From assembly GCA_030827315.1 (NCBI GenBank), contig JAURER010000004.1, forward strand, positions 1 to 64,000: DNA of 64,000 nucleotides, written 5' to 3'. Numbering within the stretch: position 1 is the stretch's first letter; every line of letters begins with the position of its first letter. Shown here in pieces: positions 1 to 64,000 of the stretch. Source of the stretch: Gemmatimonadota bacterium (GTDB taxonomy: Bacteria > Gemmatimonadota > Gemmatimonadetes > Longimicrobiales > Gaopeijiaceae). A program made the translations under genes and the position numbers. A model generated the notes under the pieces. That model was given only the letters and a program-made list of their open reading frames with translations, did not search any database and was not told where the DNA came from.

Positions 1-100
1 ACCCTGCGCCCGGAACGCAGATCGGAGCCGCAGCTCGCGGCCACGACTCCGACTCCGACGTCCCCGGGCTGGAGCCCGTGACCGACGATTGCGCCCCGGA

Positions 101-1456
101 TCAGCCTTGTCCGCCGGGGCGTCTCGCGGCCGACGGGGTCGAACCGCCGCCTGAGGGGCGACGGACCGCCGACGGGGTAGAACCGCCACCGGAGGGGCGT
201 CTCGCAGCCGACGGCGTCGAACCGCCGCCGGAGGGGCGACGGACCGCCGACGGGGTAGAACCGCCCCCGGAACGGGGTCGCGCACCGCCCGAAGAGGGAC
301 GAGCGCTGCCGGCGGCCTCCCGAGAGCCACCGACCGAGTAGCTCGGCACCGGGGCACCGCCGCGCGGCCGGGCCGCTCGGCCCCCGTCGGAAGAGGTGCG
401 CCCCCTGTACCCCGTGCCATTGTAGACGCGACCACCCGAACCGGACCGCGGGGCCACGATCACATACCCTGGGGAATAGCCCCAGTAGCCGTAGCCCGGA
501 TAGCCGTAGCTCCCGTAACCGTAGCTTCCGTAGCCGTAGCGGTAGCGGTACGGCGCATAGCCGTAGTAGCCATAAGGCTCGTCCCAGACCGATCCCCAGA
601 ACGGGTTGAACGCCATGTAGCCCCGGTAGTGCGCGGGCCGCGGCAGTCCCTCCGGCCGCTCCACCGGCCCGGCGGTCTCGACCACGAAGCGTTCTGGATG
701 CGATACGGCGACCACAGCGTCAATGACCTCTTCGGGCACACCCGCGTCGGCGAGCGCGACGAGTTCGCGACCGGTGGGCCGGAAGTTGTCGCGCTTCGCC
801 ACGAGCCACGTCTCGACAGCCTTGGCGTCCATGCGCTGCGAAGCCTCGATGACGTCGTCGAGGTCGAGCGTGGCAGCCGCTGCCGCGCGCGCCGAGCGGA
901 TGGCCATGCCGAGACCCTCGGCCGGATCGACGACACCCTGGTCGGCGATGGGTCCCGCGCCGGCGAGGCGGTACTCCTGGACCCAGGCGAACGGCTCGTC
1001 GCCCGCGTGCACCGTGCGAATGTCCACCCACGTGTCGTCCGCCACGAACGTCATCACGCCGGAGCCCGCTCTCGGCTCGTCCGAGCCGCAGTTGAACTCC
1101 GTGGTCGTGAAAGCGCGGCGCCCGTCTTCGGAGAAGTCCACGCTCTCCCAGCCCGCGCACCCCTCGACGCTCACCTGCTGCCGGCTTCCGTCGGCTACCA
1201 GATGCTCCACCGAGGCCACGACTCCGTCGATGTAGTTGGTGAGTCCCGCTCCCTGCCCGTCGAGCCGGAAGCAAAGCAGACCGGCGTCGTCCTCGCCGCC
1301 AACCGCTTCCCAGCAGCCGACGAACGGGAGCCAACGCGCGTCGACTCCCTCGGCGACCTGCCCGGCCAGCGGCTGGGAGGACGTGGCGACGCAGAGGAAG
1401 GCCGCACCCGCCAGCGCATTCCGTATACACCTCAGTCGGTTCGTCATGGCATGCAT
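101..1456 (-). CDS. Secreted Tyr/Gly-rich protein with C-terminal Ser/Gly/Pro/Arg repeats
   Basis: Family not recognised; 451 aa. I chose the ATG at 1456 because AGGAGG lies 6 nt upstream and overlaps the stop codon of the preceding beta-barrel gene, so translation of the two is probably coupled. The N-terminus is a signal peptide with a hydrophobic stretch ending near PLAGQ. The middle, roughly residues 30-270, is an ordinary mixed domain with several Cys. It is followed by a Tyr/Gly-dense segment (repeated YGY, GSYGY) and a low-complexity tail of four 13-residue units, SGGGSTPSA(V/A)RRP. Such composition is typical of surface or periplasmic proteins, but no function can be assigned. The tail is encoded by an exact-period DNA repeat. 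Confidence 0.75.
   Translation of the reverse strand: MHAMTNRLRCIRNALAGAAFLCVATSSQPLAGQVAEGVDARWLPFVGCWEAVGGEDDAGLLCFRLDGQGAGLTNYIDGVVASVEHLVADGSRQQVSVEGCAGWESVDFSEDGRRAFTTTEFNCGSDEPRAGSGVMTFVADDTWVDIRTVHAGDEPFAWVQEYRLAGAGPIADQGVVDPAEGLGMAIRSARAAAAATLDLDDVIEASQRMDAKAVETWLVAKRDNFRPTGRELVALADAGVPEEVIDAVVAVSHPERFVVETAGPVERPEGLPRPAHYRGYMAFNPFWGSVWDEPYGYYGYAPYRYRYGYGSYGYGSYGYPGYGYWGYSPGYVIVAPRSGSGGRVYNGTGYRGRTSSDGGRAARPRGGAPVPSYSVGGSREAAGSARPSSGGARPRSGGGSTPSAVRRPSGGGSTPSAARRPSGGGSTPSAVRRPSGGGSTPSAARRPGGQG
116..271. repeat. Tandem repeat, 4 x 39 bp, organised as 2 x 78 bp
   Basis: Four in-frame 39-bp units encode SGGGSTPSA(V/A)RRP at the end of the Tyr/Gly-rich secreted protein. Units alternate between a Val and an Ala version, so the true period is 78 bp present twice with few differences. 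This looks like recent duplication of a two-unit block. Confidence 0.85.
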
Positions 1457-1466
1457 CATCTGCCTC

Positions 1467-2225
1467 CTAAAAGCGGATGGCAATCCCACCGGTCAGCGCA
1501 AGACCGTCGAGATCGATGTTGTCGAAACCCACGAACCCACCCTCCATGGGGTCGTCGGCCCAGCTGTAGCGACCTTCGGCCGTCAGGACGAGGTTGTTGC
1601 CGATCGCAACCTCGAGACCGGCGAACGCCCGGGCGAGGAAGGCGCTCGACTCGCTCAGCACCTGATCACGATAGATGTCCAGCGTGTCGTAGTCGATGAA
1701 GTCGCCCTCCTGCGCGAAGTCCCACGAGACGAGACCCAGACCCGCCCCGAAGAAGGGCGTGACCGTGCGCGGAATCCACGCGAACCGTCCGATCTGCCGG
1801 CCCCGGGGAAGCGGGTAGACCCTGACACTCGCGGTGAACGGGATCCGCTGCAGACTCGTGGTCTGCAGGATCGGGCGGTCGTCCGAGTCCACCCAGTCGC
1901 GGTACTCCGACTGCACGGTACTCGACTGAAAGCCCAGGGAGAGCGCGATGTCGGCGTGCTCGTGGACCGCGACGGCGAGCTCGCCGCCCACGTACGGGGC
2001 GTCGAAGGCCCGACGGGAGACCGTGTGTTCCTGGACCACCCAGTCGAAGATCTCGCTTCCGGCCCGCTGGCGCCCGTACCCGGCCTCGAACTTCAGCGTC
2101 ACGGCGGGCGAGCCGAACCGGTAGCCGTCGCCGCCCTGGGCGGCCAGTCCGCCGCAGGCGGCCACGACGAGTCCGGCCGCGAACACGGTCGCGCGCAGAG
2201 CCGCCCGTCCCGTCACTCGGTTCAT
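1467..2225 (-). CDS. Outer-membrane beta-barrel protein
   Basis: A 252-aa secreted protein. A signal peptide (MNRVTGRAALRATVFAAGLV then a small-residue cleavage region AACGGLAAQ) is followed by alternating polar/hydrophobic strands and a C-terminal GGIAIRF. The terminal Phe is the usual outer-membrane barrel-assembly signal. Length and pattern fit the small OmpA-like or 'outer membrane beta-barrel domain' families; no enzymatic motif is visible. The stop codon TAG is embedded in the AGGAGG of the downstream repeat-protein gene, so both are probably one transcript. The Cys in AACGG could alternatively act as a lipobox, but the barrel reading fits better. Confidence 0.75.
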   Translation of the reverse strand: MNRVTGRAALRATVFAAGLVVAACGGLAAQGGDGYRFGSPAVTLKFEAGYGRQRAGSEIFDWVVQEHTVSRRAFDAPYVGGELAVAVHEHADIALSLGFQSSTVQSEYRDWVDSDDRPILQTTSLQRIPFTASVRVYPLPRGRQIGRFAWIPRTVTPFFGAGLGLVSWDFAQEGDFIDYDTLDIYRDQVLSESSAFLARAFAGLEVAIGNNLVLTAEGRYSWADDPMEGGFVGFDNIDLDGLALTGGIAIRF

Positions 2226-2373
2226 GTCCCCCCCGTCCTCGCGCCGGACGTCCGTCGCCCGGTCTTACTCTTCATAATCGCAAGCACCATGCCACCCGGA
2301 CGGACGACGCATGGGCGCGGCACGACCCGGTTCCTTCGCATCGAGATAACTGGAGTATCCCCCCCCGAGGACG

Positions 2374-2399
2374 GACGTGTCCACGGACGGAGACACGTC
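2374..2399 (-). terminator. Weak hairpin just after ispG
   Basis: Inverted repeat GACGTGTC / GACACGTC with a 10-nt loop, 4 nt beyond the ispG stop codon. No T-tract follows on the minus strand, so it may be an mRNA 3'-end stabiliser rather than an intrinsic terminator. Confidence 0.35.
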
Positions 2400-2403
2400 A
2401 CCA

Positions 2404-3642
2404 TTAACCCGCCTCCACCTTCTCCCGCGCGCCGCCGTACGTGCGCACCACGTACTCGCGCAGGATCTCCTTGAAGTCGTCGACCAGCCCTTCCCCCTTC
2501 AGCGTGACGGTATGCTGTCCGTCCACGTACACGGGGGCCTTCGGCTCCTCGAATGTGCCCGGCAGCGAGATGCCGATATTGGCATGCTTCGACTCGCCAG
2601 GCCCGTTCACGACGCACCCCATCACGGCGACATCCATCTCCTCGACCCCAGGGTACTCGAGACGCCACTGCGGCATCATCTCCCTGAGGTAGCCCGTGAT
2701 GTCCTCGGCCATCTCCTGGAAGAAGGTGCTGGTGGTACGACCGCACCCGGGGCACGACGTGACCTGCGGCTCGAAGTGCCGGATGCCGAGCGACTGCAGT
2801 ACCTGCTGCGCCACCCGCACCTCCTCGGCGCGGTCGCCGCCCGGCCTGGGCGTCAGGGAAACGCGGATGGTGTCCCCGATCCCGTCGAGGAGAAGGGGCG
2901 CGAGGCCGGCCGTGGTCGCCACGACGCCCTTGGCGCCGAGCCCCGCCTCCGTGAGGCCAAGGTGGAGGGGATAGTCGCACCGGCCAGCCAGCATCCTGTA
3001 CACGGCGATCAGCTCGCGGACCGAGGAGACCTTGGTCGAGATCACGATGCGGTCGTGGCCCAGGCCGATCTCCTCGGCCAGCGCCGCAGAACGCAGGGCG
3101 CTCTCGACGAGTGCCTCCAGCAGGACCTCCTGTGCATCCTTCGGCTGAGGGCGTGCCGCGTTTTCGTCCATCAGCTCGGTGAGCAGACGCTGGTCCAGCG
3201 AGCCCCAGTTGACACCGATGCGCACCGGCTTGGCGTATTCGATCGCCACTTCGACGATCTGCGTGAAGTTCGCGTCGCGGTGCTTCGTGCCCACGTTGCC
3301 CGGGTTGATGCGCAGCTTGGCCAGCGCCCGCGCCGTCTCCGGGTACCGGGTCAGGAGAAGGTGCCCGTTGTAGTGGAAGTCGCCGACCACAGGGGTCCGA
3401 TACCCGGCCGCACGGAGGCGCGACACGATCTCCGGGACCGCCTGGGCCGCATCGTCGTTGTTGACCGTGACCCGCACGAGCTCGCTGCCGGCGTCGGCCA
3501 GCAGACGGACCTGATCGAAGGTCGCCTGCACGTCCGCGGTGTCGGTGTTGGTCATGGACTGGACGACGACCGGGGCGTCGCCACCGATCCTCACGCCGTC
3601 GACGTCCACCGCGACGGCCCTTCTGCGCTCGACCGGGATCAA
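2404..3642 (-). CDS. ispG: 4-hydroxy-3-methylbut-2-en-1-yl diphosphate synthase (flavodoxin/ferredoxin)
   Basis: IspG (GcpE) converts MEcPP to HMBPP in the MEP isoprenoid pathway using a [4Fe-4S] cluster. The N-terminal TIM barrel shows [32 protein letters not shown] and HLGLTEAG. The C-terminal cluster domain shows [11 protein letters not shown] and [10 protein letters not shown], supplying the Cys and Glu ligands. I chose the TTG at 3642 (GAGG 6 nt upstream, start Leu-Ile-Pro-Val-Glu), giving 412 aa, a normal length. The open frame extends about 70 codons further upstream but that stretch is Arg-rich and unlike the family. No operon partner is evident; the next gene lies 178 bp downstream. 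Confidence 0.95.
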
Positions 3643-4160
3643 GAGAAACCTCGGGGATTGGGCACGGATGCACCGGGTACCCCGCCCCCGGCGCGTCGTT
3701 CGCCATCCGAGGCCAGCGGGACGCTCGAATCTACCCGAGCGGCGGCGCGCCACCAACCGAGCGCGCGCGGGAGCCCGGTCGTCCGACTGCGGCGGAGCCT
3801 CCCGCCCCGGTGACCCCCTTCCCAGCAGCGGTGCGTTATCGGCGCGCAATCACCCTCTGGGATTCGGAATTACGGATCCCGATCCCTGCGGGGGGGGTCG
3901 CACGACGGCAGAGCCGTACCGTGCCCATTCGACCGTGCGGAGGGCACCGTCGAATCGCCGGGCATCGGCCCCTATTCCTCCGCTGGTATGGGTTTTCCGG
4001 ACCCAGGCTCCGCCGCGCGATCCGCCGGGAACCGCTGCACCAAGGACCCGGCACGGACCGGCCCCCGAGGCGACAAACCCCCGTCTCCCAGAAAAAAAAC
4101 ATTTGTTTACCATCAGCCCGCGTGTATTTTTCGCCCAATTTCCTCTGGCATCGACGAGCC
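3643..4160. other. 518-bp intergenic region between ispG and the MORN lipoprotein gene
   Basis: This is the divergent spacer between ispG (minus) and the MORN gene (plus). I see no convincing gene; short open frames on both strands are Arg/Pro-rich. Its right end is unusually AT-rich for this window (a run of A, then TTTGTTT and TATTTTT near 4092-4131) and holds the best promoter candidate. The ispG promoter presumably lies in the left part, but I cannot point to clear boxes. Confidence 0.6.
4103..4130 (+). promoter_or_regulatory. Candidate sigma70-type promoter for the MORN lipoprotein gene
   Basis: TTGTTT (4103-4108) and TATTTT (4125-4130) are separated by 16 bp, in an AT-rich patch 31 bp before the ATG at 4161. 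Supported only by box similarity and base composition. Confidence 0.45.
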
Positions 4161-4853
4161 ATGTCCAAATCAGCCCCAATCTCCGTCACACCCCGCCCGC
4201 TCGGCGCTGTCCGAACGGTCGGCACGTTCGCGGCGACCGCGGTCCTGTTGGCCCTGGCAGCGTGCACGGGCCGCGAAGGGCGCTCCGTCGACGAGCTTGT
4301 GCTCGACGATGGCCGCTACCTCGAGCCCGAAACCATGCGTCCCTACTCCGGCCTCGCGTTCGCGACGTTCAACGACCAGCCCAGCGTGGTGGCCCAGCGC
4401 CTGAGCCTGCGCGACGGCGCGTACCATGGCCCCTTCGAGGCGTACTTCGACAACCGCAAGCTCATCGCCCGCGAGTACTACGAGAACGGCGTCCGCCACG
4501 GTGCGTACCGCTGGTACTTCGAGGACGGCGAGCTCTTCGAGGAGGGCACGTTCGAAAACGGCCTTCGCGAGGGTCCGTACCGCGCCTACTGGGACACGGG
4601 TGACCTGTACGAAGAGGGCACCTACCGCAACGGGGACTTCGACGGCCCCCGTCGCTGGTACAAGGACGGCCGAATGATCGAGGAGGTCACGTACCAGGAC
4701 GGCGTCCTTCATGGCCTGTACGAGCGCTACCGGGAAGACGGCTCGGTGGACCTCAAGGGCGTGCTCGAACAGGGCGAGCCGTGCGGAATCTGGTTCGAGG
4801 CAGAGCGGACCATCCGGCACCCAGCCTGCGGAGCGCCGAGCGTCACAGAGTAA
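4161..4853 (+). CDS. MORN-repeat (YwqK-type) lipoprotein
   Basis: A 230-aa lipoprotein. The ATG at 4161 gives a signal peptide ending in the lipobox LAAC, so the protein should be membrane-anchored. After the anchor come about six tandem MORN_2-type units of the form G-x-Y/G-P-Y-x-x-Y/W-x-x-D/N-G-x-L-x-x-E-x-x-Y-x-x-G (for example DGAYHGPFEAYFDN, NGVRHGAYRWYFEDG, NGLREGPYRAYWDTG). YwqK-family repeats are often labelled 'toxin-antitoxin YwqK family antitoxin', but nothing here indicates a toxin. The gene is monocistronic, with its own AT-rich promoter and a strong terminator. The molecular role is unknown. Confidence 0.8.
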   Translation: MSKSAPISVTPRPLGAVRTVGTFAATAVLLALAACTGREGRSVDELVLDDGRYLEPETMRPYSGLAFATFNDQPSVVAQRLSLRDGAYHGPFEAYFDNRKLIAREYYENGVRHGAYRWYFEDGELFEEGTFENGLREGPYRAYWDTGDLYEEGTYRNGDFDGPRRWYKDGRMIEEVTYQDGVLHGLYERYREDGSVDLKGVLEQGEPCGIWFEAERTIRHPACGAPSVTE

Positions 4854-4882
4854 TCGGGCGGATCCTCCCGCCGGAAGCGCCG

Positions 4883-4920
4883 AAGCGGCAGGGGCACCCG
4901 CCCCTGCCGCTTTTCGTTTT
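4883..4920 (+). terminator. Strong rho-independent terminator after the MORN gene
   Basis: A perfect 13-bp stem (AAGCGGCAGGGGC / GCCCCTGCCGCTT) with a 4-nt ACCC loop is followed by TTTTCGTTTT, 30 nt past the plus-strand stop codon. It also separates this gene from the convergent hydrolase gene. Confidence 0.9.
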
Positions 4921-4944
4921 CACCCGCCCGATCCGGCGGTGGAG

Positions 4945-6033
4945 TCAGCGCTCCGAGCTCGACGTCCTCCACGCCTGGTCCGCCGGGACCTCCGGATCCG
5001 ACCGCAGGAAGCGGATGAGCTCCTCGTGGTATTCTTCGGGATTATCGAAATGAGGGGCATGGCCGACGTCCGGAAACAGCACGAGTTCTGCGTTCTGGAG
5101 CTCCTCGGCCACGTGGCGCGCGAGGGCCGGGTAGTCATCGACGAGCCGGTCATCCGCACCGCCGATGACCAGTGCCTTGGTGGCGATGTGGCGCCACTCG
5201 TACACCACCGGGTCCTCGTAGAGGATGCGACGCTGCGCCGCCCGCACCCGCGCCATGCGGGGCCAGTCCCCACCCAGCGTCAGCCCATACTGGACCTCGA
5301 CCCACTTCAGGTACTCGGGCTTCCATCCGCGGGGGTAGTAGCGAACGTGCCCCGCGAGCACCGACGCATAGGTCGTGGCCAGGGCGCTGCGGTATGACTC
5401 TTCGGGATCATCCCACCCCCGGCCCGGCCGTGGATCGGTGAGTCCGATCTGGTTGACCATGACCACGTGCGAAGAGGCCTCGGGATACGTGAATGCGAAG
5501 CGGGTCGCCACCATCCCGCCCATCGAATGCCCCACGATCGCCGCCCGTTCGATCCCGAGGTGATCGAGCAGCGCCTTGGTGTGGCGCGCCGGCATGTGGA
5601 GGTTGTAGTGCACGTCCGGCTTCGAAGACCGCCCGTAGCCTAGCCTGTCGACTGCGAGCACGCGGAATCCGGCGTCGGCGAGGGCCTCGATGGTCGGCTC
5701 GTACGCCGCCGCGAAGAAGTTCATCCCGTGAAGGATCACGACCGTGCGCCCGTTGGCCGCGCCGCGTGGCGCGACGTCCATGTACGCCATCCGGTGATCC
5801 TGCCCGTACAGCCTCACCTCGAGGTACTGCACCGGAAAGGGATAGTCGACGTTGCTGTAATCGATGGCGGTCGGACCCCATTCGGCGGGGGCGGCCGCCG
5901 GAGGCGCGTCCTGCGCGACGAGCGCGAGCGCCGGAACCGAGACGAGGAGAGCCGTCAGAAGTGCGGATCGAATCACGGGGCGCGTGGTGGAAGACGGGGG
6001 CGCGCCGTGCGGAGGCACGGCGATCGTTCGCAC
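4945..6033 (-). CDS. Exported alpha/beta-hydrolase
   Basis: A 362-aa alpha/beta-hydrolase with an N-terminal hydrophobic signal segment (residues about 22-40, LLTALLVSVPALALVAQ), so probably periplasmic. The catalytic triad can be read directly: nucleophile Ser170 in GHSMGG, acid Asp294 or Asp295 in GGADDRLV, and His325 in VGHAPHFDNP. The oxyanion motif is HGMNFF (102-107). The pattern resembles haloalkane-dehalogenase/epoxide-hydrolase-like esterases with a DRLGYGRSSKP strand, but the substrate cannot be predicted. It lies between a convergent terminator and a lipoprotein gene read in the same direction. Confidence 0.85.
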   Translation of the reverse strand: MRTIAVPPHGAPPSSTTRPVIRSALLTALLVSVPALALVAQDAPPAAAPAEWGPTAIDYSNVDYPFPVQYLEVRLYGQDHRMAYMDVAPRGAANGRTVVILHGMNFFAAAYEPTIEALADAGFRVLAVDRLGYGRSSKPDVHYNLHMPARHTKALLDHLGIERAAIVGHSMGGMVATRFAFTYPEASSHVVMVNQIGLTDPRPGRGWDDPEESYRSALATTYASVLAGHVRYYPRGWKPEYLKWVEVQYGLTLGGDWPRMARVRAAQRRILYEDPVVYEWRHIATKALVIGGADDRLVDDYPALARHVAEELQNAELVLFPDVGHAPHFDNPEEYHEELIRFLRSDPEVPADQAWRTSSSER

Positions 6034-6073
6034 ATTCGACGCGTCCCGCCGCGTCCTGTCAATCGGACCGAGG

Positions 6074-6937
6074 CTACCGGTAGGTCAGATCGACCACGCC
6101 CTCCGTCACCAGTACGGTCGTTCGGCCGTCGGGAGCCTTCTGCCCTTCCACGATCGGGTTGCCGCGGAACGAGAACGTGGCCCGTACCCGATCGACCCCG
6201 ATCGCCTGCAGCGTGAACGTACCGGTCGGAGACAACCGATCGGTGTTGAACCCCAGAAAGCCGGCGTCGCCCGGGTGCGTGTGATGGAAGCCGTAGAAGG
6301 TGTTCCGCGCCCCAGGCACGTTGTTCACGGCGAACGTGCCGGGCGCGAGTGGGTCCGGGGAGCCGTCGACACGTAACACGAGCTCGGCGGGGCCGAGGGC
6401 ACAGGTGTCGCAGGGGACCGTGAAGCTCGTGATCTCGAGCCGCCCCGAGGCGACGACCATTTCGACGCGCACCCCGCCGAAGCTCCGGGGCGCGCCGTCG
6501 ACCAGCGCCGACAGCGTCCCCTCCCAGGCGCCCCACCCGTAGCCTGCGCAGGAGCGACCTGTCGACCGAGGGCGGAAGACCACGCGTCCGACCGCGCTGG
6601 TCAGGACCAGGCTGTCGGCGTAGGCCTCGTACGCGTAGCTGCGGCGGTCCGCGTTCGGCGGACCCCCGGGGGGAGTGAGCGCGAGGCTCAGCGTCGTGCC
6701 CTCCGCTCCCCACGTGCCCGTGGCGGCCGAGCACGAACGGGCAGCGAGGTCGGCCTCGACCACGACCGCCGATCCGTCTGCATTCAACTCCAGCGTCGTC
6801 TCGAAGGCACCCGGCGTGGTCGCCTCCCAGATGCCGTCGGGCTCGACGGAATCGAGCACGGGCTCCGTCGTGCCGCACGCCGCCAAACCGAGGGCGGCGA
6901 GGACGACGGCGAACGATCGGACACGGACGGCAGGCAT
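6074..6937 (-). CDS. Hypothetical lipoprotein
   Basis: Family not recognised. The Met at 6937 gives a short signal peptide with lipobox LAAC and a 287-aa product; a GTG 12 nt upstream is possible. The mature part is beta-rich, with many Thr, Val and Gly, aromatic-ending strands and one CDTC pair, and begins with the DGIWEAT-type opening common in small lipocalin-like or 'DUF' lipoproteins. It is read in the same direction as the preceding mer-like module, 85 bp downstream of it, but no functional link is visible. Confidence 0.6.
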   Translation of the reverse strand: MPAVRVRSFAVVLAALGLAACGTTEPVLDSVEPDGIWEATTPGAFETTLELNADGSAVVVEADLAARSCSAATGTWGAEGTTLSLALTPPGGPPNADRRSYAYEAYADSLVLTSAVGRVVFRPRSTGRSCAGYGWGAWEGTLSALVDGAPRSFGGVRVEMVVASGRLEITSFTVPCDTCALGPAELVLRVDGSPDPLAPGTFAVNNVPGARNTFYGFHHTHPGDAGFLGFNTDRLSPTGTFTLQAIGVDRVRATFSFRGNPIVEGQKAPDGRTTVLVTEGVVDLTYR

Positions 6938-7022
6938 GCAGGCAAGCACCCCGGGAGGCGGGGACGGTTCCGCTCGCCCCTCCCGGGCAGCGATGCTCCC
7001 ACGGAAGCGATCGCGGGCTCCG

Positions 7023-7307
7023 CTATGCCAGGGCCGCCGTGATCACCTCCACCGAGGGTGCTCCGTCGGCCCGGCAGGCCATGGCCACGGCCCCGTGACC
7101 TTCACCGGTGACGTCGCGACCCTCCACCAGGACGGTAGGAGATCCGTGCCGGCGGAACTGTTGCGGCGTCGACTCGGACATCAGGTCCCACTCGGACCAC
7201 GTCCATCCGAAACCCAGCGCCTCGACGGCCGTCCTGAGGTTCTCTCTGGCGAGGATGGCGTGGGGACACCCCTCGAAGTACACGAGATCGATCCGAGGGG
7301 CTCTCAT
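7023..7307 (-). CDS. Thioredoxin-fold protein of the mer-like module
   Basis: A 94-aa single-domain protein. It opens with a beta strand and a redox-type turn, LVYFEGCPHAILA (Cys14), and has the cis-Pro loop GSPTVLVEG, the pattern of small thioredoxin-like proteins annotated next to mercury or alkylmercury genes. There is one Cys in the active turn (CPHA) instead of CxxC. Its ATG overlaps the stop of the merP-like gene (ATGA), and it has no good ribosome-binding site of its own. Its translation should therefore depend on ribosomes that have read through the UGA of that gene. A role in reducing or accepting metal from the partner is inference. Confidence 0.75.
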   Translation of the reverse strand: MRAPRIDLVYFEGCPHAILARENLRTAVEALGFGWTWSEWDLMSESTPQQFRRHGSPTVLVEGRDVTGEGHGAVAMACRADGAPSVEVITAALA

Positions 7308-7687
7308 CGGGACGGACTTTCAACCCGTGGGGTCGCCGAGAACTCCGTCAGCCTCTCCAACTCCGCTATGATCTCCTCAACGGACGTGCGCGTGGTGTCG
7401 AAGGTGACGAACCCCTCGGCACGGCCGTACGAGAAGGTCGCACCGGTCACGCCGTCGATCCGCTCTACGGCCACCCGGGCCGCCGTGGCACATGCGTCTC
7501 AGGTCATGCCCGTCACTTCGAGCGCGATCGTGGCATACGGCCCTTGCGGCTCGGCCTGCCCTGCGGACATCGCGGCGTGCTTCGAGTCGGCATGCTTCGA
7601 AGACGCCTCGTCATCGTGCCCAGGGATCTGGAGCAGGACCCCTCCCCCGATGAGCACCACGACGGCCGCCCACTGTTTCCAACCCAT
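7304..7687 (-). CDS. merP: MerP-like metal-binding protein containing selenocysteine (in-frame UGA)
   Basis: A 127-aa periplasmic heavy-metal-associated (HMA) protein if the UGA at 7499-7501 is read as Sec. Residues 1-23 are a signal/anchor segment, followed by a His-containing linker (HDDEASSKHADSKHAAM). The HMA domain starts at ATIALEVTGMT, continues U63-DAC66, and goes on as ATAARVAVERIDGVTGA, FVTFDTTRTSVEEII and AELERL. MerP and related chaperones have GMTCxxC here, so Sec replaces exactly the first metal-binding Cys. The frame after UGA stays open for 64 codons with normal HMA sequence and ends in an ATGA overlap with the next gene. A good Shine-Dalgarno (GGAAGGG) precedes the ATG 15 nt after merT. 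Binding of Hg(II) is inferred from the family and from neighbouring merT. Confidence 0.85.
7461..7492 (-). promoter_or_regulatory. Candidate bacterial SECIS element
   Basis: Directly 3' of the UGA the mRNA can fold into a hairpin. ACGGC pairs with GCCGU, closing a 10-nt loop that begins with GG, 18 nt after the UGA. The stem extends outward with two mismatches. An alternative stem is GCCAC / GUGGC with a loop also starting GG. A G-starting apical loop at this distance matches the loose bSECIS consensus. Folding was done by eye; no energy was computed. Confidence 0.6.
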
Positions 7688-7702
7688 CTTGAACCCTTCC
7701 GG

Positions 7703-8047
7703 TCAGAAGAGGAGTGTCTGCCAGCGTGGAAAGGTAGCCAATGACACGGCGAGCACCGTGCCGACCCAGAGGACGATCTGCATCCGCCGCCGGGTCCGAG
7801 GGTCGGCACACGGCTTGCCCGGCGCACAAGCGGCTCTCTCTTCCCGGTCCAGGATCACGAACCCCGACACCAGGAAGACGGCCGTGGCTCCGAGCAGATA
7901 CGGTCGCAACGGCTCGAAGGCCGAAAGCCCCGCGCTGGACACGCCGAGCGTCACCGCCACCGTGGGCCCGCCGCAACAAACGGCGGAGCCCAAGGCGGCA
8001 AGGACCCCGCCTGCACTGGGCAATACGACTCTCGTGGTGTCCCTCAT
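7703..8047 (-). CDS. merT: MerT-type mercuric ion transporter
   Basis: A 114-aa inner-membrane protein with three hydrophobic segments. The first carries the vicinal pair Cys24-Cys25 in GSAVCCGGPTV, the Hg(II)-binding signature of MerT. A second cytoplasmic pair Cys74/Cys80 lies in CAPGKPC between helices 2 and 3, and SAFEPLRPYLLG is the conserved MerT loop. The start at 8047 (ATG after GAGG with 5 nt spacing) fits the normal MerT length; the frame is open further upstream but that part is not MerT-like. In classical mer operons MerT takes Hg(II) from periplasmic MerP and moves it inward to MerA. Here merP follows 15 nt downstream, but merA and merR are not in the window. Confidence 0.88.
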   Translation of the reverse strand: MRDTTRVVLPSAGGVLAALGSAVCCGGPTVAVTLGVSSAGLSAFEPLRPYLLGATAVFLVSGFVILDREERAACAPGKPCADPRTRRRMQIVLWVGTVLAVSLATFPRWQTLLF

Positions 8048-8221
8048 ATCGACCTCGCTCCCGGAGATGTCTCGACCGCCCACGCGACACCGGGCCTCGT
8101 TCGTGCGCGCGTGACGCCCAACGCTAGGCGTGCTGACCGAGGGCGTCGAGATGCACGCCCCGGCCCCCATACGTTGAAATGATGGCAGACTACACCGAGT
8201 TTACGCCCTCCGTGAAGTTTT

Positions 8222-8305
8222 GGAGGGGTGGCAGAGCGGTTCAATGCACCGGTCTTGAAAACCGGCGGGCGAAAGCCCTCGTGGGTTCGAATCCCACCCC
8301 CTCCG
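8222..8305 (+). tRNA. tRNA-Ser (anticodon UGA)
   Basis: A full class II cloverleaf is readable: acceptor GGAGGGG/CCCCTCC, anticodon stem CCGGT/ACCGG with loop CTTGAAA (anticodon TGA), long variable arm GGGC-GAAA-GCCC typical of Ser, and T-arm GTGGG-TTCGAAT-CCCAC. The discriminator is G8305; CCA is not encoded. The anticodon reads UCA/UCN serine codons, so this is not tRNA-Sec (which needs UCA). It is divergent from merT. A TTGAAA at 8174-8179 may be its -35 box, with only a poor -10 (GAGTTT). Confidence 0.95.
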
Positions 8306-8312
8306 CTCGATG

Positions 8313-8337
8313 TAAGACATGCCAGCAAAGTGTCTTA
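8313..8337 (+). repeat. Inverted repeat 8 nt after tRNA-Ser
   Basis: TAAGACA (8313-8319) and TGTCTTA (8331-8337) form a perfect 7-bp stem with an 11-nt loop. It could be the tRNA transcript's 3'-end hairpin, although no T-run follows. The rest of the spacer to 8477 shows nothing else. Confidence 0.5.
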
Positions 8338-8477
8338 GATGGGTGGACACGGGCGTCACCCCCGGGGTCTGGTACAGCCGTGCCGGGTTCCGCTTCGTGC
8401 CGGCGTGATCCCACGCGCGTACGACGCCTGGGGGGGGGCCGCGGCCTGGCGCCACTTCCGCGGCTACGTCCGGAACG

Positions 8478-8738
8478 CTACGACGACGGGCCGCTCTCTT
8501 TCCGTGCGCCGCCGAGCAGTTTGACCAGGACGCCAGCCAGCCCGCCCGCGGCGAACGCCGCCGCACCAAAGAGCGCGGGCATGCCCACGAGCGCGAGGAA
8601 GGCGAGCGCCGTGCCCCCGTTGAGTCCGACCGTGAGAAGATCGATCACCATTCCGCCGAACGCGTAGAGAACACCGCAGGCGAGACCGAGCACTGCCCCC
8701 CAACGGGCAAACCGGGTCGCGCGCTCGAGGACCGTCAC
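8478..8738 (-). CDS. Small membrane protein, unknown function
   Basis: An 86-aa product starting at a GTG with GGAGG 6 nt upstream. There are two to three hydrophobic helices (GAVLGLACGVLYAFGGMVI, ALAFLALVGMPALFGAAAFAAGGLAG) and a basic/polar C-terminus. It is not recognised as a named family. The gene is divergent from the TlpA-like gene with a 148-bp spacer that should hold both promoters. Confidence 0.6.
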   Translation of the reverse strand: MTVLERATRFARWGAVLGLACGVLYAFGGMVIDLLTVGLNGGTALAFLALVGMPALFGAAAFAAGGLAGVLVKLLGGARKESGPSS

Positions 8739-8886
8739 CGTCGACCTCCATGGAAAAGGCAGCGGTACGAGGCGTTGGTGGCTCCGAACTCACGCATCGT
8801 CCTGGATGCCACGCTGCACCCTCGCAGTCTCCGTGTCCAGTGTCCTCGATCGGAAACCTGTGGACGCACTGACGGGTTGAAGTGGC

Positions 8887-9492
8887 ATGGAATCGGAGCG
8901 ACACGACGACGAAGACCGAGGCCGGCCCGGCGACACACCCCCGCCCTCCCGCTGGCGGGCTGCAGGCGTATGGCTGGAACGGCTCTTCACCGCGGCCATG
9001 GTGGTGTTCGTGGTGTACCGCCTCGGCCCGCAGCTCGGCGCGCTGACAGGCGTCGGGCCCGACCTCGGGCGCTCCCCGGAATACACCTTCACCGCGCTCG
9101 ACGGCACCGAGGTCCGCTCCGAGGATCTGCGAGGCAACGTCGTCGTCCTGAACTTCTGGGCCACCTGGTGCGGCCCCTGCAAGCTCGAGATGCCGTCGCT
9201 GCAGTCGCTGCACGAGGAGCGGGCGATGGACGGGGTTGTGGTGCTCGGCCTGTCGACCGACGTCGGCGGGGATGACACGATCCGCGACTTCCTCAACGCG
9301 CGCAGCATTACGTATCCGGTCGGACGAGCCACGAACGCCCACCGACAGGCGTTCGGAGGGATCCGGGGGATCCCCACTACCTTCGTCATCGACCGTGACG
9401 GAATCGTGCACCACCGCGTGGTCGGATACTTCGCCCCTCCGGCCATGCGCGCGGCGGTGAGCCGGCTGCTGGAGCGCCCGGGGGAACCGTGA
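8887..9492 (+). CDS. TlpA/ResA-like thiol-disulfide oxidoreductase
   Basis: A 201-aa protein with a single N-terminal membrane anchor (about residues 33-52) and a thioredoxin-like domain outside. The redoxin motif is FWATWCGPCKLEMPSL (Cys95, Cys98), followed by the TlpA/AhpC-TSA features VVVLGLSTDVGGDD and the cis-Pro segment IRGIPTTFVIDRDGIV. Family members keep periplasmic thiols reduced, for example for cytochrome c maturation; the partner here is unknown. Single gene, convergent with purH and 24 bp from it. Confidence 0.88.
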   Translation: MESERHDDEDRGRPGDTPPPSRWRAAGVWLERLFTAAMVVFVVYRLGPQLGALTGVGPDLGRSPEYTFTALDGTEVRSEDLRGNVVVLNFWATWCGPCKLEMPSLQSLHEERAMDGVVVLGLSTDVGGDDTIRDFLNARSITYPVGRATNAHRQAFGGIRGIPTTFVIDRDGIVHHRVVGYFAPPAMRAAVSRLLERPGEP

Positions 9493-9516
9493 CAAAGGCG
9501 CCAACCCCGCGTTCGC

Positions 9517-11115
9517 CTAGTGCCGGAAGAGCCTCCGACCGGTGAAGACCATGGCGATCCCGTGCTCGTCGGCCGCGGCGATGACCTCCTCGTCACGCAC
9601 CGAGCCACCGGGCTGGACGATCGCCTTCACGCCGGCCGCTGCCGCCGCGTCGACCCCGTCGCGGAAGGGGAAGAACGCATCGGACGCGAGCACGGATCCG
9701 GCCAGCTCGTGGCCGCCGTCGCCCGCCTTCCGGACCGCGATCCTGGACGAGTCGACGCGGCTCATCTGACCGGCGCCGATCCCCAGCACGCCACCGTCCT
9801 TCGCCAGGAGGATCGCATTGGACTTCACCCCGAAGATCGCCGCCCACGCGAATCGAAGGTCGTCCCATTCGGCGTCGGTCGGCGCTCGCTGCGTCGCGAC
9901 GCTCCACGAGACGTCGTCCCGGCCGTAGAACGGCGGCAGCGGCGGCGTCTGGGCGAGCATCCCGCCGTACACGGACCGCACCACGACCGGTTCGGGCACC
10001 CGCCCGTGCATCGCGAGGAATGCAGCGGTGCCCGCCTCGTCCGAGGCGCCGGCCGGGTAGGTCAGGATGCGGATGTTCTTTTTCTCCGTAAGCTTCACCA
10101 TCGCCTCGTCCGAGTACGACGGTGCGACGAGGCACTCGATGAAGAGCTGGGACATGGCATCGGCGGCCGCCGCGTCGACCGGACGGTTCACGGCGATCAC
10201 CGAGCCGAACGCACTCACCGGATCGGTCGCCAGTGCACGATCGTACGCCGCGGCGAGCGTATCGCCGATGCCGAAGCCACACGGGGTGGTGTGCTTGACG
10301 ATGACCACGGCGGGCCGAGGGGAGTACGCGAAGGGAGCGAGACTCAGCAGCGCCCCGTCCAGGTCGAGAATGTTGTTGTACGACAGTTCCCTCCCGTGGT
10401 GCTGCTCGAGCGCCGCGATCCCCGCCGGCTTCGCCCCGGCGTAGAACGCCGCTTCCTGGTCCGGGTTCTCACCGTAGCGCAGGGTCTGCATGCGACCGAG
10501 CGAGGTCTCGAGCCGCTCTCCGAGGACGGTCGCCCCATCCCCGCCCTGCTCGGCTAGGTAGTTGCCGACCGCCGCGTCATACGCGCTGACGTGCTGGAAC
10601 ACCTTCGCGGCCAGCCGGCGGCGAAGGAGGGGATCGTCGTCCCCGTCGATCGCCGTGAGCACGGCTGCGTAATCGGTCGGATCGACGACGACCCACACGT
10701 CCCTGTGGCTCTTGGCCGCAGCCCGAATCATCGTCGGGCCACCGATGTCCACTTTGTCCATCGCCTGCTCCACGGGAACGTCGCCCGCGGCGACCGTCTC
10801 GCGAAACGGATAGAGGTTCACCGCCACGAGGTCGATGGCGCCGTATCCCTGCTCTTCGAGCGCGGCCATGTCGTCGGCGCGGTCGCGCCGGGCGAGCAGG
10901 CCGGCATGGATCGCCGGGTGCAGCGTCTTGACCCTGCCCTCCATCATCTCGGGGTGCCTCGTGACGTCGGAGACGCTCGTCACCTCGAGGCCGGCGTCCC
11001 GCAGTGTACGCGCAGTCCCTCCCGTGGAGAGCAGCTGCCACCCTCGCTGGGAGAGGGCCACGGCCAGTTCGACGATTCCGTTCTTGTCCGACACGCTCAG
11101 GAGCGCGCGCTTCAT
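9517..11115 (-). CDS. purH: Bifunctional AICAR formyltransferase / IMP cyclohydrolase
   Basis: PurH performs the last two steps of de novo IMP synthesis. The 532-aa product has the N-terminal MGS-like cyclohydrolase domain ([46 protein letters not shown]) and the AICAR transformylase domain ([28 protein letters not shown] with the Lys-His pair, and [20 protein letters not shown]). It ends at the typical C-terminus [10 protein letters not shown]. It lies 40 bp downstream of purN in the same direction, so the two purine formyltransferases are probably co-transcribed. Confidence 0.97.
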
Positions 11116-11155
11116 GCCTTGCCTCGGCGGTTCTGGATGATCGTTTTGTTTCGAA

Positions 11156-11803
11156 TCATGGGGCGCCCGCGTCGCCGTCGACCAGGTCCGCCATGCGGTC
11201 CGGCGTGAAGCCCTCGGCGAGGGCCGTGCACAGGTGGTCGACGGCTCGGGGGTAAAGACGGTGTTCCACCCCCAGCACCCGGGCGGCGAGGTCTTCGGGG
11301 GTGTCGTGCGGGAGGACGGGGACCCGGGCCTGAGCCAGCACGTCGCCGTCGTCGTACGCCTCGGTCACGAAATGCACGGTCGCGCCACTCTCCCGCGCAC
11401 CGGCCTCGACCACGGCCCGGTGCACGTTCATCCCGTACATGCCCTTGCCCCCGAACGCGGGCAGGAGCGCCGGGTGGATGTTCAGGATCCTGCCCCGGTA
11501 CCGGCGCACGACCTCGGCGGGGAGCAGCCGGAGGTAGCCCGACAGGAGGATGACGTCGATCCCGAACGCGTCGAGCACCTCGAGCGTCCGCGCCGCCACG
11601 ACATCCGCAGGTACGTCCTTCGTCGCGACGATCCGCACCGGTACGCCGGCCGTCTTGGCCCGCTCGGCCGCTCCGGCTTCGCGGTTCATCACGAGCACGG
11701 CAACCCGCCAGAGCGGCTGGGCGACCCGGTGGTCGAGGAGTGCCTGGAAGTTCGTCCCGCCACCGGATGCGAAGACCGCCACGTTGTAGGGGTCGCGGGT
11801 CAC
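11156..11803 (-). CDS. purN: Phosphoribosylglycinamide formyltransferase (GART)
   Basis: A 215-aa enzyme transferring formyl from 10-formyl-THF to GAR, the third step of purine synthesis. Visible are the phosphate loop ASGGGTNFQALLDH, the catalytic Asn108 and His110 in LNIHPALLPAF, and Asp154 in YDDGDVL. The start is GTG; its first bases overlap the stop of the upstream metallo-hydrolase gene (GTGA, 4 nt), a sign of translational coupling. purH follows 40 bp downstream. Confidence 0.96.
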   Translation of the reverse strand: MTRDPYNVAVFASGGGTNFQALLDHRVAQPLWRVAVLVMNREAGAAERAKTAGVPVRIVATKDVPADVVAARTLEVLDAFGIDVILLSGYLRLLPAEVVRRYRGRILNIHPALLPAFGGKGMYGMNVHRAVVEAGARESGATVHFVTEAYDDGDVLAQARVPVLPHDTPEDLAARVLGVEHRLYPRAVDHLCTALAEGFTPDRMADLVDGDAGAP

Positions 11804-12453
11804 GCCAGCTCACCCCCGTAGTGCGGCGCGAGGAACGGGTTGCCCAGGCGCTCCATGCCGACGGTGGTCTCGGGCCCGTGGCCGGGGTACAGCACGGTGT
11901 CGTCGGGGAGCGTCAGGATCTCGCCGCGGATCGACTTCATAAGGGTGTGGAAGTCGCCACCCGGGAGGTCGGTCCGGCCGATGGAGCCCTGGAAGACCAC
12001 GTCGCCGACGATCGCGAGACTATGCTCGGGCGAGACGAAGACCACGTGGCCGGGGGCATGCCCGGGCGTGAAGCGGACCTCGAAACCGCAAGCCCCGAAC
12101 GACATTTGGGAACCGGGGACGATCTCGTGCGTGGGTTCGGGCTGGGCCTCGGTGCGCAGACCGAACATCGCCGCCTGGCGCTGCACTCCGCGGTACAGGC
12201 CGAGGTCGTCGGGGTGGAGCCAGATGGGGACCTCGGGGGCGTACGCCCGTACCTCGTGCACGCCCTCGATGTGGTCGAGGTGCGCATGCGTCAGCCAGAC
12301 GGCTTCGAGGAAGAGGCTCTGCGACTCGACGTAGCGCACGAGGACGCGCGCCCCAGCACCCGGGTCGATCGCCACACACGCCTTCGTCTCGGTACAGACC
12401 GCCAGGTAGGCGTTCTCTCCGAACCCCGCTCCTGTGAAGGTCCGGATCTCCAC
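11800..12453 (-). CDS. MBL-fold metallo-hydrolase (glyoxalase II-like)
   Basis: A 217-aa metallo-beta-lactamase-fold hydrolase. The zinc motif THAHLDH (His56, His58, Asp60, His61) is followed by the third ligand His in TPGHAPGH, Asp in VGDVVFQGSIGRTDLPGGD, and a last His in LYPGHGPETT. The order and the GRTDLPGGD stretch match the YcbL/GloB-related thioesterase-type group, often annotated as hydroxyacylglutathione hydrolase; the true substrate is uncertain. It overlaps purN by 4 nt and lies 27 bp downstream of the A-type carrier gene. Confidence 0.88.
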   Translation of the reverse strand: MEIRTFTGAGFGENAYLAVCTETKACVAIDPGAGARVLVRYVESQSLFLEAVWLTHAHLDHIEGVHEVRAYAPEVPIWLHPDDLGLYRGVQRQAAMFGLRTEAQPEPTHEIVPGSQMSFGACGFEVRFTPGHAPGHVVFVSPEHSLAIVGDVVFQGSIGRTDLPGGDFHTLMKSIRGEILTLPDDTVLYPGHGPETTVGMERLGNPFLAPHYGGELA

Positions 12454-12480
12454 CGCGTCAGCCCCGGGGGCGGGAAAGCG

Positions 12481-12807
12481 TCAAACCGTGAACGAGCTCC
12501 CGCAGCCGCAGCCGCCGGACGCGTTCGGGTTCCGGAAGGTGAAGCCCTGTCCCATCATCGAGCTCACGTAGTCGATCTCGACCCCTTCAAGATACTGCGC
12601 GCTGAAGGGATCGACGAAGATCTTGATGGAGCCGAGCTCGAGCACCTCATCGTCAGCCTCCGGCCCGTCCTCGATGTTGAGGCCGTACTGAAAGCCTGAG
12701 CAGCCGCCCGGAAGCACCGCGACACGGAGCCCCGCCCCGGACTCGACGCCGTGCTCGTGAATGAAATCCTGAACCTTCTCGGTCGCTGTGCTCGTCAACG
12801 TGACCAT
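12481..12807 (-). CDS. A-type iron-sulfur carrier (IscA/ErpA/SufA family)
   Basis: A 108-aa product from the ATG at 12807 (AGGAGG 10 nt upstream). The three cluster-ligand cysteines of A-type carriers are present: Cys36 in PGGCSGFQYGL, and Cys100 and Cys102 in the C-terminal GGCGCGSSF. The family accepts or carries an Fe-S cluster and delivers it to targets such as IspG (also in this window) and other [4Fe-4S] enzymes. Sequence alone cannot decide among ErpA, IscA and SufA. It is preceded by a 120-nt structured leader with a good promoter and followed after 27 bp by the metallo-hydrolase gene. Confidence 0.92.
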   Translation of the reverse strand: MVTLTSTATEKVQDFIHEHGVESGAGLRVAVLPGGCSGFQYGLNIEDGPEADDEVLELGSIKIFVDPFSAQYLEGVEIDYVSSMMGQGFTFRNPNASGGCGCGSSFTV

Positions 12808-12959
12808 GACGCCGACACCTCCTGAAGCGTGCGAATTCGGCCGTATCCCCAAAACGGGGAACCCGATCCTGCCTTCCCCTACACCGAAGAGGGGCCCGGG
12901 GTTCGGGACCTGTTCGTGTGGCGAGGCGAAAAGCTATCCGACCCCCGAAAAGGGGTCAA
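12808..12959 (-). promoter_or_regulatory. Promoter and structured leader of the A-type carrier gene
   Basis: TTGACC (12959-12954), a 17-bp spacer and TAGCTT (12936-12931) form the best sigma70-like promoter in the window. A palindrome GACCCC / GGGGTC overlaps the -35 box and spacer. It could be an operator, or the end hairpin of the selA transcript whose stop is 30 bp upstream. The roughly 120-nt leader can form two further hairpins (CCCCT/AGGGG and TCCCC-GTTTT-GGGGA) before the Shine-Dalgarno. Confidence 0.55.
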
Positions 12960-12989
12960 CGACTCGAGCCCGGACCGTGTGACCGCGCG

Positions 12990-14393
12990 TCATCCGGCCC
13001 GCCGCCAGGCCTCGAGCACGCACTGCACCAGCGCCTCGTCCTGACCGGGCAGAACGGTTCTCACATCCAGGCGGAGTCCGTCGTCGACGATGCGGCCGAT
13101 CACGGGCAGATCTCCCTGTCGGAGCGCTGCGGCGAGTGCGTCCGCTCCCGCGGAGTGGCGCATCTCGACGCCCCAGGACGCGAGCTCGACGCCCGGGTAG
13201 GTACCGCCCCCGACCGCGCCAGCGGTCGCGACGACCTCGGCGCGGATGCCCGCGTGCTCCAGGGCCTCCGCCAGCGCGCGGGCCCGCGACTCCAGCGCCT
13301 CCTTGTCGGCCGAGAGCATGGCAAGCGTCGGTACCGTCCGTACGACCCGGGCCGGGTCTCCATAGAGCCGGAGCGTCGCCTCGAGCCCCGCCAGCGTGAC
13401 CTTGTCCACGCGGAGGGCCCTGCAGAGCGGGTTCTTCCGCATGCGAGCCACGTGCGCACCCCGCCCGAGGATCACCCCCGCCTGGGTGGCGCCCATCAGC
13501 TTGTCGCCCGACACGACCACGATGTCCGAGCCCGCCCGAAGCGAATCGACGGCGCGTGGCTCCTCCGGAAGCCCGAGGGCACCCGCGTCGATCAGGAGGC
13601 CCGAGCCCAGGTCGTGCACGAGCGGCAGGCCGTGCGTCCGGCACAGAGCCGACAGCTCGCCGACCGACGCCTCTTCGGTGAACCCGGTGATGCGGAAGTT
13701 GGAGCGGTGCACCTTCAGGACGGCGGCGACCTCTCCGGCTTCCACCACTTCCACGTAATCGCCCACGCGCGTGCGGTTCGTGCTCCCCACCTCGACGAGT
13801 CGGGCCCCCGCTCGCTCGAGCATCTCGGGAATGCGGAATCCGCCGCCGATCTCGACCAGCTCCCCGCGAGAGACCGCGACCCCACGCCCCTGACCGAAGG
13901 TGTTGAGCGCGAGCACGAGCGCCGCGGCCGCATTGTTGACCACCAGAGCGTCCTCCGCGCCCGTGAGGTCGGTGAGCAGCGAGACGCAGTGCACGTAGCG
14001 CGACCCGCGCACGCCCGAATCCAGATCGAATTCGAGGTTCGTGTACCGGCCGGCCACGTCGCGCATGGCACGGACGGCGTCCTCGGCCAACGGCGCGCGG
14101 CCGAGATTCGTGTGCAGGACCACGCCGGTCGCGTTGATCACGTGGCGCAGGCTCGGAACTTCGGCGTGCTCGAGTGCGCGCCGCGCGCGGTCCAGGTAGA
14201 TGGCCGGATCGGTCATGTCCTCATGCGGCTCCGGGCCGCCGCCGCTCCCCGAAAGGCCGGCGCGCACCGCGTCGACCGCGGCGCGCACCGCGTGGACCAC
14301 GCGAGCCCGGCCGAAGCGTGCGACGACGTCCGCCGCCGCCTCGGCGGCCACGATCGAGTCGACCGAGGGGATGAGACTTCGCGGATCGCTCAC
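12990..14393 (-). CDS. selA: L-seryl-tRNA(Sec) selenium transferase (selenocysteine synthase)
   Basis: A 467-aa PLP enzyme converting Ser-tRNA(Sec) to Sec-tRNA(Sec) with selenophosphate. Family signatures are clear: the SelA N-terminal helical part (LIPSVDSIV), INATGVVLHTNLGRAPL, LEFDLDSGVRGSR, NNAAAALVLALNT, LVHDLGSGLLID, and the PLP-lysine segment SGDKLMGATQAG with Lys298. The start is GTG, overlapping the stop of the preceding lipoprotein gene by 4 nt (GTGA), so selA is translated as the third gene of a valS-lipoprotein-selA unit. selB, selC and selD are not in the window. The gene shows the host can make selenocysteine, which supports the UGA reading of merP. Confidence 0.96.
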   Translation of the reverse strand: MSDPRSLIPSVDSIVAAEAAADVVARFGRARVVHAVRAAVDAVRAGLSGSGGGPEPHEDMTDPAIYLDRARRALEHAEVPSLRHVINATGVVLHTNLGRAPLAEDAVRAMRDVAGRYTNLEFDLDSGVRGSRYVHCVSLLTDLTGAEDALVVNNAAAALVLALNTFGQGRGVAVSRGELVEIGGGFRIPEMLERAGARLVEVGSTNRTRVGDYVEVVEAGEVAAVLKVHRSNFRITGFTEEASVGELSALCRTHGLPLVHDLGSGLLIDAGALGLPEEPRAVDSLRAGSDIVVVSGDKLMGATQAGVILGRGAHVARMRKNPLCRALRVDKVTLAGLEATLRLYGDPARVVRTVPTLAMLSADKEALESRARALAEALEHAGIRAEVVATAGAVGGGTYPGVELASWGVEMRHSAGADALAAALRQGDLPVIGRIVDDGLRLDVRTVLPGQDEALVQCVLEAWRRAG

Positions 14394-15877
14394 CGCGGAC
14401 TCCCTGCGTCCCGCGGCCGGGGTGCGGCCCGCGGAACCGGCACCAAACCTGTATCGACGGCGGCCGCGGAGTCAGCGGGGAGGGTGTCCGGTGGCGGGGA
14501 CGCCACGAGCAGCGTGTCGACACCCCCGCCGCCCGGCATCCCGTTGACGTTCACGACCCCCGACGCCTCGACCTCGTATCCGACGTCGAAGTCCAGGGGC
14601 GTGGCGAGGATCACGACGATCCGCCGTCCGGGCAGGAGACGCCGCCCGTCCGGCGTCGGGCCAGGGCTCGTACCGCTCAGGACGTCCAGCGCCGGTGGAG
14701 TCTTCCGCCGCGCCGGAGCCCCGGCCGCCTGCGGTCCGGGGGAAGCACCCATGGGCGCGCCGACCCGGGCTCTCGCAGGCGACGCGACGAAAACCGTGTC
14801 CGGCGGCTCGGGGGGCATCGCAGGCTCGGCCACCACCGTGTCGATCCCGACGCCCGTCGTGTCGAACGCTGTCGCGGTGTCACCGACTCCTGCGGTGTCG
14901 CTTGCGGCACTCCTGCTCGCTTCCGCCCTCCGCTCCGCGGCGGCCTCGGCGTCCATGGAGTCGAGGCGGGCGAGAGAGTCCGTGACCTCCTCGACCCATT
15001 CAGCGTATTCATGCTCGTGAAGCACGCGCTCGACGGCGGGGGCTTCACCCTCCGGAAGCCGGATACTGACGGAGACGGCGCCGGAGGGCGCGTTCGGCTC
15101 GAGGAAGTCGTCGAACTCGAGCGTGATCACGACGGAGTCGAGCGCGGCGGCCCTGAGCAGCAGTGCGGCGGTGCTGTCCGGGGCTAGGACCGGGACATCC
15201 ACGAGGAGCGTGTCCCCGGCGGCCACGTCGACCGAGGTGGAGCCCTGGACCTCCATTGAATCGAGCTCGCGATTCCGGTTCACATCCTCGAACGCGGTGA
15301 GCGTGAAGCGCCCCGCCGGCAAGTACCGGAGCGCGAAGATCCCGTCTTCCCCGGTGCGCGCCTGGTGGACGAGGCTGTCTTCGCCCACGGCCTGGACGTA
15401 CCCGTCGCGCAGGGGGGCCCCGTCCACACGCCCCCACACCTCACCCGCGACCGTCGTCGGCACCGGCTCGGCCCCGGTCGAGAAGACCAGCTCGAAGGCG
15501 TCGGTCATTCTGTTGCTGAAGAGATCGGATACGACGGGCTGCAGCGTCACCCGATAGACCTGATCCGGCTCCAGGCCGCCCCGGACCTCTACGGTGAGCG
15601 AGGCCCGTTCGTGCCTGACGCGCACATCGCCCCGCCGCGGAGACACCGTGATGGCGTCGTCCAGCGTTCCACCCGGGACGCGCTCGCTGATCCGCTCGTC
15701 GAAGTCGAAGCGGATCTCCAGATCGAGGTCGGTCACCGTCGTGAACGCCTCGGGCGTCGTGCGAACGACGACCGGGGGCCGACGGTCCTCCGGTCCCCCC
15801 GGTGGAGCCTCCTGCTGCGCGCAGGCACTCCCGAACGCCGCCGCCAGCGCCGCGATGAGCGAGCCCCGTCGGATCAC
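14390..15877 (-). CDS. Lipoprotein with Ig-like (SbsA/Big_5-type) domain
   Basis: A 495-aa product from a GTG that overlaps the valS stop (GTGA). The signal peptide ends in a lipobox-like GSAC (Cys20). Residues about 33-140 form a Big_5-type Ig-like domain (PPVVVRTTPEAFTTV, RFDFDERISE, VTLQPVVSDLFSNR). A carboxypeptidase-regulatory-like beta sandwich follows (VAGEVWGRVDGAPLRDGYV, FALRYLPAGRFTLTAFED), then a Pro/Ala/Thr-rich low-complexity region with DTA repeats. Similar 'Ig-like domain-containing' lipoproteins occur widely in Bacteroidota/Gemmatimonadota-type genomes without known function. A link to either neighbour is not obvious. Confidence 0.75.
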   Translation of the reverse strand: MIRRGSLIAALAAAFGSACAQQEAPPGGPEDRRPPVVVRTTPEAFTTVTDLDLEIRFDFDERISERVPGGTLDDAITVSPRRGDVRVRHERASLTVEVRGGLEPDQVYRVTLQPVVSDLFSNRMTDAFELVFSTGAEPVPTTVAGEVWGRVDGAPLRDGYVQAVGEDSLVHQARTGEDGIFALRYLPAGRFTLTAFEDVNRNRELDSMEVQGSTSVDVAAGDTLLVDVPVLAPDSTAALLLRAAALDSVVITLEFDDFLEPNAPSGAVSVSIRLPEGEAPAVERVLHEHEYAEWVEEVTDSLARLDSMDAEAAAERRAEASRSAASDTAGVGDTATAFDTTGVGIDTVVAEPAMPPEPPDTVFVASPARARVGAPMGASPGPQAAGAPARRKTPPALDVLSGTSPGPTPDGRRLLPGRRIVVILATPLDFDVGYEVEASGVVNVNGMPGGGGVDTLLVASPPPDTLPADSAAAVDTGLVPVPRAAPRPRDAGSPR

Positions 15878-18621
15878 GCGCCCAGAGCCCGAAGCTTCTC
15901 GCGAAGCTTGGAGGACTGTTCCTCGAGCTGGGCCGCCCGCTCCCGCTCCTTCTGCACGACCTCCGCCGGCGCGTTGGAGACGAACTTGTCGTTCGCGAGC
16001 CGCGTGCGCAGACCACTGAGCTGGCCTTCGACCCGCGCGACCTCCTCTCCCATGCGCTTCCGTTCCCGCGCGAGGTCGATCACGCCCTCCAGGGGCAGGA
16101 ACACCTCGGCGCCGTTGGCGAGCACCGCACTCGCGCCCGCGCCCGTCGCAGGCGTGGTCTCGATCCGGTCCACCCGCGCGAGTTGCTCGAGCGCGCCCGC
16201 CCGCCCCGTCAGCGCGGCCGCGAAACCCTCGGGTCCGCCGGCCACGTGGATCGCGACGCGCTGACCTTCGCCGATGCCGTACTCCTTGCGAAGCCGCCTC
16301 GCCTCGACGACTAGGCTCTGGAAGTCCGCGAAGCGCGCCTCCACCGCCTCGTCACGCCACCGCGCCGCCTCCGACGGCCACGGCGCCACGATCAGGTCGG
16401 CTGGGCGCGCCTCATCCTCGGGCCACGGCAGCCGGGCCCACAGCTCCGCGGTCACGAACGGCACCACGGGGTGGAGCAGACGCAACGCGTGATCGAGCAC
16501 GGCCACGAGCGTCGAGCGCGCGGCCTCGCGTGACGCCGCGTCACCCCCCTGCTGCAGCCGGCTCTTCACGAGCTCCAGGTACCAGTCGCAGATCTCGCCC
16601 CAGAAGAAGTGGTAGAGTCCTTCCGCGTACTCGTGGAGGCGGAAACGTTCGAGCTGGCGCGTGGCCTCGGACGAAGCCCGCGCGACGCGCGAGAGGATCC
16701 AGCGGTCGTCCACGGTGAGGTCGGCCTCGACGTCGGCAAGCGGCCGCACCGGGCCGTCGCCGACACTCATGAGCGCGAAGCGGCCCGCGTTCCAGATCTT
16801 GTTCGCGAAGTTGCGCCCGTTGGCGAAGGCCGCCTCGACGTCTTCGTGGTCGAGGCTGATGTCCGTGCCCACGGCGCACTGGCTCACGATCGTGTAGCGC
16901 ATGGCGTCGGCGCCGAACTCCTCCACCACGCGCAGGGGGTCGATGCCGTTGCCGAGCGACTTGGACATCTTGCGACCCTTGATGTCGCGCACGGTCCCGT
17001 GGAGGTAGACCTGCGTGAAGGGCGCCTCACCCTGAAATTCGAACCCCATCATGATCATTCGGGCGACCCAGAAAAAGAGGATCTCCGGGGCCGTCACCAT
17101 GGTGTGCCCCGGATAGAACGCCTTCAGGTCGTCCGTTTCCCTGGGCCAGCCGAACACCGAGAACGGCCACAGCTGCGAGCTGAACCAGGTGTCGAGCACG
17201 TCGGGGTCCTGTTCGAGCGCGCCGCTCCCGCACTTCGGGCACGCCGCGGGATCCTCCCGCGAGACCATGACCTCGCCGCACGGGCAGTACCAGACGGGGA
17301 TCCGATGGCCCCACCAGAGCTGCCGGGAGATGCACCAGTCCTGGATGTTCTCCATCCAGTGCTCGTACACCCGCTGCCAGTGGGGTGGCGTGAAGGTGAT
17401 GGTGCCGTCCTGCGAGGCGGCCAGCGCGGGCTCGGCGAGGGGCTTCATCCGCACGAACCACTGCTCGGAGAGCCGTGGCTCGACCACGGTGTTGCACCGG
17501 TAGCAGTGGGGGACAGCGTGCGTGTGCGCGTCCGAACCCGCCAGGAGACCAACCGCTTCGAGCTGAGCCAGGACCGCCTTGCGGGCCTCGAACCGATCCA
17601 GCCCGCGGAACGCCTCCGGGGCGTTGTCCCCCATGCGTGCGTCCGACGTCATCACGTCGAGGAGCGCGAGGCCGGTCCGGCCCGCGATCTCGAAGTCGTT
17701 CTTGTCGTGCGCCGGTGTCACCTTCACCATGCCGGAGCCGAATTCCGGGTCCACGTGGCGGTCGGCGACCACCGGAATCGTGCGGCCGGTGAGCGGGAGC
17801 TCGACGTGCGCGCCCACCAGGCCGGCGTAGCGCTCGTCGCCCGGGTGCACGGCCACGCCGGTGTCACCGAGCATCGTCTCGGGCCGGGTCGTGGACACGG
17901 TCAGGTACCAGCGCCCGTCCGGGAGCTGCCCGACCGATGCGGCGCCGGCAGCGCGCGCCGCGGCCGCCGCTTCGGTCGCGTCGAGCGGGAGCGGGTAGCG
18001 CAGGTGCCAGAGGCTTCCCTGCGTCTCCTCGCCCTCCGCCTCTTCGTTCGACAGCGCGGTGAGACAGCGTGGACACCAGTTGATGATGTACTCGCCGCGG
18101 TAGATCAGGTCCTTTTCGTACAGCGACACGAAGACCTCGCGCACGGCGCGCTGGAGGTCTTCGTCGAGCGTGAAGCGCGTCCGCTCCCAGTCGCACGAAG
18201 CCCCGATGGCCTTGAGCTGTTCGAGGATCGTCCCGCCCGTCTCCGTCACGAACTCCCACACCCGCTCGACGAACCTCTCGCGGCCGAGATCGTCGCGGTG
18301 AAGCCCCTCGGCGGCGAGCTGGCGCTCGACGACGTTCTGAGTCGCGATCCCAGCATGGTCGGTACCGGGCACCCACAGGGACGCCCTCCCCTGCATGCGA
18401 CGCCAGCGGATGAGCACGTCCTGGACGGTGTTGTTCAATCCGTGCCCCATGTGCAGCGCCGCCGTCACGTTCGGCGGCGGGATTACGATCACGTACGGAT
18501 CGCGCCCGTCCTCCAGGACCGCCGTAGCCGGGACGTGGAAGTACCCTCCGTCCTGCCACGCGCGATAGCGTGCGGGTTCGATCGAACGGGGATCGAGGCG
18601 CGGGGGCAACTCCTGTGACAC
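15874..18621 (-). CDS. valS: Valyl-tRNA synthetase
   Basis: A 915-aa class Ia synthetase charging tRNA-Val. Seen: the HIGH-type motif PPPNVTAALHMGHGLN (HMGH near 57-60), the tRNA-entry WVPGTDHAGIATQ, the editing domain (ISTTRPETMLGDTGVAVHP-like segment with TTRPETML), two Cys pairs (CPRC, CPKC) resembling zinc knuckles, the KMSKS loop GRKMSKSLGNGIDP, and a C-terminal coiled coil (EEVARVEGQLSGLRTRL, EQSSKLREKL). I chose the GTG at 18621 because GAGGA lies 7-8 nt upstream; an in-frame Met 18 codons earlier is less likely. The stop overlaps the next gene by 4 nt. No T-box was found in the 156 bp upstream. Confidence 0.97.
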   Translation of the reverse strand: MSQELPPRLDPRSIEPARYRAWQDGGYFHVPATAVLEDGRDPYVIVIPPPNVTAALHMGHGLNNTVQDVLIRWRRMQGRASLWVPGTDHAGIATQNVVERQLAAEGLHRDDLGRERFVERVWEFVTETGGTILEQLKAIGASCDWERTRFTLDEDLQRAVREVFVSLYEKDLIYRGEYIINWCPRCLTALSNEEAEGEETQGSLWHLRYPLPLDATEAAAAARAAGAASVGQLPDGRWYLTVSTTRPETMLGDTGVAVHPGDERYAGLVGAHVELPLTGRTIPVVADRHVDPEFGSGMVKVTPAHDKNDFEIAGRTGLALLDVMTSDARMGDNAPEAFRGLDRFEARKAVLAQLEAVGLLAGSDAHTHAVPHCYRCNTVVEPRLSEQWFVRMKPLAEPALAASQDGTITFTPPHWQRVYEHWMENIQDWCISRQLWWGHRIPVWYCPCGEVMVSREDPAACPKCGSGALEQDPDVLDTWFSSQLWPFSVFGWPRETDDLKAFYPGHTMVTAPEILFFWVARMIMMGFEFQGEAPFTQVYLHGTVRDIKGRKMSKSLGNGIDPLRVVEEFGADAMRYTIVSQCAVGTDISLDHEDVEAAFANGRNFANKIWNAGRFALMSVGDGPVRPLADVEADLTVDDRWILSRVARASSEATRQLERFRLHEYAEGLYHFFWGEICDWYLELVKSRLQQGGDAASREAARSTLVAVLDHALRLLHPVVPFVTAELWARLPWPEDEARPADLIVAPWPSEAARWRDEAVEARFADFQSLVVEARRLRKEYGIGEGQRVAIHVAGGPEGFAAALTGRAGALEQLARVDRIETTPATGAGASAVLANGAEVFLPLEGVIDLARERKRMGEEVARVEGQLSGLRTRLANDKFVSNAPAEVVQKERERAAQLEEQSSKLREKLRALGA

Positions 18622-18777
18622 GGGCACTTCCTCGGGTGCGGTGCGGACGGGGGCCGGGGCCCAGAATGGGAGCACCCGGCGAAGCCGTAAGATGGGGCCG
18701 GGGCTCGCACCACGGAACCGGCCTGGGCCGTGCTGAGAGCCCAGGGGCCGACGCCGGGGCGGGACCCGGCTTCGCGC

Positions 18778-19596
18778 TCAGCGGATGCGGAGCGTGTCCC
18801 GCGCGGCCGCGGCGGCTCGTTCCCGATCGCGGCGCTGTCGGATCGCCTCCGCGCGCTCCTTCCAGTTCTGGTCGATCAGGTACTGCTGACTCTGCCGCGC
18901 GATCTCGTCGAACTCCCAGATGCGGCGCGCGTACTCGTCGCGCTTGCCGACGGGCACGCCGAATTCGAAGGGAAGCGGAAGCGCAATGTCGCCCAGGTAG
19001 ATCCGACCGTCCGCCACCCCCCAGCGACCGCCCTGCCCGTCGCGGAACGTCCAGTCGGTCAGGCGATCCTCGGCGGCCCGCGCGATGGCCACGGAGTCGT
19101 ACCACTCCACGATGCGCCGGGAAAGAAGCAGTTCCTCCCGCTCCTCGAGCGTCAGCTCGTAGAACTCGGGCGGAGGTGCAGCCCAGAGGCGAGGATCGAG
19201 GAGGTTGGCGCGAAGACGCTCGGCCGCCGAGGGCCCGGGGGGCAGGAGCTCGCCCACGAGCGGGCCGGGGATGTACGGGAGCCGGACGTCGGCTTCGGCG
19301 GCCCGCACTTCCTCGATTTCGTCCGGGTTTTCCGGACGATCCGGGTCGCCGGCGTCGAGCTCAATGAGCTGCATGAGGTCGACGCCCTGGTCCGACTGCT
19401 GGTCCGAAGAGATCGGAAGGACCAGACCGTCGGGCGACAGGATGGCACGGCCCGACGCGTAGAGGACGATCGCCACGACGTGGAGCGCGATCGAGATCCC
19501 GAACGCCGTGGCGCGCAGGCGCCGGGACCCGAGGCCCCGGCTGTCCTGCCAGGCCCGGTCCCGCTCGGATCCCGTGCCGGTCAGCCGTGCGCTCAT
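18778..19596 (-). CDS. TonB-like membrane-anchored protein, unknown function
   Basis: A 272-aa protein. One N-terminal helix (about residues 30-48, TAFGISIALHVVAIVLYASG) has the SxxxH pattern of TonB-type energy transducers. It is followed by a Pro/acidic periplasmic region (DAGDPDRPENPDEIEE). The rest is charged, with EEREELLLSRRIVEWYDS, and ends in an Arg/Ala coiled coil (RAEAIRQRRDRERAAAAARD). The usual C-terminal TonB beta domain is not evident, so the name rests on the anchor only. It lies 156 bp upstream of valS in the same direction. Confidence 0.6.
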   Translation of the reverse strand: MSARLTGTGSERDRAWQDSRGLGSRRLRATAFGISIALHVVAIVLYASGRAILSPDGLVLPISSDQQSDQGVDLMQLIELDAGDPDRPENPDEIEEVRAAEADVRLPYIPGPLVGELLPPGPSAAERLRANLLDPRLWAAPPPEFYELTLEEREELLLSRRIVEWYDSVAIARAAEDRLTDWTFRDGQGGRWGVADGRIYLGDIALPLPFEFGVPVGKRDEYARRIWEFDEIARQSQQYLIDQNWKERAEAIRQRRDRERAAAAARDTLRIR

Positions 19597-19687
19597 CTGC
19601 GTTGCTAACCCCCCGCGAAGGCGCGGTTCCTCGGATCGGGGAGGACGGGCACGCCAGCCCGGGCCAGCCCCGGACCCGCCTGCGTAC

Positions 19688-20851
19688 TCAGCCGACGACC
19701 CTGCCGAGCCGCCGAGCCGCCTCCGCGAGTCGATCCCCGTCCACCGTCAGCGCGATCCGGAAGAAGCCCTCCCCTCCGGCGCCAAGCGATGCACCCGGGA
19801 GCACGATGACACCCTCCGATTCGAGCGCGCGCAGCCCGAAGGCTTCCGAAGGTTCCCCGCCCGGCACCGGAATCCACAGGTACATGGTCGAGCGGGGTGG
19901 CGTGACGTCGAAGCCGGCGGCCCGGAACGCCTCCACCGCGGCATTCCGGCGCCCGGCGAACGTCTCGATGTTGCCGGGCACCCACGACGTCCAGCTGTCG
20001 AGCGCCGCGACGCCGGCGGCCTGGATGCCGAGATACTGCCCCGTGTCGACGAACGTCTTCACCTTCGACAGCGCTGCGATCATGGGGGCGCCACCGACGG
20101 CCCACCCGAGCCGCCACCCGGTCATGTTGTACGTCTTGGAGAGCGAGTGGAACTCGAGAGAGACGTCCCGCGCGCCGTCGAACTCCAGGACGCTGCGCGG
20201 GCGGTACCCGTCGAAGCCGAACTCCGAATAGGCGTTGTCGTAGGCGAGCAGGATGTCGTTTCGGGCGCAGTACTCGATGGCAGCCTCGACGTAGGCGTCC
20301 GGGGCGATGGCCGTCGTCGGATTGTTCGGGTAGTTCAGGTAGAGAATCCTGGCCCGCTTGGTGACGGAAGCCGGAATGTCTCCGAGGGGCACGAGGAAGT
20401 CGTTCTCCGGTCGGAGCGCGACGAGGTGCGGATCGCCCCCCGAAAGCATGAGCGGTCCGAGGTACGCCTGGTATCCCGGGTCCGGAATGATCGCCGCGTC
20501 CCCCGGCTCGACGTACGCGAACGGGAGGTGAGCGATCCCGTCCTTCGATCCGATGAGCGGAAGGACCTCGGTGTAGGGGTCGACCGTGACGCCGAAACGC
20601 CGGTGCATGAAGCGCGCTACGGCCTCGCGAAAGGCCGGCAGGCCGAGCTGGAACGCATAGCGGGAGTAGGAGTTGTCTCCTGCGACCTCACAAAGCTTCT
20701 CGATCACGGCGGGGGGTGGATCGAGCGTGGCGTCCCCCGCCCCGAGATCGATCACGTCGCGCCCCTCGGCCTCGATGCGGCGGCGGACCGCCTTCATCTC
20801 CGCCAGCGGATACGGGGGCAGAGCGCCGAACCGGGTGTTGGTGCGGGGCAT
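19688..20851 (-). CDS. Class I/II PLP aminotransferase (LL-diaminopimelate aminotransferase-like)
   Basis: A 387-aa fold-type I aminotransferase. PLP Lys239 lies in SLSKTYNMTGWRLGW. Asn176 and Asp205 lie in LNYPNNPTT and AYDNAYSE, and the C-terminal Arg in FFRIALT. The order and the N-terminal FGALPPYPLAEM match proteins annotated as LL-diaminopimelate aminotransferase (DapL) or related Asp/Tyr aminotransferases. If DapL, it would supply the lysine/peptidoglycan precursor for lysA at 40.7 kb. The ATG shares one base with the stop of the FAH gene (TGATG), so the two are translated together. Confidence 0.85.
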   Translation of the reverse strand: MPRTNTRFGALPPYPLAEMKAVRRRIEAEGRDVIDLGAGDATLDPPPAVIEKLCEVAGDNSYSRYAFQLGLPAFREAVARFMHRRFGVTVDPYTEVLPLIGSKDGIAHLPFAYVEPGDAAIIPDPGYQAYLGPLMLSGGDPHLVALRPENDFLVPLGDIPASVTKRARILYLNYPNNPTTAIAPDAYVEAAIEYCARNDILLAYDNAYSEFGFDGYRPRSVLEFDGARDVSLEFHSLSKTYNMTGWRLGWAVGGAPMIAALSKVKTFVDTGQYLGIQAAGVAALDSWTSWVPGNIETFAGRRNAAVEAFRAAGFDVTPPRSTMYLWIPVPGGEPSEAFGLRALESEGVIVLPGASLGAGGEGFFRIALTVDGDRLAEAARRLGRVVG

Positions 20852-21474
20852 CAGGCTTCCTTCACGACCCGGTTGCGGACGGAGCCCACGCCGGCCACGT
20901 CGACGACGACCTCGTCTCCCTCCGCCAGTGGCCCGATGCCGTCCGGGGTCCCGGTGGCGATCAGGTCTCCGGCTTCGAGCGTCATGATGCCGGACACGAA
21001 CTCGATGATCGCCGGGATGTCGTACGCCATCTCCGACACGAGTCCGTGCTGGCGCACCTCGCCGTTCACGGTCGTGGTCACCGCGAGGGCGGTCAGATCG
21101 ACTTCGGACACGGGCACCGGCGTACCCACGGGGCAGAAGGAGTCGAAGCCCTTCGCCCGGGTCCACTGGTTGTCCGACTTCTGCAGGTCGCGGGCCGTCA
21201 CGTCGTTCACCGGCACGAGGGCCTGCACGTACGACCAGGCCTCGTCCCGGCTCACGCGCCGCGCACGCGTTCCGATGATCACGCCGATCTCGCCCTCGTA
21301 GTCGACGCGGCTGGAGCGGCGCGGCATGACGATGTCGTCCCCGTCCCCCACCAGCGCCGACGGCGGCTTCAGGAAGACGAGGGGCTCGGCCGGGACCTCA
21401 CCCCCCATCTCGGCCGCGTGCTTCGCGTAGTTCTTGCCAACACAGACGATCTTCGAGGGTCGGATCGGAGCCAT
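20851..21474 (-). CDS. Fumarylacetoacetate hydrolase (FAH) family protein
   Basis: A 207-aa product from the ATG at 21474 (GAGGA 7 nt upstream). Family motifs are present: VGKNYAKHAAEMG, LVFLKPPSALVGDGD, VDYEGEIGVIIG with the metal-binding Glu pair, GFDSFCPVGTP, LVSEMAYDIPAIIEFVSGIMTLEAGDLIATGTPDGIGPL. Single-domain FAH proteins of this size include fumarylpyruvate hydrolases, oxaloacetate tautomerase/decarboxylase (FAHD1) and YcgM. The exact substrate is not predictable. Overlaps the downstream aminotransferase by 1 nt. Confidence 0.9.
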   Translation of the reverse strand: MAPIRPSKIVCVGKNYAKHAAEMGGEVPAEPLVFLKPPSALVGDGDDIVMPRRSSRVDYEGEIGVIIGTRARRVSRDEAWSYVQALVPVNDVTARDLQKSDNQWTRAKGFDSFCPVGTPVPVSEVDLTALAVTTTVNGEVRQHGLVSEMAYDIPAIIEFVSGIMTLEAGDLIATGTPDGIGPLAEGDEVVVDVAGVGSVRNRVVKEA

Positions 21475-21530
21475 GGGGTGTTCCTCGGTGCGAGGGAAGT
21501 GCGAACAGAAAGATGGTCCCGGTATGGAAA

Positions 21531-21563
21531 GAGGCCGCCCGACATCGCTTCGGGCGGCCCCTC
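21531..21563 (-). terminator. Hairpin between the small membrane protein and the FAH gene
   Basis: Arms GAGGCCGCCCG and CGGGCGGCC(C)CTC form a long GC stem; on the minus strand it is followed by CTCTTTCC. Probably an intrinsic terminator for the 21604-21804 gene or for the chain ending with dinG. The T-tract is weak. Confidence 0.55.
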
Positions 21564-21603
21564 GATTCACTTCGTGGCGCGGAGCGGCCGCCGGGCCGCG
21601 CCG

Positions 21604-21804
21604 CTAGCCGTTCTTCGGCTGCGTGTGGATCCAGGTCCCGACGAGCGCCCCGGTGGCGGCGATCGCGAGGATCACGGCGATCACGGTCCACCAGAAGCCG
21701 ACGTCCGCGTATCCCGTGGCCCAGCCCCCGTTCGCACGGGTGAGCGCCCCGAAGGCGAGACCGAAGTAGAGAACGCCGATACCCATGCCGATGATCCGCT
21801 TCAT
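21604..21804 (-). CDS. Two-helix membrane protein, unknown function
   Basis: A 66-aa protein starting at the ATG at 21804 (GGAAG 5 nt upstream). Two hydrophobic helices (IIGMGIGVLYFGLAFGAL and WTVIAVILAIAATGALVGTW) flank a short Gly/aromatic loop; the C-terminus is HTQPKNG. Not recognised. It lies 92 bp downstream of the dinG-like gene and is followed by a hairpin. Confidence 0.6.
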   Translation of the reverse strand: MKRIIGMGIGVLYFGLAFGALTRANGGWATGYADVGFWWTVIAVILAIAATGALVGTWIHTQPKNG

Positions 21805-21896
21805 CGATTCTTCCACCGTTGCGTGATGACTCACGGGCCCCAGGGGCCGACCGCCGCGGAATCTAGAGCCCGCGGCGCGCCCATCCAAGGGGCGCT

Positions 21897-24536
21897 TCAG
21901 ACTCCGACGGGCGTGCCGTAGAACGACCGCACGCGCCGCTCCACCTCGACCCAGGGTCCCTTCACCACCGGCGCGCCCGGCAGCGAGTCGCGCAGGTAGC
22001 GTCCGTAACGCTTCCGGAGGATCCGGTCGTCGAGCATCAGCACCGCCCCCCGATCCGCCCGGGAGCGGATCAGCCGGCCGAATCCCTGCTTGAGGCGAAG
22101 GGCCGCGTGGGGAAGCATGAAGCCCTGGAACGGGTCGACGCCCTTGCGCTGGAGCGCCTCCATGCGCGCGGCGGTGATGGGCTCCGAGGGCACCCGGAAC
22201 GGAAGCTTCTGGATGACGAGCCCCCGAAGGGGGTCTCCGGGGACGTCCACGCCCTCCCAGAACGAGGCGGTGCCCAGCAGAACCCCGCGCCCGCTCTCGA
22301 CGAAGTGCTCGAGAATCCGGCTGCGGTCCCCCTCCCCCTGCACGAAGAGGGGCCAGCGCGCGTCGAGCCCCGCGTCGCGGAGTCCCTGCGCGACGCGGCG
22401 CAGCGCCCCGTGCGAGGTGAAGAGGGCGAAGATCCCGCCGTCCGTGATGTCGGCGAACGAAGCGACGACGTCGACGGTCGCCTCGTCGAACCCGTGCTGG
22501 CCCGGCCCGGCCGGCGGGAGATCCGTCGGAATCGCGAGCAGTGACTGACTCTCGAAATCGAAGGGAGACAGTACGATACCCTCTTCCACCTCCACTTCTG
22601 CATCCACTTCGGCGAGATCCTCGGCGCCGATGCCCAGCCGGCTGCGGAGGAAGTCGAAGCGCCGCCGCGTCGTGAGCGTGGCCGAAGTCAGGACCGTGGT
22701 CTCGGCCCGGGTGAAGAGCGAGTCCCGCAGCGTCGCGCCGATCTCGATCGGGGCGGCCGCGAGGACCAGGTTGGCGCGGCTCGGGCGCCCGCGCGACTCC
22801 ATCCAGCGCACGAAGGCACCGGCATCCTCGCCGGGTGCGAGCACAAGGCGGAGTCCGTGCACGATCGACCCGACGCGGCGCTCCACCGAGCGCAGGTCGA
22901 GGACGCGTCCTTCCAGGGCATCGGCCAGCGCCTCCGACAGATCCAGCCGGGCGCGCAGTTCCCCCAGCTCCCGCTCCAGACGTCCCAGGGTCGCGAGCGT
23001 GGCCCGCAGCCGCTCACCTACCTCCTCGGAAGTGGCAGGCTCGCCCCGGCCCTGCTCCCCGAGGCGGATCGCGCCCTCCCCGGGCGGGGCGAGGGGCTCG
23101 AGGCGCTCGACGAGGCCTTCGACCTCTGCCCGCGCACGCGAGAGTGCCGGCCGGACGCGGTTCTCGACCCGTTCCCGAATCTCGGCACCCTCGTCCGAGC
23201 CACCGACCGCCTCGTGAATGGCGGTCAGGATCCCCCGCCCCTTCCTGTCCAGCCGGGAGAGGGTGCGGAAGACGCCCCGCCGGGTCACCTCGACGCCCAG
23301 GTGCGAAGTCGCGGCGTCCTCCACGTTGTGCGCCTCGTCGAGGACCACGCGCTTGTATGCCGGGAGCACAGCCGACTGGGTCCAGTTCTGCGTGGCCTGG
23401 CGGACCGCGAGGTCAGTGAAGAGGAGGTGATGGTTCACGATGAGGACTTCCGCGGCCGCGGCCCTGCGACGAGAGCGCTGGTAGAAGCACTCCTGGAAGT
23501 GGGGGCAGCGGGAGCGCAGACAGATGTCCGGATCGCTGCGCACCTCCTCCCAGACGTCGTCGGACGGGGAGAACGTCAGGTCGGAAAGCGAGCCGTCCTC
23601 CGTGGTCTCGATCCAGTCGAGGAGGGAGCGCACCTCTCCCGACCGGTCGTCCTCGAAGAGCGATCCCTGCGTCTGCTGGGCCAGGAGCGCCCTGCGGATC
23701 GAGACGTAGTTGCCTCGCCCCTTCACGAGCGCCCATTTCACATCACCGACCAGCTCCTGCACCAGAGGAAGGTCCTTGAACGCGAGCTGCTCCTGGAGGT
23801 TGATCGTGTTCGTCGACACCACGGTGCGCTCCGCGTTCTCCTGCGCCCACCGTACGGCCGGCAGGAGGTACGCGAGCGACTTTCCCGTGCCGGTGCCCGC
23901 CTCGACGATCGCGATCCCGCCCCCGTTGAAGCGCTCGACCACCGACGAGAGCATGGCACGCTGGCCCGGACGGTCCTCGTATCCCGGATATCGCGTGGAG
24001 AGCTCGCCCCCGGGGGCGAGCACCGCGTCGAGCTCTGCAGGGTCGAGAGCCACCCGCGGCCGGGGCCGCGGAGGCTCCACCACGACATAGAGCCGCTCGG
24101 CGTCGTTGTCGATGATCGCCGTGCCGATCCCCTGGTCGTACAGCTGCGCGGCCACGTTCATGTCGGCGTCCGAAGGCTCCAGGACGCCGCTCGGGTGGTT
24201 GTGCAGCATCACGCCGCCCACCTCCGCGTCCCGGGCCGCGACGAGGACGGCCTCGAAGTTACCCCGGGCCACCGCCCGTGCGTCGTGCACGACGCGCTCC
24301 GCGTCGACCGTGGCCAGGAAGCAGACCTCCCGGCCTCCGGCCCTGGAGATCTCGTGGCGGAGGCGGTCCCGCGTCTCGGCCGAGAGCCTGAGCGGGGGTG
24401 CAGGACTCTTCGCGCGCCCCGCATCACCGGACACCCCGGCGCCCGCTTCGGCGTCGTCAGGCTCCAGTCCGTCGAGGCCCGCGAGGGCGACCTTCGGGAG
24501 GGTGATGGGGAAACCCTCCGGGATCTCCCGGCTCAA
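21897..24536 (-). CDS. RadC/JAMM-like domain fused to DinG-family helicase
   Basis: An 879-aa fusion. Residues about 50-155 form a RadC-like MPN/JAMM domain with the metal motif HNHPSGVLEPSDAD (His112, His114, Asp124). From about 180 on it is an XPD/DinG superfamily 2 helicase: Walker A EAGTGTGKS (212-220), the DEAH box (400-403), LTSATLT, and the C-terminal motifs LLGTASFWEGVDVPGD and KQGFGRLIRSRADRG. In iron-sulfur DinG/XPD proteins four Cys hold a [4Fe-4S] cluster. Here Cys339, Cys344 and Cys350 are present but the first position, in GRGNYVS, is Ser279. The role is probably DNA repair or resolution of R-loops/G4. The start overlaps the upstream gene by 4 nt. Confidence 0.85.
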   Translation of the reverse strand: MSREIPEGFPITLPKVALAGLDGLEPDDAEAGAGVSGDAGRAKSPAPPLRLSAETRDRLRHEISRAGGREVCFLATVDAERVVHDARAVARGNFEAVLVAARDAEVGGVMLHNHPSGVLEPSDADMNVAAQLYDQGIGTAIIDNDAERLYVVVEPPRPRPRVALDPAELDAVLAPGGELSTRYPGYEDRPGQRAMLSSVVERFNGGGIAIVEAGTGTGKSLAYLLPAVRWAQENAERTVVSTNTINLQEQLAFKDLPLVQELVGDVKWALVKGRGNYVSIRRALLAQQTQGSLFEDDRSGEVRSLLDWIETTEDGSLSDLTFSPSDDVWEEVRSDPDICLRSRCPHFQECFYQRSRRRAAAAEVLIVNHHLLFTDLAVRQATQNWTQSAVLPAYKRVVLDEAHNVEDAATSHLGVEVTRRGVFRTLSRLDRKGRGILTAIHEAVGGSDEGAEIRERVENRVRPALSRARAEVEGLVERLEPLAPPGEGAIRLGEQGRGEPATSEEVGERLRATLATLGRLERELGELRARLDLSEALADALEGRVLDLRSVERRVGSIVHGLRLVLAPGEDAGAFVRWMESRGRPSRANLVLAAAPIEIGATLRDSLFTRAETTVLTSATLTTRRRFDFLRSRLGIGAEDLAEVDAEVEVEEGIVLSPFDFESQSLLAIPTDLPPAGPGQHGFDEATVDVVASFADITDGGIFALFTSHGALRRVAQGLRDAGLDARWPLFVQGEGDRSRILEHFVESGRGVLLGTASFWEGVDVPGDPLRGLVIQKLPFRVPSEPITAARMEALQRKGVDPFQGFMLPHAALRLKQGFGRLIRSRADRGAVLMLDDRILRKRYGRYLRDSLPGAPVVKGPWVEVERRVRSFYGTPVGV

Positions 24537-25825
24537 GTCTTGAGCTTCTGCTTCTTCGCCGCCGGGAAGAGGACGTTGTTGAGGATCAGGCGGTACCCGG
24601 GCGAGTTCGGGTGCAGGGCGAGATCCGTCTGCGGGTCGCCGATCTGGTGCTCGGGATCCTCCGGGTCGTGACCGCCGAAGTACGTCCAGGTTCCCTCACC
24701 GAGGTTCCCGTGCACGTACTTCGCGAGCCCGTCCTCACGGGCCAGGACGATGGCCCCCGACTTGAGCCGGTCTTCCCGGAACGACGTGGTGAGTCCGTAG
24801 AAGTCGGGAAGGACCGACTCGTGGTTCTGCGTCAGCATCGCCGGCACCGGATCGAACTTCGCCGAGAAGTCGAAGAGCGAGAACACGGAGAGCTCACGGC
24901 GCCACGGCGTATTGACCTGGTGACCGTCGATGTCCGAGAAGGAGTTCACCGACGGTGCGATCTGCACCTGGGCCCCCGTGAAGGCGAGTGCCATGTCCCA
25001 GTTCATCTTGGCCGACGCATCGGCGTCGGGCGGCGTTCCATCGGAGTACGCCGCGGCGATATCGACGTTCTGAGCCGCCAACGCGAGTTCGAGCGTCTCC
25101 GTGGCCGAGCACATGGCGAAGAGGAAGCCCCCGTCCTCGATGTACTGCCGGATGGTCTGGGCCACGTGCTTCTTCAGAGCGGGCACGTGCGCGAACCCCC
25201 CGGCGCGGGCCACCTCCTGGTTCCGGGCGACCTCCTCCTGGAGCCAGGGGGCGCCGGAGTACGTCAGGAAGAACTTCGAATACTGGCCGGTGAAGTCCTC
25301 GTGATGCAGATGGATCCACTCGTAGTCCGAGAGGTCCCCCTCCAGCACCTGATCGTCCCAGATCGTCTCGTAGCCGATGCCGGCGTACTCGAGGGCCATG
25401 GTCACCGCGTCGTCCCACGGCGTCGAGTTCGGAGGCGTGTAGATGGCGACCTTCGGGGCGCGCTCGAGCGGCACCGCCTCCATGTTCGATCCCTGGATCG
25501 TCGCCCGCATGCGCGCCTCTGCCGAGGCGTTCATCGGCTCGACCGAGACGCCACGGAGTGCCGCCTCTCGCCGGAGCGACGGCTGGTCGGGGAGAAGGAA
25601 CGAGCCGCCCCGGAAGTTGAGCAGCCACTCGGCGTGCTCCTGCTGCTCCAGCGCCCAGTAGGTGAGGCCATACGCCCGCAGATGATTCTGCTGAGCCCGG
25701 TCCATGGGCACGAGGAGCCACTGGCCGGAGGCGCGCCCGGGCGCGGTCCCGCCCAGCAGGACGGCGACGAGGAGCGCGAGGCGCGCAGGGATCCGGCCGT
25801 GGCGAAGGGTCGTGTGAGATCGCAT
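24533..25825 (-). CDS. Secreted 'asparagine synthetase B'-like protein
   Basis: A 430-aa exported protein: signal peptide to about residue 35, then WLLVPMDRAQQNHLRAYGLTYW and AEWLLNFRGGSF, the hallmark start of a family usually annotated 'asparagine synthetase B'. It shows no Asn-synthetase PP-loop. The middle resembles a class I glutamine-amidotransferase/ThuA-like Rossmann domain (KVAIYTPPNSTPWDDAV, GGFLFAMCSATETLELAL with Cys in the nucleophile-elbow position, YFGGHDPEDPEHQIGDPQTD). It ends with NNVLFPAAKK. The name is therefore probably wrong; an extracytoplasmic hydrolase or ligand-binding role is more plausible. It shares 1 nt with the TPR gene upstream and 4 nt with dinG downstream. 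Confidence 0.75.
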   Translation of the reverse strand: MRSHTTLRHGRIPARLALLVAVLLGGTAPGRASGQWLLVPMDRAQQNHLRAYGLTYWALEQQEHAEWLLNFRGGSFLLPDQPSLRREAALRGVSVEPMNASAEARMRATIQGSNMEAVPLERAPKVAIYTPPNSTPWDDAVTMALEYAGIGYETIWDDQVLEGDLSDYEWIHLHHEDFTGQYSKFFLTYSGAPWLQEEVARNQEVARAGGFAHVPALKKHVAQTIRQYIEDGGFLFAMCSATETLELALAAQNVDIAAAYSDGTPPDADASAKMNWDMALAFTGAQVQIAPSVNSFSDIDGHQVNTPWRRELSVFSLFDFSAKFDPVPAMLTQNHESVLPDFYGLTTSFREDRLKSGAIVLAREDGLAKYVHGNLGEGTWTYFGGHDPEDPEHQIGDPQTDLALHPNSPGYRLILNNVLFPAAKKQKLKT

Positions 25826-27606
25826 CAGCGTCCCCGCGCCCGCAGGCGTTCGAGTTCCACCCGTGCATCCGGCACGACCGCCGCGTTGGGACGTGCGGCA
25901 ATGAGCTCTTCCAGTAGCCGGATGGCCTCCGCGTGGCCGCGCGGGGTCCGGGCGTGGTAGCGCGCGAGCGCGAGCGCCGCCCCGGCGAATTCCGGGGCAT
26001 CGGCATGATCGGCCACGATGACTTCGCGGATCTCGGCAGCGATCCGCGCGTCGCCCCCGTCGGCGGCGATCCTCGCGGCCTCGGCAAGCGTGCGGGCCCG
26101 TTCCTCGTCCGGCAGCGTTCCGACCCGGTCGGCCAGCCCCGTGGCGGCCTCCGCGGCGCGGCCCCGGTGCGCCGCGACCCCCGCGGCGGCGAGGGCCTCC
26201 TGACCCTCGGGCGAGGCGCGCCCGAGCAGGCCCGCGAACTGGATGACGGCGGTCGCCTCCGCCGCGGGCAGCCCGGTCAGCGCGAGCAGTAACGCCGCCC
26301 GGCCCTCCGCCACCGCACCTTCGTCCAGCAGAAGGTACGCCCGTTCGACGGAGCTCCGAGGCCCGTCGACGCCCTGGAGCACCGCCGAGGCCCCGGCAGC
26401 GTCGCCACGCGCCTGCAGGCTTCGTGACACGCCGGCCGCGAGATCGTCGAGCTCGGGCGCGTTCGGAAACTCCTCCCGGAACGACTGGACCATGTCACGA
26501 AGCTCGTCGGGATCCGATCGCACCGCCTCGAGCCGGATCACCTGCGCCGTCGCCCTGCGCCGGTCCACGGAACCCGGGGAAAAGGACCCGGCGACGCGGC
26601 GCTGGGCGTCGAGCGCGGCGGCCGTGTCTCCCGCGGCGAGCGAAACGTCCACGATGCGGAGATCGAACTGCCTCCGCTCGGCCGGGCTCGACGCGTCTCC
26701 TCCCAGCTCGTCGTAGGCCCAGGCGGCGACCTCCACCAGCTCCCGGTCGCGCGCCCGGCGCGCGACATCGGTGAGGAAGGTGGTGCGGGCACGGCCGTCG
26801 AGGTCGCGCGCCACCTCCCGCGAAAGCCACATCGCCTCTTCCTCGAGGCCGATGTCGAGGGCGATGCGGGCACCGGCGCGCCGAAGTTCGACGTCGTCGG
26901 CCGCGCCGAGACGCTGAACCAGCCTGCGCCCCGCGCGTCGCACGGCCTCGTCGCTGTCCAGGGCCGTGACGCGGCGCGTGATTGTCGCGACCTGCGCCGC
27001 GTCGCGGCGCACCGCGAGCGCCCATTCGTCGGCGGCCGCCTCAAAGTCTCCGGAGCCCGCCAGCAGATCGCCGATCTCGAGCGCGAGCGCGTCGTCCCGG
27101 TCGATGTCCGCCCGGCCGCGGTAGAGGAGATCGAGCGCCTCCCGGGCACCGAAGGCGCGCTCGTAGACGCGGGCCACCTCGCGGTACGGCACTTCCTCCC
27201 CCGGGTCGACGTCGAGCCACTCGGTCGCGCGGCGGCGCACAGCGTCCACGGAGTCGACCTCCGCGAGCACCCGGAGCTCGAGCGATCGCACCCCCGACGA
27301 GCGAGGCTGCTCGGCGAGGAATGCGCTCACGGCGGGCAGGATCGAGACGACGTCGCCCTGGGCCCGCAGGACCCGCTCCAGTGCGAAGAGGCCACCCGAA
27401 GACGAAGGATTCTCCTCGAGCAGCGTCCGCAGCACGTCGGCCGCCCGCCCGAACTCACCGCGCGACTCGAGCGCGGCGGCCTCGCGCAGGAGTGCCGTCT
27501 CGGAGCCACGCGTGCGCACCTGCGCGTCGGCCCCGGGCACGGACATCATCCCCGCAACCGAGAGGAAGAGGAGCGCGGCACGGCACCGCCCGACCCGCGC
27601 GCTCAC
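25825..27606 (-). CDS. Exported TPR-repeat protein
   Basis: A 593-aa protein with an N-terminal signal peptide (ALLFLSVAGMMSVPGADA) followed by nearly continuous Ala/Arg/Glu-rich helix pairs of tetratricopeptide type (for example ALESRGEFGRAADVLRTLLEENP, LLAGSGDFEAAADEWALAVR, ALARYHARTPRGHAEAIRLLEELIAARP). TPR proteins act as periplasmic scaffolds. It overlaps the DUF4175 gene by 4 nt and the asparagine-synthetase-B-like gene by 1 nt, so it is part of one translationally coupled unit. Confidence 0.8.
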   Translation of the reverse strand: MSARVGRCRAALLFLSVAGMMSVPGADAQVRTRGSETALLREAAALESRGEFGRAADVLRTLLEENPSSSGGLFALERVLRAQGDVVSILPAVSAFLAEQPRSSGVRSLELRVLAEVDSVDAVRRRATEWLDVDPGEEVPYREVARVYERAFGAREALDLLYRGRADIDRDDALALEIGDLLAGSGDFEAAADEWALAVRRDAAQVATITRRVTALDSDEAVRRAGRRLVQRLGAADDVELRRAGARIALDIGLEEEAMWLSREVARDLDGRARTTFLTDVARRARDRELVEVAAWAYDELGGDASSPAERRQFDLRIVDVSLAAGDTAAALDAQRRVAGSFSPGSVDRRRATAQVIRLEAVRSDPDELRDMVQSFREEFPNAPELDDLAAGVSRSLQARGDAAGASAVLQGVDGPRSSVERAYLLLDEGAVAEGRAALLLALTGLPAAEATAVIQFAGLLGRASPEGQEALAAAGVAAHRGRAAEAATGLADRVGTLPDEERARTLAEAARIAADGGDARIAAEIREVIVADHADAPEFAGAALALARYHARTPRGHAEAIRLLEELIAARPNAAVVPDARVELERLRARGR

Positions 27607-30600
27607 GAGCCACCTCCCGGCGGCCGGGCGCGGTTCAGCCTCTCGAAGTACTCGAGCACGAGTGCCCGCACCCCCGGACTGAGCCGCTGGAGCCGCTCGG
27701 AATCGGTGACCTCGAAGGTCATCACGCCCATCTGCTCGGCGGTGAGGGACAGCACCTGGCCGCGCTCGAAGTCACCGGGCTCCTCCGACTCGCGCTCCTC
27801 CGAGAATTCCTCGCGCTCGAGCGAACGCCCGGCGTCGAGGAGCCGGTGGAAGAGGCGCTCCTGCCGCTCGATCGTCTCCGGCTCCAGGCGCCCCTGAGCG
27901 AGCTCCTGCGCGATGGCCATGGCTTCGCGCGCCAGCTCTTCGAGATCGCCGAGCGACTCCTCGGACCCCGGCTCGTCGGCGAGGTCGCCCAGCTCGCTCG
28001 CCACGGACTCCTGACCCTGCTGCATCTGCTCGAGCTGCTGCTGCATCGTCTGCTGTCCGAGCTGCATGGGCATGAGCTGAGTGCTCTGGTTCATCAGCTC
28101 GCCCTGCTGCTGCGCGAGCTGCTCGAGCTGCTCGGCCATCTGCTGCTCGCTCCCCTCCCCTTCGCCCTGCTGCCCCATCTGCTCGGCGCCGGCGATCGCC
28201 ATCAGCGCGAGCTGATTGAGGTCGCCGATCGCCTGGTCCGCCATGGCCGCGGGAGTCGGCGCGGAGCCGCGGCGCCCCTCCATCGCCTCGATGGTGTTCT
28301 GCAGGGATTCCATCGCGAGCCCCATCTGCGCCGAAAGCTCGCGGTTGGCCCCCATCGCCCCCTCGGACGCCACCTGCAGATTCTCCGCGACGTTCTGCAC
28401 CCCCTGCAGCAAGGACTGCTGTTCGGCGCGCATCGCGACCAGCTGATCCTGGCTGGCCACCTGCATCCTCTCCTGCAGTTCGCCCTGGCGTCGCGCGAGC
28501 GCGAGCGCGTCGTCGGCGGTACGCATGAGCGCGTCCTGCTGCGCCTGCATCTGCTGCTGGGCCATCTGCTGCATGGCCTCCTGCATCTCCTGCGCGGCCT
28601 CCTGCATCTGTTCGGCCGCCTCCTGCGCCTGCTCGCCGGCCTCCTGCGTCTCGCCACGCTCGGCGCGCTCGCTCGACTGCTGTATCTGCTCGCGCGCCTC
28701 GCGCGCGCGCTCACGGGCCTCGCGAACACCCTCCGACGCCTCCTGCTCGCCCAGCTCCGCGAGCCGCTCCTCGAGGCTCTCCATCCGCTCCTCGAGCTGC
28801 TCCGCCTGACGCGCCAGCTCCTCCTGCTGCTGGGCGCGCAACTCGGGCTGGTCGTCTTCGGTGAGTGCGTCAGCCACGGCCTTCTCCTGGCGCGCCAGCT
28901 CCTCCACCTCGCTCGTGGTCGCGCGGAAGTCCTGCTCCAGGGCCGCACGCCGGAAGCGCTCCAGCGCCTCCTCCAGCCGCTCGCGGAACTCCTCCTGCTG
29001 CGCGGCCATCTCGTCGAGCGACTGGTTCGCCTGATCGACGTTCTCCCGCTCCAGCGCCTCGGACAGCTCGTCCATGCGCTGCTCCAGCTCATCGCCCGTC
29101 ATCTGAGCGAGAAGCTCCTGGAGCTCCTCCATCTGCCGACGCAACTCCGGGTCGGCCTGGCCGGCCTCTTCCAAGAGCCGTTCCATGGCCTCCATCTCCG
29201 CGCGCAGCGAGTCGACCTGCTCCGACATGGCCTGCTGCTCCTCGAGCGCCCGCCGGAGCTCCTCCAGCTGCTCGAATTCCGCGGACTCGGTCATCGCCTC
29301 GTCCGCCTGCTCCCGCTGGGCGGCCGACTCGAGCGCCGCCTCCCGGTTCTCCTCCGCCTGGCGCGCAGCCTCTGCAGCGAGTTCCTCGAGCCGTTCCGCC
29401 GTGCTCTCGAACCGCTCCTCGGCCTCACGACGAAGCTCGGCCGCCTCCGGCATGCGCAGGACGTATTCGGGGGAGGTCGACACCTGGCCCGCGGGGCTGT
29501 TGTCGATGGCACGGGCGAAGTACCGCACGGTATCGCCGGGCAGGAGTCCCCACGACGACAGGTTCAGGAGCGGGCGCGCGATGATGCCGCGCTGCCCTCC
29601 GACCTGGAAGCCCTGCGACACCGGCGCCATCCGTTCGCCGAACGACGTGACGCGGTACGCGACCAGCTCCACGCGCATGAGCCCGTAGTCGTCCGCGGCC
29701 TCCAGAACGAGAGGCTGCCGAAGGTTGAGCGGCATGATCGTGTCGCGGCCGGGAACCGGAATCCCGATGGCGGGGAGCTGGTCCGGCACGACCGTGACCT
29801 CCAACGGGTCCGGCTCGATCTCCGCGGCTCCGCCACGGACGTCCCGAAAATCCCAGGCGAACACGCCGTCGGCCCCCGGAGTCCAGCGCGCCTCGAAGGT
29901 ACTGCCCGCCACGCCGAACTCGAGCGCGCGCGTGCCCACGGAGTCGAGCAGTGCGACGGACGACAGCGGACGACTCGTGCTTCCCTCGAAGAAGACCGTC
30001 GACCCCGCGGGGATGCGAAGCGGCGGCGGATCGCCCCGATACTCGTCCGCGGGGAGCCCCGTGTGGGGCGGGTACGTGACCGACACCACGAGGTCGCTCA
30101 CGAAGAGCGGGTCGACCGGAACGATCTCGTATGTGGCGGTCGACCGTCCGTCCTCGTCCCGAACGCGGTATTCGATGTTCGCCGCCACCGTGCGGAACGT
30201 GTGCGTCGCACGGCCCTGCTCGACGGTGAGTCCTTCCGTCCGGGCCACGTCACCCGCCGCCTGATACGCGAGTTCCACCCGGAGCCGACCAGCCGCGGAA
30301 ATCTCCAGCACCACGTCGGACCCGCGCATCACCTCGATGTCTCCGGGCTGGACCACCAGCGGTGGAAGCACGGGATCGGCAGCCGTGGAGAGTGGAGAGC
30401 CCAGACCCGCCAGCGCGGCGCGGGCGCGTCCCGGTGCGGCGACCGAAAGGATTACCACGAGCACCGTCAGCCCGATGGCGGCGGCGCGGCCACGGCGGAT
30501 CCAGAGATCCACTCCCTCCCCAAGGGTGCCGGCAAGTGCGTCGGTCTGGCGACCCTCCAGGTCGTCCAGAACCGCGGACACGGCGCGCCCGACCAGCGAG

Positions 30601-30959
30601 GTCGACACGCCCTGCGGCGTGGCACGGGAGAGTTCGAGCGCGCCCCGGAGCACTCCGGTCCGCATGCCGGACGCCCGTTCCATCGCGGACGCCAGGGGTA
30701 CCTCGTCGAAGCGCCGGCGGGCCATGGCCCGAAACCAGCCGATCCCGGAGCCCACGAGGACGAGGAAGGCGAGGTCGAGCAGGGCCGGCGTGTTGCTCCC
30801 CTGGCGGAAGCCCCCCGCCGGCACGAACACCCACGCGACGACCACGAGCAGGGCCAGCACCGCACCGCCCCACAGCACCGCGCCGGCCGCGGCGCGCCTG
30901 ACCAGGTGCTCCCGGACCTCGCCGACCCGACCCACCAACTCACGTGCGACCGGGTTCAC
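27603..30959 (-). CDS. DUF4175-type membrane protein with long Gln/Glu-rich coiled coil
   Basis: A 1118-aa protein from a GTG overlapping the DUF4159 stop (GTGA). The N-terminus has two adjacent membrane helices (WGGAVLALLVVVAWVFV, LDLAFLVLVGSGIGWF) and a third near residue 170 (AIGLTVLVVILSVAA). A beta-rich extracytoplasmic part follows (about 200-500, with VSVTYPPHTGLPADEYRG and AVDNSPAGQ-like Ig segments). The remaining half is an extremely Gln/Glu/Met-rich coiled coil (QQMAQQQMQAQQ, EELARQAEQLEERMESLEER). This architecture fits DUF4175 proteins found next to DUF4159 and MoxR/DUF58 genes. The function is unknown, possibly envelope-spanning. Confidence 0.8.
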   Translation of the reverse strand: MNPVARELVGRVGEVREHLVRRAAAGAVLWGGAVLALLVVVAWVFVPAGGFRQGSNTPALLDLAFLVLVGSGIGWFRAMARRRFDEVPLASAMERASGMRTGVLRGALELSRATPQGVSTSLVGRAVSAVLDDLEGRQTDALAGTLGEGVDLWIRRGRAAAIGLTVLVVILSVAAPGRARAALAGLGSPLSTAADPVLPPLVVQPGDIEVMRGSDVVLEISAAGRLRVELAYQAAGDVARTEGLTVEQGRATHTFRTVAANIEYRVRDEDGRSTATYEIVPVDPLFVSDLVVSVTYPPHTGLPADEYRGDPPPLRIPAGSTVFFEGSTSRPLSSVALLDSVGTRALEFGVAGSTFEARWTPGADGVFAWDFRDVRGGAAEIEPDPLEVTVVPDQLPAIGIPVPGRDTIMPLNLRQPLVLEAADDYGLMRVELVAYRVTSFGERMAPVSQGFQVGGQRGIIARPLLNLSSWGLLPGDTVRYFARAIDNSPAGQVSTSPEYVLRMPEAAELRREAEERFESTAERLEELAAEAARQAEENREAALESAAQREQADEAMTESAEFEQLEELRRALEEQQAMSEQVDSLRAEMEAMERLLEEAGQADPELRRQMEELQELLAQMTGDELEQRMDELSEALERENVDQANQSLDEMAAQQEEFRERLEEALERFRRAALEQDFRATTSEVEELARQEKAVADALTEDDQPELRAQQQEELARQAEQLEERMESLEERLAELGEQEASEGVREARERAREAREQIQQSSERAERGETQEAGEQAQEAAEQMQEAAQEMQEAMQQMAQQQMQAQQDALMRTADDALALARRQGELQERMQVASQDQLVAMRAEQQSLLQGVQNVAENLQVASEGAMGANRELSAQMGLAMESLQNTIEAMEGRRGSAPTPAAMADQAIGDLNQLALMAIAGAEQMGQQGEGEGSEQQMAEQLEQLAQQQGELMNQSTQLMPMQLGQQTMQQQLEQMQQGQESVASELGDLADEPGSEESLGDLEELAREAMAIAQELAQGRLEPETIERQERLFHRLLDAGRSLEREEFSEERESEEPGDFERGQVLSLTAEQMGVMTFEVTDSERLQRLSPGVRALVLEYFERLNRARPPGGGS

Positions 30960-31624
30960 GAGACCGCCTGCCCCAGCACCCAGAGGAAGAGGTTGACCCC
31001 CATGCGCAGCGCCTGCTCCCGCGTCCCCGCGGGATCCTCGTGAACAGCCGCGTCCTCCCATCCGTCGCCCAGGTCGGACTCGTACGAGTAGAAGACCACC
31101 ATGCGACCGTCGACGAAGATCCCGAAGGCCTGCGGGGGATGGCCGTCGTGCTCGTGGATCTTGGGCAAGCCGTCCGGAAAGTCGTAGAACGTGTGGAAAA
31201 CCGGGTGCTCCGCCGGGATCTCGGTGAGCTCCGCGTCGGGGAAGATCTGGGCCATCTCCGCGCGAAACGACTCGTCCAGCCCGTAGTTGTCGTCTGCGTG
31301 GAGGAACCCGCCCCCCGTCAGGTACGCCCGAAGCGCCGCTCGCTCCGCGGGCGTGAACGCGACGTTACCGTGCCCCGTCATGTACAGGTACGGATAGTCC
31401 CGCAGCGCGGGGTCCAGAGGCATGACCTCCGCTTCCCGGCGCGCGACGGGGATCCCGGTCCGCTCACGGACGGCAGACAGCAGGTTGGGCAACGAAGAGG
31501 GATTGGCGTACCAGTCGCCGCCGCCCTCGTAACGAAGACGGGCCACCGTGATCGAATCGGTCCCAGGCGCAGGCGCAGGACCGGTCGTGCCGGCCGCCAG
31601 CATCGCCAGCAGAATCAGCTTCAT
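30956..31624 (-). CDS. DUF4159 domain protein
   Basis: A 222-aa protein with a signal peptide (MKLILLAMLAAGTTGPAPA). It shows the DUF4159 pattern: VARLRYEGGGDWYANPSSLPNLL, YPYLYMTGHGNVAFT, LRAYLTGGGFLHADDNYGLDESFRAEM, LPKIHEHDGHPPQAFGIF and VFYSYESDLGDGWED, ending in a short hydrophobic helix. The fold is thought to be class I glutamine-amidotransferase/ThuA-like, but no activity is established. It overlaps rsmI upstream and the DUF4175 gene downstream by 4 nt each. Confidence 0.88.
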   Translation of the reverse strand: MKLILLAMLAAGTTGPAPAPGTDSITVARLRYEGGGDWYANPSSLPNLLSAVRERTGIPVARREAEVMPLDPALRDYPYLYMTGHGNVAFTPAERAALRAYLTGGGFLHADDNYGLDESFRAEMAQIFPDAELTEIPAEHPVFHTFYDFPDGLPKIHEHDGHPPQAFGIFVDGRMVVFYSYESDLGDGWEDAAVHEDPAGTREQALRMGVNLFLWVLGQAVS

Positions 31625-32502
31625 TCGTCGGTGACCGCGTTCCCCGTCGCGTGCGTGGAGTCGTTCTCGGCGTCCCTGAGGCCGTGCACGATACGGTACG
31701 CTTCGTTTCGCGCCAGGTCGAGACGATCCGCGAGCTCGCGCGACACCGCGGAAGGCTTCATTCCCTCGCCCAGCAGCGCTTCGGCGAGCCGCTCGGCCTC
31801 TTCCCTGGCCGTATCGGCGGCCTCTCGTGCCACCGCCGGCTCGACCACCACCGTGACCTCGCCTCGGGGCGTCCGCTCCCGGTAGTAGCCGGCCACCTCA
31901 GCGAGGGTTCCGCGCACGGTCTCTTCATGGAGCTTGGTGAGCTCGCGCGACACGGCCACGCGACGGTCGGGCCCGCAGAGCTCCGCGAGGTCGTCGAGGA
32001 GGGCGACGAGCCGGTGGGGTGACTCGAACAGCACGGTCGTCTCCGCCGAGACGACGACGCGCGCGAGGTCTGCGGCACGCGCCCTGCCCCTGCGCGCGGG
32101 GAAGCCGAGGAAGGTGAAACGGTCGGACGGGAGCCCCGAGGCGACCAGCGCCGCGAGCGCCGCGCTCGCTCCCGGAATCGGGACGACGGCGTGTCCGGCC
32201 GCCGAAACCGCATCAACGACCCGTGCGCCGGGGTCGGACACGAGCGGCGTCCCGGCATCGGAAACCATGGCCAGGTCCTCACCCGCGGCGAGCCAGCCGA
32301 GAATCGCCTCGATACGCTCGCGCTCGTTGTGCGCGTGCACGGAGACCAGGGTCGCACGCGCCTCCGCGTGGTCGGCGAGCACGCGGGTCCTGCGGGTATC
32401 CTCGCACAGGATGCGCGCGACACCCCGCAGCGTCTCTGCCGCGCGAGGCGAGAGGTCGCCGAGGTTGCCGATGGGCGTGCTGACCAGATAGAGCGTGGAC
32501 AC
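31621..32502 (-). CDS. rsmI: 16S rRNA (cytidine(1402)-2'-O)-methyltransferase
   Basis: A 293-aa tetrapyrrole-methylase-fold enzyme methylating the ribose of C1402 in 16S rRNA with SAM. Motifs: LYLVSTPIGNLGDLSPRA, EDTRRTRVL, MVSDAGTPLVSDPGARVV, PIPGASAALAALVASGLPSDRFTFLGF and LFESPHRL, followed by the typical C-terminal helix-turn region (GEGMKPSAVSRELADRLDLARNEAYR). I placed the start at the GTG at 32502, where homology begins. It is the first gene of the overlapping chain that runs to dinG. Confidence 0.96.
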   Translation of the reverse strand: MSTLYLVSTPIGNLGDLSPRAAETLRGVARILCEDTRRTRVLADHAEARATLVSVHAHNERERIEAILGWLAAGEDLAMVSDAGTPLVSDPGARVVDAVSAAGHAVVPIPGASAALAALVASGLPSDRFTFLGFPARRGRARAADLARVVVSAETTVLFESPHRLVALLDDLAELCGPDRRVAVSRELTKLHEETVRGTLAEVAGYYRERTPRGEVTVVVEPAVAREAADTAREEAERLAEALLGEGMKPSAVSRELADRLDLARNEAYRIVHGLRDAENDSTHATGNAVTDE

Positions 32503-32542
32503 TCGGGAAGATAGCCGGACCGGGCGGAGGACACACACGAAA

Positions 32543-32569
32543 GGGCCGGTCGGCGGTGCCGACCGGCCC
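32543..32569 (-). terminator. Intrinsic terminator after trxA
   Basis: A perfect 12-bp GC stem (GGGCCGGTCGGC / GCCGACCGGCCC) with a 3-nt loop lies 46 bp past the trxA stop and is followed on the minus strand by TTTCG. It separates trxA from the rsmI chain, although the T-run is short. Confidence 0.7.
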
Positions 32570-32614
32570 CACAGCGCTCGGAACGCGGAGCTCCGAGACG
32601 CTCGCGTCGCGATC

Positions 32615-32947
32615 CTACAGGTGCTGCAGGACCTTGTCCTCGTACATCTTGCGGGGACCCGCGCCCACCACCTGGTCGACCAGCTTCCCGTCCTTGAAGA
32701 AGAGGACCGCCGGAATCGACCGGACCGCGAAGCGGACCGACGTCTGCGGATTGTGGTCGACGTTGAGCTTGCCGACCTTGAGCCCCTTTTCCCCGTAGTC
32801 GCTCGCCAGCGCGTCCACCGTGGGCGCGATCATGCGGCAGGGTCCGCACCATTCCGCCCAAAAGTCCACCATGTAGAGACCGTCGCCCTTCTCGACCTCC
32901 TCGGCGAAATTCGAGTCGGTGACTTCGGTAATCATGTCACTTGCCAT
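32615..32947 (-). CDS. trxA: Thioredoxin
   Basis: A 110-aa classical thioredoxin: active site DFWAEWCGPCRMIAP (WCGPC), buried Asp/Lys features (VGKLNVDHNPQT), and the cis-Pro loop VRSIPAVLFFKDGK. The start at 32947 has AAGGAG 6 nt upstream; the frame is open upstream but not conserved. Monocistronic, with a terminator after it and a 91-bp divergent spacer to the epimerase gene. As general thiol reductant it is a candidate electron donor for Sec- or thiol-containing proteins; that is inference. Confidence 0.97.
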   Translation of the reverse strand: MASDMITEVTDSNFAEEVEKGDGLYMVDFWAEWCGPCRMIAPTVDALASDYGEKGLKVGKLNVDHNPQTSVRFAVRSIPAVLFFKDGKLVDQVVGAGPRKMYEDKVLQHL

Positions 32948-33038
32948 CTGCTTCTCCTTGTAGCGTCCGCGGGCGAACCGTGTCATCGTCGGTTTCGTAC
33001 CCGCTGACCCGCACCGGCCAATCCGGCCCAGGTCGTTC

Positions 33039-33449
33039 ATGATCTCTCTCGATTCGACGAGCCGCCCGCTGGATCACGTCGCGGTCGCCGTTCACTCCCT
33101 CGAAGAGAGCATGCCTCTCTTCGAGCTCGTCACCGGCGAAAAAGCCTCCACGCCCGAGACGCTCGAGGCACAGGGGGTCCGGGTCGCCTTCGTTGGCGCC
33201 GTCGAACTCCTCGAGCCTCTCGGCCCCGATACCACCGTGGGCCGCTTCCTCGAACGACGCGGCCAGGGCCTGCACCACGTCGCCTACCGCACTGGGGACA
33301 TCGTGGCGGAACTCGCCCGCCTCGAGGCCTCAGGCCTTCGACTCATCGACCGCGTGCCCCGTCCGGGCGCCGGCGGTCACCGTGTCGCTTTTCTACATCC
33401 TTCGGGCACCGGCGGGATCCTCGTCGAGCTGGTCCAGCACGAAGCCTGA
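33039..33449 (+). CDS. mce: Methylmalonyl-CoA epimerase
   Basis: A 136-aa VOC-fold (glyoxalase-like) enzyme interconverting (R)- and (S)-methylmalonyl-CoA. Metal-binding residues are visible as His in LDHVAVAVHSLEES, His in GLHHVAYRTGDI and Glu in GILVELVQHE. ELLEPLGPDTTVGRFLERRGQG is the family substrate-binding segment. Divergent from trxA and convergent with a lipoprotein gene 5 bp away. The mutase and carboxylase partners are not in the window. Confidence 0.93.
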   Translation: MISLDSTSRPLDHVAVAVHSLEESMPLFELVTGEKASTPETLEAQGVRVAFVGAVELLEPLGPDTTVGRFLERRGQGLHHVAYRTGDIVAELARLEASGLRLIDRVPRPGAGGHRVAFLHPSGTGGILVELVQHEA

Positions 33450-33454
33450 TCCCT

Positions 33455-33967
33455 TCAGCGTGCCGCCATGACCCGCTCGAGGTCGACCTGCTCGATGAGC
33501 CAGTGCCCCCGCCCGGTTTGGACGACCACGAACGGTAGGCCCTGCACCGCGGACCCGTCACGCATGGTCATGTCGACGAGAATGCGCGTCGTCGGTGCCG
33601 TGCGACCCGCCACACGGGACTCGCCCGTCACGCGGTAGTCCCGATGCTCGAGGATCGAGGCGATCGCATCCATGCGGATTTCGACCTCCTGCTTGCTCTG
33701 ACACGCCCTGCCGCCGAACCACGATCCGATCTTCTTGAACATGCAACCGAAGGTGCTGCCGGTGTCCATCGCCGCACGGTCGGAGGTTCCGAAGAGGTGC
33801 CCCATGGACACCACGTCGTGTTCGTTCGCCGCCTGAAGGAAGCGCTCCACCGAGAGCTGCGCACCAAGGGACGCGGTAGCCGGTGGAGCCTGCACGACCG
33901 TCGTGCACGCCGTCGACGCCACCGCAAGCAGGAGCGCGAACGGGCCTGAAAGGCGGCGGGCAGTCAT
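33455..33967 (-). CDS. Hypothetical lipoprotein
   Basis: A 170-aa product from the ATG at 33967 (GAGGA 6 nt upstream; an ATG 6 nt earlier is too close to it). The signal peptide ends in lipobox ASTAC. The mature part (VERFLQAANEHDVVSMGHLFGTSDRAAM, later ILVDMTMRDGSAVQGLPFVVVQTGRGHWLIEQVDL) has the cone-like SnoaL/DUF4878 pattern of small ligand-binding lipoproteins, with two Cys around GSWFGGRAC. No specific function. Confidence 0.7.
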   Translation of the reverse strand: MTARRLSGPFALLLAVASTACTTVVQAPPATASLGAQLSVERFLQAANEHDVVSMGHLFGTSDRAAMDTGSTFGCMFKKIGSWFGGRACQSKQEVEIRMDAIASILEHRDYRVTGESRVAGRTAPTTRILVDMTMRDGSAVQGLPFVVVQTGRGHWLIEQVDLERVMAAR

Positions 33968-34079
33968 CGGCATTCCTCGAATCCGGGTCGGCTTCTCCCG
34001 AATCTGGACAAAAGCGCCCGCGCGATAAAGGCCCATTCGGTGCTCCCGTCGCGCGGCCGCGAGACCGCAGCGGCCGGGC

Positions 34080-36719
34080 TCACGTGGCGCCCGCCGCAGC
34101 GGACTGCTGCGGGTTCAGGCTTACAGGTCCCATCACCTCGAAGGTGAGCCTGGAGCCCTCCGCGTCGACGTGCACGCGGATCGTCGTGCCTTCCGCCACC
34201 TCCTCGTCGAGGAGGAGCAGCGCGAGCGGGTCCTGCAGGTAACGCTGGATGGCCCGCTTGAGCGGCCTGGCCCCGAACACCGGATCGTACCCGGCCTCGG
34301 CAAGGAACGCCCTGGACGGTGGCGTGACGTCGAGGGTGACCCCCAGCTCGGCGGCGAGCTTCGCCACGCGGTCCAGCTGGAGACCGACGATCCTGCCGAT
34401 CTCATGCTGCCCGAGCGGTCGGAAGACCACGATATCGTCCACTCGGTTCAGGAACTCCGGCCGGAAGTGGTGGTGCAGCTGCCGACGGACCTTCTCCTCG
34501 ACCGCCTGCCACTCCGGGCTCGCGCCGGCCTCCAGGATGTCCTGGCTTCCGATGTTCGACGTCATGAGGATCACGACGTTGCGGAAGTCCACCGTGCGGC
34601 CCTGCGCGTCCGTCAGCCGCCCGTCGTCGAGGATCTGGAGAAGGAGGTTGAAGACCTCCGGGTGCGCCTTCTCGATCTCGTCGAACAGCACGACGGCGTG
34701 GGGTCTGCGGCGGACCGCCTCGGTGAGCTGGCCGCCCTCGTCGTAGCCGATGTAGCCGGGAGGAGCGCCGATCAGGCGCGCGACCGCGTGCTTCTCCATG
34801 TACTCCGACATGTCGATGCGCACGAGCGCCCGCTCGTCGTCGAAGATGAATTCCGCGAGCGCCTTGGCCGTCTCCGTCTTCCCCACGCCGGTGGGTCCGA
34901 GGAAGATGAACGATCCGACCGGGCGATTCGGGTCCTGGAGCCCGGCCCGGGCACGCCGCACCGCGTTCGACACGGCCTCGACCGCCTCGGCCTGCCCGAC
35001 CACCCGCTCCCCGAGGTGGGTCTCGAGCTGGGTGAGCCGGTGCCGCTCGGACTCCATCAGGCGCGTGACCGGAATCCCGGTCCACTCGCCGACCACGGCC
35101 GCGATGTCGTCGGGCTCGACCTCTTCCTTCAGGTAGCGATGTTCCAGCTGAAGCTCCTCCAGGCGGGTGGTTGCCGCCCCGATCGCGCCCTCCGCCTTGG
35201 GAATTTCTCCGTAGCTGATCTCGGCGGCGCGGTTGAGCTCACCCTGGCGGGTGGCGCGGTCCGCCTCGACGCGGAGCTCGTCGACGCGCGCCTTGAGGCC
35301 CTGGATCTCCTGAATGACGTCCTTCTCCGCCTGCCAGCCGGCCTTCATGCCCTGGCTCTTTTCGCGAAGCTCGGCGAGCTCGGACTCGATGACCCGGCGA
35401 CGCTCGGCGGCGGGACCGTCCGCCTCCTTCTGGAGGGCCTGCCGTTCGATCTCGAGCTGCACGATGCGACGCTCCACCTCGTCGATCTCCTGCGGAAGCG
35501 AGTCGATCTCGATGCGAAGCCGGCTGGATGCCTCGTCAATGAGGTCGATGGCCTTGTCCGGCAGGAATCGGCCGCCGATGTAACGGTCCGACAGCTTGGC
35601 GGCCGCGATCACCGCATCGTCCGTGATGCGCACCCCGTGGTGTACCTCGTAACGCTCCTTGAGGCCGCGAAGGATCGCGATGGCATCCTCCACGGAGGGA
35701 GGCGCCACGTAAACGGGCTGAAAACGCCGCTCCAGCGCGGGGTCCTTCTCGATGTGCTTGCGGTACTCGTCGAGGGTGGTCGCGCCGACCACGCGCAGCT
35801 CTCCCCGCGCGAGCGCGGGCTTGAGCATGTTGCCGGCGTCGACGGCACCCTCGGCGGCGCCGGCCCCGACGATCGTATGCATCTCGTCGATGAAGATCAC
35901 GTAGCGGCCCTCGGCCTCCGTGATCTCCTTGAGCACGGCCTTCATGCGCTCCTCGAACTCGCCGCGGTACTTGGCGCCGGCCAGCATGGCCCCGATGTCG
36001 AGCTCGAGCAGCTTCTTGTCGGCAAGCGACGTCGGGACGTCACCCTCGACCATGCGCTGCGCGAGTCCTTCGACGATGGCGGTCTTCCCGACACCGGGCT
36101 CGCCGATGAGCACCGGATTGTTCTTGGTCCGACGGGCGAGGACCTTGATGACCCGACGGATCTCTTCGTCCCGGCCGATCACGGGGTCGAGCTTACCCTT
36201 CCGCGCGAGCGCGGTGAGGTCGCGCGAGTAGCGCTCCAGCGCCCGGTAGCTGTCTTCGGGGTTCTGGTCCGTGACCCGGTGCGACCCTCGCACCGACTCG
36301 AGCGCCTCACGCACCGCAGAGAGCGTGGCTCCCATGTCGCGCAGGATACGCCCCGCGTCGTCCCTCTCGCCGGTCAGACCCAGGAGGAGGTGCTCGGTCG
36401 AGATGAAGTCGTCGTTCAGCTCCTGCGCCGAGTCCGTGGCGTAGTCGAGTGCCTTTCGGAGGTCGCGCGAGAAGAGGGCGTCCGCGCCGCCCTCCACGCG
36501 CGCCATGGCCTCCAGCGCCTCGACGGCCCGCGCGCGCGCGAGCGCGACCGGTACCTCGAGTTTTTGCAGGATCGGGACGACGATCCCTTCCTCCTGGTTC
36601 AGGAGGGCGTGGAGGAGGTGGACGCCGTGGATCTCGGCGTTTCCGCGACGGCGTGCCTCCGAGGCGGCACCCTGGAGCGCTTCCGCCGCTTTGACGGTGA
36701 GTCTGTCAGCACTGAGCAT
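34080..36719 (-). CDS. clpB: ATP-dependent chaperone ClpB (disaggregase)
   Basis: A 879-aa Hsp100 protein from the ATG at 36719 ([14 protein letters not shown]). It has the Clp N-domain (about 1-145), AAA1 with Walker [14 protein letters not shown] and [10 protein letters not shown], the middle coiled-coil domain ([18 protein letters not shown] to [10 protein letters not shown]), AAA2 with Walker [10 protein letters not shown] and [14 protein letters not shown], and the pore loop [13 protein letters not shown]. It lacks the IGL/F loop expected of ClpA/ClpX, consistent with ClpB working with DnaK rather than ClpP. Single gene; I see no convincing CIRCE or sigma32 site upstream. Confidence 0.97.
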
Positions 36720-36855
36720 GGTTCTGTCCGTGTGTCGGGGTCCCACGGGTCGCGCCCTGCCATTCAGGCAGGGGACGCGCCTTCTGCCCCCCTATACGGA
36801 CAAGTTTCGGGCCACGCCGGCGGTCACGCCGGGACGGGCTACCCCACCAGGGCGG

Positions 36856-38298
36856 TCACCCGACCGGGGTGCCCGCGACCGTCTTGATGCGCGTCCCCGC
36901 GCCGAGCACCTCGCCAGCCGAGACCCGGTTCAGACGCTCGAGCGTCTCGACCTCGACCGGCTGCGGGTTGGCCCGAACCCAACTGTTCAGCGACGTCGCC
37001 TGCCGGAGCGTCACGATGTCGAGCCGCAGGGGCTGCACGCCGAGGACGCCGGGGTCGGTGACCTCCGCGAAGCTGCGGAACATGGCATCGGTGACCCCCG
37101 CGACGGTCGCCCACCGGTCGGGTGTCGCATACCCGAGCAGCCGGTACGTCAGATCCCCGTACCGGAGGAACATGACCTCGCCGGCGAGAGTCCCTTCCTC
37201 CGTGCTGAGCCGGAAGCGTGCCCGGGCCGCCGGAAGGCCGTTGACCGCCACGGTGGACGCCGGGCCACCCGACACTCCCTCGGCAGAGAGGAAGGCCTGC
37301 AGGGCCACGGACGGGTCGCCGCCCTCCGGCTCGGCCCCGAGCATGAGCACCGCGTCCTCGGTGGGCGCGATCCCGGCCACCAGAGTCCGCTGGTTCACGG
37401 TCTGCCATCCCTCGGGGAACGTGACCTCGAACGCCAGCTCCGGATGCAGGAAGCGCGCACCCTCGAAGTACCCCTCGCGAGGATTCTCGCCCCAGACGAG
37501 CCCGTCGATCATGTCGAGGTAGGCGTCGCGGTTGACCTTGCCCTCGCGGGAGACAGCGGTCGCGGCGATCTCCTGTCGGATGGCCGCCTCGCGGTTTTCG
37601 GGAAGCGGGTGCGTCATCTGCCACTCCGGGAGGCGCCCGCCACCACCACCCGACACCGCGCCGAGCATCTCGAACACCCCGATCATCGCATCGGCGTCGT
37701 ATCCCTCGCGGGCGATGTAGCGCAGCCCGAGCCGGTCGGCCTGCGACTCGTCGCCACGAGAGTACGAGAGGTTGAGGAGCTGGACGGCCTGCGTGGCGAG
37801 CCCGCCGTACTGACGGAAGCGCTCCGATACGACCATGCCCGCGACCAGGCCGATCTGCTGCAGCTGCTGACGGCTGATCTGGCTGGCGCTGTGACGAGCG
37901 GTGACATGTCCGATCTCGTGACCGAGCACGCCCGCCAGCTCGGCCTCCGAGTCGAAGTGCGCAAGGATGCCTCTCGTGACGTAGATGAAGCCTCCCGGGA
38001 GCGCGAAGGCGTTCACGATCGGGTCGTCGACCACCTTGAACGACCAGGGGAGGTCGGGGCGCTCGGAGTCCACGGCGAGGGCCGTGCCCAGCCCCGCCAC
38101 GTACTCCTGCAGCTCCGGCCTGTCGACGAGACCATACGACGCGGTGATCGACGGGTCCGCGTCGCGACCCAGCTGGACCTCCTGCGACTCACTCACGAGC
38201 ATCAGCTCGCGCCGACCGGTGGCCGGGTTCACCGCACACGCTGCAATCACGACCAGCAGGGTCCACGCGGCGACGGTCCTTCTTCTCGGCCTCGACAT
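36856..38298 (-). CDS. M48-family metalloprotease lipoprotein (BepA-like)
   Basis: A 480-aa exported protein. Lipobox VIAAC (Cys21), then the peptidase M48 domain: NAFALPGGFIYVTRGIL, zinc motif HEIGH (127-131) and the third ligand Glu184 in RGDESQADRLG. The C-terminal half (from about 240) is a separate beta-rich domain beginning THPLPENREAAI, without obvious catalysis. BepA/LoiP-type proteases perform quality control of outer-membrane proteins. Transcribed alone, divergent from the 38.4-kb lipoprotein gene. Confidence 0.9.
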   Translation of the reverse strand: MSRPRRRTVAAWTLLVVIAACAVNPATGRRELMLVSESQEVQLGRDADPSITASYGLVDRPELQEYVAGLGTALAVDSERPDLPWSFKVVDDPIVNAFALPGGFIYVTRGILAHFDSEAELAGVLGHEIGHVTARHSASQISRQQLQQIGLVAGMVVSERFRQYGGLATQAVQLLNLSYSRGDESQADRLGLRYIAREGYDADAMIGVFEMLGAVSGGGGGRLPEWQMTHPLPENREAAIRQEIAATAVSREGKVNRDAYLDMIDGLVWGENPREGYFEGARFLHPELAFEVTFPEGWQTVNQRTLVAGIAPTEDAVLMLGAEPEGGDPSVALQAFLSAEGVSGGPASTVAVNGLPAARARFRLSTEEGTLAGEVMFLRYGDLTYRLLGYATPDRWATVAGVTDAMFRSFAEVTDPGVLGVQPLRLDIVTLRQATSLNSWVRANPQPVEVETLERLNRVSAGEVLGAGTRIKTVAGTPVG

Positions 38299-38424
38299 CG
38301 ATTCCCCCTCCCGGCTGACTTCAACCAGACCCCTAACGGTAGCGCCCCCCCAAGCGGCCCGGGAAGCGGGGACCCTGGCGTTCGCTGCGGGATACGAAGA
38401 TCGTTACCGCTCGTCCCCTCCACC

Positions 38425-38775
38425 GTGGATCCGATCGACGTGCTCGAACGCCTGCGTATCGCCGTGCGACGCCGCACGCACCTCGTGACGGCCGGCGTCC
38501 TCGTATGCGGCCTGGCCGCCTGCGAAGGCGGCGTGCCCGACACGATCGACCGCGAAGTCTTCGTCGACACCTACGTCGCTCTGCGGATCGCCGCTCTCGA
38601 CGCCGACAGCGCGAAGCTGTCGGAGACGGACCGCGCGGAGATCCTTGCCCGGCACGGCGTGACCGAGCAGGATCTTCTGGACTTCGCCGACGCCCACGCG
38701 GTCGAACTCGACTTCATGCGGGATGTGTGGAACGACGTGGAGCTCCGCATGGACCGGACCGGCGGCGGGGCGTGA
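38425..38775 (+). CDS. Small lipoprotein, unknown function
   Basis: A 116-aa product if started at the GTG at 38425; GTG codons further in are also possible. The N-terminal basic/hydrophobic segment ends in the lipobox LAAC. The rest is helical and acidic (DTYVALRIAALDAD, SETDRAEILARHGVTEQDLLDFADAHAVELDFMRDVW), similar in pattern to DUF4296-like lipoproteins. Four bp upstream of ridA in the same direction, hence co-transcribed. Confidence 0.65.
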   Translation: MDPIDVLERLRIAVRRRTHLVTAGVLVCGLAACEGGVPDTIDREVFVDTYVALRIAALDADSAKLSETDRAEILARHGVTEQDLLDFADAHAVELDFMRDVWNDVELRMDRTGGGA

Positions 38776-38779
38776 CGCG

Positions 38780-39169
38780 ATGACGTTCCAGCGCGTGTTC
38801 AGCGGAGCGAGCTGGGAGGAGCACGTCGGATACTGCAGGGCGCTGCGCGCGGGCGATCGAGTCTTCGTGACCGGTACGGCGTCCGTCAGTCCGGACGGCA
38901 CGGTGCACGCTCCCCAGGACGCATACGCACAGACCCGGCGCTGCTTCGACATCATGCGCCAGGCGCTCGAGGGCGTCGGAGCCGGCTTCGAGCACGTGAC
39001 GCGGACCCGCATGTTTGTGACGGACATCGAACGGTGGGAGGAGTACGGGCGCGCGCACCGCGAAGTCTTCGGTGCTCACCCGCCCACGACGACGATGGTC
39101 GAGGTCCGCCGGCTCATCCACCCCGACATGCTCATCGAGATCGAAGCCGACGCGGTCGTCACCGGCTAA
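38780..39169 (+). CDS. RidA (YjgF/Rid) family protein
   Basis: A 129-aa Rid-family protein. Members deaminate reactive enamine/imine intermediates from PLP enzymes. Seen: SWEEHVGYCRALRAGDRVFVTGTASV, GFEHVTRTRMFVTDI (with Arg binding the carboxylate), TTTMVEVRRLIHPDMLIEIEADAV, with the typical C-terminal Glu. The subfamily differs from archetypal RidA (longer N-terminal SGASWEE), so the substrate is uncertain. The stop codon is only 3 bp from that of the convergent guaA. Confidence 0.88.
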   Translation: MTFQRVFSGASWEEHVGYCRALRAGDRVFVTGTASVSPDGTVHAPQDAYAQTRRCFDIMRQALEGVGAGFEHVTRTRMFVTDIERWEEYGRAHREVFGAHPPTTTMVEVRRLIHPDMLIEIEADAVVTG

Positions 39170-39172
39170 GGC

Positions 39173-40723
39173 TCACTCCCACTCGATCGTCGCCGGTGGC
39201 TTCGAGCTTACGTCGTACGTCACGCGGTTCACCCCTCTCACTTCGTTGATGATCCGGGTCGAGATCCGGCCGAGCACGTCGTGCGGGAAGGGGAACCAAT
39301 CGGCGGTCATCCCGTCGCGCGACGTCACGGCGCGCAGCGCCAGAACGTTCTCGTACGTCCGCGCGTCGCCCATGACGCCGACGGACTGGACGGGCAGGAG
39401 CACCGCAAACGCCTGCCAGATCGAGTCGTAGAGCTCCGCGGAACGGATCTCTTCGAGGTAGATCGCATCCGCTTCACGCAGGATCTCGAGGCGCTCGCGC
39501 GTGATCTCACCGAGCACCCGGATCGCGAGCCCCGGCCCCGGGAAGGGATGACGGCCCACGAAGTGATGCGGAAGCCCGAGCTCGCGCCCGACGGCGCGCA
39601 CCTCGTCCTTGAAGAGCTCGCGCAGTGGCTCCACCAGGTCGAACGGGAGGTCCTCGGGGAGCCCGCCCACGTTGTGGTGCGACTTGATGGTGACCGAAGG
39701 TCCGCCCGCGCTCACGGACTCGATGACGTCGGGGTAGAGCGTGCCCTGAACCAGGAAGCTGGCGCCGGTTCCCTCCCGGGAGGCGGTAGCGTCGAAGACC
39801 TCGATGAATCGTCGTCCGATCGCCTTTCGCTTCGCCTCGGGATCGACGACCCCCTCGAGGTCCGCGAGGAAGAGCTCCGAGGCGTCTTCCACCACGAGCT
39901 TCATGTCGTAATGCGAGCGGAACATCGTCTCCACCTGCTGACGCTCGTCCTTCCGCAGCAGCCCGTGGTCGACGAAGATGCACGTGAGCCGGTCGCCGAT
40001 CGCGCGGTGCACCAGCAGCGCCGCGACCGAGGAGTCCACGCCGCCCGAGAGGCCGCACACCGCCGTGCCGTCGCCGATCTGCTGCCGGATCTTCTCGATG
40101 GTGTCCTCGACGAACGCGCCCGGGGTCCACGTGGGTCGGCACCCGGCCACCTCGAACAGGAAATTCGAGATGATGTCGTCGCCGCGCTGCGTGTGTGCGA
40201 CCTCGGGGTGGAACTGCACGCCCCAGATCTTCCCGTTCTCCGAGCGGAAGGCTGCGGTCGGGAGCGAATCGGTAGAACCGATGCGTTCGTATCCTGCCGG
40301 GGGGTCGTCGACATGGTCACCGTGCGAGCACCAGACCGTCGTCCGCGACCCGGCCTCGAAGCCGGCGAAAAGACCGGAACCTTCGCCGACGGTCAGCTCG
40401 GCCCGACCGTACTCACGGTGGCCGTGCTTCACGTTCCCACCCTCCATGTGGGCGATGAGCTGCATCCCGTAACAGATGCCGAGGATCGGGATGCCCGTCT
40501 CGAGAAGCGCCGGGTCCGTGCGCGGAACATCCTCGTCGTAGACCGAACTCGGCCCCCCGGACAGGATGATCGCCGCCGGGTTCCAGTCGCGGATCCACGC
40601 CAGCGACCGCGTCGGAGGATGGATCTCGCAGTAAACACTCTCTTCGCGGATGCGGCGCGCGATGAGCTGCGTGAACTGAGAGCCGAAGTCGAGAATCAGG
40701 ACGCGATCGTGCTCGTGACTCAT
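39173..40723 (-). CDS. guaA: GMP synthase (glutamine-hydrolysing)
   Basis: A 516-aa enzyme making GMP from XMP. N-terminal class I amidotransferase: Cys84 in GICYGMQ, and His/Glu in [14 protein letters not shown]-pyrophosphatase domain: PP-loop [15 protein letters not shown]-terminal dimerisation domain ends in [14 protein letters not shown], the standard GuaA terminus. ATG overlaps the lysA stop by 4 nt, making it the last gene of the long mreB-guaA run. Confidence 0.97.
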
Positions 40724-41946
40724 GCTTCCCCGCGGATCAGGTCGTCGTAGGTCTCGCGCCGTCGCGCCAGCCGCACGTCGCGCCCGTCGACGAGCACCTC
40801 CGCGGGCCTGCGACGGCCGTTGTAATTGGACGCCATTGCGAAGCCGTAGGCGCCCGACGTCCGCACGGCGAGCAGGTCGCCTGCGGCGGGCATCTCCATG
40901 GTACGGTCGAGGGCGAGAAAGTCTCCGGTCTCGCAGATCGGACCCACCACGTCGACGGTCTGGGCCTTTCGCCCCTCGGGCGAGGTGACCAGCTGGATCT
41001 CGTGATAGCCCCCGTAATGGCTCGGCCGGATCAGCTCGCTCATCCCGCCATCCACGATCACGAACGTCTTTTCCTCGCTGCGCTTCAGATACTGTACGCG
41101 GGTCAGCAGGACCCCGGCATCACCGACGAGCGAACGGCCGGGCTCCAGCAGCAGCCGGAGCCCGGCCTCGGCCACTCGGGGTACGACGCGGGAAGCCAGC
41201 AGCGCGATGTCGAGACCCGGCCCGTCGTCGTAGCTGATGCCGAATCCCCCGCCTATGTCGAGGTATTCCAGGCCGACGCCCATCTGGCGGAGCTCGCCCG
41301 CGAGCTCGAGGACGCGATCCAGGGCGCGCACGTACGGGTCCGGATCGACGATCTGAGACCCGATGTGGACGTCGATGCCCACCGGGGCGAGATGCTCCTG
41401 CTCGAGCGCCCACGCGTAGAGTTCGCGCGTCTCCGTCCACGGCACCCCGAACTTCGTTGCGGCATGCCCGGTGGCGGTGTAGCGGTGCGGGGTGGGTGCC
41501 AGCACGTCGGGATTCACCCGCACTCCGAAACGGGCCCGGACGCCCAGGCCCCGGGCCACCTCGGCGATGCGCTCCAGCTCCGCACGGCTCTCGACGTTGA
41601 ACGCGAGGATGCCGTGGTCGAGCGCCGCCTCGATCTCCTCCCAGGTCTTTCCGACCCCCGCGAAGACGATCCGGTCCGGGGACATGCCCGCCCGGATCGC
41701 GCGGAAGAGCTCCCCGCCGCTCGTGATGTCAGCTCCGCAGCCCAGAGCATGGAGTTCACGCAGGATGGAGAGGTTCCCGTTCGCCTTTACCGAGTAGGCG
41801 AGCAGGTGATCCACGCCGGCGAACGCCGCGTGGAAGAGCGCCACCCGTCCACGGATCCACGCGAGGTCGTAGACGTACAGGGGCGTGCCGAAACGCTCGG
41901 CGAGATCCTCGGCCGAAACCTCGCCGCAGTGAACGGTCCCGCCCAC
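40720..41946 (-). CDS. lysA: Diaminopimelate decarboxylase
   Basis: A fold-type III PLP enzyme converting meso-DAP to lysine. Motifs: [14 protein letters not shown] with the PLP lysine, [50 protein letters not shown] with the active-site Cys of the partner subunit, and [15 protein letters not shown] chose the GTG at 41946 (408 aa, start [20 protein letters not shown]). A CTG at 41967 would overlap the proS stop and is possible. The frame stays open far upstream inside proS but that part is unlike LysA. Overlaps guaA by 4 nt. Confidence 0.94.
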
Positions 41947-41963
41947 GCGCGGGAAGGGGCCGG

Positions 41964-43421
41964 TCAGTACGCCCTGGCCCAAAAAACCTCCGCGACGGAC
42001 GCTCCCTCCCCGGACACGCACTTCGTCGGGGCCTCCGGGGAGCGAAACTCCTCTTGGGGCAGGCAGCGAATCGTGGCCTTCGTGCGCTCCTTGACCGCCT
42101 CCTCCACCGCCGGGTCCCCGTTCCACCCGGTGGACACGAATCCGGCGCCCCCCTCGATCGCCTCGTGCAGCTCGTCGAGCGACTTCACCCCGCGGACGGT
42201 GTTCGCTTCGCGACGGGCGAGCGCGCGATCACGAAGCTCGCTCTGGAACGCCTCGAGCCTGGAAGGCATCCCGGCGATCGCATCGGCCTCAGGGAGGAAC
42301 TCCTTGCGCTTCTCCCCTTCCGGCACCACGCGCCGCGCGAGCGCCAGCTGTCCCTTCTCCAGGTCCTTGGGTCCGATCTCGACACGGAACGGGACGCCTT
42401 TTCGCTCCCACTCGTAGTACTTCGCACCGGGAGACAGGTTCTCGCGCGCGTCGATCTTCGTGCGCACGCCGAGCTCCCGGAGCCGCGCCTGGACCTCCGC
42501 GGCCTTCGCCATGACCGGAGCGTCGTCGCCGCGCAGGATCGGAACGATGACCGCCTGTACCGGGGCCAGCCGCGGCGGAACGATGAGCCCGTCGTCGTCT
42601 CCGTGCGTCATGACCATTCCGCCGACCAGGCGCGTCGAAACGCCCCACGAGGTATTCCAGGCGTACTCCTCCTGACCCGCCTCGGACTGGAACTTGAGAT
42701 CGAACTGCCGGGCGAAGTTCTGACCGAGGAAGTGCGACGTACCGGCCTGCAGCGCCCGGTTGTCCTGCATGAGCGCCTCGCACGAGTAGCTGCGCACCGC
42801 GCCGGCGAACTTCTCGGAGTCGGACTTGAGGCCGGTGATCGGGGGCATGCCGATCCACTCCTCCATGAACTTGCGGTAGATGCCGAGAATGAGGAGCGTC
42901 TCCTCCTCCGCCTCTTCCGGCGTCGCGTGCGCCGTGTGGCCCTCCTGCCAGAGAAATTCACTGGTGCGTAGGAAGAGGCGCGTGCGCATCTCCCACCTCA
43001 TGACGTTGGCCCACTGGTTCATGAGAACCGGGAGATCCCGGTAGCTCTGCACCCACTTCGCGTACATCGAGTAGATGATGGTCTCGGAGGTGGGCCGGAT
43101 GACGTACGGCTCCTCGAGCTCCTTACCGCCCGCCTGGGTGACCACGGCGAGCTCCGGCGCGAAGCCCTCGACGTGCTCCTTCTCCCGCTCGATGAAGCTC
43201 ATCGGAATGAGCAGCGGGAAGTAGGCGTTCTCGTGCCCCGTCTCCTTGAACATCTGGTCAAGGGCGCGCTGCATGTTCTCCCAGATCCCGTACCCCCAGG
43301 GACGAATGACCATGCTTCCCCTGACCGGGGAGTAATCCGCGAGCTCGGACCGCAGCACGACCTCGTTGTACCAGGTGGCGAAGTCTTCTCCGCGCGGCGT
43401 AAGCTTCTTCTCGTCAGCCAT
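41964..43421 (-). CDS. proS: Prolyl-tRNA synthetase, ProS type 3 (archaeal/eukaryal-like)
   Basis: A 485-aa class II synthetase of the short type without the bacterial INS editing insertion. Motif 2 region YVIRPTSETIIYSMYAKW and VMRWEMRTRLFLRTSEFLWQEGHTAHAT, motif 3 region SWGVSTRLVGGMVMTHGDDDGLIVPPRLAP, the anticodon-binding domain (VQAVIVPILRGDD), and the C-terminal domain ending in Tyr (FWARAY), characteristic of this type. Overlaps the small membrane protein gene by 8 nt. Confidence 0.96.
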   Translation of the reverse strand: MADEKKLTPRGEDFATWYNEVVLRSELADYSPVRGSMVIRPWGYGIWENMQRALDQMFKETGHENAYFPLLIPMSFIEREKEHVEGFAPELAVVTQAGGKELEEPYVIRPTSETIIYSMYAKWVQSYRDLPVLMNQWANVMRWEMRTRLFLRTSEFLWQEGHTAHATPEEAEEETLLILGIYRKFMEEWIGMPPITGLKSDSEKFAGAVRSYSCEALMQDNRALQAGTSHFLGQNFARQFDLKFQSEAGQEEYAWNTSWGVSTRLVGGMVMTHGDDDGLIVPPRLAPVQAVIVPILRGDDAPVMAKAAEVQARLRELGVRTKIDARENLSPGAKYYEWERKGVPFRVEIGPKDLEKGQLALARRVVPEGEKRKEFLPEADAIAGMPSRLEAFQSELRDRALARREANTVRGVKSLDELHEAIEGGAGFVSTGWNGDPAVEEAVKERTKATIRCLPQEEFRSPEAPTKCVSGEGASVAEVFWARAY

Positions 43422-43728
43422 CGTCGTCTTCCTGGTTCGAAACGGGGCGCCGCGCTTCGGCGCGCTCCTCGAGTCTGATTCTGATCACGGTGATCGCGCC
43501 GGGCACCACGAAGAGCACCAAGGACGCACCGATCCACGCGGAACGGAAGTCCCAGAGCCCCATTCCCGCGAACACCCACGCGATCGCAGCCCCTCCGAGA
43601 AGCGCGAGGACGGCGCCGGCGGCAAAGATGACGTACTCCAGAAGGTCGAGACGCCGTATGGCACGCCTGGCGACTTCCGAGACGCGGCGCGCGTCTTCTC
43701 GCTCCGAGGCGCGGGGCCCGGTGCTCAC
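43414..43728 (-). CDS. Two-helix membrane protein between hisS and proS
   Basis: A 104-aa protein with an amphipathic N-terminus (EVARRAIRRLDLLEY) and two hydrophobic helices (VIFAAGAVLALLGGAAIAWVFAG, AWIGASLVLFVVPGAITVI), ending in an acidic tail (NQEDDDG). Not recognised. It overlaps hisS by 4 nt and proS by 8 nt, so its expression is tied to the two synthetases. Confidence 0.75.
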   Translation of the reverse strand: MSTGPRASEREDARRVSEVARRAIRRLDLLEYVIFAAGAVLALLGGAAIAWVFAGMGLWDFRSAWIGASLVLFVVPGAITVIRIRLEERAEARRPVSNQEDDDG

Positions 43729-45008
43729 GCCAGCTCCGACAGCGGGATGTCGCGCTCCTCCCCGGTGCTCATGTCGCGCGCCACCACGCAGCCGCGCGCA
43801 ACGTCGTCCGGACCGAGCAGGAGGACCGTCTGAGCTCCTTCCTTCGCGGCAGCCTTCATTTGCCGGCCGACGGCCTGGTCTCTCAGGGCGTAGACAACGC
43901 CGTGCCCACGATCGCGGAGCACGTGGGCGATGCGAAGCGCCTCGGGGCGCTGCTCGGGCGTGACGGGCACGATGAAGTAGTCCACGGAGCGCTCGTACTG
44001 CGGCACGAGACCGCGGTCGGCGAGGAGCTCGCCGAGAACCACGTCGCCCATCCCGAAACCGACGGCGGGCAGCGGCTCCCCACCCACGAGCTCGAGCAGC
44101 CGGTCGTAGCGACCGCCCCCGCAGATGGCGCGAAGCTCACCCTTGCGATCGAAGAGCTCGAAGACGATGCCCGTGTAGTAGGCCAGTCCTCGAACGATCC
44201 GCAGGTCGACGGTCACGTACGGCCCGAGCCCCATCGCCTCGAGCGTCTCCACGTATTCCCGCATGCGCTGGAGCTCCGGCGCCACCTCCGCGTGGTCCCC
44301 GAAGCGGGCGGCGAGGTCGTCGAGGCCGCGGGTGTCCAGCATGTCGTGAAGTGTCGCGATCTGCTCCGGGTCCAAGCGGGCCTCGGAGCGGAGAAGCTCC
44401 GCAGCCTTCTCCCCCGGGAGGCGCTCGATCTTGTCGATCACCGCAAAGGCCGCCGGGAGCCGATCCTCGGTCACGCCCACGACGCGCAGGAGCGCGCTCA
44501 GCAGACGCCGGTCCGAGACTCGGGCGGCGAAGTCGGCGGCACTCAGACCGAGCTCACGGAGTCCATCAATGGCCACGGCGAGCACCTCGGCATCCGCCGC
44601 GACCCCGTCCTCCCCGACGATGTCCACGTTCCACTGGAAGTGCTCGCGGAGGCGCCCACGCTGCTGCCGCTCGTATCGGAAGAGCTGCGGCATGGAGAAC
44701 CAGCGGATGGGCTTGCTCATGCCCCGCGAACGATCGCCCAGGATTCGGGCGAGCGAGGGCGTCATCTCGGGACGCATGGCGATCGCGCGGTCACCCTTGT
44801 CCACGAAGTTGTAGAGCTGCCCGACGATCTCCTCTCCGCTCTTCTCGACGTAGAGCTCGAGCGGCTCCAGCGGGGGGCCGTCGTACTCCAGAAAGCCGTA
44901 GCGCCGGGAGACCCGGCGCCACGATTCCTGAACATGAGAGCGAAGTGCGAAGTCTTCCGGCGGGAAGTCCCGAAAGCCGGGAAGCCTCGCGAATTCCGAG
45001 GTAGCCAT
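43725..45008 (-). CDS. hisS: Histidyl-tRNA synthetase
   Basis: A 427-aa class II synthetase. Motif 1/2: RLPGFRDFPPEDF, AMRPEMTPSLARIL, FRYERQQRGRLREHFQWNVDIVG. Histidine-binding: RGLAYYTGIVFELF. GGGRYDRLLELVGGEPLPAVGFGMG forms motif 3. A C-terminal anticodon-binding domain follows (VDYFIVPVTPEQRPEALRIA). Downstream of folC by 18 bp. Confidence 0.95.
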   Translation of the reverse strand: MATSEFARLPGFRDFPPEDFALRSHVQESWRRVSRRYGFLEYDGPPLEPLELYVEKSGEEIVGQLYNFVDKGDRAIAMRPEMTPSLARILGDRSRGMSKPIRWFSMPQLFRYERQQRGRLREHFQWNVDIVGEDGVAADAEVLAVAIDGLRELGLSAADFAARVSDRRLLSALLRVVGVTEDRLPAAFAVIDKIERLPGEKAAELLRSEARLDPEQIATLHDMLDTRGLDDLAARFGDHAEVAPELQRMREYVETLEAMGLGPYVTVDLRIVRGLAYYTGIVFELFDRKGELRAICGGGRYDRLLELVGGEPLPAVGFGMGDVVLGELLADRGLVPQYERSVDYFIVPVTPEQRPEALRIAHVLRDRGHGVVYALRDQAVGRQMKAAAKEGAQTVLLLGPDDVARGCVVARDMSTGEERDIPLSELA

Positions 45009-45026
45009 CGTGGCGCGGAATCTACG

Positions 45027-46322
45027 TCAGCGACCGAGCGGGTCCAGCCCCAGCATCTTCATGGTCGAGCCGACGGTGTGTACGGAACCCGTCACGACGA
45101 CCGTCCCCTCCCCCGCCCGCTCCTCCGCCATTCGGACCGCGCGCACGAAATCCGGCTCGACCCTGACCACCGTGAGCCCGTCCACATGGTCCGCGGCGGC
45201 GGAGGGATCCCAGCGGCGCTCCGGGGGCACGGAGGGCGGCGTCGTGAGGATTGCCAGGTCGGTCCGGGAGAGGAGTGCCGGCAGCATCGCGCGCCAGTCC
45301 TTGTCTCCCTGAACGCCGAGCAGGGCCACGAGCGGCCGGGGCAGCTCGAGGCGATCGATGGTGTCCACCAGCGACTGGATGCCGGCGACGTTGTGCGCGA
45401 CGTCGAAGAGCCAGGTCCGTCCGTCGCGCCGCGTGATCTCGTCCCGCCCGTGATGCACGACGGACGCGATCCCGTCGAGCACCGAGGCACGGGAGGGGAG
45501 GAGGTCCTCACCGAGGTGCTCCAGCACCGCGATCGCGACGGCGGCGTTGGCTGCCTGGTGTCGACCGACGAGCGGGGTGCGCACTCGAAGCTCCCCCCAG
45601 CGACCCGTGCTGAGGGTGAAGGCCGTATGGTCGGACGTTACCTCGACGTCGCGCAGAGACGCCGGATCGACCACCGTGACCGGAGAACCGACCTCCCTCG
45701 CCAGCCTCCGGAAGAGCGCGAGCACCTCGGGAGATTCGTCGGCGGTCACGAAGGGGACGCCCGCCTTCATGATGCCGGCCTTCTCCCGGGCGATCAACTC
45801 GATCGTGTCGCCGAGGTACTCGGCATGGTCCATGGCCACGTTCGTGACGGTCGTGACCCTCGGTTCCACCACATTGGTGGCGTCGAGCCGTCCACCGAGC
45901 CCGACCTCCAGGACCGCCACTTCCACGCCTTCCCGCGCGAAAGCGTGCATGGCCAGCAGGGTGACCGCCTCGAAGAAGGTCAGTCTCTCGACCGAAACCG
46001 TCTCGCGAATGTCGGCGGCGTAGGCCTCCAGAGCCTGTTCGCTCAGCGGCGCGCCGTCCACGAGCATGCGCTCCCGGAACGAGCACAAATGGGGCGAGGT
46101 GTACCACCCGACCCTGCGGCCATCCGCGCGCAGCACCGAGCCTACGGTCGCCGTCACGGATCCCTTCCCGTTCGTGCCCCCGACGTGAACGGTCTCGCAC
46201 GCGAGATGGGGATCGCCGAGCGAGGCGAGAGCCCGCCGCATCCGTTCGAGCCCCCATTCGACGCCCGTCGCGAGCGGGGGAAAGAGGCGCCCCGCCAGCG
46301 GATCGGAGAACGGGAGATCCAT
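45027..46322 (-). CDS. folC: Folylpolyglutamate / dihydrofolate synthase
   Basis: A 431-aa Mur-ligase-fold enzyme adding glutamate to folates and possibly making dihydrofolate from dihydropteroate. P-loop HVGGTNGKGSV, YTSPHLCSFRERMLV, LEVGLGGRLDATNVV, NVAMDHAEYLGDTIELIAREKAGIMK and WLFDVAHNVAG. The start is the ATG at 46322, 30 bp after accD, with a poor Shine-Dalgarno. Part of the long mreB-guaA run. Confidence 0.94.
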   Translation of the reverse strand: MDLPFSDPLAGRLFPPLATGVEWGLERMRRALASLGDPHLACETVHVGGTNGKGSVTATVGSVLRADGRRVGWYTSPHLCSFRERMLVDGAPLSEQALEAYAADIRETVSVERLTFFEAVTLLAMHAFAREGVEVAVLEVGLGGRLDATNVVEPRVTTVTNVAMDHAEYLGDTIELIAREKAGIMKAGVPFVTADESPEVLALFRRLAREVGSPVTVVDPASLRDVEVTSDHTAFTLSTGRWGELRVRTPLVGRHQAANAAVAIAVLEHLGEDLLPSRASVLDGIASVVHHGRDEITRRDGRTWLFDVAHNVAGIQSLVDTIDRLELPRPLVALLGVQGDKDWRAMLPALLSRTDLAILTTPPSVPPERRWDPSAAADHVDGLTVVRVEPDFVRAVRMAEERAGEGTVVVTGSVHTVGSTMKMLGLDPLGR

Positions 46323-46351
46323 CCGGTCCGGCGAGCGGAACGGTCGATCGC

Positions 46352-47200
46352 TCAGTCCGACCAACCCGCGAACTGGTGTCGGAGGATCATCGCGATGGTC
46401 TCCTTCAGCGCACGTCGGTCGACGACCCGATCCACCATCCCGTGCTCCCTCAGGAATTCCGCCCGCTGGAAGCCGCTCGGAAGCTCCTGCTTGATCGTCT
46501 CCTCGATCACGCGCGGTCCGGCGAAGCCGATCAGCGCGGCCGGCTCGGCGAGGTTCACGTCGCCCAGCATCGCGTAGGAGGCCGTCACACCGCCCGTGGT
46601 CGGGTGGGTCAGGATGGAGACGAACGGCAGCCCCTCGTCGTGCAGGCGGGCCAGCACGGTCGACGTCTTCGCCATCTGCATGAGCGAGTAGATCCCTTCC
46701 TGCATGCGCGCACCGCCCGAAGCGCTGACGATCAGGAACGGACACCGGCGCTCCAGCGCGCGCTTGCCTGCCCGCGTGATCTTCTCGCCCACCACCGAGC
46801 CCATGGACCCGCCGATGTAATCGAAGTCCATCACGGCCAGGGCCACCTGGATGCCATCGAGCCTGCCCGTGCCGGAGAGCACGGCCTCCTTCCTGCCCTT
46901 CGCCTCCGCGGCTGCGATTCGAGACGGGTACGGCCTCGAGTCGACGAAGCCGAGCGGGTCCGCCGCCCGGAGATCCTCGTCCATCGGCTCGAAGGTGCCG
47001 TCGTCGATCAGAAGCCCGACGTACCCCTCCGCCCCGATGCGCAGGTGGTACCCGCACGTCGGACACACGTTGAGGTTCTGAGCGAGGCGCTCGCGGTAGA
47101 GGATCTCACCGCACCCCTTGCACTTGTCGAAGACGTCCGTCGGGACGTCCCGTCTGTCCTCAGCCTTGAGCGGCTTCTTGTCCTTCCGGAACCAGGCCAT
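46352..47200 (-). CDS. accD: Acetyl-CoA carboxylase carboxyltransferase, beta subunit
   Basis: A 282-aa subunit of the carboxyltransferase that makes malonyl-CoA for fatty-acid synthesis. N-terminal zinc finger with Cys27, Cys30, Cys46 and Cys49 (KCKGCGEI, CPTCGYHLR). Crotonase-like core: VMDFDYIGGSMGSVVGEKITRA, VSASGGARMQEGIYSLMQMAKT, LTHPTTGGVTASYAMLGDV, GFAGPRVIEETI. Its partner accA is not in the window. Confidence 0.97.
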   Translation of the reverse strand: MAWFRKDKKPLKAEDRRDVPTDVFDKCKGCGEILYRERLAQNLNVCPTCGYHLRIGAEGYVGLLIDDGTFEPMDEDLRAADPLGFVDSRPYPSRIAAAEAKGRKEAVLSGTGRLDGIQVALAVMDFDYIGGSMGSVVGEKITRAGKRALERRCPFLIVSASGGARMQEGIYSLMQMAKTSTVLARLHDEGLPFVSILTHPTTGGVTASYAMLGDVNLAEPAALIGFAGPRVIEETIKQELPSGFQRAEFLREHGMVDRVVDRRALKETIAMILRHQFAGWSD

Positions 47201-47212
47201 GGAACTCCTGCG

Positions 47213-48457
47213 TCAGGGACGCTCGTGGGCCACCCGGACCGCGATCGCCACGGCTACCCACGACATCAGGAGGAAGGTGCCACCGTAGCTCACGAACGGC
47301 AGCGGGATTCCCGTGATCGGCACCAGCCCGATGGTCATGCCGATGTTGACGAATACGTGGACCAGCCAGGCGCCGAAGATACCGAGCAGAACGAAGCCGG
47401 CAAAGGCCTGCGCCTCGCCGAGGTGGGAGGCCATGCGCACGAGCCTAGAGAGCACGAAGGCCAAGGCCAAGACGGCCAGCGCCGTGCCGACAAAGCCCAG
47501 TTCCTCTCCCACGACGGCGAAAATGAAGTCGGTATGCTGCTCGGGAAGAAAGTCGAGTCGCTTTTGCGGGCCGAGCGTGAAGCCCTGTCCGCCGAACCCG
47601 CCGCTGCCGATGGCGACCCGGGACTGGATGATCTGATAGCCCGCGCCACGGGGGTCCACCTCCGGATCGAGGAAGACCAGGATCCGGTTGCGCTGGTAAT
47701 CGGCCAGCGAGTTCCACAGCGGGCGCGCGATCGTGGCTGTGGCGAAGTTGGCCAGCACCACGGCGACCGACTCCACGAGGTACACCTGCCGTGACTTGAC
47801 GATGAGGAAGCCGATGACGAGCAGGATATAGCCCGACCAGAGTCGCGTGTCGTAGGCCAGGAAGAGCCCGACCACCGGGCTGGCCACGAGCAGGAGGAGC
47901 CAGACCGGCGTCGCGGCCCAGTACAGCATGGCAAACAGGATGCCCACGAAGGCCATGGCAGTCCCCAGGTCGGGCTGAAGCATCACGAGGCCGAGGGGCA
48001 CCGCCACCATCATGCCCGGGGGCACGAGTTCCCGCAGCGAGGTCAGTCCCGTCTCCCGCGGGGCAAGATAGACCGCGAGGGCGAGGATCGTGGCGAGCTT
48101 GGCGACCTCGGCCGGCTGGAAGCTGAGGGGTCCGAGGTCGATCCAGCTCTTCACCCCAGCCGCCGTCCCTCGCCCCTCCCCGACAACCAGCGTGGCGGCG
48201 AGGAGTACGACGCTCACCACGTACGATGGGACCGCGGCCCACTCGATCCAGCGGAGGGGAATGCGAGACACGGCGGTGAACGCCAGCAGGGCCAGCACGA
48301 ACCAGCGAGCCTGTCGGATCCACGCACCCTCGGTCACCACGTTGGGCACGTGCACCTGGCCCGCGGAGTAGATCATGGCGATTCCGAAGAGGCTCACCGT
48401 CACAATGCCGAGCACGAGCTGTACGTCCAGGGCCCATCGCTCGAAGAGACGCATCAT
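47213..48457 (-). CDS. rodA: Rod-shape peptidoglycan polymerase RodA
   Basis: A 414-aa SEDS-family glycosyltransferase polymerising lipid II with PBP2 in the elongasome. About ten membrane helices. SEDS signatures: GVKSWIDLGPLSFQPAEVAKLATILAL-type region, LVMLQPDLGTAMAF with the essential Asp, YQRNRILVFLDPEVDPRGAGYQIIQS, GSGGFGGQGFTLGPQ, LPEQHTDFIFAVVGEELGF and ITGIPLPFVSYGGTF. Starts in an ATGATG that overlaps the mrdA stop. Confidence 0.96.
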   Translation of the reverse strand: MMRLFERWALDVQLVLGIVTVSLFGIAMIYSAGQVHVPNVVTEGAWIRQARWFVLALLAFTAVSRIPLRWIEWAAVPSYVVSVVLLAATLVVGEGRGTAAGVKSWIDLGPLSFQPAEVAKLATILALAVYLAPRETGLTSLRELVPPGMMVAVPLGLVMLQPDLGTAMAFVGILFAMLYWAATPVWLLLLVASPVVGLFLAYDTRLWSGYILLVIGFLIVKSRQVYLVESVAVVLANFATATIARPLWNSLADYQRNRILVFLDPEVDPRGAGYQIIQSRVAIGSGGFGGQGFTLGPQKRLDFLPEQHTDFIFAVVGEELGFVGTALAVLALAFVLSRLVRMASHLGEAQAFAGFVLLGIFGAWLVHVFVNIGMTIGLVPITGIPLPFVSYGGTFLLMSWVAVAIAVRVAHERP

Positions 48458-50364
48458 CCGCCACCCCCGCCGGTTGCCGCCGGCCGGAACGCCTGTGGGA
48501 AGCGTTCCCGATACCAGGAGGGCATGGGGCCGCGCATGATGTGCTCGCGATACGTCTGGATCGTGTCCGTGGGAATCCCGTACTTGCGGCGCAGATAGAA
48601 ATCGGCCGTCTTGGCGACGATGGGGGCCGCCACCTGCCCGCCGCTGACGCCGTACTCGACGAGAGCCACGACCACGATCTCCGGCGGGCCGCCGGGCGGA
48701 CCGGCCATGCCCGCAAACCAGGCATGATCCTCGGCCAGCCCCCGGACCGATAGGGGGTTCTGCCCGGTACCGGTCTTGCCGAAGACGTCCCAGTATTCGA
48801 GTGCCGTGCCGAAGTGCGCCGTGCCGCCGGGCGCCGTGACGAGCCGCAGCCCTTCCCGGAGCGAGGCGATGTGCTCGGGCTGGAGCGAGAGCTCCCACCC
48901 TTCCGCGAGCGGCGCGTCGCGTGCGATCGACGGGGCGGGCGCGGAACCGTCGCGCGCGAGCGCCACGTAGAACTGCGCCATCTTCAGAGGAGTCTGCGAG
49001 TTGGGACCCTGACCGATGGCCAGGTTCAGCGCCTCGGCCTCGGTCGGACCGTACAGGTACACGTCACCGAACGTGTCGCGATACCACTGCGGGCGGTCGG
49101 GGAAGATACCGCGACTCTCCTGGGGGAGGTCGAGTCCGCACTGGCGGCTGAACCCGATCGCGGTCGCCCGGTCGAGCAGGCGTCCGAGGCCGATCCGGAG
49201 ACCCAGCTGGTAGAAATAGACGTCGCACGAGTTGCCGATGGCCTGGGCGAGGTTGTTGTACCCGTGTCCGGCCCGGTCCCAGCATCCCCAGGAGCGGTTG
49301 CCCCAGTACATCGACCCGGTACAAGGCTGCGGCATCACCTCGTCGGGGCGCACCACGCCGAGCTCGAGCCCGATGCCCGCGGTCGCGAGCTTCCACGTCG
49401 AGGCCGGCGCGTACAGACCGAGCACCGCGCGATCGAAAAGGGGCTTGCGCTCGTCGGCGTTGAGCGCCGCCCAGGTGGCGTCGTCGATCCCGCCCACGAA
49501 GAGATTCGGGTCGTAACCCGGCGCAGAATAGAGGGCAAGCACGCCGCCGTCGGCCGGGTCCAGGGCGACCACGGCGCCCGACAGAGTGTCGGGGAAGATC
49601 GTCTGGATCCAGCGCTGCAACTCGAGGTCCAGGTTGAGGTGCAGATCCCGGCCGGCGACCGGCGCCAGCGCCTCGGCCCCCCGGAAGTCCCCCACGATCC
49701 GTCCGCGCGCGTCGAACTCGACGTGGCGGATGCCGGGCCGACCCTGCAGGGTGGATTCATACTGTCGTTCGATTCCGACCTTTCCGACGACCATGCCGCC
49801 TTCGTAAAGCGAATCTGGAAAGAGATCGGAGTCGAGTTCCTCGGCCGTGATCTCACCCACGTAGCCCGTAAGGTGTCCCGCCGCCGCGCCCAGCTGGTAG
49901 CGCCGCCGCGGCCGCATCTCCACGTAGACGCCGGGAAACTCGGATCGTCGCTCTTCCAGCGCCGAGATCCTCTCGAAGTCGGCGTCGCTGTCCACCACGA
50001 CCTCGCGTCCATAGGCACGCAGGGTCTGGATCACGCGCTCGATGCGGGCATCGGAAAGATGCATGTGGAGCTGCATCCGCCGCAGCGTCGCCCTCACCGA
50101 GTCGACGGGCCCCGGCAGCACTGTGACCTGGTAGCCCGGCACGTTGTCCGCGACGATCAGGCCGTTCCGGTCGTAGATCGTGCCCCGGGGCGCAGGCACC
50201 GGGAGCGTCCGCACCCGGTTCGAAGCGGCCCTGAGACGATGCTCGTCACCGAGGAGGACCTGGATCCGGAAGAATCCGACGAGAAGGATGCACACCAGAA
50301 TCCCGAGTACGAGGTGGAGGCCGTCGGCGCGGGAACGGACCTCGTGCGGGAGATGGATGCTCAC
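48454..50364 (-). CDS. mrdA: Penicillin-binding protein 2 (class B transpeptidase)
   Basis: A 636-aa inner-membrane protein: one N-terminal helix (LVLGILVCILLVGFFRI), a pedestal domain (PRGTIYDRNGLIVADNVPGY, RRRYQLGAAAGHLTGYVGEI, EGGMVVGKVGIERQYE), and a transpeptidase domain with SxxK in YAPASTWK, the SxN-equivalent SCD in GNSCDVYFYQLG, and KTG in GKTGTGQN. Start GTG, overlapping mreD by 4 nt. Works with RodA in lateral wall synthesis. Ala replaces the common Gly before the active Ser (usually PGST/PGSV). Confidence 0.95.
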   Translation of the reverse strand: MSIHLPHEVRSRADGLHLVLGILVCILLVGFFRIQVLLGDEHRLRAASNRVRTLPVPAPRGTIYDRNGLIVADNVPGYQVTVLPGPVDSVRATLRRMQLHMHLSDARIERVIQTLRAYGREVVVDSDADFERISALEERRSEFPGVYVEMRPRRRYQLGAAAGHLTGYVGEITAEELDSDLFPDSLYEGGMVVGKVGIERQYESTLQGRPGIRHVEFDARGRIVGDFRGAEALAPVAGRDLHLNLDLELQRWIQTIFPDTLSGAVVALDPADGGVLALYSAPGYDPNLFVGGIDDATWAALNADERKPLFDRAVLGLYAPASTWKLATAGIGLELGVVRPDEVMPQPCTGSMYWGNRSWGCWDRAGHGYNNLAQAIGNSCDVYFYQLGLRIGLGRLLDRATAIGFSRQCGLDLPQESRGIFPDRPQWYRDTFGDVYLYGPTEAEALNLAIGQGPNSQTPLKMAQFYVALARDGSAPAPSIARDAPLAEGWELSLQPEHIASLREGLRLVTAPGGTAHFGTALEYWDVFGKTGTGQNPLSVRGLAEDHAWFAGMAGPPGGPPEIVVVALVEYGVSGGQVAAPIVAKTADFYLRRKYGIPTDTIQTYREHIMRGPMPSWYRERFPQAFRPAATGGGGG

Positions 50365-50852
50365 GGATCCCTACCGGCCGAGGCGACCCCCGTGAGCGCC
50401 GCGACCAGCCATCCGATGGCAGCGACGTAGAGGCCCGAGACCGCTCCATCGATGAGGACCTGGTCGACGAACGACTGCCGAAGCTCATCGCCGACGCTGG
50501 CCCAGCGGACGAGGTCGCGCGCCACCTTGCCCAGGAACAGGTACGCCCCGAGGAAGAAGCGCGAGTCCCCGACGAAGAGGTCCCGGGATAGCGCTCCGGC
50601 GATCCCCACGATGGTCATCGCCACGGTGTTGGCACCGAACGACAGCACGCTCAGGGCGTCTTCGAGAAGCCCCATCGCGAGCCCGACCGCGGCAGCCGGC
50701 CCGGCACGGACCTCCCGCGCGGCGAGCAGGACGGCAAGCGTGAGGAGGTCCGGGGCACCACGGCCCCACGAGAAGCCGACGTGGAGCAAGAAGTGCGTGG
50801 CAGCGAGCAAGCCCACCGTCACCCCGACGCGCACGACCCGTCCCTCAGCCAC
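50361..50852 (-). CDS. mreD: Rod-shape-determining protein MreD
   Basis: A 163-aa polytopic membrane protein from the GTG at 50852 (GGAGG 5 nt upstream, overlapping the mreC end by 8 nt). About five hydrophobic helices with the short signature PDLLTLAVLLAA and GLAMGLLEDALS, the charged D/E turn typical of MreD. Assigned by topology, size and position between mreC and mrdA. Confidence 0.88.
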   Translation of the reverse strand: MAEGRVVRVGVTVGLLAATHFLLHVGFSWGRGAPDLLTLAVLLAAREVRAGPAAAVGLAMGLLEDALSVLSFGANTVAMTIVGIAGALSRDLFVGDSRFFLGAYLFLGKVARDLVRWASVGDELRQSFVDQVLIDGAVSGLYVAAIGWLVAALTGVASAGRDP

Positions 50853-51753
50853 GAGAACCTCCTTCGACACCGGCCGCGTCACCGTCGGACGCACGCGTCG
50901 AGTCGGCCGGTCCTACGGGCCATGCCCCCGGGGCGGCTTCGCTGGCTTCGCCGGTGATCACTAGAACGTGCGTCGCCGATGCGGGGAAGACCATCGGATC
51001 GAGCCAGTAACTCTTCCGCCACTCCCCCTGCGAGTCGGCGAGCCCGTCGATACGCCCCACCGGAATCCCCCGCGGGAAGACGCCGCCGAGCCCGCTCGTG
51101 ACCACGACGGCCTCGGGGTCGATCTTCGAATTGAAGGGAATGCCATTCAGGACCAGGCGATCCTCCTCCCGGAAGCGGCCGGGGCGGTTTTCGATCAGCC
51201 CGAACGCCGATCCGTCGGTAACCATCGCGCTGGCCCGGAAGTCGGGGTGGGTCCAGTCGATCCCCACCGCCTCCCGGTCACGGACTTCCCGCACCACCCC
51301 CACCAGGCCGAACGGCCCCACCACCGGTGACCCTGCCGTGACACCGTCGTCGGACCCGACGTCGACAATGAACATGCTCTCGGCTCCTGGCGTGCCGGGC
51401 CGCAGCAGCGTCGCGGGCAGGTACGTGGGCACCGTGCGCTCCGAGAGGTCCAGCAGGCCGCGCAGCGTGCTGTTTTCCTCCACGAGCGCCGCATGCGTGG
51501 AAAGCATGGCCGAGAGCGAATCGACCACAGCGAGCATCGAATCGACCTGAGCCGCGCGAACACGGGCATCCCCGAGACGCCGCTGGACCCCGATGAACGG
51601 GCGGAGCGCCGACTGCTGGAGGCCCGAGGCGATGCGCCGCTGATTGTCGACGGAGAGGAAGAGCGTGGAGAGCGCGAGGATGAGGACGACGGCTGCGGCG
51701 AGAACGTCGCGGCTCCGACCACCCCACGCGGGGTCCGTCCCGTACGGGGGCAA
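50845..51753 (-). CDS. mreC: Rod-shape-determining protein MreC
   Basis: A 302-aa bitopic protein starting at a TTG. One N-terminal helix (DVLAAAVVLILALSTLFLS), a coiled coil (ARVRAAQVDSMLAVVDSLSAML, EENSTLRGLLDL), then the MreC beta domains (GSDDGVTAGSPVVGPFGLVGVV, LVLNGIPFNSKIDPEAVVVTSGLGGVFPRGIPVG). Bridges MreB with PBP2/RodA. 9 bp after mreB. Confidence 0.94.
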   Translation of the reverse strand: MPPYGTDPAWGGRSRDVLAAAVVLILALSTLFLSVDNQRRIASGLQQSALRPFIGVQRRLGDARVRAAQVDSMLAVVDSLSAMLSTHAALVEENSTLRGLLDLSERTVPTYLPATLLRPGTPGAESMFIVDVGSDDGVTAGSPVVGPFGLVGVVREVRDREAVGIDWTHPDFRASAMVTDGSAFGLIENRPGRFREEDRLVLNGIPFNSKIDPEAVVVTSGLGGVFPRGIPVGRIDGLADSQGEWRKSYWLDPMVFPASATHVLVITGEASEAAPGAWPVGPADSTRASDGDAAGVEGGSRG

Positions 51754-51762
51754 CCCGACCCC

Positions 51763-52848
51763 CTACTGCACGAGGACCGAGCGGTATTTCGTCATGTCGT
51801 CGAGAATGCGCCCGGCCCCGCGAACCACACAGGTGAGCGGCTCTTCGTCGACATGGATCGGCAGGTTCGTCTCGTGATGTAGCAGCTTGTCCAGACCTCG
51901 GATCAGCGCCCCACCACCGGTCATCATGATGCCTTTGTCCACGATGTCGGAGGAGAGCTCCGGGGGAGTGATCTCGAGGGCGCGCCGCACCGCGTCGACG
52001 ATCGCCTGGATGGGCTCCTGGATGCATTCGCGAACCTCCTGCGAGTGCACGGTCACGGTCTTCGGGATGCCGGAGACCAGGTCCCGTCCCTTGACCTCCA
52101 TCTCCCGCTCTTGGCCGTGGTCGAATGCCGAACCGATCTGGACCTTGATCGCCTCCGCCGTCGGCTCGCCGATGAGCAGGTTGTAGTTCTTGCGCAGGAA
52201 GGTCACGATGGCACGGTCGAGCTCGTCACCGCCGACCCGGATGGACGTGTCGGAGACGATCCCCGAGAGCGCGATGACGGCGATCTCCGTCGTACCGCCG
52301 CCGATGTCGATGACCATGTTGCCGGTCGGGGTCTCGACCGGCAGGCCTACCCCGATGGCGGCCGCCATCGGCTCGTCGACCATGTACACGTCCTTCGCGC
52401 CGGCCGACATCGCCGACGACCGAACAGCCCGACGCTCGAGCTCCGTGATGCCGGACGGTACGCCCACGATGACCCGGGGCTTGATACGGAAGATCCGCTT
52501 GGACGTCACCTGCTTGAGGAAGTGACGCAGCATCATCTCCGTCACGTCGACGTCCGCGATCACACCGTCCTTCAGGGGCCGGATGGCCTCGATGCCATCC
52601 GGCGTGCGCCCGAGCATGCGCTTCGCCTCGAGGCCGATGCTGAGAATCCGCCGGGTGCCCCTCTCGACCGCCACGACGGACGGTTCGTTGAGCACGATTC
52701 CCTCGCCCTTCACATAGACGAGGGTGTTCGCGGTCCCGAGGTCAACGGCGATGTCGTTGACCGGAATCAGGCGGCCGGAGTTGAGCCAGTTGGTGAGTTC
52801 TTCGAGCAACGTCGGGGCTGTCCAGGCAGCAGTCGGCGATCGGGACAC
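51763..52848 (-). CDS. mreB: Rod-shape-determining actin homologue MreB
   Basis: A 361-aa actin-fold ATPase organising lateral wall synthesis. NDIAVDLGTANTLVYVKGEGIVLNEPSVVA (phosphate 1), IDIGGGTTEIAVIALSGIV (phosphate 2), VGVPSGITELERRAV, VDEPMAAAIGVGLPV, MMTGGGALIRGLDKLL. The GTG at 52848 gives an N-terminal extension of about 30 residues compared with the usual short lead before NDIAVDLG; a later start is possible. First gene of the long run ending at guaA. Confidence 0.96.
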   Translation of the reverse strand: MSRSPTAAWTAPTLLEELTNWLNSGRLIPVNDIAVDLGTANTLVYVKGEGIVLNEPSVVAVERGTRRILSIGLEAKRMLGRTPDGIEAIRPLKDGVIADVDVTEMMLRHFLKQVTSKRIFRIKPRVIVGVPSGITELERRAVRSSAMSAGAKDVYMVDEPMAAAIGVGLPVETPTGNMVIDIGGGTTEIAVIALSGIVSDTSIRVGGDELDRAIVTFLRKNYNLLIGEPTAEAIKVQIGSAFDHGQEREMEVKGRDLVSGIPKTVTVHSQEVRECIQEPIQAIVDAVRRALEITPPELSSDIVDKGIMMTGGGALIRGLDKLLHHETNLPIHVDEEPLTCVVRGAGRILDDMTKYRSVLVQ

Positions 52849-52878
52849 CGAGGTCCGTTCAAGGGGGCTAGCCCGATG

Positions 52879-52908
52879 AACATACGTTTACGAATCTCGC
52901 GGTGCCAG
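52879..52908 (-). promoter_or_regulatory. Candidate promoter of the mreB-guaA run
   Basis: CTGGCA (52908-52903) and TATGTT (52884-52879) with an 18-bp spacer, about 31 bp before the mreB GTG, in a locally AT-richer patch. By eye only. The GC-rich sequence to the left of the dut stop (GGCCCCGCCGGCGGGG) could form the terminator of the dut transcript. Confidence 0.4.
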
Positions 52909-52957
52909 TATTTCCGGCCCCGCCGGCGGGGAACGCCGCCAGCTGCGCCCCCTTCCC

Positions 52958-53404
52958 TCAGGCGGTTCCGGTACTGCCGAAACCGCCGTCGCCCCGCCCC
53001 GTGTCGGACACTTCGTCGACCTCGACGATCTCCGGTGCGTGAAAACGGGCGAATACGAGCTGCGCAATGCGCTCGCCGCGGTCGAGCGTGACCGGGCTTG
53101 GGCCGAGGTTCTGCATGATCACCTGCAGTTCCCCCCGGTAGTCGGGATCGATCGTGCCCGGGCTGTTGGGCAGCGTGATCCCGTGGCGAAGCGCCAGGCC
53201 CGACCGCGGCCGGACCTGGCACTCCAGGTGCACGGGCAGCTCCATCACGAGCCCGGTCCCCACCAGCCGGATCTCTCCCGGCAGCAGGGTGACCGAGCCC
53301 TCGGCCGACCGGACGTCGTAGCCGGCCGAGTGCTCCGTCGCCCGCTGCGGGAGCGGCAGATCGGGATTCGACGGAAGCCGTCGAAAACGGACCCGATCGG
53401 TCAC
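52958..53404 (-). CDS. dut: Deoxyuridine 5'-triphosphate nucleotidohydrolase
   Basis: A 148-aa trimeric dUTPase hydrolysing dUTP to dUMP and PPi. All five motifs are present: [10 protein letters not shown] (I), [11 protein letters not shown] (II), [17 protein letters not shown] (III), [13 protein letters not shown] (IV) and [10 protein letters not shown] (V). Start GTG, overlapping the ald stop by 4 nt (GTGA). Confidence 0.97.
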
Positions 53405-54531
53405 GCCTGTGCCGGGGCGCGCAGGAAGTCGTCCACGCTGCGGCACTCCATGCCGAACGCATCCGCGACACCCTGGTAGGTCACGTGCCCGTCCACCACG
53501 TTGACACCGAGCTTCAGTGCGGCGTCGTCCGAACAGGCCCGCTGCCAACCCTTGCCCGCCAGCGCGATCGCGTACGGCAGCGTCGCGTTGGTGAGCGCGA
53601 GCGTGCTGGTGCGCGGCACGCCACCAGGCATGTTGGCCACGGCATAGTGAATCACGCCGTCGACGTTGTAGACCGGATCGTGGTGCGTCGTCGGCCTCAT
53701 GGTCTCGACGCAGCCGCCCTGGTCGATCGCCACGTCGACGATCACGGACCCCTCCCGCATGAGCCCGAGGTCTTCCTTCGTCACGAGGCTCGGAGCCTTG
53801 GCCCCCGGAATGAGGACCGCACCGATGACCAGATCGGCGTCCTCGAGCTGCTTCCGGATCGCGTAGCGCGTGGAGTAGAGCGTCTCGACGTTCGCGGGCA
53901 TCACGTCACTCAGGTAACGGAGCCTCTCCAGGTTGATGTCCATGATGGCGACGTGCGCACCCAGGCCCGCGGCCATCTTCGCCGCGTTGGTGCCGACGAC
54001 GCCACCGCCCAGGATCACGACCCGGCCCGGCTTCACTCCGGGAACACCGCCCAGCAGCACGCCGAGGCCGCCCTGCGGCTTCTCGAGGTACTTGGCGCCC
54101 TCCTGCACGGCCATGCGTCCCGCCACCTCGCTCATCGGCGTCAGGAGCGGAAGCTCGCCCGTCTTGAGCTCGACGGTCTCGTACGCGATCGCGATGGCAC
54201 CCGAGGCCACGACGGCCCTGGTGAGTTCCTCGGAAGCGGCGAAGTGGAAGTAGGTAAAGATCACCTGGCCCTTCTTCATCTTCGGCCACTCGACGGCGAT
54301 CGGCTCCTTGACCTTCACGATCATCTCGGCGCTGGCCCACACTTCGTCGGCCGTAGCGAGGATCGTCGCCCCGGCCTTCGCGTAGAAATCGTCGGTGAAG
54401 CCGCTGCCCAGGCCCGCTCCCTGCTGAACGAAGACGGCGTGGCCCGCCTGGGTCAGCATCTCCGCGCCCGCTGGGGTCAGGGCGACCCGGTATTCGTCCG
54501 GCTTGATCTCTTTCGGTACGCCAATCAGCAT
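53401..54531 (-). CDS. ald: Alanine dehydrogenase
   Basis: A 376-aa NAD-dependent enzyme catalysing reversible L-alanine deamination to pyruvate. [20 protein letters not shown] is the conserved start, KVKEP contains the substrate lysine, the Rossmann loop is [24 protein letters not shown], and [21 protein letters not shown] is highly conserved. The ATG at 54531 fits the family; the open frame upstream is not conserved. Coupled to dut; 46 bp after the M16 peptidase gene. Confidence 0.97.
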
Positions 54532-54577
54532 CTCGCTCTCTCGCGTTGGATGAGGGGAAGAATCAGGGCGGGCTCCG

Positions 54578-55825
54578 TCAGTGGTCGGGGCCGAGCCTGA
54601 GTTCGAGGTGTTTGGAAGGGTCGAAGCTTCGCGCGGCAACCCGCCGCACGTCATCTTCGGTCACTGCATCGATGCGCCCGAGCAGGCCATCGAGCCCGAC
54701 AAAGGGCTCGTCGTGGAGGGCGCTTGAAGCCAGGCGGTGGAGTCTCGCACCCGTGGATTCGAGGGAAAGCATCACCTGGCCCTTGACCTGCTGCTTGATG
54801 CGTTGCAGGTCGTCTGCGGAGAGACCGTCGCGCGCTGCGCGGTCGAGCTCCTCCCGCACCGCCTCGGCCGCGTCGTCGGCGGTCGCGGGCCGCGTCCCGA
54901 CGTACACTCCGGTCAGTCCGGCCGTCCGGTAGAACGACTGGTACGTGAAGACGGAGTAGCAGAGCCCGAGTTCTTCACGAACGCGCTGGAAGAGACGCGA
55001 GCTCATTCCGCCCCCGAGGGCGGCCGACAGCAGGATGAGCGCGTGGCGATCGGGGTGAGCGTGCCCGGGCGCTTCCGTACCGAAGACGATGTGCGTCTGG
55101 CTGCCGCTGCGCGTGACGTTGGCGACGCCCCTCGCCGACGCCGGCGGAAGCTCCACGAGCGGCGTGCGCTCCCCGGCGGGCACCGACCCGAAATACGCCG
55201 CAACGCGCTCCACGAAGTCGTCGTGATCCACACTCCCGGCCGCTGCCACGACGAGGTTGTTGGCCACGTAGCGGTCCGCGTGCAGCGCGCGAAGTGTATC
55301 CGCCCGCATGTCGGATACAGACTCCTTGCTCCCGAGGATCGAGCGACCGTAGGGGTGCCCGCGCCAGAGCTGCTCGGCATGGAGTTCGAAGACCAGATCA
55401 TCCGGCGTGTCCTCGACCTGTGCGATTTCTTCGAGGATCACCTCCCGTTCGAGCTCGAGGTCGGCCTGTTCGAGTCTCGGCGCCAGCACCAGGTCCGCGA
55501 GGACGTCGAGCGCGACGGGCAGATGCTCGTCGAGCACGCGGGCCTGATACGACGTATGCTCGCGGCTCGTGTACGCATCCAGAGAGCCGCCGAGCGCCTC
55601 GAGGGCGTCGGCGATCTCGAGTGCGGAACGGCGCCGCGTGCCCTTGAAGACCATGTGCTCGAGCACGTGGCTGATCCCCGAGTCGTCGTGCGACTCGTGC
55701 GCCGAGCCCTGCCGGACCCAGACGCCCACCGCGGTCGACCGGACTCCGGGGATGCGCTCGGTCAGGACGTGCACGCCGTTGGCGAAGCGCGTCTCTCGCA
55801 TCGCCTCCGGCGCGCCGACACTCAT
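54578..55825 (-). CDS. M16-family zinc peptidase
   Basis: A 415-aa pitrilysin-type peptidase. The inverted zinc motif HxxEH is seen in SHVLEHMVFKGT, with the distal Glu in LEREVILEEIAQVEDTP. The second half-domain (TRSGSQTHIVFGTEAPGHAHPDR, AALGGGMSSRLFQRVREELGLCYSV) is the typical partner repeat, including the R..Y pair binding substrate. The start at the ATG at 55825 lies 22 bp after a strong palindrome that ends the pnp transcript. Resembles the PqqL/YmxG-type processing peptidases often found beside pnp. Confidence 0.93.
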   Translation of the reverse strand: MSVGAPEAMRETRFANGVHVLTERIPGVRSTAVGVWVRQGSAHESHDDSGISHVLEHMVFKGTRRRSALEIADALEALGGSLDAYTSREHTSYQARVLDEHLPVALDVLADLVLAPRLEQADLELEREVILEEIAQVEDTPDDLVFELHAEQLWRGHPYGRSILGSKESVSDMRADTLRALHADRYVANNLVVAAAGSVDHDDFVERVAAYFGSVPAGERTPLVELPPASARGVANVTRSGSQTHIVFGTEAPGHAHPDRHALILLSAALGGGMSSRLFQRVREELGLCYSVFTYQSFYRTAGLTGVYVGTRPATADDAAEAVREELDRAARDGLSADDLQRIKQQVKGQVMLSLESTGARLHRLASSALHDEPFVGLDGLLGRIDAVTEDDVRRVAARSFDPSKHLELRLGPDH

Positions 55826-55847
55826 GGTGACGGCGGAGGAAGAAATC

Positions 55848-55881
55848 GTGGAGGGCACGGACGCGCGTCCGTGCCCTCCAC
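55848..55881 (-). terminator. Perfect 34-bp palindrome ending the infB-pnp operon
   Basis: Two exact 17-nt arms (outer GTGGAGGGCACGG, centre ACGC/GCGT) lie between the pnp stop and the M16 start. On the minus strand they are followed by GATTTCTT. An intrinsic terminator or RNase-resistant 3' hairpin for pnp; a dimeric regulator site for the M16 gene is also conceivable because it is perfectly symmetric. Confidence 0.75.
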
Positions 55882-55945
55882 GTCGTTCAGCTCGGGTCAG
55901 CGAGCCGGCCGGCCGCAGGCGCATGGCAACCGGTCCTCCGGAGCC

Positions 55946-58066
55946 TCAGCCCTCGGAGCCGCCGGCCACACCGGCCTCTTCGGCCATCGCGGCCTTCCGG
56001 GACAGACGCAGGCGGCCCTTCTCGTCGATCGAGAGGAGCTTCACGCGCACGATGTCCCCCTTCTTGACCACGTCCTCCGTATTCTCCGTGCGTGCTTCCT
56101 GCAGCTCGGAGATGTGGCAGAGGCCCTCGGTCCCGGGCATGATCTCGACGAAGGCTCCGAAGGTGGTCGTGTTCTTGACCGGCCCCTCGTAGATGCGCCC
56201 GATCTCGGGATCCTTCACGATCGCCTCGATCATCTCGCGGGCACGCGCGCCGGCCTCACCGGACACGGCCGCGATTTTCACGATGCCGGAATCGTCGATG
56301 TCGATCGTCGCGCCCGACTCTTCCTGAATCGCGCGGATCGTCTTGCCCTTGGGCCCGATGACCTCACCGATCTTCTCGGGGTTGATCTGGATCGACACGA
56401 TGCGCGGCGCGTAGTCCGACAGCTCGTCACGGTGGCGCTCCAGGGCCTTCGACATCTGGTCGAGGATGTGCACGCGTCCCTTGCGGGCACGCTCGAGCGC
56501 TTCCTTGAGGATTTCCACCGTCAGCCCGGCGATCTTGATGTCCATCTGGATGGACGTGATGCCGTCACGCGTACCGGCGACCTTGAAGTCCATGTCGCCG
56601 AGCGCATCCTCCAGTCCGAGGATGTCCGTCAGGACCGCGACGTCGTCGCCTTCCTTGATGAGCCCCATCGCCACACCTGCGCAGGGCGCCTTGATAGGCA
56701 CGCCCGCGTCCATGAGCGCGAGCGACGAGCCACAGACGGTGGCCATCGACGACGAGCCGTTCGACTCCAGGATGTCGGAGACGATCCGGATCGTGTAGGG
56801 AAAGTCGTCGTAGGCCGGCAGGAGCGGCTGCATGGCACGCTCCGCGAGGTTCCCGTGCCCGATCTCACGGCGCGACGTTCCGCGGTACGGACGCGCCTCG
56901 CCGACCGAGAAGGGCGGGAAGTTGTAGTGCAGCATGAACGACTTGGTGATCTCCTCGCGGGAGTCGATCGAGTCGATGCGCTGCTCATCGCGGGTCGTGC
57001 CCAGGGTCACCACGGCGAGCGCCTGCGTCTGTCCACGGGTGAACAGCGCTGACCCGTGCGTGCGGGGAAGCACCCCCACCTCCGACGTGATCGGACGGAT
57101 ATCGTCGAGGCCGCGGCCGTCGGCGCGCTCGCCCTTGGCGAGGATCTGCCGACGCATCGTCTTCTTCTCGATGCCGCGCAGAATGTCGCTGATGTCCCGC
57201 TCGTGCTCGGAGTAGTCTTCCTCGTCGTCGGCCAGGGTCGCGACCACGTCCTCGGTCACGGCCGCCATCGCCTGCGCACGCTCCTGCTTGTCGCGCAGGT
57301 TGAGCGCCTCGGCGACCTTCGCGGACGCGAGACCCTCGACCTTCGCCTTGAGCTCGGCGGCCGGAGCGGCGGCCTTCCACTCCATGTCGGGCACGCGGTG
57401 GCCCTGCAGGAACTCCTCCTGGATGGCACAGAGCTCCCTGATCGCGTCGTGGGCAACCTGAAGCCCGTCGAGAATCTCGGTCTCCGGAACCTCGAGTGCC
57501 CCGCCTTCGACCATCGTGATCGCATCGGCCGAGCCGGCGACCACGATGTCGAGATCGGAGTATTCGAGCTGCTGGAAGGTCGGATTCACGACCCAGTTGC
57601 CCTGGATGCGGCCGACACGAACCGACGCGACCGGCGTGTTGAAGGGGACCTTCGACATGTTGAGCGCCACCGAGGCGCCGATCAGCGCGAGCACGTCAGC
57701 GTCGTTCTCCTGATCCGCGGACAGGATGAAGCACGCGATCTGCGTCTCGTGCATGAATCCGTCCGGGAACAGCGGCCGGATGGGCCGGTCGATCTGGCGG
57801 GCGGAAAGGATTTCCTTCTCGCCGGGCCGCCCCTCGCGCTTGAAAAAGCCTCCGGGGATCTTTCCCGCGGCGTAGGACTTTTCACGGTACTCGACCGTGA
57901 GCGGGAAGAACGGCAGGTGGGTCGGGGTGTCCTGGACCGTAACGGCGCAGAGGACGACGGTGTCGCCGTACTGAACCAGACAGGAACCCTGCGCGAGCTT
58001 GGCCATGCGGCCGATCTCGAGCGAGAGGGTGCGGCCAGCGAACTGGCGCTCGAGCCTCTGAATCAT
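55946..58066 (-). CDS. pnp: Polyribonucleotide nucleotidyltransferase (PNPase)
   Basis: A 706-aa 3'-5' phosphorolytic exoribonuclease. Two RNase PH domains (RQIDRPIRPLFPDGF; DIRPITSEVGVLPRTHGSALFTRGQTQALAVVTLG; FMLHYNFPPFSVGE; GMDFKVAGTRDGITSIQMDIK-type site), a KH domain (KIGEVIGPKGKTIRAIQEESG) and a C-terminal S1 domain (GRIYEGPVKNTTTFGAFVEIMPGTEGLCHISEL). Downstream of rpsO, as in many bacteria, with a hairpin-bearing 328-bp spacer that may mediate autoregulation. Confidence 0.97.
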   Translation of the reverse strand: MIQRLERQFAGRTLSLEIGRMAKLAQGSCLVQYGDTVVLCAVTVQDTPTHLPFFPLTVEYREKSYAAGKIPGGFFKREGRPGEKEILSARQIDRPIRPLFPDGFMHETQIACFILSADQENDADVLALIGASVALNMSKVPFNTPVASVRVGRIQGNWVVNPTFQQLEYSDLDIVVAGSADAITMVEGGALEVPETEILDGLQVAHDAIRELCAIQEEFLQGHRVPDMEWKAAAPAAELKAKVEGLASAKVAEALNLRDKQERAQAMAAVTEDVVATLADDEEDYSEHERDISDILRGIEKKTMRRQILAKGERADGRGLDDIRPITSEVGVLPRTHGSALFTRGQTQALAVVTLGTTRDEQRIDSIDSREEITKSFMLHYNFPPFSVGEARPYRGTSRREIGHGNLAERAMQPLLPAYDDFPYTIRIVSDILESNGSSSMATVCGSSLALMDAGVPIKAPCAGVAMGLIKEGDDVAVLTDILGLEDALGDMDFKVAGTRDGITSIQMDIKIAGLTVEILKEALERARKGRVHILDQMSKALERHRDELSDYAPRIVSIQINPEKIGEVIGPKGKTIRAIQEESGATIDIDDSGIVKIAAVSGEAGARAREMIEAIVKDPEIGRIYEGPVKNTTTFGAFVEIMPGTEGLCHISELQEARTENTEDVVKKGDIVRVKLLSIDEKGRLRLSRKAAMAEEAGVAGGSEG

Positions 58067-58090
58067 CTTTTCTCTTTCTCACTTCGTTGC

Positions 58091-58111
58091 GACCGGGGTC
58101 CTTCCCCGGTC
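58091..58111 (-). promoter_or_regulatory. Hairpin in the pnp 5' leader
   Basis: GACCGGGG and CCCCGGTC form a perfect 8-bp stem with a 5-nt loop 25 nt before the pnp ATG. Candidate site for RNase III/PNPase-mediated autoregulation. Confidence 0.5.
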
Positions 58112-58354
58112 AGGGATCCGATGCCGAAGTGGTGCGGGATCCGGAAGAGAGAGCGACCGCCGCTCGGGGACACGCGGCGCGTGGGCCCGTTGCTGCAGCC
58201 ATGTTGTAGGCCGTCTCCCACCCGAGGCTCGCACGCCTTCGGCGGTGATGCCGGCTCGAGTCGCACCCGCGACCGGCCGGGTCCTTCACGCGCTTCCGTT
58301 CGGTCACGCGTTTCGTCCGGCTTGGCTTTCGGGCCGGACGGCTTCGAACTGCGT

Positions 58355-58384
58355 GGGCTCCGGGCGCCGCAGCGCCCGGAGCCC
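58355..58384 (-). terminator. Hairpin after rpsO
   Basis: A 13-bp GC stem (GGGCTCCGGGCGC / GCGCCCGGAGCCC) with loop CGCA, 11 nt beyond the rpsO stop. No T-run follows, so it may be a processing/stability hairpin or a partial attenuator between rpsO and pnp. Confidence 0.6.
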
Positions 58385-58394
58385 CAAGCGACTT

Positions 58395-58655
58395 CTAGTG
58401 GCGCAGCCCCAGATCCTTGATGAGCTCGCGGTAGCGCTCGATGTCCTCATTCTTCAGGTACTCGAGGAGGCGCCGGCGACGACCCACCATCTTCAGGAGA
58501 CCCTGACGGGAGTGGTGGTCCTTCCTGTGCGCGTCGAAGTGCGCTCGGAGGTAGTCGATCCGCGCGGTGAGCAGCGCGATCTGGACGGGTGCGCTTCCAC
58601 GGTCGTTCTCGTGGAGCTGGTACTTCGTGATGATGTCTTCTTTGACGATCGCCAT
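58395..58655 (-). CDS. rpsO: 30S ribosomal protein S15
   Basis: An 86-aa S15, which binds the central domain of 16S rRNA. All conserved blocks are present: [76 protein letters not shown]. The start at 58655 has GAGGAGG 10 nt upstream. A TATATC box (58730-58725) in the 109-bp gap to ribF may be an internal promoter. Confidence 0.98.
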
Positions 58656-58764
58656 GGGCGTCGTGCCTCCTCGAGAGTCCGTTGCTGCAAGGGAAGCGAT
58701 GAGCGGCCGCGTATCGGCCACTTCGATATAAGCCTTGAAAAGTACGTGAAGTCGCTCGGGGCGT

Positions 58765-59730
58765 CTACGGCAGGCCTCCTCCCGTGATCTCCCCGAGGTC
58801 GACCTCGAGGGCGCGCCGCGCCGCTTCGACGTCCTGGCTGATCTGACGCACGAGCGCCTCGACGGAGTCGAACGGCTCCACCCCGCGCAGATACTCGACG
58901 AAGTCGACGCGCACCTCCTCGCCGTAGATGTCTCCGTCGAAGTCGAGGAGATGGAGTTCCACGCTCGGCGGCGACCCCTTGAACGTCGGGCGCGGCCCGA
59001 GATGAAGCGCCCCTGGCCACGTTCCGCTCCGCAGAACGCCGCGAACCGCATAGATCCCCTGTGGGGGCACGAGCTTGTCGCGCTCGGCGAGCCGCAGGTT
59101 CGCCGTGGGGAAGCCGAGGCCACGGCCGCGGCCTTCACCCCGCACGACCACGCCACGGATCGAGTAGGGCCGACCCAGGCCGACCCGAGCGCCTCGAACG
59201 TCTCCCTGCAGCAGGAGGGTCCGGATTCGCGACGAGGATACGGCTTCGCCCTCCGCTGATACGGGCGGGACGATGTCCACGGAGAAGCCGAGCTCGCGCC
59301 CGATGGCCTGGAGCGTCGACGGATCCCCCTGTCGGTCCCGGCCGAAGCCGTGGTCGTATCCGATCACGAGTTCTTCGACGCCGAGCCGACCCACGAGAAT
59401 CTCTTCGACGAAGCGCCGCGGCTCGTACCGCGAGAGTGCCTCCGTGAAGGAAATGAACACGGCCCAGTCGAGCCCGCTCTCGGCCAGGATCTCCTTCTTT
59501 TCGACCGGCGTGGTGAGAAGCAGGGGTGCGTGCTCGGGGCGTACGATACGGAGCGGATGGGGGTCGAAGGTCACGAGCACGCTGCGCCGGCCCGTGGCCT
59601 CGGCGCGAGCACGGATCTCCTGGAGTACCGCCCAGTGCCCGAGATGGACGCCGTCGAACGTGCCCACGGTGGCGACCGCGCCCCGGTCGGACGGGAGGCC
59701 GGGCGGATGAGTCCACTGCACGGGGTTCAC
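58765..59730 (-). CDS. ribF: Bifunctional riboflavin kinase / FAD synthetase
   Basis: A 321-aa enzyme making FMN and FAD. N-terminal adenylyltransferase with [19 protein letters not shown] and [15 protein letters not shown]-terminal flavokinase with [57 protein letters not shown] placed the start at the GTG at 59730, where homology begins. 16 bp downstream of truB. Confidence 0.96.
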
Positions 59731-59746
59731 GGAGCCGGGTCCCTCA

Positions 59747-60667
59747 TCATGCGGGAAATACCTTCCGGGGCCGCAGGACGCCGCCGTCGAGCTCCGCCAC
59801 CGCCACGAGGTCACCGTCGCACGTCACCGAAACGAGGGAGCCCCCTGCCCCCTCGGCGGAGGTCTCCACGCCGATTCCCGAACCGATAGGATCCGAGACA
59901 CGGATCCGCTGGCCGTGCCGGATCCGGCGAACCGCTTCCGCGTCCACCTCCAGGGAGTCGAGGTGGGCGAGCGCGCGGGTCGGCTCGATCACGGCCGGCT
60001 GCCACGCTTCTGGCTCGTCGATCGCAGCGAGAGGCACCGCTTCCTCGGATCCGAAAGGGCCGACGGCGGTGCGGCGCAGCGAGGTGAGGTGAGCGCCGGT
60101 GCCCAGCGATCGTCCCAGATCACGGGCGATCGCCCGAATGTAGGTCCCGCTCGAGCAGCGCACGGAAAGCCGTACGTCCGGAGGCGAGAAGTCGACGAGC
60201 TCGATGGAGTGGACCGTCACGGCCACCGGCTCCAACTCCACGCGCTCACCGCGTCGTGCGCGCCGGTGCATCGATTCGCCCCCGACCTTCTTGGCCGAGA
60301 ACTGGGGCGGCACCTGCTCGATCGTTCCACGGAACGACTCCAGCGCGGTGCTCACGAGCTCCGCGGTGACCGCGTCGACGTCCCCGGCCTCGCCCACCAC
60401 CTGACCGTCGAGGTCGTGCGTGTCCGTCTCGACACCGAGGCGCGCGACGGCCAGGTAGCATTTGTCGAGCTCAGAGAGGAACTCCGCGATCCGCGTCGCC
60501 TGCCCCACGCACAGGAGGAGCAGGCCCGACGCAAACGGATCGAGCGTGCCGGAGTGGCCGATTCGGCGGTTGCCGAGGACGCGCCGGGCTATCGCCACGA
60601 CGTCGTGCGAGGTAGGTCCGACCGGCTTGTCGACCGGAAGGACGTAATCGCCCCCTGCCCGCCTCAC
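59747..60667 (-). CDS. truB: tRNA pseudouridine(55) synthase
   Basis: A 306-aa enzyme forming pseudouridine 55 in the T-loop of tRNAs. Motif I LPVDKPVGPTSHDVV, catalytic Asp43 in GHSGTLDPFASGLL, KCYLAVARLGVETDTHDLDG, VPPQFSAKKVGGE, and RCSSGTYIRAIARDLG. GTG start overlaps the rbfA stop (GTGA). C-terminal PUA-like extension (RRIRHGQRIRV). Confidence 0.97.
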   Translation of the reverse strand: MRRAGGDYVLPVDKPVGPTSHDVVAIARRVLGNRRIGHSGTLDPFASGLLLLCVGQATRIAEFLSELDKCYLAVARLGVETDTHDLDGQVVGEAGDVDAVTAELVSTALESFRGTIEQVPPQFSAKKVGGESMHRRARRGERVELEPVAVTVHSIELVDFSPPDVRLSVRCSSGTYIRAIARDLGRSLGTGAHLTSLRRTAVGPFGSEEAVPLAAIDEPEAWQPAVIEPTRALAHLDSLEVDAEAVRRIRHGQRIRVSDPIGSGIGVETSAEGAGGSLVSVTCDGDLVAVAELDGGVLRPRKVFPA

Positions 60668-61044
60668 TCGTCCTCGCCCGCCCCGGTGTCTTCGGCGTTC
60701 GGGCCTTCGGGGAAGACGTCCGCCAGGATCTCCTCCACGCGCCGGGCGCCGGTGTGGGACCGGTCCTCCTGGAAGCGCAGCTCGGGCACCCTTCGGACGT
60801 GAAGCACCTTGCCGAGCTCCGTGCGCAGGAACGGAGCCGCCGCCTCAAGCCCCTCCAGGGATCGCGCGAGCTCCTCGAAGCCACCGACACAGCGTACGAA
60901 GATCCTGGCCACGCCGAGATCCGCCGAAACCTCCACGCCGGTGATCGTCACGAGCCCGACGCGGGGATCCCGCACCTGGGTGCGGATCATCTCGGACAGC
61001 TCCCGGCGGAGTTGCTCGGCGAAGCGGGCGAGGCGCCGACCCAT
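60664..61044 (-). CDS. rbfA: Ribosome-binding factor A
   Basis: A 126-aa KH-fold maturation factor of the 30S subunit. MGRRLARFAEQLRRELSEMI, RDPRVGLVTITGVEVSADLGVARIFV, LRTELGKVLHVRRVPELRFQEDRS. The start at 61044 lies one base after the stop of the DUF503 gene, with GGAG 8 nt upstream. Acidic C-terminal tail. Confidence 0.95.
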   Translation of the reverse strand: MGRRLARFAEQLRRELSEMIRTQVRDPRVGLVTITGVEVSADLGVARIFVRCVGGFEELARSLEGLEAAAPFLRTELGKVLHVRRVPELRFQEDRSHTGARRVEEILADVFPEGPNAEDTGAGEDE

Positions 61045-61045
61045 G

Positions 61046-61327
61046 CTAGTACTCCTCCTGCGAGACGCGCACGATCGACGCGCCCCCATGCGACTCGACC
61101 AGCCGGTCCGCCTTATCGAGAAGGGACTGCGCGACGCGCCCGTCGCTCGCGACCAGCGCGATGGAGAGCTGTGCCCGTGTGTGAACGTCCTGAAGTCCGG
61201 TCTCGGCCACGGAGACGTTCAGTCGCGTGCGGAGCCGGTCGCGCAGCGAGCGAATCACCGAGCGCTTCTCCTTGAGGGACGCACAACCGGGGAGCGCCAG
61301 CTCCCAGGTCTGGGAAGCGACCACCAT
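61046..61327 (-). CDS. ylxP: DUF503 (YlxP-like) protein
   Basis: A 93-aa protein of the DUF503 family: LALPGCASLKEKRSVIRSLRDRLRTRLNVSVAETGLQDVHTRAQLSIALVASD. Found between infB and rbfA in many bacteria, as here, and linked to ribosome biogenesis. No catalytic residues recognised. Confidence 0.92.
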   Translation of the reverse strand: MVVASQTWELALPGCASLKEKRSVIRSLRDRLRTRLNVSVAETGLQDVHTRAQLSIALVASDGRVAQSLLDKADRLVESHGGASIVRVSQEEY

Positions 61328-61352
61328 GGTCCGTCCCGTCTGCCCAATCCGA

Positions 61353-63938
61353 TCAGGTCGAGCTCGCGAGCGTCCGGGCGATCTCCTCGACCGTGTAGCA
61401 CTCGATCACGTCGCCGACCTTCACGTCGTTGAAGTTCGCGATCCCGATACCGCACTCGAAGCCCTCACGGACTTCCTTCGCGTCGTCCTTGAAACGCTTG
61501 AGCGACCCGATCTGCCCGTCGTAGACGACCACGCCGTCCCTCACGAGACGCGCGTGCCCCTTTCGGTCGATTCGGCCCTCGCTCACGTAGCAGCCGGCGA
61601 TCGTGCCCACCTTCGAGACCTTGAAGACCTCCCGCACCTCCGCCGAGCCCTCGATCGTCTCACGGCGCTCCGGCTTGAGCATACCTTCGAGAGCCGCCCG
61701 GATGTCGTCCACCGCCTCATAGATGACGTCGTAGAGGTTGATCTCGACGTCCTCGCGTTCGGCGGCGTGACGGGCCGCCGTCTGGGGACGGACACGGAAG
61801 CCCAGGATGACGGCGCCCGCCGTGTGGGCGAGGAGCACGTCGGATTCGTTGATCGCACCGACGCCCCGGTGGATCACGTCGACACTCACCTCGCTGGTGC
61901 TGAGCTGCTGGAGCGCGTCGGAGAGGGCCTGGACCGACCCGTCCACATCGCCCTTGATGACGAGCGGAAGCGTCGACATCTGACCCGCCGCCACCAGTGC
62001 GCCGAAGTCGCCGAGCTTGATACCACGCTCGCGGATGCGGAGCTGCTTTTCGCGATCGAGCCGCTGGCGGCTCGTTGCGATCTGGGACGCCTGGTCCGCG
62101 GCCATGACCTGGAATGTGTCACCGGCCTGGGGTACACCACCGGCGCCGAGCACCTGGACCGGCGTCGCGGGACCTACCGCAGAAACGGCCTGGCCACGCT
62201 CGTCGATGAGCGCCTTCACGCGCCCGTCGTAGAGCCCGCAGAGGAAGGAGTCGCCGACGCGGAGCGTTCCCCGCTGGACCAGCACGGTCGCGAGCGCGCC
62301 CTTGCCCTGGTCGAGCTGCGCCTCGATGACGGTACCGATGGCATCGCGGTCGGGGTTGGCCTTGAGCTCGAGCATTTCGGCCTGGAGCAGGACCTTGTCC
62401 AGCAGCTCTCTGACACCCTGGCCGGTCTTTGCCGAGATCTCCTGGGCAAGCACGTCGCCTCCGAAGTCCTCGACGTTCACGTTGTGCTGGAGGAGCTGCT
62501 GCTTGACCCGCATGGGATCCGCGGCCGGCAGATCCACCTTGTTGATCGCCACGATCATCGGCACGCCCGCGTTCTTCGCGTGGCTGATGGCCTCGACCGT
62601 CTGGGGCATCACGGCATCGTCGGCGGCGACGAGCAGGATGACGATGTCCGTCACGTCCGCACCGCGGGCACGCATCGCCGTGAACGCGGCGTGGCCCGGT
62701 GTGTCGAGGAAGCTGATGCTCCGACCGTCCTCGAGCTCCACGTGGTAGGCACCGATGTGCTGCGTGATCCCGCCGGCCTCGCCCGCGACCACGTTGGTGC
62801 TGCGGATCCGGTCCAGCAGAAGCGTCTTGCCGTGGTCGACGTGTCCCATGACCGTCACGACGGGAGGCCGGGGCTTCAGGTCTTCGGGATCGTCGTCGTC
62901 GTCGACGACCTCGGCCTCGGTGACATACTCCTCTTCACGCACCGCGGTGTAATTGAATGCGTCGAGCAGGAGCTCGATCTGAGCGAAGTCCAGTCGCTGG
63001 TTGATGGTGACCAGAAGACCGAGGTTCTTGAACGCGGATCCGATGATCTCGGTGGACGTCGCGTCCACGAGTTCGGCCAACTCCGCCACGGAGAGGAATT
63101 CGTTGACGCGCACCGTCCGGCGCTCGCGCTCCTTGGCCTCCTCCTCCTGCATCTCCTGGTACTCGAGCTCCTCGGCGCTCATGCGCTGGCCCTTGCGGCG
63201 CTTCTTCTTGGCACCGCCCTTCAGCTCGGCCATGACCCGGGAGACATTGGACTGCACGGCGTCGTGATCGACCCCATCCTTCTTCTTGCCCTTCTTCTTG
63301 TCCTTGCGCTGACGCCGTCCGTCCGCGGTGTACCCCTCGGCCTGGATCCGCACCTGACCACCGGGACCCGCGCTGGCGGCCGGCGCGGGCACGGGCCGCC
63401 GGATCGTGCGAGACGGACTATCGGGCTGACCGACCCGCGCAGGCGCGGGGCGCGCGGGCTTGGCAGCGCCCTCGTCGGCCACCGGCTCGAAGGCCTCGAG
63501 CACGACGTCAGCGTCGAGTGGCGCGGGTTCCGGCTCCTCGAGCGCCGTCTCCGCGACGGCCTCCGCTGCGACCTCCTCCCACTCTTCCTCCCCGTCCGGC
63601 TCCGCTGCAGGCTCCGGTTCGACATGCCCCTCGGAATCGCCGTGCTGCGGCTCCTCCGGCTCTTCGGTCGCTTCGACCTCCTCGACCTCCTCCACCTTCA
63701 CGCGGCGCCGGCGACGGCCACCGGCCCCCGCAGTATCTTCCATCGCGGCCTTAATGGCCTTCGCGGGATCCTTGTGCCCGGCTCGCCGCTCGCGTTCCAT
63801 CTTCGCGAGCACCTTGGCCATCTGGCCGTCCGTGATCGTCGCGTCTTCGTCCGCCACGGGGATCCCCATGTGACGAAGAAGTGCGATCAAGTCGTCGGCC
63901 CCGACCTTCAGGTCGTCCGCCAGTTCGAATACCTGCAT
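61353..63938 (-). CDS. infB: Translation initiation factor IF-2
   Basis: An 861-aa GTPase placing fMet-tRNA on the 30S subunit. N-terminal IF2N helix ([21 protein letters not shown]), a long low-complexity Glu/Pro/Ala-rich linker (about 70-260), a basic KKKGKKK patch, then the G domain: GHVDHGKT (G1), DTPGHAAF (G3), NKVDLPAAD (G4). C-terminal beta-barrels and IF2-C ([22 protein letters not shown]) complete it. Just 7 bp after the preceding stop codon. Confidence 0.97.
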
Positions 63939-63945
63939 GCTCTCG

Positions 63946-64000
63946 TTACGCCTCCACTGCGTCCGTGCCGCCCTCGCCCGGAGATCGGTCGATCTCCGCG
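63946..64000 (-). CDS. C-terminal end of the gene upstream of infB (probably nusA or ylxR/ylxQ)
   Basis: The last 17 codons (AEIDRSPGEGGTDAVEA, then TAA) of a gene entering from beyond the window edge. The acidic tail would suit NusA, which precedes infB in most genomes, but YlxR or YlxQ is possible; too short to decide. Confidence 0.5.
   Translation of the reverse strand, partial: AEIDRSPGEGGTDAVEA

Follow-up and report, generated by a model that had tools for sequence, protein, structure and literature searches.

Mercury owes much of its toxicity to its affinity for selenols, which, compared with thiols, have a lower pKa and a higher affinity for Hg. The bacterium described here seems to place a selenol in the very site that is meant to hold Hg(II). 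A selenoprotein named “Mercuric transport protein MerP” was listed in the GOS survey, with two sequences from one sample and no GOS homologue in a Cys form (Zhang and Gladyshev 2008, PMC2398784, Table 2), which answers a question that the original prediction for this locus had left open, namely, whether selenocysteine (Sec)-containing MerP proteins had already appeared in metagenome surveys. Reviews of 2022 (PMC9312934) and 2026 include a MerT-type “putative mercuric transport protein” and a UxxU metal-binding protein (NF041115), and the 2022 review only also includes a MerB-like selenoprotein. The word MerP is absent from the text of both reviews, and MerP is not mentioned in the deep-Sep paper. 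In the openly licensed literature, we found no description of a Sec-containing MerP in a mer operon, of one in Gemmatimonadota, or of its gene setting or evolution. Here, we analyzed 64,000 nucleotides of a Gemmatimonadota genome (contig JAURER010000004.1, assembly GCA_030827315.1; this whole stretch is called the window) and computed for a merP-like gene its Sec codon, bSECIS-type hairpin, Sec machinery, HMA domain, merT/merA/merR neighborhood, and Sec/Cys exchange.

A MerP-like protein with one in-frame TGA

The frame at 7304–7687 on the minus strand encodes 127 amino acids: a hydrophobic N-terminal segment (anchor or signal) is followed by a hydrophilic linker and a single HMA domain, whose metal motif is GMT-Sec-D-A-Cys. 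Its translation from 7687 to 7304 is MGWKQWAAVVVLIGGGVLLQIPGHDDEASSKHADSKHAAMSAGQAEPQGPYATIALEVTGMT-U63-DACATAARVAVERIDGVTGATFSYGRAEGFVTFDTTRTSVEEIIAELERLTEFSATPRVESPSR-stop, with one internal TGA only (7499–7501, minus strand), read as selenocysteine at residue 63. The HMA match (Pfam PF00403, E 2.5e-8) spans this codon, covering residues 57–112 of the read-through product, and together with the alignment of homologues it bears out the prediction that the UGA coincides exactly with the first Cys position in GMTCxxC. The predicted overlap with the next gene is likewise present, the merP stop codon (TGA, 7304–7306) sharing an ATGA with the following ATG (7305–7307). By all computational tests available, the frame appears to be a selenoprotein gene.

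We searched 154 genomes from the order and 395 from the phylum for homologues interrupted by exactly one internal TGA. Each homologue was inspected, and the TGA always lay at GMT-U-x-x-C, in 21 genes from 19 genomes including the window's own. The UGA forms are 37%–71% identical to the window's protein and nearly all come from Gemmatimonadota. The TGA is not a chance event, because 20 further homologues share the aligned codon. The UGA genes align with Cys in one genome (G065) and in MerP/HMA relatives, so that homologues running through the UGA, which the original prediction had named as a test, exist in both UGA and Cys forms. A script scan of three distant TGA-bearing matches (L037, L039, and L043) gave no convincing Sec site. 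One Sec-MerP, with 71% identity to the window's protein, comes from a record that is titled “Terriglobia bacterium” (Acidobacteriota; OX638355.1), but it branches among Gemmatimonadota, which may reflect transfer or misnaming. In a plasmid collection, the MerP matches were all of the ordinary kind and <47% identical across the HMA domain, and the viral contigs yielded no more than two HMA proteins, both distant; neither set gave a sign of a mobile Sec-MerP.

An HMA fold is predicted for the protein (pLDDT about 96), and in Foldseek comparisons it matches MerP structures closely (TMt 0.93 to 1osd and 0.80 to 1afi). It superposes equally well on copper chaperones, with solved-structure matches that include CopZ and Cu ATPases; therefore, genomic context decides the identity. 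The GMTxxxC site is present, with Sec in place of the first Cys. The score against the MerP model TIGR02052 (41.8 bits) is under the cut-off of 92.55, and the protein is thus classed as no more than MerP-like, on the strength of its domain and its context, and not as a TIGR02052 equivalog. The best NCBIfam match is NF041115 (66.5 bits, below the cut-off of 95).

Gene neighborhood and the metal carried

Directly upstream of the gene, on the same strand, lies a merT-like membrane transporter gene (7703–8170; Pfam PF02411, E 4.2e-18; NCBIfam MerT), whose product has Cys-Cys-Gly-Gly in the first helix, a second pair C-x5-C, and a conserved region starting near residue 42. The same arrangement recurs in nearly all relatives examined. 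Sec-merP directly adjoins a gene for a MerA that passes the curated cut-off in six genomes (G101, which is of the same genus, G056, G089, G043, G047, and G148). The regulators in the operons checked have MerR as their best model and fall slightly short of its cut-off (139–144 vs. 150.85 bits). In G065, merR, merT, the Cys form of merP, and merA stand within about 8 kb. Because relatives hold Sec-MerP in merR-merT-merP-merA operons, the protein is a putative mer-type metal carrier and its family is, by position, MerP; the adjoining merT in the window, with merR and merA in relatives, thus supports the MerP identification originally made. One of the six genomes, G089, has a second Sec-containing HMA protein (GMD-U-SVC; L066:6207-6446, minus strand) just upstream of merR-merT-merP(Sec)-merA, and also a MerA-like flavoprotein with one in-frame TGA (G089:C26:57853-59205; 389 bits, below cut-off).

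The gene that follows merP in the window (7023–7307, minus strand) is small and resembles the “DF family (seleno)protein,” in a Cys form (FEGCPH). It scores 43.7 bits against NF049942, below the cut-off of 70, and has no significant Pfam family, with weak thioredoxin-like scores only. Genes of this type also follow merP in G061, G036, G104, a second copy in G056, and the Terriglobia-named record, and they precede merT in G090 and G060; no MerA over cut-off was found at any of these sites. In different operons, Sec-merP seems to be partnered by either the DF gene or merA, and two genomes, G047 and G056, carry one operon of each type. The DF match in the G047 operon, as in G098, covers a short N-terminal piece only.

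No MerA was found in the window's genome, which is 98% complete and in which the best match is a dihydrolipoyl dehydrogenase (584 bits vs. a cut-off of 409), and no merR stands beside the operon, so that mercury import here would be without a known sink. The absence of MerA is one of the observations that would fit a different role, in which the selenoprotein is real but its operon in this lineage, merT-merP(Sec)-DF, transports a different soft metal (e.g., Cu, Ag, or Cd) or serves in redox, not in mercury resistance. In this clade, DF takes merA's position next to merP, which points the same way, as does the binding of Cu(I) by HMA domains, in line with the copper proteins among the structure matches. 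We nevertheless consider this reading rather unlikely, given the adjoining merT, the orthology with merP genes from full mer operons, one of them in the same genus, and a MerB-like Sec gene in the genome. This last gene, a lyase of family PF03243 scoring over the Pfam cut-off (G000:C18:7793-8158, minus strand, locus L101), contains a single in-frame TGA (GFT-U). Seven related copies have a TGA at this position too, and in most copies it is followed by a hairpin of the CUUCC-GGUC-GGAAG type. The selenoprotein type itself has already been listed (PMC9312934); its presence in this genome supports a role in mercury handling.

Decoding of the TGA

The genome has all of selA, selB, selC, and selD. 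The selA gene lies within the window, as predicted (12990–14393, minus strand; TIGR00474, 518.9 bits, cut-off 267.9). Also in the genome are selB (345 bits) and a tRNA-Sec with a UCA anticodon, the two genes whose presence the original prediction had singled out for checking, as well as selD, which is itself a selenoprotein gene with Sec at GAG-U-ACK (SHGAG-U-ACKL; G000:C99:22175-23098, minus strand, locus L078). Among UGA-form genomes of the order, 13 of 14 have selB over cut-off; the exception, G060, is only 81% complete.

Downstream from the TGA, synonymous codons are frozen mainly at codons +6 to +11. Given the same residue, codon identity is 0.86–0.97 at codons +6, +7, +9, +10, and +11, against 0.35–0.39 expected, and the best six-codon stretch begins at +6, with a score matched by none of 300 synonymous shuffles. 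These codons form a hairpin, GGCC-CGKGU-GGCC, that is 95% paired across 20 sequences (28%–70% in slid controls) and in which two pairs are compensated (U-A for C-G in G090 and A-U for G-C in G047). In the window it occupies 7467–7483 on the minus strand, with stem positions 19–24/30–35 from the UGA, a 5-nt loop (CGGGU), and a gap of 21 nt between UGA and loop. The geometry agrees with bSECIS constraints as given in PMC13188914 (a loop of 5 nt with G then G/U from its second position, a stem of 4–6 bp, and a spacing of 21 nt). Fold energies were computed on stretches of 45–60 nt and do not come from the bSECISearch program; for the window's own 55 nt, the energy is no better than that of shuffles (z 0.55), and the hairpin therefore rests on comparison. 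Rfam had no meaningful match in the surroundings of the gene. A longer alternative stem (columns 15–23/28–36) was rejected, with pairing and covariation no higher than in shuffles.

The nearest Cys orthologue, that of G065, belongs to a genome that is 99% complete and in which selB was not found. On the tree it is nested inside the Sec clade, and starred branches separate it from the other Cys proteins; at least two Sec/Cys label changes are needed. With 63 columns and many forks left open, the tree safely supports no more than this coarse statement. The simplest reading is that the G065 lineage would have lost Sec decoding and returned to Cys. Recoding of TGA to another amino acid throughout the genome, or plain read-through, would account for the open frame only, and we regard it as very improbable: TGA terminates other genes here, merT for example, and merP itself; the sel machinery is complete; the Cys counterpart sits in a lineage without selB; and the hairpin past the TGA is conserved.

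For every one of 14 homologues compared, dN is clearly lower than dS, ahead of the TGA (dN 0.22–0.67) as well as past it (0.17–0.55), and purifying selection, as estimated from these alignments, is about equal on the two sides. A MerP pseudogene, produced by a nonsense mutation or by a sequencing error for TGC or TGT and suggested by nothing more than a lone TGA in an otherwise ordinary frame, is refuted by these comparative data, with dN/dS unchanged past the codon and the same TGA recurring in homologues from independent assemblies that share as little as about 40% identity.

Proposed mechanism

Very probably, then, the gene encodes a MerP-type carrier in which SelB and the hairpin place Sec at residue 63; its cargo, passed on to MerT, would be a soft metal and most likely Hg(II). 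The protein would be a periplasmic metal carrier, probably anchored in the membrane by its N-terminus, which would keep the domain on the periplasmic side. SelB would insert selenocysteine at the UGA, guided by a hairpin beginning about 15–17 nt past that codon. The Sec63/Cys66 pair would then hold the metal as the two Cys of MerP do, and MerT would receive the metal at its Cys pair and import it. MerA from the same operon would go on to reduce it in relatives; the window's genome is without MerA, and there the metal may instead be dealt with by the operon's DF protein or by general thiol chemistry.

On chemical grounds, a Sec/Cys pair might bind Hg(II) more tightly or be tunable by redox. The properties of the selenol would favor capture at low Hg, and tight binding by Sec could also slow release. 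A bolder proposal, which we hold to be doubtful, is a selenium-based pathway independent of MerA, in which MerT, Sec-MerP, DF, and the Sec-containing MerB would see to both the capture and the disposal of mercury with no Hg(0) being formed; sequestration by the thiols of DF is one conceivable route. Operons of the same type hold matched Sec and Cys orthologues, so what Sec contributes at a purely metal-binding, noncatalytic site can be tested directly. Further, standard gene callers truncate at the UGA, and merP has thus probably been missed in such genomes.

Comparison with known systems

The window's protein shares with MerP (TIGR02052; 1afi and 1osd) the HMA fold, the GMTxxxC site, a MerT partner, and, in relatives, a MerA partner, and differs from it in having Sec for the first Cys and an anchor-like N-terminus. 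The UxxU_metal_bind family (NF041115, a “putative mercuric reductase” in reviews) also has Sec in the HMA metal motif, but it is a short protein with UxxU, whereas the protein described here has UxxC and an N-terminal anchor. The MerT/CopZ fusion-like heavy metal transport selenoprotein (NF045683) likewise combines mer-type transport with Sec, although as a single fusion polypeptide; the window instead encodes MerT and MerP as two proteins, with Cys in MerT. The MerB-like selenoprotein is a Sec protein of the mercury pathway found in this same genome, but it is a lyase and is encoded elsewhere. The MerP entry of the GOS survey is named as a Sec-containing MerP too; its table gives no motif or operon, so the two can be likened by entry only. 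With that listing and the related NCBI models of HMA and MerT selenoproteins, a Sec-containing MerP is not new as an idea. What this locus adds is the organism, the operon, the bSECIS, and the apparent loss of Sec to Cys, and the evidence for such a protein is much stronger than the GOS listing gives.
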